The notes beneath the pieces are model-generated. The model saw only the letters and a program-made list of their open reading frames with translations. It ran no database searches and was not told the origin of the DNA. The position numbers and the translations under genes were made by a program. Positions 1 through 37,579 of a stretch of DNA of 37,579 nucleotides are shown here, one piece after another. The stretch spans positions 1 to 37,579 of the forward strand of contig DUQO01000070.1 in assembly GCA_012837765.1 (NCBI GenBank), written 5' to 3'. Origin of the DNA: Mollicutes bacterium. GTDB lineage: Bacteria > Bacillota_I > Bacilli_A > RF39 > UBA660. Every line of letters starts with the position of its first letter. The first letter of the stretch is position 1.

Positions 1-31
1 GGTATTATAAAAATTAAAAATGTAATAGCTT

Positions 32-63
32 AAAAAAACAGATCAAGACTTGCGTCTTGACCT
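32..63 (-). terminator. Rho-independent terminator
   Basis: A 10-bp stem (one G-U pair) lies at 40-49 and 54-63 with a TTGC/GCAA loop. On the minus strand a run of seven T (positions 32-38) follows it closely. It lies about 60 bases past the stop of the first minus-strand gene and probably ends that transcript. Confidence 0.75.
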
Positions 64-124
64 GCGATAAATTTAATTCATTATCATTAGTTTTTGGTCT
101 CACCAACACTATTTGACAAAGAAC

Positions 125-544
125 CTATTTATCTAACATTTTAAGTAAATTGATTTTAAACATATCTCGTTCAGCATTACTCTTAGATATAATTACACCG
201 TTACATGTTGCAAGTTCAGTACGATGACCTTCAGATAAAATGTCTTCTGGTGAGATTGTTACTAATAAAATTACATTTTTGTCTTCATAAACAGTATAAT
301 GTAATTTCATATCACCATGTACTTTAGCAAACATATCATCAGTTGGCAATTTAAGTTCATATGTTTTTGTTTTATCTTTACTATTCATTGATACTAATTT
401 ACCTAAGAACTTACCTTCTCTCAATGATGGATAAAACTCAAAGTTTAACTTTTTGTATGCTAACATGTTGTATTTCTTTACAGATCTTTCGATTTTCTTA
501 TACTCGTTTTCATTTAAGTATTCAAAAACATAATTTTTATTCAT
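125..544 (-). CDS. Hypothetical protein, 139 aa
   Basis: I do not recognise this protein. I chose the ATG at 544 (protein starts MNKNYVFEYL) because a GGGGG Shine-Dalgarno sits eight bases upstream; an in-frame TTG at 559 would place that Shine-Dalgarno inside the gene. The product looks soluble, mixed and Lys/Glu-rich, with no signal peptide and no membrane segment. It has a Cys in a TELATCNGVI stretch and ends in a basic amphipathic segment. It is a single-gene unit: it has its own strong promoter (600-628) and its own terminator (32-63), and is separated from the ABC exporter upstream. That suggests a highly expressed gene of unknown role. Confidence 0.75.
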   Translation of the reverse strand: MNKNYVFEYLNENEYKKIERSVKKYNMLAYKKLNFEFYPSLREGKFLGKLVSMNSKDKTKTYELKLPTDDMFAKVHGDMKLHYTVYEDKNVILLVTISPEDILSEGHRTELATCNGVIISKSNAERDMFKINLLKMLDK

Positions 545-599
545 AAATTCAACCCCCAAACTATAAACAAACTTTATGTATCTTTCTTAAAGTGACCTA

Positions 600-628
600 A
601 TTCTACCACAAATATTCTTTTTTGTCAA
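600..628 (-). promoter_or_regulatory. Sigma-A promoter for the 125-544 gene
   Basis: On the minus strand TTGACA (623-628) is followed after exactly 17 bases by TAGAAT (600-605). This is a near-consensus housekeeping promoter about 55 bases upstream of the ATG at 544. Confidence 0.8.
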
Positions 629-662
629 ATAATATCGATAACTTTTTTTAAAATATCTCTTT

Positions 663-1535
663 TTATTTGTTTTTCATACGTTTAAATCTAATAATATTTA
701 AAATTGAAAATATAACTATACTTAATATAATCATAACAATCATAAAGATTGGAGTTAATTCAAAACTACCTAAATATAAATCTATTCCTTGTAACTTTGA
801 ATACTCTTTTAAAGCTTCAGCATTTGTAAATACTTCCTTTATAGGATGTTCTAAAAAAACTTTTCTAAGTAATGATGCTCCTTGTGAAACAGGAATGATA
901 TTTGATATGAGTTGTATTCCTTTTGGCATTATTCCCATTGGTATGTAAGCTCCTGTTATAAAACCAATCATTGTTCCAACAATGGTACTAAATATACCTA
1001 GACTTTGTTCACTTTTTAAATAAGAAACTATAAATAGCATTAACAAAGATGAAGATATTGTACATAAAATAGTTATTCCTAATACCTTAAGTGCTTGAAC
1101 AATTGTTAATAATACACCACCTGAAGAAACAATGTATATTTCTGCAATGACAATTAAAACAAGTGATAATAGCATAGTAATTATCAAAGTTGAAAATAAA
1201 TATGAGATAAACACTTGTTCCCTTTTAATTGGTGCTACTAAAAAATCATTTATTGAATTATTTTCCCTATCAGCTACAATTCTTCCTAAAGCTCCTAATG
1301 ATAAAGTTACGCTTGAAACAGCTATCAAACCTGCCATAACCCAAGAATTAACTAATGGTTTGATACCTTCTGCTTCACCCACCACCTGCTTAATATTAAG
1401 AACTTGTACGTCTGATAAAAATAGTATATATAACCCTAATATTATGATGACAGATAAAAAGGAGAAAAAGACTGCCGCTTTATCTCTAAAAAATAATAAT
1501 AAGTTTCGTTTTGTTAAACTCATTATATTTTTCAT
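663..1535 (-). CDS. ABC-2 type transporter permease
   Basis: Membrane subunit of a two-component ABC exporter. The 290-residue protein has a basic N-terminus (MKNIMSLTKRNLLLFFRDK), a membrane span at about residues 20-42, a loop with GALGRIVADRENNSINDFLVAP, then five more hydrophobic segments. This is the layout of ABC-2/DrrB-type permeases. The ATG is one base after the stop of the ATPase gene, with GGGAGG Shine-Dalgarno in the ATPase 3' end, so the two are translated from one transcript. The family exports drugs, lipids or peptides; the substrate cannot be told from sequence. Transcription probably comes through mutS. Confidence 0.85.
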   Translation of the reverse strand: MKNIMSLTKRNLLLFFRDKAAVFFSFLSVIIILGLYILFLSDVQVLNIKQVVGEAEGIKPLVNSWVMAGLIAVSSVTLSLGALGRIVADRENNSINDFLVAPIKREQVFISYLFSTLIITMLLSLVLIVIAEIYIVSSGGVLLTIVQALKVLGITILCTISSSLLMLFIVSYLKSEQSLGIFSTIVGTMIGFITGAYIPMGIMPKGIQLISNIIPVSQGASLLRKVFLEHPIKEVFTNAEALKEYSKLQGIDLYLGSFELTPIFMIVMIILSIVIFSILNIIRFKRMKNK

Positions 1536-1536
1536 G

Positions 1537-2451
1537 TTAAACCTCCCTTATACCCTTACCAGTAAGGTTTATAAATACACTATCCATATTACCTTCTAGC
1601 ACTTCAAAATTACTTAAGTTGTTTTCTATTTCTTTTAATATTTTTAATGATTCCAAACTGTTTTTAACATATACTTCTACAACATCTACTCTTTTTATAT
1701 ATTCATATTTATTTTTATCTAAATACTTTAGCAACTTATTTTCATCAATAGGTAGTATTTTAAGAACATTAGTAGTATATTTTTCTTTTAATTTCATTGG
1801 TGTTTCATTAACAATTATTTTACCATTATCTATAATTGCAACTTTATCAGCATTACTTGCTTCTTCCATATAATGAGTTGTCAAAAAGATTGTTGTTTTA
1901 TTTCTTTTTTGAATTTCCTCTAACACTTCCCAAACTTTCTTCCTAGTTTGAGGATCTAAACCAGTTGTAGGTTCATCCAAAAACAATATTTTTGGTTCAT
2001 TAATAAGTGCTCTTGCAATATCAACTCTTCTTTTTTGACCACCTGATAATTTGCCATATGGGCGATGCAAGATATCTTGAATACCTATTAAAAGTGCTAT
2101 ATAATCCAAACGTTTATTAAAATCTTCTTCCGAAATATTATAAAAACTAGATCTTGTTTTAATATTTTCTAAAACAGTAAGTAAATTGTCTAAATGAGAA
2201 TTTTGAAACACAACTCCTATACTGTTTCTAATTTCATCATTATCTTTACCTAATTTATAACCATTAATTTCAACATCACCTTTAGTTCTTTCTAAGATTG
2301 TACATAAAATATTGATAGTTGTTGATTTACCAGCTCCATTAGGACCTAAGAAGGCGAAAAAATCGCCTTCTTTAACTGTAAAACTAATATTATTTACGGC
2401 TGTTAAGTTGTCATACTTCTTAGTTAAATTATTAACTTTAATAACATCCAT
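1537..2451 (-). CDS. ABC transporter ATP-binding protein (DrrA-like)
   Basis: Energy-coupling subunit partnered with the permease that follows. It shows Walker A GPNGAGKST, a Q-loop (VVFQNSHLD), the signature LSGGQKRR, Walker B ILFLDEPTTGLD and a switch His (TTHYMEEA). After the nucleotide-binding domain comes a C-terminal domain of roughly 90 residues, typical of DrrA/CcmA-type exporter ATPases. I placed the start at ATG 2451 (MDVIKVNNL) because AAGGAGAG precedes it at correct spacing; a longer reading frame to 2484 would overlap the end of mutS. The gene begins 13 bases after the mutS stop, so it is probably in the same operon. Confidence 0.9.
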   Translation of the reverse strand: MDVIKVNNLTKKYDNLTAVNNISFTVKEGDFFAFLGPNGAGKSTTINILCTILERTKGDVEINGYKLGKDNDEIRNSIGVVFQNSHLDNLLTVLENIKTRSSFYNISEEDFNKRLDYIALLIGIQDILHRPYGKLSGGQKRRVDIARALINEPKILFLDEPTTGLDPQTRKKVWEVLEEIQKRNKTTIFLTTHYMEEASNADKVAIIDNGKIIVNETPMKLKEKYTTNVLKILPIDENKLLKYLDKNKYEYIKRVDVVEVYVKNSLESLKILKEIENNLSNFEVLEGNMDSVFINLTGKGIREV

Positions 2452-2464
2452 TTTTCTCTCCTTA

Positions 2465-5017
2465 TTAGTCATTATCTTTTTCATCTACTTCTTTCTTTAA
2501 ATTATATAGAAAGTTTAAAGCTTCCATTGGGCTAATATCAAGCGGATTAAGTTCCTTGATTTTTTCTATAATATCATTATATTTATCATCTTTTGTCATA
2601 TCAAATTTTAATTTTTCTTGGACAAAGACATTCTTCTTTTCCTTATTTTCATACACATTTAATATTTCATTAGCTCTTTTAATAAGTGAAGTTGGAAGTT
2701 TAGCTAGTTTAGCTACATGAATACCATAACTTTTATCAATTGATCCATCTTTTATTTTATGAAGGAATGTAAGATTTCCGTTTTCTTCATGAGCTGATAC
2801 GTGAATATTTTTAATCTTTAATAAAGTAGATGCTAAATCAACTAATTCATGATAATGAGTTGAAAACAATGTTTTACATTTTACATTATCGTGAATATAT
2901 TCGATAATAGCTTGAGCAAGACTCATTCCATCATATGTTGCTGTACCACGACCTAATTCATCAAATAAAATCAAACTATTAGGTGTTGCATTTTGAAGAG
3001 CATAATTTGCTTCCATCATTTCCACCATAAATGTTGATTCACCACTTACTAAGTCATCACTTGCACCTATTCTTGTGAATATTTTATCAAATATTGGTAG
3101 ACTTGCTTTTTTACATGGTACAAAGCACCCTATTTGAGCCATTATAACAATCATTGCAAGTTGTCTCATATAAGTTGACTTACCTGCCATATTTGGTCCT
3201 GTAATAAGCAGTATTTCTGTTTTATCATCCATTATTACATCATTAGGTACAAATTCCTCACTCATAACATGTTCAACTACTGGATGTCTAGAATCTATTA
3301 CGTTAACATTTCTTTCATCTACAATAGTTGGTCTAACATAATTATATTTTTCAGTACATACAGCAAAAGATGTTAACACATCAATCTCTGATATTGTTTT
3401 TGCAATATGCTGAATATCACCAATATATTTTTTTACAGTATCTCTTATGCTAATAAAAATGTTATATTCAAGTTCTATTATTTTTTCTTCAGCGCCTAAA
3501 ATTAAAGCTTCCTTTTCTTTTAATAAAGGTGTTATATAACGTTCACAATTAGCCAGTGTTTGTTTTCTTTCATAGCCTGCATCTTCTGGTATTAAATGAA
3601 CATTACCTTTTGTTACTTCAATATAATATCCAAACACTTTATTAAAACCAACTTTTAAATTCTTAATACCTGTTCTATTTCTTTCTTCAGCTTCTATTTT
3701 TAAAATAAAATCAGTGCCACCACGCTTGTTTTCTTTTAATTCATCAAGTTCACTATTATATCCTTCTTTTATAAGATATCCTTCTTTTAAACTAAGAGGA
3801 GGATTTTCATAGATGCTTTTTTCTAGCAAGTTATATATTTCATCTAACGTATTTAATTGCTTGTAAAAATTTATTTGCTCTAAAATACGTTTTATATCTG
3901 GTAATACTTTTAATGATTTTTTTAATTGTAATAAATCTTTAGCATTAGCATTTCCATAAGCTATACGACCAGATAAGCGTTCTAAGTCATATACTTGATA
4001 TAATAAACCTTGTAATTCTTCTTTTAAAATAAATTCTTCTAATAAAGTCTCTACTACATCATAACGATTTTCTATTTCAATCTTATTAGTTAGCGGATTT
4101 TCAATCCATCTTTTTAACATTCTACTTCCCATAGCTGTCTTTGTTTTATCAAGTAACCATAACAGGGAATAATTTCTGGTTTGAAGCCTTGTATTTTCTG
4201 TTAATTCTAAATTTCTTTTAGTATATATATCCATCCTTAAAGCTTCTTTATAATCTTTGATATCAACTTTTTGCAAATGATCTAAGCTTCTTTTTTGGGT
4301 ATCTGCTAAATATGTAAGCAAGTGTTTTACTGCTTCAATATATCTAATATCTGTTATTTCTTCATACAAGTGTTTATATTCTTTTAAATCTATTATTTCA
4401 TCATATACTGAAACAACTATTTTAAATTTAGATCTTAATATATCAATAATACTTTTAGAAACATTACCTTTTAATACAACTTCTCTAATACCTATCGATA
4501 CTATTTCAGAGACTAAAGTATTTATATCATGTTCTATCATTAAAACGTTAAATTCACCAGTTGAAATATCTGCATAACTAATAATATAGCAATGATTAAA
4601 ATCCATTACATTCCCAATGTAATTATTATTTTTCTCATCTAAAAGTTCGCCACTCATAACTGTACCTTTAGATATTATTTGTTGTACTTCCCTTTTTACA
4701 ACACCTTTAGCTGTTTTTGGATCTTCTACTTGTTCGCAGATTGCCACTTTATATCCTTTTTCAATCAATTTATCGATATAATTATTAACAGCATGATGTG
4801 GAACTCCACACATTGGAATTCTTTCATCTAAGCCTGCATTCCTACCAGTTAATACAAGTTCTAATTCGTGTGATACTAATTCTGCATCTTCAAAAAACAT
4901 TTCGTAAAAGTCACCTAAACGAAACATTAAGATAACACCTTCATAATTATCCTTAATTTCCATATATTGAGCCATCATAGGAGTCATTTTATTTCTATCT
5001 ACTTCATTTCTTTTCAT
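2465..5017 (-). CDS. mutS: DNA mismatch repair protein MutS
   Basis: Recognises mismatches and small loops and starts mismatch repair. At 850 residues it has the full MutS1 length. The mismatch-wedge Phe-X-Glu motif is F37-Y38-E39 within FRLGDFYEMF. The Walker A is GPNMAGKST at 607-615, the Walker B LILFDELGRGT at 682-692, and the ST-motif region GASDDLVSGESTF is around 651-663. The ATG at 5017 follows AGGTGG. An extended -10 promoter lies only about 20 bases upstream, giving a very short leader. In many Firmicutes mutL follows mutS. Here an ABC exporter follows instead, and mutL is not in the window. Confidence 0.98.
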   Translation of the reverse strand: MKRNEVDRNKMTPMMAQYMEIKDNYEGVILMFRLGDFYEMFFEDAELVSHELELVLTGRNAGLDERIPMCGVPHHAVNNYIDKLIEKGYKVAICEQVEDPKTAKGVVKREVQQIISKGTVMSGELLDEKNNNYIGNVMDFNHCYIISYADISTGEFNVLMIEHDINTLVSEIVSIGIREVVLKGNVSKSIIDILRSKFKIVVSVYDEIIDLKEYKHLYEEITDIRYIEAVKHLLTYLADTQKRSLDHLQKVDIKDYKEALRMDIYTKRNLELTENTRLQTRNYSLLWLLDKTKTAMGSRMLKRWIENPLTNKIEIENRYDVVETLLEEFILKEELQGLLYQVYDLERLSGRIAYGNANAKDLLQLKKSLKVLPDIKRILEQINFYKQLNTLDEIYNLLEKSIYENPPLSLKEGYLIKEGYNSELDELKENKRGGTDFILKIEAEERNRTGIKNLKVGFNKVFGYYIEVTKGNVHLIPEDAGYERKQTLANCERYITPLLKEKEALILGAEEKIIELEYNIFISIRDTVKKYIGDIQHIAKTISEIDVLTSFAVCTEKYNYVRPTIVDERNVNVIDSRHPVVEHVMSEEFVPNDVIMDDKTEILLITGPNMAGKSTYMRQLAMIVIMAQIGCFVPCKKASLPIFDKIFTRIGASDDLVSGESTFMVEMMEANYALQNATPNSLILFDELGRGTATYDGMSLAQAIIEYIHDNVKCKTLFSTHYHELVDLASTLLKIKNIHVSAHEENGNLTFLHKIKDGSIDKSYGIHVAKLAKLPTSLIKRANEILNVYENKEKKNVFVQEKLKFDMTKDDKYNDIIEKIKELNPLDISPMEALNFLYNLKKEVDEKDND

Positions 5018-5033
5018 GTTACCACCTACAAAA

Positions 5034-5062
5034 ATTATAACATGTATATTTTAAGATGTAAA
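5034..5062 (-). promoter_or_regulatory. Sigma-A promoter for mutS
   Basis: On the minus strand TTTACA (5057-5062), a 17-base spacer ending in TGT, and TATAAT (5034-5039) form an extended -10 promoter. The predicted transcript start is only about 10-15 bases before the mutS ATG. Confidence 0.7.
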
Positions 5063-5130
5063 TTAAGTTTACGGTTATATTCTGCACAAAATATAAGCCT
5101 GTTTAGATTTCTTTTAAAAAGTTATACATA

Positions 5131-5162
5131 TAAAAACATTTAGATTTTGCTAAATGTTTTTA
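5131..5162 (-). terminator. Terminator hairpin
   Basis: A perfect 13-bp inverted repeat (5131-5143 and 5150-5162) with a six-base loop. The A/T-rich ends give a T-run on either strand. It lies ten bases past the stop of the 5172-5378 gene and upstream of the mutS promoter, so it most likely ends the minus-strand transcript from above. Confidence 0.75.
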
Positions 5163-5171
5163 ATACAATTA

Positions 5172-5378
5172 TTATCTGTGTCTTCTTTGCCTATTTGGCA
5201 CATACACTTTTACATCCATATCATTATTTTTTTCTCTATAATATAATTCTTTTAAATGACCTCTATAGTAGTTTACTGATGATAACCTTCTTCCATCTTC
5301 AGTATAAAGTTCTTTTTTATCTAAATCTTTCATCTTTTCAGTTCTAATTATATCTTTAACAGGTTTTAAGTTACTCAT
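5172..5378 (-). CDS. Small hypothetical protein, 68 aa
   Basis: I do not recognise the family. The ATG at 5378 has a clear AAGGGAG Shine-Dalgarno. The product is highly charged and soluble, with a Lys/Asp-rich first half, a YYRGHLKELYYREK segment and a strongly basic C-terminus (VPNRQRRHR). It lies 31 bases after the kinase-like gene with no terminator between, so the two are probably co-transcribed. A terminator (5131-5162) follows directly. The basic tail could contact nucleic acid, but that is only a guess. Confidence 0.65.
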   Translation of the reverse strand: MSNLKPVKDIIRTEKMKDLDKKELYTEDGRRLSSVNYYRGHLKELYYREKNNDMDVKVYVPNRQRRHR

Positions 5379-5409
5379 TTTTTCGCTCCCTTCTAAACTA
5401 CACTGCTTT

Positions 5410-6300
5410 TTATCGTTTTATCTTAACAAAATCAGATACAAGATTTTTTAAAACGTCATATTCAAGATAGTCGTATTTTCTTATATATTTGATATATTCC
5501 TTACTTAAATTTTTTCTTTCAAGTGAATGCTCAACATAATCAATATCTTCTTCATATTCTCCATCAAGTATCTCATCAAACATAATATCTAGAAATAGAA
5601 AATAAAATTCAGCATAGGCTTTAACTTTTAAATTGTCATTAGGTTCTCGAGTATAGATAGTTGATCTACCTTCTAAATCAATAAATTCTACATTACCCTT
5701 AATATTGACTAAAATATTGCTATGGTCATATATATTTTTACTTCTATTTCCAAAATCTATTGGATAAATATTGTTGTCACATAATTCTTTTAGATTTTCC
5801 AAAACTTTTTTCAAAATATTTAATCGTGATTTTAAAGGCAAGATGGCAATATTGTGTATGTCAAAATGTCCCTTGTGTTCTTTTAAAATTACGCCACCAA
5901 ATCTGTTATCTATATAGATTGCTCCTAAAGGAAGGGTTGTATTTTTTACCATTGGTTGTCTTTTTACAGCTTCGTTAACATAATCAACTGAATATACTTT
6001 TTTAACGCCATCACGGTCAATATAAAAAGGATTTAAAGTGACTTTTTTCTCAATATTCATCTTTATATTAGCATCTTCTTTTACCCTTTTTACACCATCT
6101 TCATCTATTTCATATATCTTTAAAGGAACGCGGACTAATTTTTCTCTTTCATGAGGGCTAAGTTTATAATATATTTTATACAACAAACCTTTTTCTGCTC
6201 TATATATTTTCCCTTCTTTTCCCTGTCCAATCTTTTTCTTTGTTTTTACTAATTGTTCTAATTCTTCTTGTGATAAAAATACTTCTAATTTTTTATTCAT
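5410..6300 (-). CDS. Protein kinase-fold protein, degenerate
   Basis: About 296 residues with kinase-like signs. There is a glycine-rich loop (IGQGKEGKIYR), a Lys a few residues on (LLYKIYY) that fits the ATP-binding lysine, and a catalytic-loop-like NIYDHSNILVNIKG followed by EFIDLEG, which resembles the xDFG/xDLE metal-binding motif of kinases and aminoglycoside-phosphotransferase-like proteins. The usual HxD is not intact: Asp is only three residues before the conserved Asn. It may therefore be a divergent or inactive kinase. Neither possible start (ATG 6300 or ATG 6318) has a strong Shine-Dalgarno; I prefer 6300 (MNKKLEVFL). It is probably co-transcribed with the small gene downstream. 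Substrate unknown. Confidence 0.65.
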   Translation of the reverse strand: MNKKLEVFLSQEELEQLVKTKKKIGQGKEGKIYRAEKGLLYKIYYKLSPHEREKLVRVPLKIYEIDEDGVKRVKEDANIKMNIEKKVTLNPFYIDRDGVKKVYSVDYVNEAVKRQPMVKNTTLPLGAIYIDNRFGGVILKEHKGHFDIHNIAILPLKSRLNILKKVLENLKELCDNNIYPIDFGNRSKNIYDHSNILVNIKGNVEFIDLEGRSTIYTREPNDNLKVKAYAEFYFLFLDIMFDEILDGEYEEDIDYVEHSLERKNLSKEYIKYIRKYDYLEYDVLKNLVSDFVKIKR

Positions 6301-6406
6301 TATTATCCAATACCCCATTCACACTATATAAAACAATCAAAAATTACATAATTAAATTTTTAATATAGCTATTATACCAAAAATTTGGAAAAATGCACGA
6401 AAATAT

Positions 6407-7417
6407 TTACATTTCCCTTAAATAGTTTAGGGCATCATAAAAGGTTGAGACACCTATTATCTTAATTTTATGATTAAATTTTTCAGCTACTTTGATAGCT
6501 TCTTCATAATTTGATCCTGTTGGTACTAAAAATATATCTGCCTTAGATTTAATAGCTCCTTTTACTTTATATTCTATACCACTTATTTCACCAACATTAC
6601 CATCGACATCAATCGTTCCTGTCCCAACAATAGTAAATCCTTTTGTCAAATCTTCATCTATCAACTTGTTATAGATTGCTAAAGTCATCATCAGTCCTCC
6701 ACTAGGTCCTGACTCTGTTTCTTTAAAATGAAATTCAATATCTGGTTCCGTTTCTAAATCATATTTTGAAATTGCTATAATACCTGTTACTTTTTCATTT
6801 TTATACGAAAACACTTTAGCAGTTCTTTTTGTTTTGTTACCTTTTTTATCAATTACTGTAATATTTAAATTATCTCCTATTGAAGCCTTAGATACGACAT
6901 CAATATAATCTTTCATTGATGAAACTTTTGTTCCTTCAATATCAATTAACTCATCCCCTATTTGTAATGTTGTATCTGCTTGTTCATCTATATAAACAAC
7001 ATAATAATGTTGTTCTTTGATCTCTATCTTTTTTTGAGCTTCTCTATATGCTACAATTGTTGCATTTGCATTAGCTTCTTCTAATAATAACTTGTTTCGA
7101 TAAATAACATCTTCATATGTTTCGTTATTCAAAACATAATCACCTTTATCAACTAAATCCCAATTTGGTATTACATAAGATAATAAATAAGTTAAAACAT
7201 TACCCTTCATTTCAGTTACATAACTTAAATTTATACTACCTTTCTTTTGATGTTCATTTTCAATTTCAACTTTATCCGATATGTCGATTAAACCACCAGG
7301 TGTATGAATATAATATGGTAGCGGGATTGTTAAAATCAAATAAAAAGAAATAAGAAAGATAATAAATTTGTAATTTTCTTTAATTGTTAATTTAATTTTT
7401 TCGTAAAATCGTTTCAT
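6407..7417 (-). CDS. ylbL: PDZ-domain Lon-like serine protease (YlbL/SepM family)
   Basis: Membrane-anchored protease acting outside the cell. Domains in order: a cytoplasmic basic start, one membrane span at residues about 17-36, a central PDZ domain (about 145-205, LQIGDELIDIEGTKV), and a C-terminal Lon-type proteolytic domain. The catalytic Ser-Lys pair is visible as S239 in ETESGPSGGLMM and K284 in GIEYKVKGA. Length (336) fits the family. The ATG at 7417 has GGGGATT upstream. In Bacillus ylbL is near ylbJ; here the two are neighbours but divergent, which supports both calls. Confidence 0.9.
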   Translation of the reverse strand: MKRFYEKIKLTIKENYKFIIFLISFYLILTIPLPYYIHTPGGLIDISDKVEIENEHQKKGSINLSYVTEMKGNVLTYLLSYVIPNWDLVDKGDYVLNNETYEDVIYRNKLLLEEANANATIVAYREAQKKIEIKEQHYYVVYIDEQADTTLQIGDELIDIEGTKVSSMKDYIDVVSKASIGDNLNITVIDKKGNKTKRTAKVFSYKNEKVTGIIAISKYDLETEPDIEFHFKETESGPSGGLMMTLAIYNKLIDEDLTKGFTIVGTGTIDVDGNVGEISGIEYKVKGAIKSKADIFLVPTGSNYEEAIKVAEKFNHKIKIIGVSTFYDALNYLREM

Positions 7418-7465
7418 ATATGAATCCCCATCTCTATTATAATTATAACAAATAAAGGAGCATTT

Positions 7466-8440
7466 ATGAAGAAAAAAACAATAACAGCTGTAATTGTACT
7501 AATCATTTTAATTATTGGAATTGAAGTATTGTTAAAGTCTAATTATGTTATGCAATCAATTAGTTTCTCATTAAAATTATGGCAAGAAAACATCTTTCCT
7601 TCTTTGTTTCCTTTTTTCGTTGTTTCTAATTTACTTATAAATTGTGGCTTTGCAAGTTTTTTAGGTGAACTTTTAAGTCCTTATATGTATCATTTGTTCA
7701 AAATAAAAGGTGAAGCATCATTTGTATTAGTAATGAGTTTGTTAAGCGGTTTTCCAAGTAGTGCTAAATATACAAGAGAATTATATGATAAGGGCTTAAT
7801 AAATGAACATGAAGCATCTAAAATACTTACATTTACCCATTTTTCTAATCCCCTTTTTATTCTTGGAACAATATCAATTATGTTTTTAAATAATGAAGAA
7901 ATTGGATTACTTATTATGTTATGTCATTATATACCTAATATTATTATTGGGTTATTATTTAGAAATTATTATGTTAGTCAAAAAAGCGAATCTAAGGTTT
8001 CATTAAAACGCGCTTTTAATTTGATGCATTCTAAACGCTTAGAATCTGAAAAAAGCTTTGGTTTAATGGTAAGTAATGCCCTAATGAATTCTATCAATAC
8101 TCTTCTTTTAGTACTAGGGGTTATAGCAATGTTTTTAATTATTACAACTATTATAAATCAAAACATTACTTTAAGTTTGTATAACCAAAGTGTTTTAAAC
8201 GGTACTTTAGAAATGACTCAAGGCCTTAAATATGTTAGTATGCTTGCCATTCCATTAAAAAATAAAGCTGTTTTGTCGATCATGTTTATTTCTTTCGGAG
8301 GTTTTAGTGTTCATATGCAAACGATTGGCTTGATTAGTGACACTAAAATTAAATATCTTCCCTTTTTAATAGCTAGAATTTTACATGCATCTATCTCAGC
8401 TTTATTATTATATTTCTTATTTGATTATTGGTTTATGTAA
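7466..8440 (+). CDS. ylbJ: Sporulation integral membrane protein YlbJ
   Basis: A 324-residue polytopic membrane protein with nucleoside-recognition/Gate-type features. It carries the family stretch SLFPFFVVSNLLI, then SLLSGFPSSAKYTRELYD and HFSNPLFILGTI. In Bacillus ylbJ is made in the mother cell under sigma-E and is needed for normal spore-coat or cortex formation and heat resistance; its exact substrate is not known. The ATG at 7466 follows AAAGGAG. I could not find a convincing sigma-E promoter in the short divergent gap. Its stop codon abuts the stop of the convergent pilin gene with no base between them. Confidence 0.88.
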   Translation: MKKKTITAVIVLIILIIGIEVLLKSNYVMQSISFSLKLWQENIFPSLFPFFVVSNLLINCGFASFLGELLSPYMYHLFKIKGEASFVLVMSLLSGFPSSAKYTRELYDKGLINEHEASKILTFTHFSNPLFILGTISIMFLNNEEIGLLIMLCHYIPNIIIGLLFRNYYVSQKSESKVSLKRAFNLMHSKRLESEKSFGLMVSNALMNSINTLLLVLGVIAMFLIITTIINQNITLSLYNQSVLNGTLEMTQGLKYVSMLAIPLKNKAVLSIMFISFGGFSVHMQTIGLISDTKIKYLPFLIARILHASISALLLYFLFDYWFM

Positions 8441-8950
8441 TTACGGAAGTGGTGGTAAATCACCTGTATTTCTACTATCATATTGATATACAATGTTGAT
8501 ATCACTTTTTATACCTAACGATTCATTTTCAATTGGAACAAAAATTCGTAAAATTGAATCGTTTTTGTCTTCGGGCGAACTAACTTTAGTTGTATCAAAT
8601 AAAATTGATCCTGATAAGGTAAAATCTTCTGGAAGTTTATCTGATATTCCACCATATTGAATGGTTCTACTACTAGTATCAACTTTAAATCTTCTTGTTG
8701 TTAAATCTTTAAAAGTTATGTCGTAACAATTTGTCCCACATGAATCATAACGATAAAATTCACGATGAACTAAATCTTCTTGAACAGAATTGGTGATACT
8801 TCCTTTCAAAATAGTAATGTTTACATTGCTTTGATAAAAACTTATTTTATCTAGTAAATCTAAAACCGATTTAAACATTCCTACTGCTACTAATGAAATA
8901 ATTACAAAACTAACTATTAATTCAATAGTCGACATACCTTTATTATTCAC
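8441..8950 (-). CDS. Type IV pilin-like protein (pseudopilin) 2
   Basis: It has a short basic leader ending in Gly, NNKG, then MSTIELIVSFVIISLVAVG: the prepilin peptidase site with Glu at mature position 5 and a 20-residue hydrophobic helix. The rest is a globular domain with a possible disulfide loop (YDSCGTNCYD). The start is GTG at 8950, fixed by a strong GAGGAGG eight bases upstream. It follows the other pilin gene by 17 bases and is clearly in one operon. The pilus type is unknown: it could belong to a competence pseudopilus or a surface pilus. Confidence 0.85.
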   Translation of the reverse strand: MNNKGMSTIELIVSFVIISLVAVGMFKSVLDLLDKISFYQSNVNITILKGSITNSVQEDLVHREFYRYDSCGTNCYDITFKDLTTRRFKVDTSSRTIQYGGISDKLPEDFTLSGSILFDTTKVSSPEDKNDSILRIFVPIENESLGIKSDINIVYQYDSRNTGDLPPLP

Positions 8951-8967
8951 AAATACACCTCCTCGAT

Positions 8968-9462
8968 TTATAACGCATAATATGCGCTTGCATACTCACC
9001 ATTTTTTAGGATAACAATTACACGATATGTATTTGGTTTATCATCTTTAACCTTTTGAGTTCTTAAAAAATCAAGAAAAGAAGCATCAATGTTATATGAT
9101 GAATAATTAGTTATTAAATCGTTAATGTTATAGGCAGAGATGAATACACTTTTAACATTTAAAAGATCAATTAATTCATTGTAATAATTAACATTTTCAA
9201 AATCATATGTTGTGATATCTATAAGAGGTGTATTTTGATTGATAGAGTTCGTGACAGGATTTAATTGTTGATTTTGCTCTATAAAAATTTTAACATTTCG
9301 AGCGGCATGAATTGCTTCTACCGTATTATACTTAGAATTTCGCTCATAATTATGATAAAAACTTGATATTTGAGAATAAAATAATACTAATATAGCTGCT
9401 ACTATCCCCACTACTACAATTGTTTCAGCTAGAAAAAAGCCTTTGTTATTTAACTTTATCAT
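8968..9462 (-). CDS. Type IV pilin-like protein (pseudopilin) 1
   Basis: The N-terminus MIKLNNKG / FFLAETIVVVGIVAAILV is a classical class III signal: cleavage after Gly8, Glu at mature position 5, and an extended hydrophobic helix for both membrane anchoring and filament packing. The rest (about 130 residues) is a polar, Asn/Tyr-rich globular domain. The ATG at 9462 has AGAGGGG upstream. It is first in a two-gene pilin operon, divergent from the PilB-like ATPase, which is the motor expected to polymerise such subunits. Confidence 0.85.
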   Translation of the reverse strand: MIKLNNKGFFLAETIVVVGIVAAILVLFYSQISSFYHNYERNSKYNTVEAIHAARNVKIFIEQNQQLNPVTNSINQNTPLIDITTYDFENVNYYNELIDLLNVKSVFISAYNINDLITNYSSYNIDASFLDFLRTQKVKDDKPNTYRVIVILKNGEYASAYYAL

Positions 9463-9480
9463 TTTTCGCCCCTCTTATCA

Positions 9481-9509
9481 TTGATATTAAACTATAATTA
9501 TTATATAAT
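9481..9509 (+). promoter_or_regulatory. Sigma-A promoter for the pilus ATPase
   Basis: TTGATA (9481-9486), a 17-base spacer and a perfect TATAAT (9504-9509) point towards the ATPase gene 55 bases downstream. Confidence 0.7.
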
Positions 9510-9563
9510 AAAAAGTAGATAAATACTAGATACTGTTAAAAGAATAAAAAGAGGTGAACAAAT

Positions 9564-10901
9564 TTGATCAGAACTTTTGATTACGATAAATTGCCCATCG
9601 TTGAAGTTGTTAACGAGATAATACTCGACGCAGTCAGAAGAGGCGCTAGCGATATTCACTTCGACCCTATGAATGAATATATGAAGGTTAGAATTAGGAT
9701 TGATGGCGAATTAACTGATTATACAACTGTTCCCAACACTTTAAAAAAGAATTTAATTACGCGTATTAAAATTATTTCTGGTATGAATATCACAGAAGTT
9801 AGACTTCCACAAGATGGTTCTATACAAACTGTATTAAAAGATACCTCGCTTGACTTACGTGTTTCTTCCCTACCATGTAGTGATGGAGAAAAAATAGTTA
9901 TTCGTATTTTAGACTATTCGATGAGTTTAAAAGGTCTTGAACATTTAGGTTTTAGTGATCATAATTATCGTAAAATTCTTGAAATGATTGCAAAACCAAG
10001 TGGTATCATTCTTGTTACTGGTGCTACTGGTTCTGGTAAATCAACAACTGTTTACTCTATTTTACAAAAATTAAATCGTGAAACAACCAATGTCATTACA
10101 GTTGAAGATCCAGTTGAAATGGATATTGAAGGAATCAATCAAGTACAAGTAAATAGTGAAATCGGCTTAACTTTTGCTAATGTTCTTCGTTCTGTTTTAA
10201 GACAGGACCCAAATATAATTATGATTGGGGAAATTCGTGATAACGAAACAGCTCGTATTGCTGTTAGAGCTTCAATTACAGGACACTTAGTTTTATCTAC
10301 AATACATACTAATAACTCTTTAAACACTATTGAGCGTTTATTAGATATGGAAGTTGAAAGATATTTACTAGCTAGTGCATTAGAAGGAATTGTTTCGCAA
10401 AAACTTGCTAGAAGACTTTGTGAAGAATGTCGTAGTATGAGACCTGCTAATCAATATGAAAAAGACCTTATTAAAAATGTATTAAATATTGACATTAAAG
10501 AAGTTTATTCCGCTGAAGGTTGCGAGAAATGTAATAATGGTTATAAAGGCCGTATTGCTATACATGAAGTATTACTTATCAATCAAGCAATAAGAGATGC
10601 TATAGCAGAAGGAACTTCGAAAGAAGCTTTAAGAGAGATGGTATATAAATCAGATGTTACTACTCTTTTACAAGATGGTCTTGAAAAAGTTGTAATAGGT
10701 TATACAACATGTGAAGAAGTATTAAAATTGATTGAATTAGACGATGATATTGATGGTAAAACAAAAGAATATCGTTACAGTTTAAATAAAGCTTTAGAAG
10801 AAAGTGACTTAAGGAAAAGCGCTGGTGACGTAACAATTAGTGATAACATCGTTTTATCAGAAGTTGATATTTTGGAAGAAATTCCAGATCAAACTCAATA
10901 A
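9564..10901 (+). CDS. Type IV pilus/competence assembly ATPase (PilB/GspE/ComGA family)
   Basis: Cytoplasmic hexameric motor that drives pilin polymerisation. Motifs: Walker A GATGSGKST at 153-161, Asp box around VITVEDPVE (177-185), Walker B IIMIGEIRD (218-226), His box HLVLSTIHTN (241-250), and a C4 zinc motif (C286, C289, C320, C323). It has an N2-like domain but not the extra N-terminal domain of full PilB. An acidic tail of about 60 residues after the catalytic core is longer than in Bacillus ComGA (about 356 aa). The start is TTG at 9564, chosen because GAGGTGA lies six bases upstream. No PilC/ComGB platform protein or prepilin peptidase is in the window. Confidence 0.92.
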   Translation: MIRTFDYDKLPIVEVVNEIILDAVRRGASDIHFDPMNEYMKVRIRIDGELTDYTTVPNTLKKNLITRIKIISGMNITEVRLPQDGSIQTVLKDTSLDLRVSSLPCSDGEKIVIRILDYSMSLKGLEHLGFSDHNYRKILEMIAKPSGIILVTGATGSGKSTTVYSILQKLNRETTNVITVEDPVEMDIEGINQVQVNSEIGLTFANVLRSVLRQDPNIIMIGEIRDNETARIAVRASITGHLVLSTIHTNNSLNTIERLLDMEVERYLLASALEGIVSQKLARRLCEECRSMRPANQYEKDLIKNVLNIDIKEVYSAEGCEKCNNGYKGRIAIHEVLLINQAIRDAIAEGTSKEALREMVYKSDVTTLLQDGLEKVVIGYTTCEEVLKLIELDDDIDGKTKEYRYSLNKALEESDLRKSAGDVTISDNIVLSEVDILEEIPDQTQ

Positions 10902-10915
10902 AAGCGAGATAATAA

Positions 10916-10947
10916 TAAAAAATTGTTAGAAATTCTAACAATTTTTT
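10916..10947. terminator. Bidirectional terminator between the pilus ATPase and plsC
   Basis: TTGTTAG (10922-10928) and CTAACAA (10934-10940) form a stem flanked by A and T runs, so it works on both strands. It separates two convergent genes. The last codons and stop (TAG) of plsC lie inside the stem. Confidence 0.85.
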
Positions 10948-11513
10948 TGTTTGTACACTTTAACTTTACAAGGCTCTTTAATCATTTCTATAGCATCTGT
11001 AATTTCTTTTATACCCTCTTGTTTGTTCTTAACAACAAAAGGATTTCCATAAATCAATTTAATTTTATGAAATAAACGATACTTACCAACTATTTTAATT
11101 GGAACAATAGGTTTTTGAGTAATAGTTGATAAAAATGATGCGCCTCCTTTTACCTCTACCTCTTTAGCCAAACCATTACGTGTTCCTTCAGGAAAAAGGG
11201 CTAAAACCTCTCCATTACATAATACTTTTTTCATTTCTCTTAAGCTTGCAATAGATGGTTTTTCTCTATCTACTTGGATAGCATTATATTTATTTAGAAA
11301 ATAAGATATGAGTTTGTTATTCCATAATTCCTTTTTAGCAACAATGTTGATCTTGCGATTTGCAAAAGCTACAATGAGAGGTCCATCAAAAGCACTGATA
11401 TGGTTACTACAAAGAATAGCACCACCTTCTTTAGGTACTTTATGTTCGTTGATAACTTCTACTCTAAAAAGTAATCTCATCCCATTTCTAGCTATTTTCT
11501 TTATCGCATCCAT
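10935..11513 (-). CDS. plsC: 1-acyl-sn-glycerol-3-phosphate acyltransferase
   Basis: Makes phosphatidic acid from lysophosphatidic acid at the inner face of the membrane. The 192-residue protein has acyltransferase motif I NHISAFD (H-x4-D) and motif III FPEGTRN, with IVPIKIVG as motif IV. The ATG at 11513 comes four bases after the ileS stop, with GGGG in the ileS end as Shine-Dalgarno, so plsC is the last gene of the divIVA/T-box-ileS region. The final codons (Gln-Lys-Asn-Cys, stop) are encoded within the terminator hairpin. Confidence 0.93.
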   Translation of the reverse strand: MDAIKKIARNGMRLLFRVEVINEHKVPKEGGAILCSNHISAFDGPLIVAFANRKINIVAKKELWNNKLISYFLNKYNAIQVDREKPSIASLREMKKVLCNGEVLALFPEGTRNGLAKEVEVKGGASFLSTITQKPIVPIKIVGKYRLFHKIKLIYGNPFVVKNKQEGIKEITDAIEMIKEPCKVKVYKQKNC

Positions 11514-11517
11514 ATAA

Positions 11518-14500
11518 TTATTCCCCTATCTTAGATACTTCAAGTGCTACATCAAGATCATTTAAATTAACTTTTTCTTCTGCTGTTTCTTTATAAATTA
11601 TATCAACTGCCAAAGTTTCTCGTTTTATAAAGTCGTTATGTTTTTCTATTACTCTTTTGAAATCATCGTTTCCATTATAGTAAATATTGATTCTATCTAC
11701 TACATCAAAATCTTTACTTTTTCTCATTTGTTGTACTTTAGAAACTAATTCTCTTGCGATTCCTTCATCAAGTAATTCTTGATTTAAAGCTGTATTTAAG
11801 ATTATAAAACGATTGTTTTGCATATTAGCATTAAAGCCTTCTTTTGATGTAATTCTTATTTCAACCATATCAGGTGTTACTTCATAATCCTTATCATCAA
11901 TATTTATGACAATATTTTTTTGATTATTTACATCCTTTACTTGTTCCTTAGTAAGGTTATTTAAAGCGTTTGCAAACAACTTAATCTTAGGGCCAAACAT
12001 AGGTCCTGCTACCTTATAATTTGGTATAACAATAAAATTCATATATAAACTTAAATCAGGAGTAAATGTAATATTTTTAACATTTAATTCTTCTTTAATA
12101 AGTTCTGTTAAATCTCCTATTAAAGCTTCATGTTTCCCATCAATTATAATTTCACTTATTGGTTGTCTAACTTTAATTTTAGCTTCTTCTCTACCTGCTC
12201 TACCAAGACTTATCAAATCTCTTATAAGATCCATTTTAGCTTCTATCTCTTCATTTATATAATTGACATCACTTTTTGGGAAGTCTGATAAATGAACAGA
12301 TTCTTTATTTGTTAGATTTTGATAAATCTCTTCTGATACAAATGGTACTATTGGTGCTATTAACCTTGATAAGCCTTCTAACACTTCGTAAGTTGTTTTA
12401 TAGACAGCTTTTTTACTATCATCTAATTCACTACCCCAGAATCTTCTTCTGTTTCGTCTTATATACCAATTAGATAAATCTTCATTTACAAAATCTGTTA
12501 TACTTCTAACAACTTTTGTTAAATCATACTCATCATATCCCATAGTTACTTCTTTTACCAATTTATTATATTTTGATAATAACCATTTATCTATTTCTTC
12601 ACGCATATTGTAAGGTACATCAAATGTTCTTGGATCTACATCATCTGTATTAGCATATAACGTAAAGAAATTATATGTATTTTTCAAAGTATTGAAGAAT
12701 TTTGAATGTATTTCTTTTAAACCTTCTACATCAAATTTGGTTGGTGTCCAAACAGGAGATACATATGGTAAATACCACCTTAATGTATCTGTACCATATT
12801 CTTCAATCAATTTGAATGGATCAAGGCTATTACCTTTACTTTTACTCATTTTTTGACCATGTTTATCTAACAACATATCGTTTACTAATACATTTTTATA
12901 TGGTGCTTTACCTGTTACAAAAGTTGATATAGCAAGTAAAACATAGAACCAACCTCTTGTTTGATCTATTCCCTCTGATATAAAATCAGCTGGGAATTGT
13001 TCTTCAAATAATTCTTTGTTTTCAAACGGATAATGATATTGGGCAAATGGCATAGAACCTGAATCAAACCAAACATCGATTACTTCAGGTACCCTGCTCA
13101 TTTGATTGCTACATTTTGGACATTCTAAATGAATGTTATCAACATATGGTCTATGAAGTTCAATTGATTCATCAATTTTCTCAATTGCACGTGATACTAA
13201 TTCAGCCCTAGAGCCAATACTTTCTAAATGACCACAATCACATCGCCATATATTAAGTGGTGTTCCCCAATATCTATTACGTGATATTGCCCAATCATTT
13301 AAATTTTCAAGCCAGTTACCAAAGCGTTTTTCACCAATATAATCAGGATACCAATTAACTTTGTTATTTTCACTTATCATGAGATCTTTATATTTAGTAA
13401 CTTCTATATACCAACTTGGTTTTGCATAATATAAAAGTGGTGTTTTACATCTCCAACAATGTGGATAATTATGAGCTAATTTTTCTTTTTTAAATAATTT
13501 ATCATTTTCTTTTAAATACTTTATCACTTCTATATTAGCGTCCATTACATACATGTTAGACCAAGGTCCACTATTATATTTACCATCCTCAGAAACAGGA
13601 TTTAAAACAGGTAATCCATATCTTCTACCTACTTCATAGTCATCTGCCCCAAAAGCTGGTGCAATATGTACAATACCTGTACCATCTTCCATTGTTACAT
13701 ATTCATCGCATGTAACATAAAAAGCTTTTTTATCAACATCTATAAAAGGTAACAGTTGTTCATATTCAACATATTCTAAATCTTTACCAGTATATTCTTC
13801 GATAATATTGTATTCACTACCTAAAACTTTATCAGCAAGAGATGCTGCCAAAATAAAGTTATAACCTTTACTTTCAACTTTAATATATTTTTCTTTAGGA
13901 TTAACACATAACGCCACATTAGCTAGTAAGGTCCATGGTGTTGTTGTCCATACTAAAAAGTAAACATTTTCATCTTTTTTCTTCATTGGAACAATAACTG
14001 TATCAGATGATATTTCTTGATACCCTTGAGCTACCTCATGCGATGCTAGACCTGTTCCACATCTTGTACAGAAAGGTAAAATTTTATGCCCTTCATAAAT
14101 TAGACCTTTTTTAAACATCTCATTTAAGATCCACCACTCTGTTTCAATATAATTATTATCATATGTAACATAAGCATTATCTAAATCAATAAATTGACCC
14201 ATTTTTTTTGTATAATCTCTAAATGCTTGTTCATTTCTAAAAACTGATTCCTTACATTTTTTGTTAAAAGCTTCGATACCATAATCTTCAATATCTGTTT
14301 TAGAAGTAAAACCTAATTCCTTTTCAACTTCAAGTTCTACAGGAAGCCCATGAGTATCCCATCCTGCTTTTCTAACAACACGATAACCTTTCATCGTTTT
14401 ATATTTACAAAAGGCATCTTTTAAAAGTTTAGCAAGCATATGGTGTAGTCCTGGCATACCATTAGCTGTAGCTGGGCCATCATAAAAAACAAAGTTTTTG

Positions 14501-14616
14501 CTATCTTTTCTATTTTCTATTGTTTTATTTAAAATATCTATTTCATCCCACTTAGCTGCAATATTTTTTTCAACAACACTTACTTTTTCTTTTGATAACT
14601 CTTTAAATTTTGTCAT
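11518..14616 (-). CDS. ileS: Isoleucyl-tRNA synthetase, IleRS2 type with GXHH motif
   Basis: Charges tRNA-Ile. At 1032 residues it is longer than the usual bacterial IleRS1 (about 920) and its C-terminal half resembles the eukaryote-like IleRS2 class. The editing-domain motif TTTPWTL is at 224-230, Cys pairs are at C183/C186 and C387/C390, WFDSG is at 516-520, and KMSKS at 589-593. The class I HIGH signature is replaced by G56-L57-H58-H59: the first and third residues are exchanged. Such a GXHH motif has been described in IleRS2 enzymes with very high mupirocin resistance. The ATG at 14616 overlaps the stop of the small gene before it. An Ile T-box controls the unit. Confidence 0.97.
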   Translation of the reverse strand: MTKFKELSKEKVSVVEKNIAAKWDEIDILNKTIENRKDSKNFVFYDGPATANGMPGLHHMLAKLLKDAFCKYKTMKGYRVVRKAGWDTHGLPVELEVEKELGFTSKTDIEDYGIEAFNKKCKESVFRNEQAFRDYTKKMGQFIDLDNAYVTYDNNYIETEWWILNEMFKKGLIYEGHKILPFCTRCGTGLASHEVAQGYQEISSDTVIVPMKKKDENVYFLVWTTTPWTLLANVALCVNPKEKYIKVESKGYNFILAASLADKVLGSEYNIIEEYTGKDLEYVEYEQLLPFIDVDKKAFYVTCDEYVTMEDGTGIVHIAPAFGADDYEVGRRYGLPVLNPVSEDGKYNSGPWSNMYVMDANIEVIKYLKENDKLFKKEKLAHNYPHCWRCKTPLLYYAKPSWYIEVTKYKDLMISENNKVNWYPDYIGEKRFGNWLENLNDWAISRNRYWGTPLNIWRCDCGHLESIGSRAELVSRAIEKIDESIELHRPYVDNIHLECPKCSNQMSRVPEVIDVWFDSGSMPFAQYHYPFENKELFEEQFPADFISEGIDQTRGWFYVLLAISTFVTGKAPYKNVLVNDMLLDKHGQKMSKSKGNSLDPFKLIEEYGTDTLRWYLPYVSPVWTPTKFDVEGLKEIHSKFFNTLKNTYNFFTLYANTDDVDPRTFDVPYNMREEIDKWLLSKYNKLVKEVTMGYDEYDLTKVVRSITDFVNEDLSNWYIRRNRRRFWGSELDDSKKAVYKTTYEVLEGLSRLIAPIVPFVSEEIYQNLTNKESVHLSDFPKSDVNYINEEIEAKMDLIRDLISLGRAGREEAKIKVRQPISEIIIDGKHEALIGDLTELIKEELNVKNITFTPDLSLYMNFIVIPNYKVAGPMFGPKIKLFANALNNLTKEQVKDVNNQKNIVINIDDKDYEVTPDMVEIRITSKEGFNANMQNNRFIILNTALNQELLDEGIARELVSKVQQMRKSKDFDVVDRINIYYNGNDDFKRVIEKHNDFIKRETLAVDIIYKETAEEKVNLNDLDVALEVSKIGE

Positions 14617-14923
14617 TCTTTTTCCCTCTTTTCTTTTGTTTTGTTACTCCTAATTTTAAATCATTATATCTTGTGTCAACATTTACCTTTATTAGTTGAC
14701 CATTATAAATAAACTTAACAACAGGACCAAGATCCTTTGCAACTACAATCGAACTATTATATTGTTGCTCTAAATCTCCACCATCAAATTCAAGAAGGTA
14801 AATGTTATCAGCATCTAAAACCATGTGTTTCAAGTGAGCATACTTTGTTTTATGGTTTTCCTCTAGAATGTATAATTTATCTCTAAAAAAATATTTATTA
14901 TAAATATCAACTATTTTTTTCAT
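14603..14923 (-). CDS. Small hypothetical protein in the ileS operon, 106 aa
   Basis: I do not recognise this family. The ATG at 14923 is preceded by GGGGGGAG at good spacing. The gene overlaps the ileS start by 14 bases, so the two are translationally linked. It is the first gene after the Ile T-box and should therefore respond to isoleucine starvation. The protein looks soluble: a basic N-terminus (MKKIVDIYNKYFF), a beta-rich middle (VLDADNIYLLEFDGGDLEQQ, VVKFIYNGQLIKVNV), and a very basic C-terminus (KQKKRGKK). The basic tail would suit RNA binding, but that is speculation. Confidence 0.75.
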   Translation of the reverse strand: MKKIVDIYNKYFFRDKLYILEENHKTKYAHLKHMVLDADNIYLLEFDGGDLEQQYNSSIVVAKDLGPVVKFIYNGQLIKVNVDTRYNDLKLGVTKQKKRGKKNDKI

Positions 14924-14944
14924 TTAATACTCCCCCCTAATTTT

Positions 14945-15150
14945 TATATAAAAAAATCCTTATATAATATAAGGACGAATTATCGCGGTACCACCTTAGT
15001 TCATAGTTACCTATGCACTTAATTCAATAACGCTGATAAGCGTATATCCCTAAATATCAGGATATAACATCAGAAGTGATCTATATTATATTCTTTAATG
15101 GGCTCTCACCTATCCCCACTCGCTTATAAAGGTTATATAATACCGTCTTC
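14945..15150 (-). promoter_or_regulatory. Isoleucine T-box riboswitch
   Basis: Read on the minus strand, a Stem I starts with GAAG (15147-15150) pairing with CTTC (15073-15076); a second helix TATTATAT/ATATAATA lies above it. The unpaired strand between these helices reads TAGATCA, placing the Ile codon ATC (15078-15080) in the specifier loop. The conserved T-box core AAGGTGGTACCGCG follows near 14985-14998. An intrinsic terminator (CCTTATAT/ATATAAGG with a T7 run) closes the leader. Uncharged tRNA-Ile should allow read-through into the small gene, ileS and plsC. Confidence 0.93.
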
Positions 15151-15160
15151 ATCATTTGAT

Positions 15161-15613
15161 TTATTCTAAATCTAAAATTTCAATTTCTTCAACTACTTCT
15201 AATTGAGATTCAATTAGATCACGTAACTTTCTTTTAAATACGGATATATTTTTTCGAAGTCTCGATGCATCAAATTCGACTTTTTCAGCCCTTAATAAAG
15301 CATCACTTATTATACGATTGGCATTATTTCTTGCTTCACTAAGAAGCATATCTCCTTCTTGCTTAGCAATACGCCTAATTTGTTCACCACTTTCTTGAGC
15401 TGCAACTATTGTTTTATTCATAGTCATTTCCATCGCTTTATAACGATTCACTTGGTCATTAAGATTCGCATTTTCTTGTTTTAAATTAAGAACTTCTTCA
15501 TCTTTGCTCTTTAATTCTTTGACCATTTTTTCAACTTGAACAATAATCTCATCTAAGAAAGCGTTTACCTCTTTAGGATTATAGCCGTGAAGTGTCTTGC
15601 TAAATTTTTCCAT
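15161..15613 (-). CDS. divIVA: Septum/pole-site protein DivIVA
   Basis: Coiled-coil protein that binds negatively curved membrane at septa and poles. The N-terminal membrane-binding domain is seen in FSKTLHGYNPKEVNAFLDEI, where Phe and GY are typical. A long coiled coil follows (about residues 25-70 and 75-135), rich in Glu/Lys heptads. The ATG at 15613 follows a Shine-Dalgarno-like AGGTGA. It lies 22 bases after sepF. The sepF-divIVA-ileS order is conserved in Firmicutes, but the usual ylmG and ylmH between sepF and divIVA are absent here. Confidence 0.92.
   Translation of the reverse strand: MEKFSKTLHGYNPKEVNAFLDEIIVQVEKMVKELKSKDEEVLNLKQENANLNDQVNRYKAMEMTMNKTIVAAQESGEQIRRIAKQEGDMLLSEARNNANRIISDALLRAEKVEFDASRLRKNISVFKRKLRDLIESQLEVVEEIEILDLE
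15163..15192 (-). promoter_or_regulatory. Promoter for the Ile T-box transcript, inside the divIVA 3' end
   Basis: TTGAAG (15187-15192), an 18-base spacer and TAGAAT (15163-15168) on the minus strand. The -10 overlaps the last Leu-Glu-stop codons of divIVA and would start RNA a few bases before T-box Stem I. Confidence 0.55.
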
Positions 15614-15635
15614 CGTATCACCTCAATGCCTGCGT

Positions 15636-16046
15636 TTACAAATCTATGCCTATATCACTATTATCGTTTGATTTATGTTTATCTTCATCCCCTGTAATTT
15701 TACCTTGAACATTCATATTTTTTGGTGTACATAAAAATATGCCCCCACCTATTCTTTGTAAATCCCCACCAATAGCATATACCGTTCCGCTTAAAAAATC
15801 AACTATTCTTTTAGCTTGATCTTTAGTAACTCTTTTCATATTTACTACAACAGTATGTCTGTTTTTTAAATGATCTGCTATTTGTTGTGATTCTGAATAT
15901 GCACGTGGTTCAAGTAATATTAGTTTGCTACCTTCACCACCGTCAATTGCCGCTTCTTCTTTAGATATATTATAATATTCATCTTCTGAAGGCATATTGC
16001 TATCCGTATCGTTAAATGGAAACAATTTTTTTAAATTAATTTTCAT
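15636..16046 (-). CDS. sepF: Cell division protein SepF
   Basis: FtsZ-binding protein that helps shape the septum. An N-terminal amphipathic helix ([11 protein letters not shown]) could insert in the membrane. A linker follows, then the compact SepF domain ([60 protein letters not shown]). I chose ATG 16046, preceded by GGAGG with eight bases of spacing; an upstream TTG frame would overlap that site. The length of 136 residues is normal. It heads the sepF-divIVA unit. Confidence 0.93.
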
Positions 16047-16198
16047 ATTATATCCTCCGTACAAAAGATTTGGTTTACTATATCTAATTTTATCACATGT
16101 TAAATAAAATTAAAATAGGTTTTTGCAATTTAATTTATTACTATTGTACGAAACTATAACTATGATAATATATTTTATCTCTTTTTAACAAATAATTA

Positions 16199-16216
16199 GA
16201 CATGCTTTAGCATGTC
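16199..16216 (-). terminator. Possible terminator downstream of glyQS
   Basis: A 7-bp stem GACATGC/GCATGTC with a four-base loop lies eight bases after the glyQS stop. The following minus-strand sequence is T-rich but broken by A, so it is a weak intrinsic terminator. Confidence 0.45.
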
Positions 16217-16224
16217 ATTTTTTA

Positions 16225-17595
16225 TTAAAATTTAATTTTGTCTTTTATATAATCTACTATTTCACTTATTTTAATTGTTTCTTGTTTCATTGTATCTCTA
16301 TCTCTTATTGTAACAGTATCGTTATTTAAAGTTTCATCATCCACTGTTATACAAAATGGTGTTCCAATAACATCTTGCCTTCTATATCTTTTTCCAATAT
16401 TACCTGCTTCATCATAACTAGTCATAAAATGCTTAGATATTTGTTCATATAATTCTTTTGCCTTTTCACTATGACTTTTCTTTATCAATGGTAATACTGA
16501 TACTTTATATGGCGCAAGATAAGGATGCAATCTTAGCACTTCTCTTGTATCACCATTAGGTAATACTTCTTCATCATACGCTTCAAAAAGAAGCGCTAAA
16601 ACAGTTCTACCAACACCATATGTTGATTCTACTATATAAGGAATAAACTTTTCATTTGTTTCAGGATCCAAATATTCAAGATTTTTACCACTATATTCTT
16701 GATGGTTTTTTAAATCAAAATCAGTTCTATTGTGGGTACCATTAACTTCTCCCCAACCAAAAGGAAAACGATATTCTATATCACAAGCTGCTTTAGCATA
16801 ATGGGCTAATTTTTCATGATCATGAAATCTTAAATTTTCTTCTTTGATACCTAAATCCGTATAAAATTTTTTACCATACTCTTTAAAATATTCGTATAGT
16901 TCTGTATCAGTTCCTTCTTTACAAAAAGTTTGATATTCCATTTGTTCAAATTCAATAGTTCTAAATATAAAGTTTCCAGGTGTAATTTCATTTCTAAAAG
17001 CCTTACCTATTTGACCAATACTAAATGGTAATTTAGTTCTCATACTTCTTGCTACATTTAAAAAGTTAACATATTGACCTTGAGCATTTTCTGGTCTTAA
17101 ATAAATGATACTTTTTGAGTCACTTGTAACTCCTCTATAAGTTTGAAACATTAAATTGAATTGTCTAATATCAGTAAAATTATTTTTACCACACTTAGGA
17201 CATTTAACATTGTGTTCTTTTATATAATTAGCCATTTCTTCCTGACTCATTTTGTCAGGGTTAGCATCTGCATCAAACTCCTCGATTAAATTGTCAGCTC
17301 TATGGCGTGTTTTACATTCTTTACAATCTAAAAGCGGATCTGCAAAACTACTTACATGACCACTCGCTTCCCAAACCCTTGGGTGCATTAAAATATCAGC
17401 GTCTATTTCAAAACTGTTTCTTCGCTCTTGAATAAATCTTTTACGCCAAGCATCTTTCACGTTGTTTTTCAATCTACAACCAAGAGGCCCATAATCCCAA
17501 GTATTAGCTAGTCCATCGTATATTTCACTACCTTGAAATATAAAACCATATTGTTTACAAAAATTAACCATCTTTTCCATTGTTATATTTTTCAT
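16225..17595 (-). CDS. glyQS: Glycyl-tRNA synthetase, single-chain (alpha2) class II type
   Basis: Charges tRNA-Gly. The 456-residue enzyme is the homodimeric type, not the glyQ/glyS tetramer. Visible features are an N-terminal GSEIYDGLANTWDYGPLG, zinc-like Cys pairs (CKEC; CPKC), motif 2 (FRNEITPGNFIFRTIEFEQMEY) written here only in part as FRNEITPGN and IEFEQMEY, motif 3 GVGRTVLALLFEA, and the anticodon-binding domain at the C-terminus (VLPLIKKSH onwards). The ATG at 17595 follows AAGGAGG. A glycine T-box lies upstream. Confidence 0.96.
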   Translation of the reverse strand: MKNITMEKMVNFCKQYGFIFQGSEIYDGLANTWDYGPLGCRLKNNVKDAWRKRFIQERRNSFEIDADILMHPRVWEASGHVSSFADPLLDCKECKTRHRADNLIEEFDADANPDKMSQEEMANYIKEHNVKCPKCGKNNFTDIRQFNLMFQTYRGVTSDSKSIIYLRPENAQGQYVNFLNVARSMRTKLPFSIGQIGKAFRNEITPGNFIFRTIEFEQMEYQTFCKEGTDTELYEYFKEYGKKFYTDLGIKEENLRFHDHEKLAHYAKAACDIEYRFPFGWGEVNGTHNRTDFDLKNHQEYSGKNLEYLDPETNEKFIPYIVESTYGVGRTVLALLFEAYDEEVLPNGDTREVLRLHPYLAPYKVSVLPLIKKSHSEKAKELYEQISKHFMTSYDEAGNIGKRYRRQDVIGTPFCITVDDETLNNDTVTIRDRDTMKQETIKISEIVDYIKDKIKF

Positions 17596-17599
17596 TTTA

Positions 17600-17741
17600 T
17601 CCTCCTTAATAATAAAAAACTTCTAAAATAATTGTAAGGACGAGATTATCGCGGTTCCACCTTACTTATTCTAGAAGAATCAGCTTTATTATAATCGCTC
17701 CGAGATTCCACCTCATCATCGCTTTAATTACTCATTTGTTT
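17600..17741 (-). promoter_or_regulatory. Glycine T-box riboswitch, short leader
   Basis: The minus strand carries the T-box core AAGGTGGAACCGCG (about 17646-17659) and the pairing CCTTAC downstream, which form the antiterminator. CTTCTAGAATAA before it can pair with TTATTTTAGAAG after it, followed by T6, giving a terminator-like stem. Only about 80 bases lie between the predicted transcript start and the core, so Stem I is much shorter than in the Ile T-box. A small hairpin with GTGGAAT in its loop offers GGA as a possible Gly specifier. Confidence 0.85.
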
Positions 17742-17747
17742 TATTAA

Positions 17748-17776
17748 ATTTTAACATTTTGAACACTTATTGTCAA
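17748..17776 (-). promoter_or_regulatory. Sigma-A promoter for glyQS
   Basis: TTGACA (17771-17776), 17 bases, TAAAAT (17748-17753) on the minus strand, directly upstream of the short T-box leader and just after the recO stop. Confidence 0.8.
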
Positions 17777-17807
17777 TTCTTTATTTGCTACTAGCTCCTT
17801 ACACTAT

Positions 17808-18551
17808 TTAAGTATTATAATTAACTATTTTTTCTAAGAATTGTTTACTTTTTAAATATAATCCTGTATGTCTATCATAAAATTCATCTATAAAAAAGTT
17901 AATTTCATTTTTAATTTTATCACTAATCTCTAATTTTGATATTTTAGATATATCAACATAATATAGCATTCTTAAAAATTTAATTGTTTTACTATCTACA
18001 ATATATTCGTTAGTTCGACATTTTTGACATAAAAAACCAAACTTATCAGCTGACACAGTAATAATTGCTGAAACATCTCCACATATTGCACACTCATCAA
18101 GAAGAGGACTAACACCTAAAAAAGGTAATAGTTGCAACTCTAAAATATTAGTGATAACCATTGGATCAAAATTTTCATTTATTTTAGATAAAGAAGCTGT
18201 AAACAAATCAAAAAGACTTTCATAATCTCTTGTTTGTTTTACAACTTGTCCAACTAATTCACATATAAAACTAGCATACCCTATTTTTAATAAATCACTT
18301 CTTATTGTCTTATAATCATCAATAATATCTACTTCAATTAAAGTAGATATTTTACCTTCTTTATAGTACATATAAAAATAACCATAAACAAGTTTAGAAG
18401 AAGCTATTCTAAGGGAGCTTTTTATTTTCTTAGCTCCCTTAGCCATAACTGAAATAAGGCCATATTTTCTAGTCATGATGTATACTAATTTACTTGTTTC
18501 ACCATAATCCTTTTCGTTTACTACAACACCTTCTATTTTTTCAATTTTCAT
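17808..18551 (-). CDS. recO: DNA repair protein RecO
   Basis: Helps load RecA on gapped DNA with RecR. The N-terminal OB fold is visible (GVVVNEKDYGETSKLVYIMT, then LISVMAKGAKK), followed by a helical domain. A zinc-finger CAIC ... CQKC pair occupies about residues 154-180. The length of 247 is standard. The ATG at 18551 is preceded by AAGAAGG and overlaps the stop of yqzL (ATGA). Confidence 0.95.
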   Translation of the reverse strand: MKIEKIEGVVVNEKDYGETSKLVYIMTRKYGLISVMAKGAKKIKSSLRIASSKLVYGYFYMYYKEGKISTLIEVDIIDDYKTIRSDLLKIGYASFICELVGQVVKQTRDYESLFDLFTASLSKINENFDPMVITNILELQLLPFLGVSPLLDECAICGDVSAIITVSADKFGFLCQKCRTNEYIVDSKTIKFLRMLYYVDISKISKLEISDKIKNEINFFIDEFYDRHTGLYLKSKQFLEKIVNYNT

Positions 18552-18643
18552 TTATTACCTTCTTCACTCATCTTTTTATATTTTAAATAGTATTCTATTT
18601 TACCTGTCATTTTAAATAGTTGCCAAACATCTTTTTTATTCAT
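18548..18643 (-). CDS. yqzL: YqzL-like small protein, 31 aa
   Basis: A very short gene between era and recO, at the place yqzL occupies in Bacillus. The start ATG at 18643 has AAAGGTGGG upstream, and the TGA overlaps the recO ATG. The protein (MNKKDVWQLFKMTGKIEYYL...) matches the YqzL pattern WxLFxxTGxIxxYLxYK. Function is unknown in the family. Overlap with recO suggests coupled translation. Confidence comes from motif, position and ribosome binding site together. Confidence 0.85.
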   Translation of the reverse strand: MNKKDVWQLFKMTGKIEYYLKYKKMSEEGNK

Positions 18644-18688
18644 TTTTTACCCACCTTTCATTTTTATAATGGGTAGAAAACAAATTTT

Positions 18689-19570
18689 TTATTCAGTTTT
18701 CAAACCAATTTCAGCTAAGTAATTTTCTTTGTCTCTCCATTTTTTTATTGTTTTAACAAATAAATCAAGATATACTTTTTTCCCTAAAAAGTTTTCTATA
18801 TCTTTTCTAGCTTCAACACCAATTTGTTTTATCATGTTACCATTACGTCCAATAATAATCTTTTTTAGATTATCACGGTCAACAATAATATTAACATGTA
18901 AAACTATGGCATCTTTTTTTTCTTCCTTATTTTCAATAACACATGTTATCGAATGTGGCACTTCATCATTAGTAAGATTAAAAATTTTCTCTCTAACAAA
19001 TTCTGTTATCATAAATTCTTTTGACACATTTGTTATTTGATCATCTTCATAATATTTTACTGAATCTTTCATGTGCTTTTTTAAAACTTTTAATAAATGA
19101 TCTAAATTATCATGATTAAGAGCAGAGATCGGAACGATTTCATCAAAATCATATAACGTCATATATTGTTCAATCTTAGGCAATATTTTACTCTTTGCTA
19201 TTTTATCTATTTTATTTAATATGAGAATAACAGGTTTTTCGATATCTTTTAACGAATTTATTACAAACTTATCACCTGTACCTAATGATTTTGTTACGTC
19301 CACTAAAAAAAGAATGACATCCACATCATGAACTGAAAAAAAGGCTTGTTTATTTAAGTATTTCCCCATTTTAGTTTTAGGTTTATGGATTCCTGGAGTA
19401 TCAACAAATATGATTTGATAATCATCATCATTATAAATTCCTTGTATATTGTTTCTTGTTGTTTGAGGTTTATCTGATGTGATAGCTACCTTTTTTCCTA
19501 AAATATTATTTAATAATGTTGATTTACCTACATTAGGTCTTCCTATAATAGATACAAATCCTGACCTCAT
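18689..19570 (-). CDS. era: GTPase Era
   Basis: Essential GTPase that binds the 3' end of 16S rRNA and assists 30S assembly. G1 is GRPNVGKST (residues 10-18), G2 lies around KPQTTRNNIQG, G3 is DTPG, and G4 is NKID. The C-terminal KH domain shows IIIGRNGNMIKQIG and ends in a Leu-Phe-Val-Lys segment. The length of 293 is normal. The ATG at 19570 overlaps the TGA of cdd (ATGA), with GGGGATGAT acting as Shine-Dalgarno. Confidence 0.98.
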   Translation of the reverse strand: MRSGFVSIIGRPNVGKSTLLNNILGKKVAITSDKPQTTRNNIQGIYNDDDYQIIFVDTPGIHKPKTKMGKYLNKQAFFSVHDVDVILFLVDVTKSLGTGDKFVINSLKDIEKPVILILNKIDKIAKSKILPKIEQYMTLYDFDEIVPISALNHDNLDHLLKVLKKHMKDSVKYYEDDQITNVSKEFMITEFVREKIFNLTNDEVPHSITCVIENKEEKKDAIVLHVNIIVDRDNLKKIIIGRNGNMIKQIGVEARKDIENFLGKKVYLDLFVKTIKKWRDKENYLAEIGLKTE

Positions 19571-19953
19571 TTTATATCATCCCCTGTAAAAGGATTAACA
19601 ACAATATCACCATAAGGAACTTCTATTTTTTTACCTGTAACTGTATATAAAGTGATTTTCATATCACTATCACACAATTCACTGATTGATTGTCTACAAA
19701 TAAAACAAGGATATCCAATTTTATCACTTGCATTCATAATGTGTAGTTCCTTAAAATCTCCATTTTTATATCCATTAGAAATTGCCGCATTAAGAGCATT
19801 ACGCTCTGCACAAATAGTTCCTCCATATGAAGCATTTTCAACATTTACACCTTTAAAAACACTTCCATCTTTCATTACTACAATCGCTACAACCCTATAT
19901 TTTGAATATGGAGCATAAGCGTTTTCTAAAAGGTTTTTTAAATCATTTATCAT
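19567..19953 (-). CDS. cdd: Cytidine deaminase
   Basis: Zinc enzyme converting cytidine and deoxycytidine to uridine forms for pyrimidine salvage. Zinc and catalytic residues are in TICAERNAL (Cys and Glu) and PCFICRQ (two Cys). The 128-residue length fits the homotetrameric class. The ATG at 19953 follows GGAAGGAT; the dgkA stop is one base before. It sits in the conserved dgkA-cdd-era order. Confidence 0.97.
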   Translation of the reverse strand: MINDLKNLLENAYAPYSKYRVVAIVVMKDGSVFKGVNVENASYGGTICAERNALNAAISNGYKNGDFKELHIMNASDKIGYPCFICRQSISELCDSDMKITLYTVTGKKIEVPYGDIVVNPFTGDDIK

Positions 19954-19954
19954 A

Positions 19955-20362
19955 TTATTGTATCCTTCCTATCCATTCTATTATTTTAGGGACGAAAATC
20001 AAACATCCTATTATGAAAGCAATTGTTGAATATACAAAGACTGAAGCTGAAGCTGTATCTTTGGCTATTTTTGCAAGCGGATGTATTTTAGGCGAAATTA
20101 AATCAATTGTAGCTTCAATCGACGTATTTAATAATTCTGTCCCTAAAACTAATCCTATTGCAAAAAGTATAATAAACCATTCTAATAATGTAATGTTAAA
20201 AAACCAACCACCTAATATGACTGTTATCAGAAAAATAACCATTATCAATATACTTTGCTCATTTTTTATAGCATAAGCTAGTCCATCAAAACTATACTTA
20301 AAACTATTTATAAAACGTTTTATTCCTAATTTCTTTCTTCTACCTTGTGATTCCAAATTCAT
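19955..20362 (-). CDS. dgkA: Diacylglycerol/undecaprenol kinase
   Basis: Small membrane kinase of the DgkA family; in Gram-positives the usual substrate is undecaprenol, giving C55-P for wall synthesis. The 135-residue protein has three membrane spans (about 33-52, 56-75, 105-125), with the family motif GTELLNTSIEATIDLISPKIHPLAKIAKD carrying the catalytic Glu residues (quoted only as GTELLNTSIEA and HPLAKIAKD for the core). The ATG at 20362 has AGGAGGTAAT upstream inside ybeY, overlapping that gene by 23 bases. Confidence 0.93.
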   Translation of the reverse strand: MNLESQGRRKKLGIKRFINSFKYSFDGLAYAIKNEQSILIMVIFLITVILGGWFFNITLLEWFIILFAIGLVLGTELLNTSIEATIDLISPKIHPLAKIAKDTASASVFVYSTIAFIIGCLIFVPKIIEWIGRIQ

Positions 20363-20786
20363 TTAATATTACCTCCTGTCGATCAAACATTTTCTTTTCA
20401 TCATCATCATTCATATGATCATAACCAAGTAAATGTAAGAAACCATGAATCATCAAAAATGCTAATTCTCTTAAATAAGAATGTCCATATAATTCAGCTT
20501 GTTCACGCGCTCTATCTACAGATATGTATATTTCACCTAACATTCTGATTGTTCCTTCTGATAAATCTTCATTATCTTCAAAAGCAAAGCTTAAAACATC
20601 AGTTGATTTATCAATTTTACGATATTGCTTGTTAAGTTCACGCATTTTTTTATCATCTATAAAAATTATACTAAAAAAAGCATCATTCACTTTTTCATAA
20701 AGCGACGCAAAAGAAATCAACTCTTTTAAAGTCGGTATTTCTTTTAATTCAGTTTTAGTTTGATTTATAAAACTTATCTCATTCAT
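20340..20786 (-). CDS. ybeY: Endoribonuclease YbeY
   Basis: Metal-dependent RNase used in 16S rRNA maturation. The zinc motif HGFLHLLGYDH (H-x3-H-x5-H) is intact near the C-terminus, preceded by RELAFLMI. The 148 residues are typical. The ATG at 20786 overlaps the TGA of the VanZ-like gene (ATGA), so translation is coupled. Confidence 0.96.
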   Translation of the reverse strand: MNEISFINQTKTELKEIPTLKELISFASLYEKVNDAFFSIIFIDDKKMRELNKQYRKIDKSTDVLSFAFEDNEDLSEGTIRMLGEIYISVDRAREQAELYGHSYLRELAFLMIHGFLHLLGYDHMNDDDEKKMFDRQEVILNEFGITR

Positions 20787-21418
20787 GATAACACCCCTGG
20801 TAATTTAATATCAAAATTACCCATATACAAGTATATTAGTATAATAATTATAATGATAAACAAATTTATAATCCAATCTTTTTTTAATGCTTTTGGTATA
20901 TGATCTATAACAGCATAAACAATAACATAAAGAAAATAACCTATTATGCCTCCTGTAACATTTAAAATAATATCATCTACGTCAAAAACTCTTCCTACAA
21001 TAAGACGTTGTGCAAGTTCGATTGTTACAGATGAAACTAATGATAGAACTGCAACTACACCAAGACGTTTCTTCTTAATGTAACATGATACAAAGAGTCC
21101 AAACGGCACAAAAATAAGTAAATTTCCAACAATGTTTTTATAAAATTTAGCTGTACCTATATCATAACGTAATAACTCTTTAAACGGAACTAAATTATAA
21201 CTACTAATAGAATTGCTAATAGGATCTTGATATGTTACAACATAGAACAAAAGTAAAATATAGAGCATAAACAAAAGGGATGAGAGTTCTTTATATAAAA
21301 CAAATTTTTCCCTATTAACTTTTAAATAAGCAAGCCTAGTTGAAGACATTATCACTGTAAAAATAAGTAACATTGGCCATGCTTTAACTAATACTTCTAG
21401 TAAGTGCTCCCTTAACAT
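20783..21418 (-). CDS. VanZ-like membrane protein
   Basis: A 211-residue polytopic protein of the VanZ family. It shows SSYNLVPFKELLRY, IVGNLLIFVPFGLF, SSVTIELAQ and the Asp-rich RVFDVDDIILNVTGGIIGY. There is an extra C-terminal membrane span. The family takes its name from a teicoplanin-resistance accessory protein, but most members have no proven role. It occupies the place normally held by phoH and yqfF between yqfD and ybeY. Start ATG 21418; AGGAGAGAT is upstream. Ten bases separate it from yqfD. Confidence 0.85.
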   Translation of the reverse strand: MLREHLLEVLVKAWPMLLIFTVIMSSTRLAYLKVNREKFVLYKELSSLLFMLYILLLFYVVTYQDPISNSISSYNLVPFKELLRYDIGTAKFYKNIVGNLLIFVPFGLFVSCYIKKKRLGVVAVLSLVSSVTIELAQRLIVGRVFDVDDIILNVTGGIIGYFLYVIVYAVIDHIPKALKKDWIINLFIIIIIILIYLYMGNFDIKLPGVLS

Positions 21419-21428
21419 AATATCTCTC

Positions 21429-22607
21429 CTACTCCGTTATTTCCATTATCTCCCTAGCTTCTCCAATACTTTCATATACTTTAAAAAACATTTCTAGGTA
21501 TAATTTTTGGTTTTCAATATAATATTTTAATTTTCTTCTACTTATAATATATTCTTCTTCATCAAGTGAATCTTCCATTTTTTTAACAGCTTGTTCTTCT
21601 GCTTTGATTAGAGCTTCACCATCAGTATATATTTCATCTTCAACAATAGCTTCTTTTTGTAATTGTTTTACAATTTTAAAAGGTATTAAAGGATTTGATA
21701 TAACATTAGTGTTTTCTACCACTTTTTCCTTATAAGGAGAAAAATCAAACAATGGTATATTAAAATTTAAAAATTGTATTTGATATACCCTTTTTTTTTC
21801 GCCTGTTAATACTTTGCTTTGATAAAACAAAGGGTGTTCTACTTTTATATTATACCATACTTCTCCATATATTTTACCACTAGCTTTGACAATTTTCGAT
21901 ACTTCATTACCTTTCATTATTCGACCACTAATTAAAACGTCTCCCTTTTTGACATAATCGTTTTTACGTCTTACTATTTCTCCTTCAACAGCTTCAACTT
22001 TCATAATAATAGCACTCTTAGTAGAAACAATATCTTGATATAAGTAGTTTTCTTCCTTTTCTTTAATTTTTCGTTCTACCACTTTAACAATATATTTAGT
22101 ACCTACATTTTCTATTTCAATCCATTCTAAGCGATCTTTATACTTATTTAATATTTCTTTTTTTATCTTTTCAATTCCCTCATAACTTTTTTTAAATTTC
22201 CATTTGGAAATATTTTTTTCATTTAATTCATCAATAATTAAATTCCTTATTTTAGCATTGCTATGTATTACCTCTACTTCAAAAATAACATTTGATAAGT
22301 ATAATAAAAATATATATCCTATTATTATTGAAACTAGCAACAAAACATGTTTCTTTAATCCCAACCACAATTTCACTTTACCTTCATACCCTATTATTTT
22401 GATATCATATGTTGTTTTCATATTTAACACTTTATCTGAATCACAATGATATACTTTAATTATTACTTTATGTCTATCTATATATTGAACATCTAAAATT
22501 TCAATTTTTAATTTATATAGATATGATAAAAAACGTTCTATTTTCTTACCTTCGACACATATAACAGTGAGACCTTCAAAATAATTAACAATCCTTCGAT
22601 TCACCAT
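21429..22607 (-). CDS. yqfD: Sporulation protein YqfD
   Basis: Mother-cell sporulation protein known from stage IV mutants in Bacillus. The N-terminal cytoplasmic part begins VNRRIVNYFEGLTVICVEG, a membrane span follows (about residues 86-106), and then a large outer domain that includes GEIVRRKNDYVKKGDVLISG. The length of about 392 fits. I chose ATG 22607, one base after the yqfC TGA; TTG at 22616 and GTG at 22604 are alternatives. The yqfC-yqfD pair is a hallmark of endospore formers. Confidence 0.92.
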   Translation of the reverse strand: MVNRRIVNYFEGLTVICVEGKKIERFLSYLYKLKIEILDVQYIDRHKVIIKVYHCDSDKVLNMKTTYDIKIIGYEGKVKLWLGLKKHVLLLVSIIIGYIFLLYLSNVIFEVEVIHSNAKIRNLIIDELNEKNISKWKFKKSYEGIEKIKKEILNKYKDRLEWIEIENVGTKYIVKVVERKIKEKEENYLYQDIVSTKSAIIMKVEAVEGEIVRRKNDYVKKGDVLISGRIMKGNEVSKIVKASGKIYGEVWYNIKVEHPLFYQSKVLTGEKKRVYQIQFLNFNIPLFDFSPYKEKVVENTNVISNPLIPFKIVKQLQKEAIVEDEIYTDGEALIKAEEQAVKKMEDSLDEEEYIISRRKLKYYIENQKLYLEMFFKVYESIGEAREIMEITE

Positions 22608-22608
22608 A

Positions 22609-22848
22609 TCACCCAAGTTCTATTCGCTTTATTTTACCACTTATCAATATTTCATTATCAAGTAACTTAGAAACTACTAAATTTTTACCCTCAACTATGA
22701 TATTACCATCATCATATACCACAACTACTTTATTGCTATTAAAATGGGATATTTCATTATAATTTACTATGTTTACTTTGTTTTCATATATATGAATTGA
22801 CATCTTTCTATCATAAATATAATCTTTAAATCTTTCTGTTAATTTCAT
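22609..22848 (-). CDS. yqfC: Sporulation protein YqfC
   Basis: YabP/YqfC-family protein of 79 residues. The typical beta-rich core is seen in IHIYENKVNIVNYNEISHF, followed by VVYDDGNIIVEGKNLVVSKL and an ILISGKIKRIE end. The ATG at 22848 is fixed by AGGTGG six bases upstream; a GTG at 22857 lies in that site. It ends TGA, one base before yqfD. In Bacillus yqfCD is transcribed by sigma-E in the mother cell; I see only a poor sigma-E-like match upstream. Confidence 0.9.
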   Translation of the reverse strand: MKLTERFKDYIYDRKMSIHIYENKVNIVNYNEISHFNSNKVVVVYDDGNIIVEGKNLVVSKLLDNEILISGKIKRIELG

Positions 22849-22920
22849 ATATACCACCTATATAATCATATTAAAAAAAAAGAGGTCTTATGAGATAAAA
22901 CGCACATGGTTTAAATAAAG

Positions 22921-22949
22921 TTGATTATTTTAAAAAAAGGATATATAAT
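22921..22949 (+). promoter_or_regulatory. Sigma-A promoter for the polysaccharide deacetylase
   Basis: TTGATT (22921-22926), 17 bases, TATAAT (22944-22949), 24 bases before the ATG at 22973. Confidence 0.75.
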
Positions 22950-22972
22950 ATTGATCACAAAAGAGGGATGAT

Positions 22973-24088
22973 ATGAATTTAAATAGACAAGAAAGTCTAA
23001 AGAAAAGAAAAAAACACTCTTGTAAATACGCAAAAATGATATTGCTTGAAATAGCAATAGGAACTATTTTGATTAGCTCTAACTTCTATTTTAAAAAACG
23101 GAATGTTGCTGAGGGTATAGCAATCGTTAATGATAATGAGCAAAACGAAAATGAAAATGAGGAAATATCAATGATTATTCAACCTACAAGTATTACACCA
23201 TCTGTTACACCTACACCTATAATCATTGATGAAGCTAAAAACATTAAGGAAACTGTGCCTGAGCAACCAAAGAAATTAGTAGCAATTACCTTTGATGATG
23301 GTCCTAGCAAAAGTAGGACATTAAAAATCTTAGATATTTTGGAAAGAAACAATTGTACGGCTACCTTTTTCGTACTAGGGAAAAATGCTAAAAGCATGCC
23401 TGATGTCATAAAAAAAACATATGATGCTGGTCATGAAATTGGAAATCACACTTATGAACATACTGATTATAGAACCATGAGTGAAGATGAAGCTTTAGAA
23501 AACTTTGAGAAAACACAACAAGTTATTAAAAATATTACAGGCGAATACCCTAGGCTTTTTAGACCAAGGGGTGGCGCCTACAATGAAAAAATGCAAGAAT
23601 ACCTTCCTTGTCCATTGATTTGGTGGAAAAAAGATTCAAACGATTGGCGAAGTACATTAACAGATGAAGAAGTAACAGATAACGTTCTAAACGGATTAAA
23701 AGAAGGCGATATTATATTGTTTCATGATATCCAAGAAAGAACTGTATCAATTGTTGAAGATATAATAAAAAAGATTCAACAAAAAGGATTTGAAATAGTA
23801 AGTGTATCTGAAATGTTTGATTATTATGAAATAGATTTGGATAATGGAACTGTATATTTTAGTACTTACAAAAAGGATGCATTAGAAAAAGAAGAACCTG
23901 TTACTAAAAAGGAACCTATTATTAAAAAAAATACTAACAATACGAAAACTAAAACTAATAATAATAACAGTAATAGCAATACACATTCTAAAAAAATGGA
24001 ACTTCTTAGAATGTTAAAAATTTATAACAATGAAATTAAGACTAAAATAAAACATAATAATATGTATGTAAAAAGAATTTGCTACTAA
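22973..24088 (+). CDS. Membrane-anchored polysaccharide deacetylase (NodB domain)
   Basis: Likely removes acetyl groups from peptidoglycan or another wall glycan outside the cell. A basic N-terminus and one membrane anchor (about residues 21-40) precede a Pro/Thr linker (PTSITPSVTPTP). The NodB domain runs from about 102 to 282: TFDDGP with D108/D109, NHTYEH with H159 and H163, FRPRGGAYN around R197, and LFHDI with H251. Motif 3 is unusual (RPRGG in place of RPPYG). After the domain is a Lys/Asn/Thr-rich tail of about 70 residues with a poly-Asn stretch and a basic end. It is a single-gene unit on the plus strand with its own promoter and terminator. Confidence 0.92.
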   Translation: MNLNRQESLKKRKKHSCKYAKMILLEIAIGTILISSNFYFKKRNVAEGIAIVNDNEQNENENEEISMIIQPTSITPSVTPTPIIIDEAKNIKETVPEQPKKLVAITFDDGPSKSRTLKILDILERNNCTATFFVLGKNAKSMPDVIKKTYDAGHEIGNHTYEHTDYRTMSEDEALENFEKTQQVIKNITGEYPRLFRPRGGAYNEKMQEYLPCPLIWWKKDSNDWRSTLTDEEVTDNVLNGLKEGDIILFHDIQERTVSIVEDIIKKIQQKGFEIVSVSEMFDYYEIDLDNGTVYFSTYKKDALEKEEPVTKKEPIIKKNTNNTKTKTNNNNSNSNTHSKKMELLRMLKIYNNEIKTKIKHNNMYVKRICY

Positions 24089-24089
24089 A

Positions 24090-24120
24090 AAAACTAAGTG
24101 TTATTTAACACTTAGTTTTT
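24090..24120. terminator. Bidirectional terminator between the deacetylase and yqeY
   Basis: A perfect 12-bp stem (24091-24102 and 24107-24118) with a four-base loop and A/T runs on both sides. The last codons and the TAA of yqeY are inside the stem and loop. Confidence 0.88.
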
Positions 24121-24544
24121 CTTTTATAATAGCATTTACTTGACTCATATCAGCTTTCCCTCTTATTAAAGGAATCAATTTTTTCATTACCTTTCCAATA
24201 TCAGTCATGTTTTTAGCATCAACTTTTATAATAACTTCATCTATTATTTTTAAAAGTTCTTCTTCACTTAATTGAGTTGGTAAGTATTCTACTAAAACTT
24301 CTAACTCTTCTTCTGTTTTTTCAATTAAATCATTTCTTCCCGCTTTTTTGAATTCTTCTACCGATTCTCTTCTCATTTTTATTTGTTTGCTAACTATATC
24401 AATAATATTGTCATCGGTAAGTTTGCCTTTTTTAGAGATTTCTTCTAACTGTATAGCACCTTTTAGCATTCTAATAACATCAAGTTTCTTTTTATCTTTT
24501 GACTTCATAGCATTAATCATATCATTATTTATTCTATCAAACAC
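24101..24544 (-). CDS. yqeY: YqeY family protein (GatB/Yqey domain)
   Basis: A 147-residue protein homologous to the C-terminal tail of GatB, thought to bind tRNA. The family pattern is clear: MKSKDKKKLDVIRMLKGAI, RRESVEEFKKAGRNDLIEKTE (seen as EEFKKAGR), YLPTQLSEEEL, and MTDIGKVMKKLIPLIRGKADMS. I chose the GTG at 24544 (V/M-FDRINNDM), because GAGGTG is six bases upstream. The gene overlaps the murE stop by eight bases. In Bacillus yqeY directly follows rpsU; here murE lies between them. Confidence 0.88.
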   Translation of the reverse strand: MFDRINNDMINAMKSKDKKKLDVIRMLKGAIQLEEISKKGKLTDDNIIDIVSKQIKMRRESVEEFKKAGRNDLIEKTEEELEVLVEYLPTQLSEEELLKIIDEVIIKVDAKNMTDIGKVMKKLIPLIRGKADMSQVNAIIKEKLSVK

Positions 24545-25976
24545 TATTAAGCACCTCATCTTTTAAATTTTTATATACTTCTTCATAATCGTTACATCTT
24601 ATAAATTGATTACCAAATGGCATAAATGTGTCATTACCTCTTCCGGCAATAACTACAACATCTCCTTCTTTAGCCATATTTAAAGCTTCTTTTATAGCTG
24701 TAGAGCGATCCATAACACGTTTATAATTAAATGTATCTGGATCTAAGTCTGATACCATATCATCAACTATATCGTTTGGATCCTCACTTCTTGGGTCATC
24801 AGTTGTAAATATTACATAATTTGATAAAGATGTTACTATTTTTCCCATCTCTGGTCTTTTTAATTTATCTCTATCGCCTGCAGAACCAGTAACCGTAATA
24901 ATATTGCCCTTAGTCATTACGCGGACATATTCAAGCAGATTCTTTAAAGCATTAACCGTATGTGCATAATCAATTACTACTTTGAAACGTCCATTATAAT
25001 CAATTGTATTAACCCTTCCTGTAATAGGTTTTAATTTCTTTATGTTTTCTATTATTTCTTCAATTTTAAAGCCTAATTTATGACAAGTAATAATACTTGC
25101 TAATAGATTATAAACATTAAAAACGCCAGATAATGGGCTTTCAACAAAATAATTTCCATCTGTTGTGTTTAATTTGAATGTTAACTTATCAGGTAAAACA
25201 CTGATATCACTTGCAGTATAATCTGATTTTTTATCAATTCCATAAGTGATTATATTACCTTTACTCGCCTTTTTAAAATACGATGCATTAGGATCATCAT
25301 TATTTATAATGGCATATCCATCATCTTTGATCATGCCAAACAACTTAGCTTTACACTCTTTATAATTACTATATGTTTTGTGATTATTTATATGATCCTT
25401 TGTAAGATTTGTAAAAATTGCTATATCAAAATTCATACTATCAATTCTTTTTGTAAATAGTCTTTCTGACGATACTTCAAGCGCAACATATTTACATCCT
25501 TGTTTATAAAAGCCATCTAAAGCTTTAAATAACTGAACTGGAAAAGGTGTTGTAAGATTACTTTCTTGTGTGTATCCATCACATTCTATACCGTTTGTAC
25601 CAATATAACCTGCCTTATCCATATGATTCAATAATTGATAAAGAATACTTGATACTGTTGTTTTCCCGTCAGTTCCCGTTACACTTATAAGTTTTAACCG
25701 CTTGTCAACTTCCCCGTAAAAACGAGAAAGAACTTCAACCATTGCTTTATTTGTATCCTTAACTTTTAACACAGGCACATCAACATCTAATTCCTTTTCA
25801 GATAATATTGCAACTGCACCATTACTGATAGCTTGATCAACATAATCATGCCCATCTACCGTTAAGCCCTTAATACAACAAAACAAATAATTGTCGTTCT
25901 TTATTCTTGAATCATCTTCAATCGATGAAATTAACACTTCATGCTTACAAGGAATTAACTCATTTAATTTCTTCAT
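24537..25976 (-). CDS. murE: UDP-MurNAc-L-Ala-D-Glu:meso-diaminopimelate ligase MurE
   Basis: Adds the third residue of the peptidoglycan stem peptide in the cytoplasm. The ATP loop GTDGKTT is at 101-107, the substrate loop ESNLTTP at 138-144, ECKAKLF around 207-213 holds the carbamylated-Lys position, and DDPRSEDP at 393-400 is the motif linked with meso-DAP (Lys enzymes lack the Arg). Length 479. The ATG at 25976 follows AAGGAG. It is placed between rpsU and yqeY and away from a dcw cluster. Confidence 0.95.
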   Translation of the reverse strand: MKKLNELIPCKHEVLISSIEDDSRIKNDNYLFCCIKGLTVDGHDYVDQAISNGAVAILSEKELDVDVPVLKVKDTNKAMVEVLSRFYGEVDKRLKLISVTGTDGKTTVSSILYQLLNHMDKAGYIGTNGIECDGYTQESNLTTPFPVQLFKALDGFYKQGCKYVALEVSSERLFTKRIDSMNFDIAIFTNLTKDHINNHKTYSNYKECKAKLFGMIKDDGYAIINNDDPNASYFKKASKGNIITYGIDKKSDYTASDISVLPDKLTFKLNTTDGNYFVESPLSGVFNVYNLLASIITCHKLGFKIEEIIENIKKLKPITGRVNTIDYNGRFKVVIDYAHTVNALKNLLEYVRVMTKGNIITVTGSAGDRDKLKRPEMGKIVTSLSNYVIFTTDDPRSEDPNDIVDDMVSDLDPDTFNYKRVMDRSTAIKEALNMAKEGDVVVIAGRGNDTFMPFGNQFIRCNDYEEVYKNLKDEVLNSV

Positions 25977-25995
25977 AATCTACTCCTTAATGTTA

Positions 25996-26190
25996 TTATG
26001 CTACTCTATCGCGACGATTATGTTTCGATGCATTCCTTATAGCTGCTTGTTTACGTTCTTTTCTTTCAATTCCAGGTTTTGTATAATGCTCTCTTTTTTT
26101 AAATTCAGAAGGGACACCACTTCTAGCTACCTTTTGTTTAAATTTTTTCAAGGCACTTTCAATATTCCCGTTTACAACAACACGAGTCAT
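25996..26190 (-). CDS. rpsU: 30S ribosomal protein S21
   Basis: A 64-residue, strongly basic ribosomal protein. It begins MTRVVVNGNIESALKKFKQK and contains GVPSEFKKREHYTKPG, then an Arg/Lys-rich helix, all typical of Firmicute S21. The ATG at 26190 follows AAGGGAGGG. It has its own strong promoter (26222-26250) and leads into murE and yqeY. Confidence 0.97.
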   Translation of the reverse strand: MTRVVVNGNIESALKKFKQKVARSGVPSEFKKREHYTKPGIERKERKQAAIRNASKHNRRDRVA

Positions 26191-26221
26191 TCTTTAATCC
26201 CTCCCTTCTTTTACTAAAAAC

Positions 26222-26250
26222 ATTATATCACTGGTGTGTAAAGAGTGCAA
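26222..26250 (-). promoter_or_regulatory. Sigma-A extended -10 promoter for rpsU-murE-yqeY
   Basis: On the minus strand TTGCAC (26245-26250), 17 bases ending in TGA, and TATAAT (26222-26227). It lies between the bacteriocin terminator and rpsU. Confidence 0.8.
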
Positions 26251-26280
26251 GTGTAAACTTTACCTTTTTCTTACTTATAT

Positions 26281-26308
26281 GTAAAAAAGAGTTGTTAACT
26301 CTTTTTAC
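26281..26308 (-). terminator. Terminator of the bacteriocin operon
   Basis: A stem GTAAAAAGAGTT / AACTCTTTTTTAC with a three-base loop and a T6 run on the minus strand, six bases after the stop of the second peptide gene. Confidence 0.85.
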
Positions 26309-26313
26309 AGTAT

Positions 26314-26475
26314 TTAAAGCTTACATATTGAATTTGATGTAATACGTCTAATAGCATTTCCCAGTGATCTTCCTATATCAAGAAGAGTATTCATTCCCCT
26401 TACAAATGCATTAATGAGTGTCCCTGATATAGATCCTCCTCTTACGTTCATCAATTCTATATTATCTAATTCCAT
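26314..26475 (-). CDS. Putative two-peptide bacteriocin precursor, peptide B (53 aa)
   Basis: Not previously recognised by me as a known peptide. The ATG at 26475 has a perfect AGGAGG five bases upstream. The precursor starts MELDNIELMNVRGG, a 14-residue double-glycine leader with the hydrophobic spacing seen in PCAT substrates. The predicted mature part has 39 residues, starting SISGTLINAFVRGM and ending NSICKL. It is cationic and amphipathic and has a GxxxG motif (GRSLG) and one Cys two residues from the end. It follows peptide A by nine bases and is followed by a terminator. The pairing with A, both with GxxxG motifs, fits class IIb bacteriocins. It could instead be an immunity or signal peptide, though the GG leader argues for export. 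Confidence 0.82.
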   Translation of the reverse strand: MELDNIELMNVRGGSISGTLINAFVRGMNTLLDIGRSLGNAIRRITSNSICKL

Positions 26476-26484
26476 CACTACCTC

Positions 26485-26622
26485 CTATTTATTACATTTT
26501 AACGGTCTTACATAGCCATCAATAACACCAATAAGAAAAGTAACTAGACTTCCTATTGCTATCCATAATCCAAAACCACCACCATAAATATTATTTAATT
26601 CTTTATCATCAATTAAAATCAT
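26485..26622 (-). CDS. Putative two-peptide bacteriocin precursor, peptide A (45 aa)
   Basis: The ATG at 26622 overlaps the TGA of the transporter gene (ATGA), with AAAGGGTGG as Shine-Dalgarno in the transporter's last codons. The leader is MILIDDKELNNIYGG, with the ELxxIxGG pattern of double-glycine leaders. The mature part has 30 residues: GFGLWIAIGSLVTFLIG, then VIDGYVRPLKCNK. It is strongly hydrophobic in the middle, with GVIDG as a GxxxG motif and a C-terminal RPLKC tail that resembles lactobin/cerein-type class IIb peptides. A single Cys lies three residues from the end, as in peptide B. The ABC peptidase directly upstream has the activity needed to cut after GG. Confidence 0.88.
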   Translation of the reverse strand: MILIDDKELNNIYGGGFGLWIAIGSLVTFLIGVIDGYVRPLKCNK

Positions 26623-28691
26623 GCTTCCACCCTTTCTTCTTTTATTTTTTTAAGATCATCAAGCAAAATCACCTTATCGTATAAATAAGCATTATCTAAA
26701 CGATGTGATATAACAATAATCGTCTTTGAAGAGTAATTTGAAAAAATGTTTTTTAATACTTTATTTTCTAATGAAACACTCATTTCATTCATACTTTCAT
26801 CAAATATGAAAACACAACTATCTTTTAACAATGCTCTTGCTATCATAATTCTTTGCTTCTCACCACCAGATAAATTAGCCCCGTCTTCTTCAATTAATGT
26901 GTGATAATCTAAGTTTCGTTTTTTTAGTATTTCGTCAGCACAAGTTAAACCTATAACATAATCAATATTTTTATCACTTATATTACGATTTAATTTAATG
27001 TTATTATAAAATGAATCTTTAAATAAAGTTTCATTTTGTGAAACATAACAGATGCTATTTCTAATTAAATTAACAGGATAAAAAGACATATCATTTTCGT
27101 TAATATATAGTTGATTTTTTTCCACATCAAGGTGCCGCATTATTATTTTAGCTATAGTGGATTTTCCACAACCTGATGTACCTGTAATCATAACTTTTTC
27201 ACCCTTATTAATTTGCAAATCAATTCCTTTAATAACATTATCCAATCCATTATAAGAATAACTCAATTGATTAAGTTTTATATTGTTAATTTCTATTTTT
27301 TCTGTTGTTTCTTCATTTTCTTTCACATCAAAGAGCTCACTTATTCTTACTAAAGCACTCATAGATGCTCTAAGTAAAGGTTCAATATCAAAGATATTTT
27401 TTAATGGTTCAACAAAAAAGTTCAAGAAGAAAATAAATAAAATTAATTCGCTAACTGATAAAACTTCGAATGAAATAAAGATACTTCCTAAAAAGAATAT
27501 TAGCAAAAGACCTATACCTAATATGTAATCTTTAATCATCTTTATAAAATTATATTTTTTATAAAAAGCATAATTATTATTTATAAAGTTATCATATTTT
27601 TGCATTACTTTATTATATTGTTCTTTTTCAATACCTAAATTTTTTATAGTATTTATTCCTTTTATTGTTTCGATAAAAGATGATGTTACAATCGCTTCTT
27701 CCTCTTGACTTTGTATAACATAATATTTAACCCACTTATTATAAATAATTACAACACTTCCATATAAACCCAACATTAATATGACTATTAAAAATAATTT
27801 TATGTTTATTATACACATTACAATCATCGAACCTATTACAAGTACTAAATCAATTAGTAGTATAGTTGCTGACCTACTTATAAGTTCCTTAACGTAACTT
27901 AAATCATTAAGACGAGATACTATATCACCGGTTTCTCTTGAATTAAAATATCTTATAGGAAGTAATAAAAGATGTTTAAAAGTACTTTCCATCATTCTTT
28001 TTTCTATATTATGATTTACATTTAATAACAATTGACCTCTAACATAATCAATTATTGTTTTAATAATCAATACAATTATAAAAAAGATAAATAATGGTAG
28101 TTTAGAGTTTAATGATGAACTATAATCATCAACTACTACTTTAAAATAAAAAGTACTTATAATGTTAAAAACAGTATATAAAATGGATAGTATAAAAATA
28201 AGGAAAAACTTTTTACGATGTGGCTTGATTATTTGATTAACTATTCTTCTGATTTTTTTTAGGGATTTTATATTATCAATTTTTCTAATTGGGTGAAGTG
28301 TAATAACAACGCGAGTCCAAACTTGGTTAAAGTCGTCAAAGGTATATTTTTTATAACCAAAAGCTGGATCTGCAATAATAATTGTTTTGTTTTTTATATC
28401 TATTTTATCAATCACCACAAAATGGTGATATATTTTATCTATAATAATATGTGCTATGTCAAATGCTTTTAATTTGCTACATTCATTATATTTATAACCT
28501 CTCGCATCAAACCCTACATTTTCAGCTGCTTTTATAAGGTTAAAAGCAGTTGTTCCATTTCTATCTGTCTTCATCATTTCACGTAGTCGTTCTAAAGAAC
28601 TATTACCACCATAATGCCTCATTACCATCAATAGACAAGCTGCCCCACAATCTCTTAAATTTTCTTGTCTAACAAATTTCCTTTTAAACAT
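26619..28691 (-). CDS. Peptidase-containing ABC transporter (bacteriocin processing/export)
   Basis: A 690-residue PCAT that cuts double-glycine leaders and exports the mature peptides. The C39 peptidase domain (about 1-135) has Q9 and C15 in QENLRDCGAAC, H90 in YHHFVVID, and D108 in ADPAFG, a complete catalytic set. The membrane domain (about 155-430) has six spans and contains YFNSRETGDIVSRLND. The ATPase domain has Walker A GTSGCGKST, signature LSGGEKQR, and Walker B CVFIFDESM. The ATG at 28691 follows GAGGAGGTGA. The two peptide genes follow directly and overlap its stop, which identifies its substrates. No HlyD-like accessory gene, kinase-regulator pair or modification enzyme is adjacent. 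Confidence 0.95.
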   Translation of the reverse strand: MFKRKFVRQENLRDCGAACLLMVMRHYGGNSSLERLREMMKTDRNGTTAFNLIKAAENVGFDARGYKYNECSKLKAFDIAHIIIDKIYHHFVVIDKIDIKNKTIIIADPAFGYKKYTFDDFNQVWTRVVITLHPIRKIDNIKSLKKIRRIVNQIIKPHRKKFFLIFILSILYTVFNIISTFYFKVVVDDYSSSLNSKLPLFIFFIIVLIIKTIIDYVRGQLLLNVNHNIEKRMMESTFKHLLLLPIRYFNSRETGDIVSRLNDLSYVKELISRSATILLIDLVLVIGSMIVMCIINIKLFLIVILMLGLYGSVVIIYNKWVKYYVIQSQEEEAIVTSSFIETIKGINTIKNLGIEKEQYNKVMQKYDNFINNNYAFYKKYNFIKMIKDYILGIGLLLIFFLGSIFISFEVLSVSELILFIFFLNFFVEPLKNIFDIEPLLRASMSALVRISELFDVKENEETTEKIEINNIKLNQLSYSYNGLDNVIKGIDLQINKGEKVMITGTSGCGKSTIAKIIMRHLDVEKNQLYINENDMSFYPVNLIRNSICYVSQNETLFKDSFYNNIKLNRNISDKNIDYVIGLTCADEILKKRNLDYHTLIEEDGANLSGGEKQRIMIARALLKDSCVFIFDESMNEMSVSLENKVLKNIFSNYSSKTIIVISHRLDNAYLYDKVILLDDLKKIKEERVEA

Positions 28692-28726
28692 CTTCTCACC
28701 TCCTCATGTATATTTTTCTATAAAAC

Positions 28727-28755
28727 ATTTTATTTTCCTCTATTTTGTCACTCAA
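28727..28755 (-). promoter_or_regulatory. Sigma-A promoter of the bacteriocin operon
   Basis: On the minus strand TTGAGT (28750-28755), 17 bases, TAAAAT (28727-28732), about 36 bases before the transporter ATG. No clear operator repeat is seen, so expression may be constitutive or controlled elsewhere. Confidence 0.6.
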
Positions 28756-28768
28756 TTTTATAATTGAT

Positions 28769-28797
28769 AAAAAAAGTTATGTTTAAACATAACTTTT
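28769..28797 (-). terminator. Terminator after the superoxide reductase gene
   Basis: Stem AAAGTTATG/CATAACTTT (28773-28781 and 28788-28796), a six-base loop and a T-run on the minus strand. The stem begins within the TAA stop codon. It isolates the bacteriocin operon from the gene upstream. Confidence 0.85.
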
Positions 28798-29179
28798 AAC
28801 TTTTTACATATACGTTTTTCCATAATCCATGAATATTACAATATTCATATACTTCTAGTGTTTTAAAATCTTCATCTATTTTAAAAATTGCTTTAGGCTC
28901 ATCGCCTGGTTTTAATTTAATTTTTTTAACTTTATTATTGTATAAAAGTACAATCCATTCGATGTAGTGTTTTTCTTCCATAGGATGTAAAATACTTCCT
29001 ACTTCTACAAAAACTTCATTGTCAACTACTTTTATTTCAGGCAAATGTTTTTCATTTCCTTCATCTGTTGTGTTAGGAAGCATTTTTTCCATCGGCTCAC
29101 CACAACAAACTAATTCCCCACCGCCATTTTTTACAAGTTCTACAATATTTCCACAGATATTACATTTGAAGAAGTGCAT
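28796..29179 (-). CDS. dfx: Desulfoferrodoxin (superoxide reductase)
   Basis: Reduces superoxide to peroxide without making oxygen, typical of anaerobes. The N-terminal desulforedoxin domain has a rubredoxin-like Fe centre: CNIC and a CC pair (VCCGEPM). The C-terminal catalytic domain has the Fe ligands in HPMEEKHYIEWI and CNIHG. The first His ligand is expected in the segment EGNEKHLP. I chose ATG 29179 (MHFFKCNICG), since the AGGTGGTGAGG preceding it is the Shine-Dalgarno; a GTG at 29197 lies just before that. Length 127. It has its own promoter and terminator. Confidence 0.93.
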   Translation of the reverse strand: MHFFKCNICGNIVELVKNGGGELVCCGEPMEKMLPNTTDEGNEKHLPEIKVVDNEVFVEVGSILHPMEEKHYIEWIVLLYNNKVKKIKLKPGDEPKAIFKIDEDFKTLEVYEYCNIHGLWKNVYVKS

Positions 29180-29204
29180 TACCTCACCACCTTTCACTAC
29201 TTTA

Positions 29205-29233
29205 ATTATATTAAATATAATATATAATTACAA
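29205..29233 (-). promoter_or_regulatory. Sigma-A promoter for the superoxide reductase gene
   Basis: TTGTAA (29228-29233), a 17-base AT-only spacer, and TATAAT (29205-29210) on the minus strand. The region is very AT-rich, so chance matches are more likely here. Confidence 0.55.
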
Positions 29234-29314
29234 TTAAAACTTATTTTATTTGATGGCGTCTTGTAATACTCTATATTTTGACAACTTTATTACTCTTTTT
29301 AGTTAGCTACACTA

Positions 29315-30121
29315 TCATTCACTATATCTTTTGCTTAAATATCTTATAGCAACAATACCAAGTATAAATGTAATTATTGATAAAAGGATATCTAAACCTA
29401 ATGGAAGTCCTGGAAACACTTCAATAATAGAACCTATTACAAAACCTAGAATCATCATATATGTTGGTCTTGGCTTTTTATTTAGAAAGTCTTCTAATAC
29501 TTTGGTTGTAGCAATAACACCGATAAAAGCTCCAAGAGATATTGGAATCAAATAATTGATTTCTAAATTGTTAATAGCTTTTAGTGTTATATCATAAAGT
29601 CCCAATACTAGTAACATAAACGAGGTGCTAATGCCTGGTAGAATTAATGCTACAGCAATAATTATACCAGCTAATACTAAAAAGATAAATTGTAATAGTC
29701 CTTTAGAAGATGCTAGATCTACTAACGTTCCTTTATACAAAGACATTATTAGAATAATTAAAAAACCAATCACTAGATATAGCCAATCATTTTTTGCCTT
29801 TGAACCATCAATTGCTTTTTTATAGAGTACAGGTATACCTCCTATAATAAGGCCTAAAAACAAGTAAATCATTGGCACCTTAAATTTATCAAGACCATAC
29901 TCTATTACTCTTCCAAACAAACCTATACCTACTATACCACCTAATCCTACTGTTAAAAGAAAGATGGTATTTTTTTTAACATCTTTAAAAAACGAACTAA
30001 TCGAATGAATCATTTCATCATAAAGTCCTAAAATAATAGCCATTGTCCCACCACTTACGCCGGGCACTAACATTGCTATTCCTATTACTATTCCTTTTAT
30101 AAAATTAATTGCTTTCTTCAT
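29315..30121 (-). CDS. popT: DUF368 membrane protein (PopT-type polyprenyl-phosphate transporter)
   Basis: Polytopic membrane protein of 268 residues. It has the two family repeats, IAMLVPGVSGGTMAIILGLYD near the N-terminus (read as MLVPGVSGGTMA) and ALILPGISTSFMLLVLGLYD in the middle, each with a re-entrant PG[V/I]S loop. DUF368 proteins have been linked to flipping undecaprenyl phosphate back to the inner leaflet for reuse in wall synthesis. The ATG at 30121 follows AAGAGGA. It appears to share an operon with the two small genes and the PAP2 phosphatase upstream, which fits lipid-carrier recycling. Confidence 0.9.
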   Translation of the reverse strand: MKKAINFIKGIVIGIAMLVPGVSGGTMAIILGLYDEMIHSISSFFKDVKKNTIFLLTVGLGGIVGIGLFGRVIEYGLDKFKVPMIYLFLGLIIGGIPVLYKKAIDGSKAKNDWLYLVIGFLIILIMSLYKGTLVDLASSKGLLQFIFLVLAGIIIAVALILPGISTSFMLLVLGLYDITLKAINNLEINYLIPISLGAFIGVIATTKVLEDFLNKKPRPTYMMILGFVIGSIIEVFPGLPLGLDILLSIITFILGIVAIRYLSKRYSE

Positions 30122-30157
30122 ACATTCCTCTTACTTTACAGCTTTTTTGTAATAATT

Positions 30158-30355
30158 TTATTTGGTACTCTTTTGTCTTTTTTTATTTTTTGATAGCACC
30201 TTTTCTTCTTGAACGCTCATTTCAAGGTCATATGTTAAATTTCTATTGCCTGTTACAATAGCATATAATCTAGCCTTTTTTGAATTTAAAAGGCCAGAAT
30301 GATGACTTTGTTCAAATTCTTCATCATTAGTTGCTATAGACTTTCTCCTTTGCAT
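30158..30355 (-). CDS. Small hypothetical protein, up to 65 aa
   Basis: Not recognised. Highly charged and soluble, with SHHSGLLNSKKARLYAIV in the middle, an acidic patch before it, and a Lys-rich end (KNKKRQKSTK). The ATG at 30355 directly follows the stop of the 20-residue gene (TAAATG), so it could start by translational coupling. However, a good AAAGGAGA lies just after this ATG. From that site the best-spaced in-frame triplet is ATA at 30337, which would give a protein starting (M)ATNDEEFEQ. I keep the longer form and note the doubt. Confidence 0.6.
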   Translation of the reverse strand: MQRRKSIATNDEEFEQSHHSGLLNSKKARLYAIVTGNRNLTYDLEMSVQEEKVLSKNKKRQKSTK

Positions 30356-30418
30356 TTACATTTTTAAAAAATCGACGTAATTATAAATGCTGTTAAATTG
30401 ATTGTTAGTTTCTTTCAT
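30356..30418 (-). CDS. Very small ORF, 20 aa
   Basis: ATG at 30418, preceded by a strong GGGAGGG four bases upstream, then 20 codons (MKETNNQFNS...VDFLKM) and TAA. It starts 24 bases after the PAP2 stop and ends directly against the next gene's ATG. It is polar with aromatic residues (IYNYVDF) and lacks a membrane span. It may be a real microprotein or a leader ORF that couples translation to the 65-residue gene. Confidence 0.55.
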   Translation of the reverse strand: MKETNNQFNSIYNYVDFLKM

Positions 30419-30441
30419 TTTACCCTCCCTATATGAAATAA

Positions 30442-31056
30442 TTATTTATTATTTTTCCATTTTTCAAACATATTAAATATAATTATTGAAACACTAAATC
30501 CTATTGCCCATCCTGCTAACACATCAGTTACATAATGAACTCCTAAATAAATGCGGCTAAATCCAATTATTAAGGGACTAGCTATACATATTATAGATAT
30601 AATTGCTTTAGTTTTTTTATTACTTATATTTTTTCTAGTTAATAGAAAGATCATAGTATAAAAAGCCATATTTACCATTGCATGTCCACTTGGGAAACTA
30701 TAATAAGACTCAGATATCAATTGAAGTACATTAGGGCGTTGCCTTGCAAACACAGTTTTTAATACAATGTTTAAAAAAGCAGCTGTTGCGACAGAGGTTG
30801 TAACTGGTAAGGCAAAAGTTTTTCTTAATTTAGGAAACAAGAAAAAACTTAAACATAAAATTATGACGGCTGCGGTACTACCACTTTCTGTTGCAAGACG
30901 CATAAATAATGTGCGATTTGGATTCATCTTTTTAGATACAACATCATAAAACCACGAATCAATTGCTGTAACAATCTCATTATTGATAAAAAGTGCAATG
31001 ACACATATCAACAATGTTAAAATGATGGCAATACTAAAATATTTTTTACTTTTCAT
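30442..31056 (-). CDS. PAP2-family membrane phosphatase (likely undecaprenyl-diphosphatase)
   Basis: A 204-residue phosphatase with five to six membrane spans. The three acid-phosphatase motifs are intact: KTVFARQRP, SFPSGHAM and SRIYLGVHYVTD. Gram-positive members such as BcrC dephosphorylate undecaprenyl pyrophosphate on the outer face; others act on phosphatidylglycerol phosphate. The nearby DUF368 transporter favours the first role. The ATG at 31056 follows CGAGGA. It is the first gene of the likely four-gene unit. Confidence 0.85.
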   Translation of the reverse strand: MKSKKYFSIAIILTLLICVIALFINNEIVTAIDSWFYDVVSKKMNPNRTLFMRLATESGSTAAVIILCLSFFLFPKLRKTFALPVTTSVATAAFLNIVLKTVFARQRPNVLQLISESYYSFPSGHAMVNMAFYTMIFLLTRKNISNKKTKAIISIICIASPLIIGFSRIYLGVHYVTDVLAGWAIGFSVSIIIFNMFEKWKNNK

Positions 31057-31075
31057 GTTATTTTCCTCGTATAAT

Positions 31076-31104
31076 ATTATAGCATGTATAAGTATATAAA
31101 AAAA
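31076..31104 (-). promoter_or_regulatory. Extended -10 promoter for the PAP2 operon
   Basis: Minus-strand TGCTATAAT (31076-31084) is a full extended -10, with only a T-rich -35 region 17 bases upstream, inside the T-run of the tRNA terminator. Confidence 0.5.
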
Positions 31105-31107
31105 GAA

Positions 31108-31129
31108 AAATCTACACGAGTGTAGATTT
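31108..31129 (-). terminator. Terminator after tRNA-Arg
   Basis: An 8-bp stem AATCTACA/TGTAGATT (31109-31116 and 31121-31128) with a tetraloop, followed by a T-rich run on the minus strand. Confidence 0.85.
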
Positions 31130-31139
31130 AATTTTCATA

Positions 31140-31216
<77 letters not shown>

Positions 31217-31244
31217 AAAAAGTATGTCCTTTTGGGGACATACT
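31217..31244 (-). terminator. Terminator after gerM
   Basis: A 9-bp stem AGTATGTCC/GGACATACT (31221-31229, 31236-31244) with a six-base loop and TTTT after it on the minus strand, between the gerM stop and tRNA-Arg. Confidence 0.75.
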
Positions 31245-31266
31245 GATTATACAACAAACTTTTTTT

Positions 31267-32223
31267 TTATTCAATACTTCTTAAGACACTTTTTTCTATT
31301 TCTTCATTTTCAACCATAAAAATGACCTCTTTTACGTCGTAATTATCACTTACAGATAATGCAATTGAATATATTACCTCTTCTAGTATTTTTTTGTTTT
31401 TCAAATCATCTAAAATATAACTATTAAAATTCAATAGAATTTTATCAGCTCCAACTTCATAATTTAAGAGTTTTGCGTTTGCATTTATAAAACTCATTAA
31501 ATTAGTCTCATATGATGGACCACTTATCAATTCATCAATTATTATTTTTATTTTGTCTCGTGAATCATTTATATATTTTGTGACAGGAACATAATAATAA
31601 TTTTCATCATGTTTGTTTATATAATATATGGTAACTCCTTGAATATCAACTAATGAATCTATATCGTAAATTTTATTAACTCCAAAGTTTCTTCTTAATA
31701 AAGCAGGTAATCTTTTATTTGTTTGTGGAAGCTTTGTTAATATTTGTCCATCAATATATATGATAACTCCTTTTACATCATCTATGCTAGTTAAACTGTA
31801 CGTAATAGCTTCTATTATTTTTTCTTCCATTTCCTTGTTAACATCTAACAAACTTTTTGAAAAATTTATTTTAGCTGTACCATCAGCGAATTCAACACTA
31901 ATAATCTTAGTATCACTAGGTATTAAAGCTCTAAAACCATTAGGTACAAGACTTTCCTTTTTACCATCAATAATCATTATTTCTAGCATTTCTCTTATTT
32001 TATCAGTTGTTTTTTTGCCATTTAGTACAACTGTTGCTCTTCCAATAAAATTGTTGGCATCTAACAAGTATATTTCACTTGTCTGATTATTACTTACATA
32101 TTCTACTTCTTGTTTTAAATTTAATTCATAATTTTGTTCCTTTGGAAAAATGGAAAAAAGTAATAATAATAGAAGTATAACACTAGCTAAAGCAATTCTT
32201 TTAAAAGCAGAATTTTTAATCAT
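31267..32223 (-). CDS. gerM: Sporulation/germination protein GerM
   Basis: Extracytoplasmic protein with two GerMN domains, needed in Bacillus for engulfment-stage complex assembly and later germination. It has a basic start and signal anchor (about residues 7-24), a first GerMN domain (about 45-165, with ALIPSDTKIISVEFADGTAKINF seen in part as VEFADGTAKINF), and a second (about 190-310, with ILLNFNSYILDD). I chose ATG 32223 with GGGTGG upstream; a GTG nine bases earlier lies within that site. A sigma-E-like promoter (32242-32269) is upstream. GerM neighbours gerE, as in the Bacillus gerE-racE-gerM region. Confidence 0.88.
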   Translation of the reverse strand: MIKNSAFKRIALASVILLLLLLFSIFPKEQNYELNLKQEVEYVSNNQTSEIYLLDANNFIGRATVVLNGKKTTDKIREMLEIMIIDGKKESLVPNGFRALIPSDTKIISVEFADGTAKINFSKSLLDVNKEMEEKIIEAITYSLTSIDDVKGVIIYIDGQILTKLPQTNKRLPALLRRNFGVNKIYDIDSLVDIQGVTIYYINKHDENYYYVPVTKYINDSRDKIKIIIDELISGPSYETNLMSFINANAKLLNYEVGADKILLNFNSYILDDLKNKKILEEVIYSIALSVSDNYDVKEVIFMVENEEIEKSVLRSIE

Positions 32224-32241
32224 AAGCACCACCCTTAGTTA

Positions 32242-32269
32242 ATAATATGTTGTTATTTTGAAATAATTA
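32242..32269 (-). promoter_or_regulatory. Candidate sigma-E promoter for gerM
   Basis: Minus-strand -10 CATATTAT (32242-32249), a 13-base spacer and -35 TAATTAT (32263-32269). The -10 keeps the CATA of the sigma-E consensus (kmATATT/CATACAaT) and is identical to the one before spoIIIAH. The -35 matches 5 of 7. Confidence 0.45.
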
Positions 32270-32296
32270 AAAAAAAGTCACGTTGATGTGACTTTT
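32269..32296 (-). terminator. Terminator after gerE
   Basis: A 9-bp stem AAAAGTCAC/GTGACTTTT (32273-32281 and 32288-32296) with a T-run on the minus strand. The stem includes the last two bases of the gerE stop codon. Confidence 0.88.
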
Positions 32297-32501
32297 ATAT
32301 TGTAATTTCTCCTAACTTTATTAATTCGACAACAGCTTGCGCTCTACCTTTGACGCCTAATTTTTGCATAGCATTAGAAATGTGATTTCTAATAGTTTTT
32401 TCACTTATATTTAAAAACAAGGCTATATCTTTGGTTGATTTATTCTTCACTAGTAACTCAAATATTTCCTTTTCTCTTTTCGTTAGAATTCCTTTTCTCA
32501 T
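32295..32501 (-). CDS. gerE: Spore development transcription factor GerE
   Basis: Small LuxR-type regulator consisting of only a helix-turn-helix domain, 68 residues (Bacillus GerE has 74). The sequence LTKREKEIFELLVKNKSTKD, then ISEKTIRNHISNAMQKLGVKG and QAVVELIKLGE, is very close to Bacillus GerE as I recall it, far beyond general LuxR similarity. GerE controls late coat genes in the mother cell with sigma-K. I chose ATG 32501, with GAGG seven bases upstream. A sigma-E/K-type promoter lies at 32551-32578. Confidence 0.93.
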   Translation of the reverse strand: MRKGILTKREKEIFELLVKNKSTKDIALFLNISEKTIRNHISNAMQKLGVKGRAQAVVELIKLGEITI

Positions 32502-32550
32502 CTTAATCCTCACTTTCCAAAGTAAGAGGTGGTTTATATTTATTCATAAT

Positions 32551-32578
32551 ATTGTATGTTGATTCTCTAATTAAGTGA
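32551..32578 (-). promoter_or_regulatory. Candidate sigma-K/sigma-E promoter for gerE
   Basis: On the minus strand CATACAATA (32551-32559) matches the sigma-K -10 CATAnnnTA and also the sigma-E -10 CATACAaT. A CAC (32576-32578) lies 16 bases upstream, as expected for the AC of a sigma-K -35. Bacillus gerE is sigma-K dependent. Confidence 0.6.
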
Positions 32579-32653
32579 GTCTTTGCTTAAAGATTTTTTG
32601 TATATAAACTTAAATCGACAATGTTAATAAACAAGCCTATTATGTAATCTTTC

Positions 32654-32680
32654 ATAAAAAAATGCTAGATATCTAGCATT
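32654..32680 (-). terminator. Terminator after spoIIIAH
   Basis: A perfect palindromic stem AATGCTAG/CTAGCATT (32661-32668, 32673-32680) followed by a T7 run on the minus strand. The stem includes two bases of the spoIIIAH stop codon. Confidence 0.9.
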
Positions 32681-33167
32681 AAGATTGAAATTTTACCGAT
32701 ATATACATTTTATCATCAAATTTCTCTTGGATACTTCTCATTATGTTATTTGCAAGTTCAGTATTATGTTCCTTACTTGCAACAACTACCCTTACTTGAT
32801 TATTATCGATTTTTACAAAAGAATTTAATTTATATTTACTTCTAATAACTGATTCTAGTTCTTCTTCTTTTCCTTTTATAATATCTAATAATTTTAATTG
32901 CTCATAAGCATTATTTTTTTCTTCAACACTAGCTTCAATATTGGTCAATATCATTTTAAATTCATTTCGCATCGTTGCTCTTTCATCCTCATTTTCAATT
33001 CTAAGAGCTGTTAAAATTTCACTTTCTTCAATAGAAACATCGCCGTTAGCATGATTGTCACCATTGTTTGTTGAAAATAAAGATGATGGCATTGTTAAAT
33101 AATATACACTTAAAACTAATATCAAGCTGAAAAGTGTTAAAAACCACAAATTTTGCTTCTTTATCAT
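32679..33167 (-). CDS. spoIIIAH: Stage III sporulation protein SpoIIIAH
   Basis: Mother-cell membrane protein that pairs with forespore SpoIIQ across the inter-membrane space, part of the feeding-tube channel. The N-terminus MIKKQNLWFLTLFSLILVLS has the typical basic start and a span at about residues 7-26. A coiled-coil linker follows (about 45-105), then a compact YscJ/FliF-like ring-building domain (SKYKLNSFVKIDNNQVRVVV, here split across motifs). ATG 33167 follows AAGGAGGG. It stands next to efp, where spoIIIAA normally begins, and is the only spoIIIA gene in the window. It has its own terminator and a sigma-E-like promoter. Confidence 0.9.
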   Translation of the reverse strand: MIKKQNLWFLTLFSLILVLSVYYLTMPSSLFSTNNGDNHANGDVSIEESEILTALRIENEDERATMRNEFKMILTNIEASVEEKNNAYEQLKLLDIIKGKEEELESVIRSKYKLNSFVKIDNNQVRVVVASKEHNTELANNIMRSIQEKFDDKMYISVKFQS

Positions 33168-33189
33168 AAGTACCCTCCTTATCTACTAA

Positions 33190-33217
33190 ATAATATGATA
33201 GGGAGGGACAAATATGC
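33190..33217 (-). promoter_or_regulatory. Candidate sigma-E promoter for spoIIIAH
   Basis: Minus-strand GCATATT (33211-33217) is a full match to the sigma-E -35 kmATATT. After 13 bases comes CATATTAT (33190-33197), with CATA conserved. It is placed between the efp terminator and the spoIIIAH ribosome binding site. Confidence 0.65.
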
Positions 33218-33236
33218 TTATTTTAATTTACATATT

Positions 33237-33259
33237 AAAAAAAGTGTTATATAACACTT
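33237..33259 (-). terminator. Terminator after efp
   Basis: A palindromic stem AAGTGTT/AACACTT (33242-33248, 33253-33259) and a T7 run on the minus strand. The stem includes two bases of the efp stop codon. It separates efp from spoIIIAH. Confidence 0.88.
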
Positions 33260-33815
33260 ATTTTCTTGAAACATATTTACCATCACTAGTTGAAATGATA
33301 ATTGTTTCCCCTTCGTTTATAAACAATGGCACTCTTACCTTTAAACCTGTTTCAACAATAGCTTCTTTTGTAGCATTTGTAGCTGTGTTTCCCTTAACAG
33401 CAGGTTCTGTACTAGTGACTAACACTTCTATTTTTTCTGGTAAATTGACACCTATCAACTCATCTTTATAAAAAATTAGTTCAACTTCCAAATTTTCTTT
33501 TAAATAGTCAATTTGATCTTCTAAAACATTTTTATTTAGTTCAACTTGTTCATATGTTTCCATATTCATAAATGCATAATTATCTCCTGTATTATATAAA
33601 TATTGCATTGGTTTTTTCTCTACCATTGCACGTTCTACTTTAATACTAGAGTTAAATGTATATTCAATATTAGCTCCTGTTCTTAAATTCTTTAATTTAG
33701 TCTTAACAAAAGCTGCTCCTTTACCTGGTTTAACATGTTGAAATTCAATAACAGTATATGGTACATCATCAACTAAAATTGTCATTCCGTTTTTAACATC
33801 ATTGATATTGATCAT
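33258..33815 (-). CDS. efp: Elongation factor P
   Basis: Relieves ribosome stalling at polyproline. The 185-residue protein shows three OB-like domains: an N-terminal KOW-like domain with K32 in VKPGKGAAFVKTK (the residue modified in many bacteria), a middle domain beginning AFMNMETYEQVEL, and a C-terminal domain with FINEGETIIISTSDGKYVSR. ATG 33815 follows GGGAGG. In Firmicutes efp usually lies just upstream of the spoIIIA operon. Confidence 0.97.
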   Translation of the reverse strand: MININDVKNGMTILVDDVPYTVIEFQHVKPGKGAAFVKTKLKNLRTGANIEYTFNSSIKVERAMVEKKPMQYLYNTGDNYAFMNMETYEQVELNKNVLEDQIDYLKENLEVELIFYKDELIGVNLPEKIEVLVTSTEPAVKGNTATNATKEAIVETGLKVRVPLFINEGETIIISTSDGKYVSRK

Positions 33816-33832
33816 TTTGAGTCCTCCCTAAT

Positions 33833-33856
33833 AAAAAATAAGCCCTAAAGCCTATT
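33833..33856 (-). terminator. Terminator between rpmG and efp
   Basis: A 7-bp stem (33837-33843 and 33850-33856, one G-U pair) with T6 on the minus strand. The TAG of rpmG is inside the stem. Confidence 0.7.
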
Positions 33857-34016
33857 TCTTTTCTCTATGAATAGTTGTTTTTTGGCATTTATTACAATAT
33901 TTTTTTAATTCTAAACGATCTGGGGTATTTTTCTTGTTTTTAGGAGTACGATAATTTTCTTCTTTGCACTCTGTACATTGTAGTGTAACTAATTCTCTGT
34001 TACCTGGTTTTGCCAT
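33852..34016 (-). CDS. rpmG: 50S ribosomal protein L33
   Basis: A 54-residue ribosomal protein. It starts [20 protein letters not shown] and has a zinc-ribbon with two Cys pairs (CTEC and CNKC), then ends TTIHREKK. The [21 protein letters not shown] middle (cited in part, [15 protein letters not shown]) is typical of the Cys-containing L33 type. ATG 34016 follows GAGGAGGG; TAG is at 33852-33854. A strong promoter starts in the end of the PBP gene. Confidence 0.96.
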
Positions 34017-34044
34017 AAGATCCCTCCTCTTTAATTACGCTACT

Positions 34045-34072
34045 ATTATATCAAATTATTTATAAATGTCAA
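34045..34072 (-). promoter_or_regulatory. Sigma-A promoter for rpmG
   Basis: TTGACA (34067-34072), a 16-base spacer ending in TGA, and TATAAT (34045-34050) on the minus strand. The -35 lies in the last codons of the PBP gene. Confidence 0.8.
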
Positions 34073-36131
34073 AGAACTTTTTGCTAATTTCAGCAGTAAT
34101 AGTTTTTATTATATTTGTTTTATATGTTGAACGACCATAAATGTGTGATACATCTGGTGTAACTACGGCAATACTCATGATTGGATCATCAGCTGGAAAG
34201 TAACCAGCAAACGTATTTGATAATGTTTCCTTATCTATTTTTCCATCACCATCAGTATCTATAAAACTTTGTGAAGTTCCTGTTTTACCTGCCCCATTTG
34301 GGACATTACCCATATAACCATAACCTAATCCTGTTCTTACAACTTCCCTAAATCCTAAGCGAATACGATCCATATATTTAGGGTCAAGATTAACGGTATT
34401 TAATACCTTTGGTTCATATGTTGATTCTAACTTACCAATTTCTTCAGTCATCGTTTCTGCTCGTATTTCCTTTAAAAAATGAAGTGCCATCCTTTTTCCA
34501 CCATTTGCAATAGTATTTATGTATTGTGATAATTGAAGTGGTGTATACGTATCATATTGTCCTATTGAAAAATCTAGTAGATGACCTGAAACGGTACTGT
34601 TTCCTTTATACCCAGATATTTCATTAGGCAAATCTATTTCTGTTTTAGCACCTAAGCCAAATTCTGCAAAAATATTACGATATGTATCAAAAGCTTTTGG
34701 ATCTATTGTAAGTGGAGCATTATATCTATATGCTCCCTTACCTACTTTCATGGCAATTTTAAATTGATAAGAATTGGATGATAATTTTAAAGCAGCAATA
34801 TCATCGAGTGTTCCAAGACCACTTCGCCAAGAACATTTTTCAGGAGTGTTTTTTATTTTTATACATTCATCTAACATCCTTGTTCCTATTGAAATAGCTC
34901 CTGTTTTATATCCCACAGCCATTGAAGCACCTTTTACAACAGAACCTGGGGTAATGGTTGTTGTAGATAAATATGGAGCATAATCATAGAATACATGTCC
35001 ACCATCTTTAAAAACTATTTGTTTCCCAGCATATGCTAAAATTCCACCTGTTTTTGGGTCACTTATGATTACAAAAGCCTTATCAAAATATTCAGTATTA
35101 GGTTCTTTTTTAGCTTTTAATATTAATTCTTCTAATATTCTTTCTACTTCAATCTGAAGATTGATATCAATTGTTAAAACAATATCTTTACCTCTATATC
35201 CTGCCTTTAGCAACTCTAGACTGTTGTCTGAATTTATCTTATAAATACTTTTTGTGCCCTTTAATAAGTGTTCATATTGATATTCTAAATTACTAAGTCC
35301 CACTCTATCATTTAAAGCATATCCCTTTTCTAAGTAATGTGATTTTAGCTCATACGGGATGCCTTGATCATGATTAGATACTGTTCCAATTACTCCCCTT
35401 AAAACATCACCATATAAGTATTTACGCTCCCAATCTAATTTTGTATTAAAGCCTTCATATAAAGCTGTGTTTTCCGAAATAAGAGCATACTCTTTATCCG
35501 TTACATTTTCATCTTTTATTACCTTTTCGTCATAATAATAACCCTTATTCATTAAATAATATATATATGCTGCTTCTTTATCCAAATCATTATATACGCT
35601 TAATTCCTCATCAGTAATACGTTCCAATTTTAATTTTTCCAAATCATCAAGTGATAACTTTCGTTCATTATACTGTTTGTATTCTTCAGCTGCAATTTTT
35701 TCTTTACCTAATTTTGCGTTATTTGCTAACCAAAATTCTTTTAAATTAATTTTATATAATTTATCAAAAGGAACATCAAGAACATTAGCCATTTCATATG
35801 CCAATTCTATTTCTCTTTTCGTTGTTATTCCTTTTGTCTTTTTATAATAAATGGTTTTTTTTCCAACATTATCAACTAATAAGTTATAATTCCGATCATA
35901 TATACGGCCTCTTGGAACAGAAGTACTTTCAACTATTTTCTCAGTAGCTTCTATCAACTTTTTTTGATATGTTTCTTTATTACCTACTTGTAAAGCAATT
36001 AAGGAGGTTGACAAAAAAGAAAATACAATGATAACAAAAACAATCATCATATTAAATCTTATATTAATTATGTCTTTAATACGACGTCTTCTAACATTGT
36101 ATTTATAATTTACAATTTTTCTTTTTCGCAT
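34056..36131 (-). CDS. Class B penicillin-binding protein (transpeptidase)
   Basis: Membrane-bound D,D-transpeptidase that cross-links peptidoglycan outside the cell. A basic cytoplasmic start and one membrane span (about 25-48) are followed by a dimerisation/pedestal region beginning VPRGRIYDRN (73-82), and a C-terminal transpeptidase domain. The active-site motifs are S397-V-V-K400, SSN at 451-453 and KTG at 616-618. After KTG there is an acidic DTDGDGKID loop. Length 691. It resembles PBP2/PbpA- or SpoVD-type enzymes; which role (elongation, division or cortex) cannot be decided. ATG 36131 follows AAGTGGTGA. Confidence 0.93.
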   Translation of the reverse strand: MRKRKIVNYKYNVRRRRIKDIINIRFNMMIVFVIIVFSFLSTSLIALQVGNKETYQKKLIEATEKIVESTSVPRGRIYDRNYNLLVDNVGKKTIYYKKTKGITTKREIELAYEMANVLDVPFDKLYKINLKEFWLANNAKLGKEKIAAEEYKQYNERKLSLDDLEKLKLERITDEELSVYNDLDKEAAYIYYLMNKGYYYDEKVIKDENVTDKEYALISENTALYEGFNTKLDWERKYLYGDVLRGVIGTVSNHDQGIPYELKSHYLEKGYALNDRVGLSNLEYQYEHLLKGTKSIYKINSDNSLELLKAGYRGKDIVLTIDINLQIEVERILEELILKAKKEPNTEYFDKAFVIISDPKTGGILAYAGKQIVFKDGGHVFYDYAPYLSTTTITPGSVVKGASMAVGYKTGAISIGTRMLDECIKIKNTPEKCSWRSGLGTLDDIAALKLSSNSYQFKIAMKVGKGAYRYNAPLTIDPKAFDTYRNIFAEFGLGAKTEIDLPNEISGYKGNSTVSGHLLDFSIGQYDTYTPLQLSQYINTIANGGKRMALHFLKEIRAETMTEEIGKLESTYEPKVLNTVNLDPKYMDRIRLGFREVVRTGLGYGYMGNVPNGAGKTGTSQSFIDTDGDGKIDKETLSNTFAGYFPADDPIMSIAVVTPDVSHIYGRSTYKTNIIKTITAEISKKFFDIYK

Positions 36132-36203
36132 TTCACCACTTCCCTTTTGTTATTATGAATTACTCATCATACAACCATACTCTTTGACATATAAATTAAC
36201 GAG

Positions 36204-36467
36204 GTGATTAAAATAAACGATTACTTACTACAAGTATATATTGATAAAATAGAAAAGGAAGATATCAATAATTTTGCTAAAAAGCAAGGTATAATTTTAG
36301 AAGAAAATGAGTTGGATACAGTATATACATATTTAAAACAACATTGGCGTACCTTTTATTATGGTAATCCAAAAGAAATACTTAATGAGTTAAAGACAAA
36401 ATTGTCAGAAACTACCTATAATAAAATAGAACAATTGTATAAACAGTTAAAAGAAAATATAGGTTAA
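36204..36467 (+). CDS. yqfT: YqfT-like protein (DUF2624)
   Basis: An 84-87-residue, helical, charged protein. It shows DYLLQVYIDKIEKEDINNFA, a YTYLKQHWRTFYYGN centre and an amphipathic LKTKLSETTYNKIEQLYKQL end. Size, helix pattern and position beside nfo fit the DUF2624/YqfT family, which neighbours yqfS (nfo) in Bacillus; function unknown. Start is uncertain: GTG 36204 lies within a strong GAGGTGAT, which would more naturally serve the in-frame ATA at 36213 or ATT at 36207. It is convergent with nfo and shares the TTAA of both stop codons. Confidence 0.7.
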   Translation: MIKINDYLLQVYIDKIEKEDINNFAKKQGIILEENELDTVYTYLKQHWRTFYYGNPKEILNELKTKLSETTYNKIEQLYKQLKENIG

Positions 36468-37369
36468 GGCTTTCTTATATGGTCAATTAAATCTTTATTA
36501 AATTTTTTATCTTTAATCATTTTTATTTCCCACTTATATGGTGGGAATGTTTTTTTATCATCTTCTTCCTTTGTTATATATGGCGTTTCTAATATCTTAG
36601 GTATACGAGTAAGCAATGGATGATATATTATCTTAATAAAGTTATCAAAGCCTATATAACCAAACCCTATATTTGTATGACGATCCTTTTTTGAACCACG
36701 AACATTTTTACTATCATTGATATGAATACATCCTAATTTATCAAGACCAATTACTTTGTCAAATTCTTTGATTACATCTTCAAAATTACTCATATCATAA
36801 CCAGCATCATGCATATGACACGTATCTAAACAAATTAGTAATTTATCGTTATATTCAACACCATCTATTATTTTTTTTAGTTCATTAAATGATGAACCAC
36901 ATTCGCTCCCCTTACCAGACATTGTTTCAAGACAAATATAAACAGATTGATCTTTTTCAATTATTAAATTTAGAGCATCTATTATATTTTGAATCCCCTT
37001 ATCTACACCTACACCAACATGGTTACCAGGATGTATTATTATTTTTTGTATGCCTAGTTGTTCACACCTTTTTATTTCTTGTTTTAAAAAAGATATGGAA
37101 AAGTTGTAACTTGCTGGTTTGAGGGAATTAGCTAAATTTATAATGTAAGGAGCATGAACTACAACATTTTTAATATCTATATTATTTTGTTTCATTACTT
37201 CATGAGCCTCTTTTGTAACTAAAGGGTCTATATTATCCCTTTTAGTATTTTGAGGTGCTCCTGTATAAAACATAAAAGTATTAGCTCCATAGCTAATAGT
37301 TTCTTTAACACTTCCAAGCAATTGACTTTCCTTAGTAAAAGAGACATGTGAGCCTATTATTAAATTCAT
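36464..37369 (-). CDS. nfo: Endonuclease IV
   Basis: Zinc AP endonuclease of base-excision repair, notable in spores for repairing abasic sites. A TIM-barrel protein of about 301 residues, with metal ligands in VVVHAPYIINLA, IIIHPGNH, CLETMSGKGSE, CLDTCHMHDAGYD, HINDSKN and DRHTNIGFGYIG, and a final Glu in ILETPY. I chose ATG 37369 (MNLIIGSHVS), with GGTGGT upstream; an in-frame GTG 12 bases earlier lies within that site. Confidence 0.96.
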   Translation of the reverse strand: MNLIIGSHVSFTKESQLLGSVKETISYGANTFMFYTGAPQNTKRDNIDPLVTKEAHEVMKQNNIDIKNVVVHAPYIINLANSLKPASYNFSISFLKQEIKRCEQLGIQKIIIHPGNHVGVGVDKGIQNIIDALNLIIEKDQSVYICLETMSGKGSECGSSFNELKKIIDGVEYNDKLLICLDTCHMHDAGYDMSNFEDVIKEFDKVIGLDKLGCIHINDSKNVRGSKKDRHTNIGFGYIGFDNFIKIIYHPLLTRIPKILETPYITKEEDDKKTFPPYKWEIKMIKDKKFNKDLIDHIRKP

Positions 37370-37401
37370 TATTACCACCAATTATATTATAGGATAAAAA
37401 G

Positions 37402-37426
37402 AAAAAGATATCAATTCGATATCTTT
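37402..37426 (-). terminator. Terminator of the right-edge gene
   Basis: A 9-bp stem AAAGATATC/GATATCTTT (37404-37412, 37418-37426), then T-rich sequence on the minus strand, 13 bases after the stop at 37440. Confidence 0.8.
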
Positions 37427-37439
37427 ATTTGACTTATTT

Positions 37440-37579
37440 TTATTCAGAATATGTTTCACAATTCAAACTAGCATTATGGTCAACTGTTGCTTTTGTAACT
37501 AGTGCTTTTTGTGCCCCAAACTTACTATTTGATGGTGTTTCAACGCAAATTTCAAGTGGAGACAATGCTACTACTTTAA
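37440..37579 (-). CDS. Partial gene, C-terminal 45 aa of an unknown protein
   Basis: An open frame on the minus strand enters from the right edge and ends TAA at 37440-37442, followed by a terminator. The visible end reads KVVALSPLEICVETPSNSKF, then GAQKALVTKATVDHNASLN and CETYSE. It has two Cys and no membrane segment. It is too short to assign; the clean terminator after the stop supports a real gene. Confidence 0.6.
   Translation of the reverse strand, partial: KVVALSPLEICVETPSNSKFGAQKALVTKATVDHNASLNCETYSE

Follow-up and report, generated by a model that had tools for sequence, protein, structure and literature searches.

On the minus strand of the 37,579-nt stretch of DNA analysed here (the window), a C39-peptidase ABC transporter (PCAT) gene is followed by genes for two short peptides, A and B, with double-glycine (GG) leaders. 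The reading that we prefer, at a probability of about 0.5, is that these three genes are a core, vertically inherited, class IIb-like export cassette and that A and B act together on a membrane, most likely that of competitors. In order to weigh this reading, we consider below the genes themselves, their distribution in the family, the additional genes that accompany them in relatives and the other roles that the pair might have.

Organization of the transporter and peptide genes

The minus-strand order of the region is dfx, PCAT, A, B, hairpin, rpsU, and its features are the following:

26619..28691, minus strand: PCAT, C39 peptidase, ABC membrane domain and ATPase, 690 aa (Pfam PF03412, PF00664, PF00005)
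26485..26622, minus strand: precursor peptide A, 45 aa (conservation and alignments)
26578-26622, minus strand: leader of peptide A, MILIDDKELNNIYGG
26488-26577, minus strand: mature part of peptide A, GFGLWIAIGSLVTFLIGVIDGYVRPLKCNK, 30 aa
26314..26475, minus strand: precursor peptide B, 53 aa (conservation and alignments)
26434-26475, minus strand: leader of peptide B, MELDNIELMNVRGG
26317-26433, minus strand: mature part of peptide B, SISGTLINAFVRGMNTLLDIGRSLGNAIRRITSNSICKL, 39 aa
26481..26486, minus strand: AGGAGG ribosome-binding site of B, overlapping the stop codon of A (read from the sequence)
26280..26309, minus strand: terminator-like A+T-rich hairpin with a U-rich arm, 3' of B (fold z-score)
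25996..26190, minus strand: rpsU, conserved downstream neighbour, outside the cassette (PF01165)
28796..29197, minus strand: dfx, desulfoferrodoxin gene, upstream, context only (PF01880, PF06397)

All of the gene-level statements of the initial annotation hold on this strand: the PCAT, A and B, the ATGA overlap of the PCAT stop with the A start, the 9-nt gap between the A stop and the B start, and the AGGAGG. B comprises 53 aa from the ATG at 26475, and would comprise 54 aa if an in-frame GTG were used. As in class IIb systems, the two precursor genes are adjacent on the same strand, and a single transcription unit is predicted. The annotation had also bracketed the genes with a promoter and a terminator, of which only the latter has a counterpart: the 3' hairpin folds at -9.5 kcal/mol (z -3.1), although it is A+T-rich and was missed by a consensus terminator scan, one that demands more G-C pairs. 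The promoter is unsupported, since promoter-like sites in the region were at chance level (24 found versus 25.4 expected). Upstream of the PCAT, the position of dfx is taken by other genes in genome G002. Elsewhere in the window, a possible small pilus or pseudopilus cluster at 8441-10901 comprises genes for two pilin-like proteins whose N-terminal segments are of the methylation type and, on the opposite strand, a gene for a GspE/PilB-like ATPase. The plus-strand gene at 22973-24088, on the strand opposite to its neighbours, encodes a protein that resembles polysaccharide deacetylases and has a linker rich in Thr and Pro and a long tail rich in Asn, Thr and Lys.

The transporter is complete, as had been annotated. 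Its C39, ABC_membrane and ABC_tran domains all score far above the Pfam cut-offs, and the Cys, His and Asp of the C39 domain (C15, H90 and D108), together with the oxyanion Gln (Q9), are invariant in two orthologues from the same genus. It is the sole strong C39 protein of its genome, and the closest solved structure is PCAT1. We do not assign it to the TIGR01193 subfamily because its score of 412.6 bits is below the cut-off of 523.85. Residues 628-638, after Walker B, read FIFDESMNEMS where ABC ATPases usually have DEATSALD; this unusual D-loop is alike in the two same-genus orthologues.

Both peptide leaders end in GG and both fit the PCAT leader consensus L(-12)xxxE(-8)L(-7)xxxxGG that is recognized by PCAT1 (PMC6959990), A with I-12, E-8, L-7 and GG and B with L-12, E-8, L-7 and GG. 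The combination of double-glycine leaders with a dedicated C39 ABC transporter is likewise that of class IIb. Transporter architecture and leader consensus are also the same in PCAT1-CtA of Clostridium (Acetivibrio) thermocellum; however, CtA is a single precursor, with 24 residues in the leader and 66 in the cargo (PMC6959990), whereas the window encodes two short peptides. These sequence features support A and B as a linked pair of putative PCAT substrates, which would very probably be exported by the adjoining PCAT.

Mature A is hydrophobic with a charge of +2, and mature B is cationic and amphipathic with a charge of +4 and a helical moment of 0.75. The calculated average masses are 3250.9 Da for mature A and 4176.9 Da for mature B. 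Both peptides are predicted to be helical by structure models, which cover only the rows of the window and of L011 (apparently one of the two same-genus genomes), show single helices and are mute on pairing. Short cationic, hydrophobic or amphipathic helical peptides of this kind are typical of class IIb. A GxxxG motif, annotated in both mature parts, means little in a single genome, since it occurred by composition alone in 57% (A) and 34% (B) of shuffled mature peptides; we count it as conserved based on its presence at the same aligned columns in 42 of the 43 homologues of each peptide. Each peptide also has an invariant Cys, nearly always its only one, within four residues of the C-terminus. 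The best-conserved stretch of mature A is a DG-x-x-RP-x-x-C-type tail that hardly varies within the family, which suggests that A has a specific partner.

A and B are real genes. PCAT, A and B occur in the same order in both same-genus genomes, with identities to the window of 72% and 59% for the PCAT, 80% and 66% for A, and 79% and 72% for B. Relative to genome G001, pN/pS was 0.07 for mature A and 0.22 for mature B, ratios that are rough because the peptides are short, compared to 0.29 for the PCAT, 0.23 for murE and 0.09 for rpsU. The mature parts of both peptides are under purifying selection, and we rejected the explanation that the frames are chance ORFs given these ratios and the 66-80% identity of the orthologues.

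Distribution and inheritance of the cassette

A three-sequence profile of A identified matches in 342 of 386 family genomes and 143 of 150 genera, mostly at one copy per genome, and a 43-row profile did so in 225 of 241 genomes of an order sample (204/217 of the good ones), all members of which belong to a single family. For B the corresponding numbers were 198/213 family genomes and 139/148 genera. Given that most of the sampled genomes are ~90% complete drafts, both peptides are close to universal. Outside the family, in a class sample of 395 genomes and a phylum sample of 295 (each of which contains some family members), A had three weak leader-only matches, all in one other family. These matches (in G443, G795 and G836) were rejected as A/B orthologues, being of leader type only and in GG-leader frames of 95-130 aa beside rplU. 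The frames themselves (L131:6039-6431, L132:5911-6198 and L133:5828-6220, all minus strand, located 5' of rplU in a different family of the class) encode GG-leader proteins that are possible PCAT substrates in their own right.

The initial annotation had proposed the co-occurrence of precursors and PCAT in related genomes as a check. One strong C39 transporter was present in all 34 A-positive genomes that were tested and in 5 of 16 A-negative genomes, the other 11 having none. B is present in two of those five, and for another two the frame is either short or near a contig end. A few good genomes (G154, G158 and G081, for instance) have no A, B or C39 transporter. The counts support the conclusion that A, B and the transporter form a co-occurring set that is mostly lost as a unit.

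The small frames are conserved next to the transporter in relatives, a point on which the annotation had made its own reading depend. Of the 42 loci that were fetched, 41 have PCAT, A and B in this order on a single strand, and the remaining one is cut off by a contig end before the PCAT; B followed A in all 42. The only large insertion seen between A and B is a methyltransferase-like gene (L052:5211-5894, plus strand). Downstream, rpsU is a neighbour in 22 of the 42 loci and yqeY in 26. Pairwise distances between PCATs correlated with those between the neighbouring YqeY proteins (r 0.64, p 0.0001, Mantel), as did those of A+B (r 0.44, p 0.0008, Mantel). Mean identity within the family is 52% for A, 45% for B and 37% for the transporter, such that the peptides are the better conserved. 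The cassette is inherited vertically and is a core trait of the lineage and, given that most sampled loci lie beside rpsU or yqeY, it does not have the character of a patchy weapon. The lineage is probably the GTDB order RF39 of the class Bacilli, based on genome size, the sporulation genes yqfC/yqfD, the mycoplasma-like genomes in the class and the RF39 literature (PMC10868615).

Additional genes in the cassettes of relatives

In most relatives the cassette is fuller, in the order PCAT-M-A-B-C, whereas in the window's genus it consists of PCAT-A-B only. Examples of the two additional genes are:

L039:5187-5633, minus strand: M (further cases are the other loci with a PCAT-A gap >300 nt)
L059:4770-4925, minus strand: C, unannotated membrane protein

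M is a protein of ~145 aa with one N-terminal membrane helix, encoded between PCAT and A in 24 of the 42 loci, and there is none beside A and B in the window. Searches of Pfam with M returned nothing convincing, and 7 of 14 members matched the NCBIfam family MAG1140 (NF045999; best 2.3e-5). M may be a shortened HlyD-type accessory protein. MAG1140 is a mycoplasma family with the accession next after that of the Mbov_0121 PCAT (NF045998), and a PCAT followed by an M-like gene is what the relatives share with it. In two mycoplasma-like genomes (loci L145 and L146 of G486 and G536), a PCAT gene and then an M-like gene lie directly upstream of ybeY-cdd-era, genes that are found downstream of the window's cassette as well. 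This suggests an ancient origin for PCAT-M within this part of the Bacilli. The correspondence has its limits, in that no A/B-like genes were found beside the PCAT of L145 or L146, the window's genus lacks M, and the window PCAT scores 312 bits against NF045998, for which the cut-off is 500.

C, a protein of 42-62 aa whose gene overlaps the end of B, was found in 26 of the 42 loci (27 with L067) and is absent from 15. It lacks a GG leader, is basic at the N-terminus and contains a membrane helix, and its C-terminal half is B-like, as judged from a profile-profile comparison with B (E 2e-7, versus E 0.33 for the control of C with A). A Cys is present in the last six residues of 23/26 C proteins, compared to ~12% expected from their own composition. 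C matched no family in Pfam or NCBIfam, and the C profile had no match in the window's genome; since weak matches are often B itself, counts of C over whole genomes are uncertain. Of the loci on the PCAT tree, 22 have M together with C and 14 lack both, and neither gene occurs in the window or its nearest kin. The independent pairs on that tree are too few for M-C co-loss to reach significance.

Possible roles of the A/B pair

If the two peptides are a class IIb-like pair directed at membranes, the PCAT would bind both GG leaders, cut after the GG and export mature A and B. Exported A would span the membrane as a hydrophobic helix and carry an invariant DGxxRPxxC-type tail, B would be a cationic amphipathic helix, and outside the cell the two would pair via their conserved GxxxG faces, possibly aided by the single conserved C-terminal Cys of each. 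The pair would then act on a membrane, in all likelihood one belonging to competing bacteria. In cassettes with C, which excludes the window's genus, this tethered, leaderless B look-alike would probably pair with A at the surface of the producer and serve as decoy immunity or as a receptor.

In its sequence features the pair is a class IIb-like two-peptide system. It is like lactococcin G and carnobacteriocin XY in its adjacent GG-leader precursors, the GxxxG in both peptides and the PCAT, and the relatives add a possible accessory protein, M, and a small membrane protein, C, at a possible immunity-gene site. A class IIb-like mode of action is plausible, as is killing by A and B. Favouring killing, the full cassette of the relatives (two precursors, transporter, M and C) matches the five-gene make-up of class IIb clusters, which includes an immunity gene and an accessory gene (PMC6957408). 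However, the architecture of PCAT, GG peptides and GxxxG is by itself no proof of an antimicrobial, and we do not claim class IIb membership because the window has neither a dedicated immunity gene nor an accessory transport gene beside A and B (candidates being the C and M of relatives) and because neither peptide passes the curated class II bacteriocin models PF11632 (17 bits, cut-off 29.4), PF10439 (12.6, cut-off 27.1), NF038034 (22.7, cut-off 37) and TIGR03949 (12.3, cut-off 21.5). The invariant C-terminal Cys of A and B and the resemblance of the relatives' C to B also set the system apart from class IIb. As such, the "new class IIb operon" of the initial annotation stands in its IIb-like architecture but not as a new, local bacteriocin operon, since nearly all members of the family carry the cassette, by vertical descent.

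Bacteriocins tend to be patchy in distribution, mobile and quick to change, and a near-universal, syntenic and vertically inherited cassette argues against killing. So do the nearly fixed tail of mature A and the absence of the candidate immunity protein C from 15/42 loci and from the window's genus, in all of which A and B persist. A serious, if somewhat less likely, rival is that A and B are a core pair for the producer's own use, either an envelope or membrane component or an A-B(-C) surface assembly, that is exported by the PCAT and not aimed outward. Own use is favoured by near-universality at about one copy per genome, a constant chromosomal neighbourhood, vertical inheritance, strong purifying selection and the many cassettes that lack C, as well as by the precedent of MAM of Faecalibacterium, a GG-leader product that is conserved and specific to its lineage, is invariably accompanied by its PCAT and ends in the envelope (PMC12184118). 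A and B share with MAM their conservation, lineage specificity, GG leader and own PCAT, whereas MAM is a single larger protein, and we claim no sequence relation to it. Against own use, both the architecture and the chemistry of the peptides match class IIb bacteriocins, and the cassette is not strictly essential, given its absence from a few good genomes such as those named above.

An unlikely elaboration is a three-part surface system that is fixed in the order, in which A, B and the tethered B look-alike C each have a cysteine near the end. A would have two possible partners, free B (active) and tethered C on the producer (silenced or anchored), possibly through disulfide exchange. If true, this would be a new form of self-protection or surface assembly and a core trait of these small-genome bacteria, of which the window's genus would have a reduced form without C. 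We consider it very unlikely that A and B are a signalling (pheromone) pair sensed by their own lineage. Quorum-sensing peptides are also PCAT cargo, a conserved sequence fits a shared signal, and 8 of 43 A members had weak ComC matches (best E 0.011), but those matches are of leader type, no receptor kinase or regulator gene lies beside the cassette in the window or is conserved across the 42 loci, and two co-conserved hydrophobic/amphipathic peptides of 30-39 aa would be unusual for a pheromone. The picture implied by the initial annotation, a recently acquired, strain-specific class IIb operon, which the three-gene set alone does resemble, is refuted by the family-wide distribution. That distribution, the rpsU/yqeY synteny and the congruence with YqeY distances also led us to reject any local-acquisition or defence-island reading. 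Recent acquisition further runs counter to searches that reach close relatives only, in which A had no match in plasmids (tblastn), B none in phages (tblastn) and A eight pattern matches in IMG/VR viral contigs, none of them a relative.

Returning to the preferred reading, if A and B kill, they would be an unusual two-peptide bacteriocin that is fixed in a whole lineage and not scattered among strains, with the tethered B look-alike C as candidate immunity. If they do not, hundreds of genomes risk a bacteriocin annotation for what is their own surface biology. Either way, the pair provides a short, synthesizable handle on bacteria that are known here only as assembled genomes. We found no paper that joins RF39 with double-glycine peptides, nor, in the literature searched, the family-wide core distribution, the tethered B look-alike or the shared C-terminal cysteines. 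Judging from the portion of it that was accessible, the IIBacFinder atlas of gut class II bacteriocins may list some of the A/B peptides.
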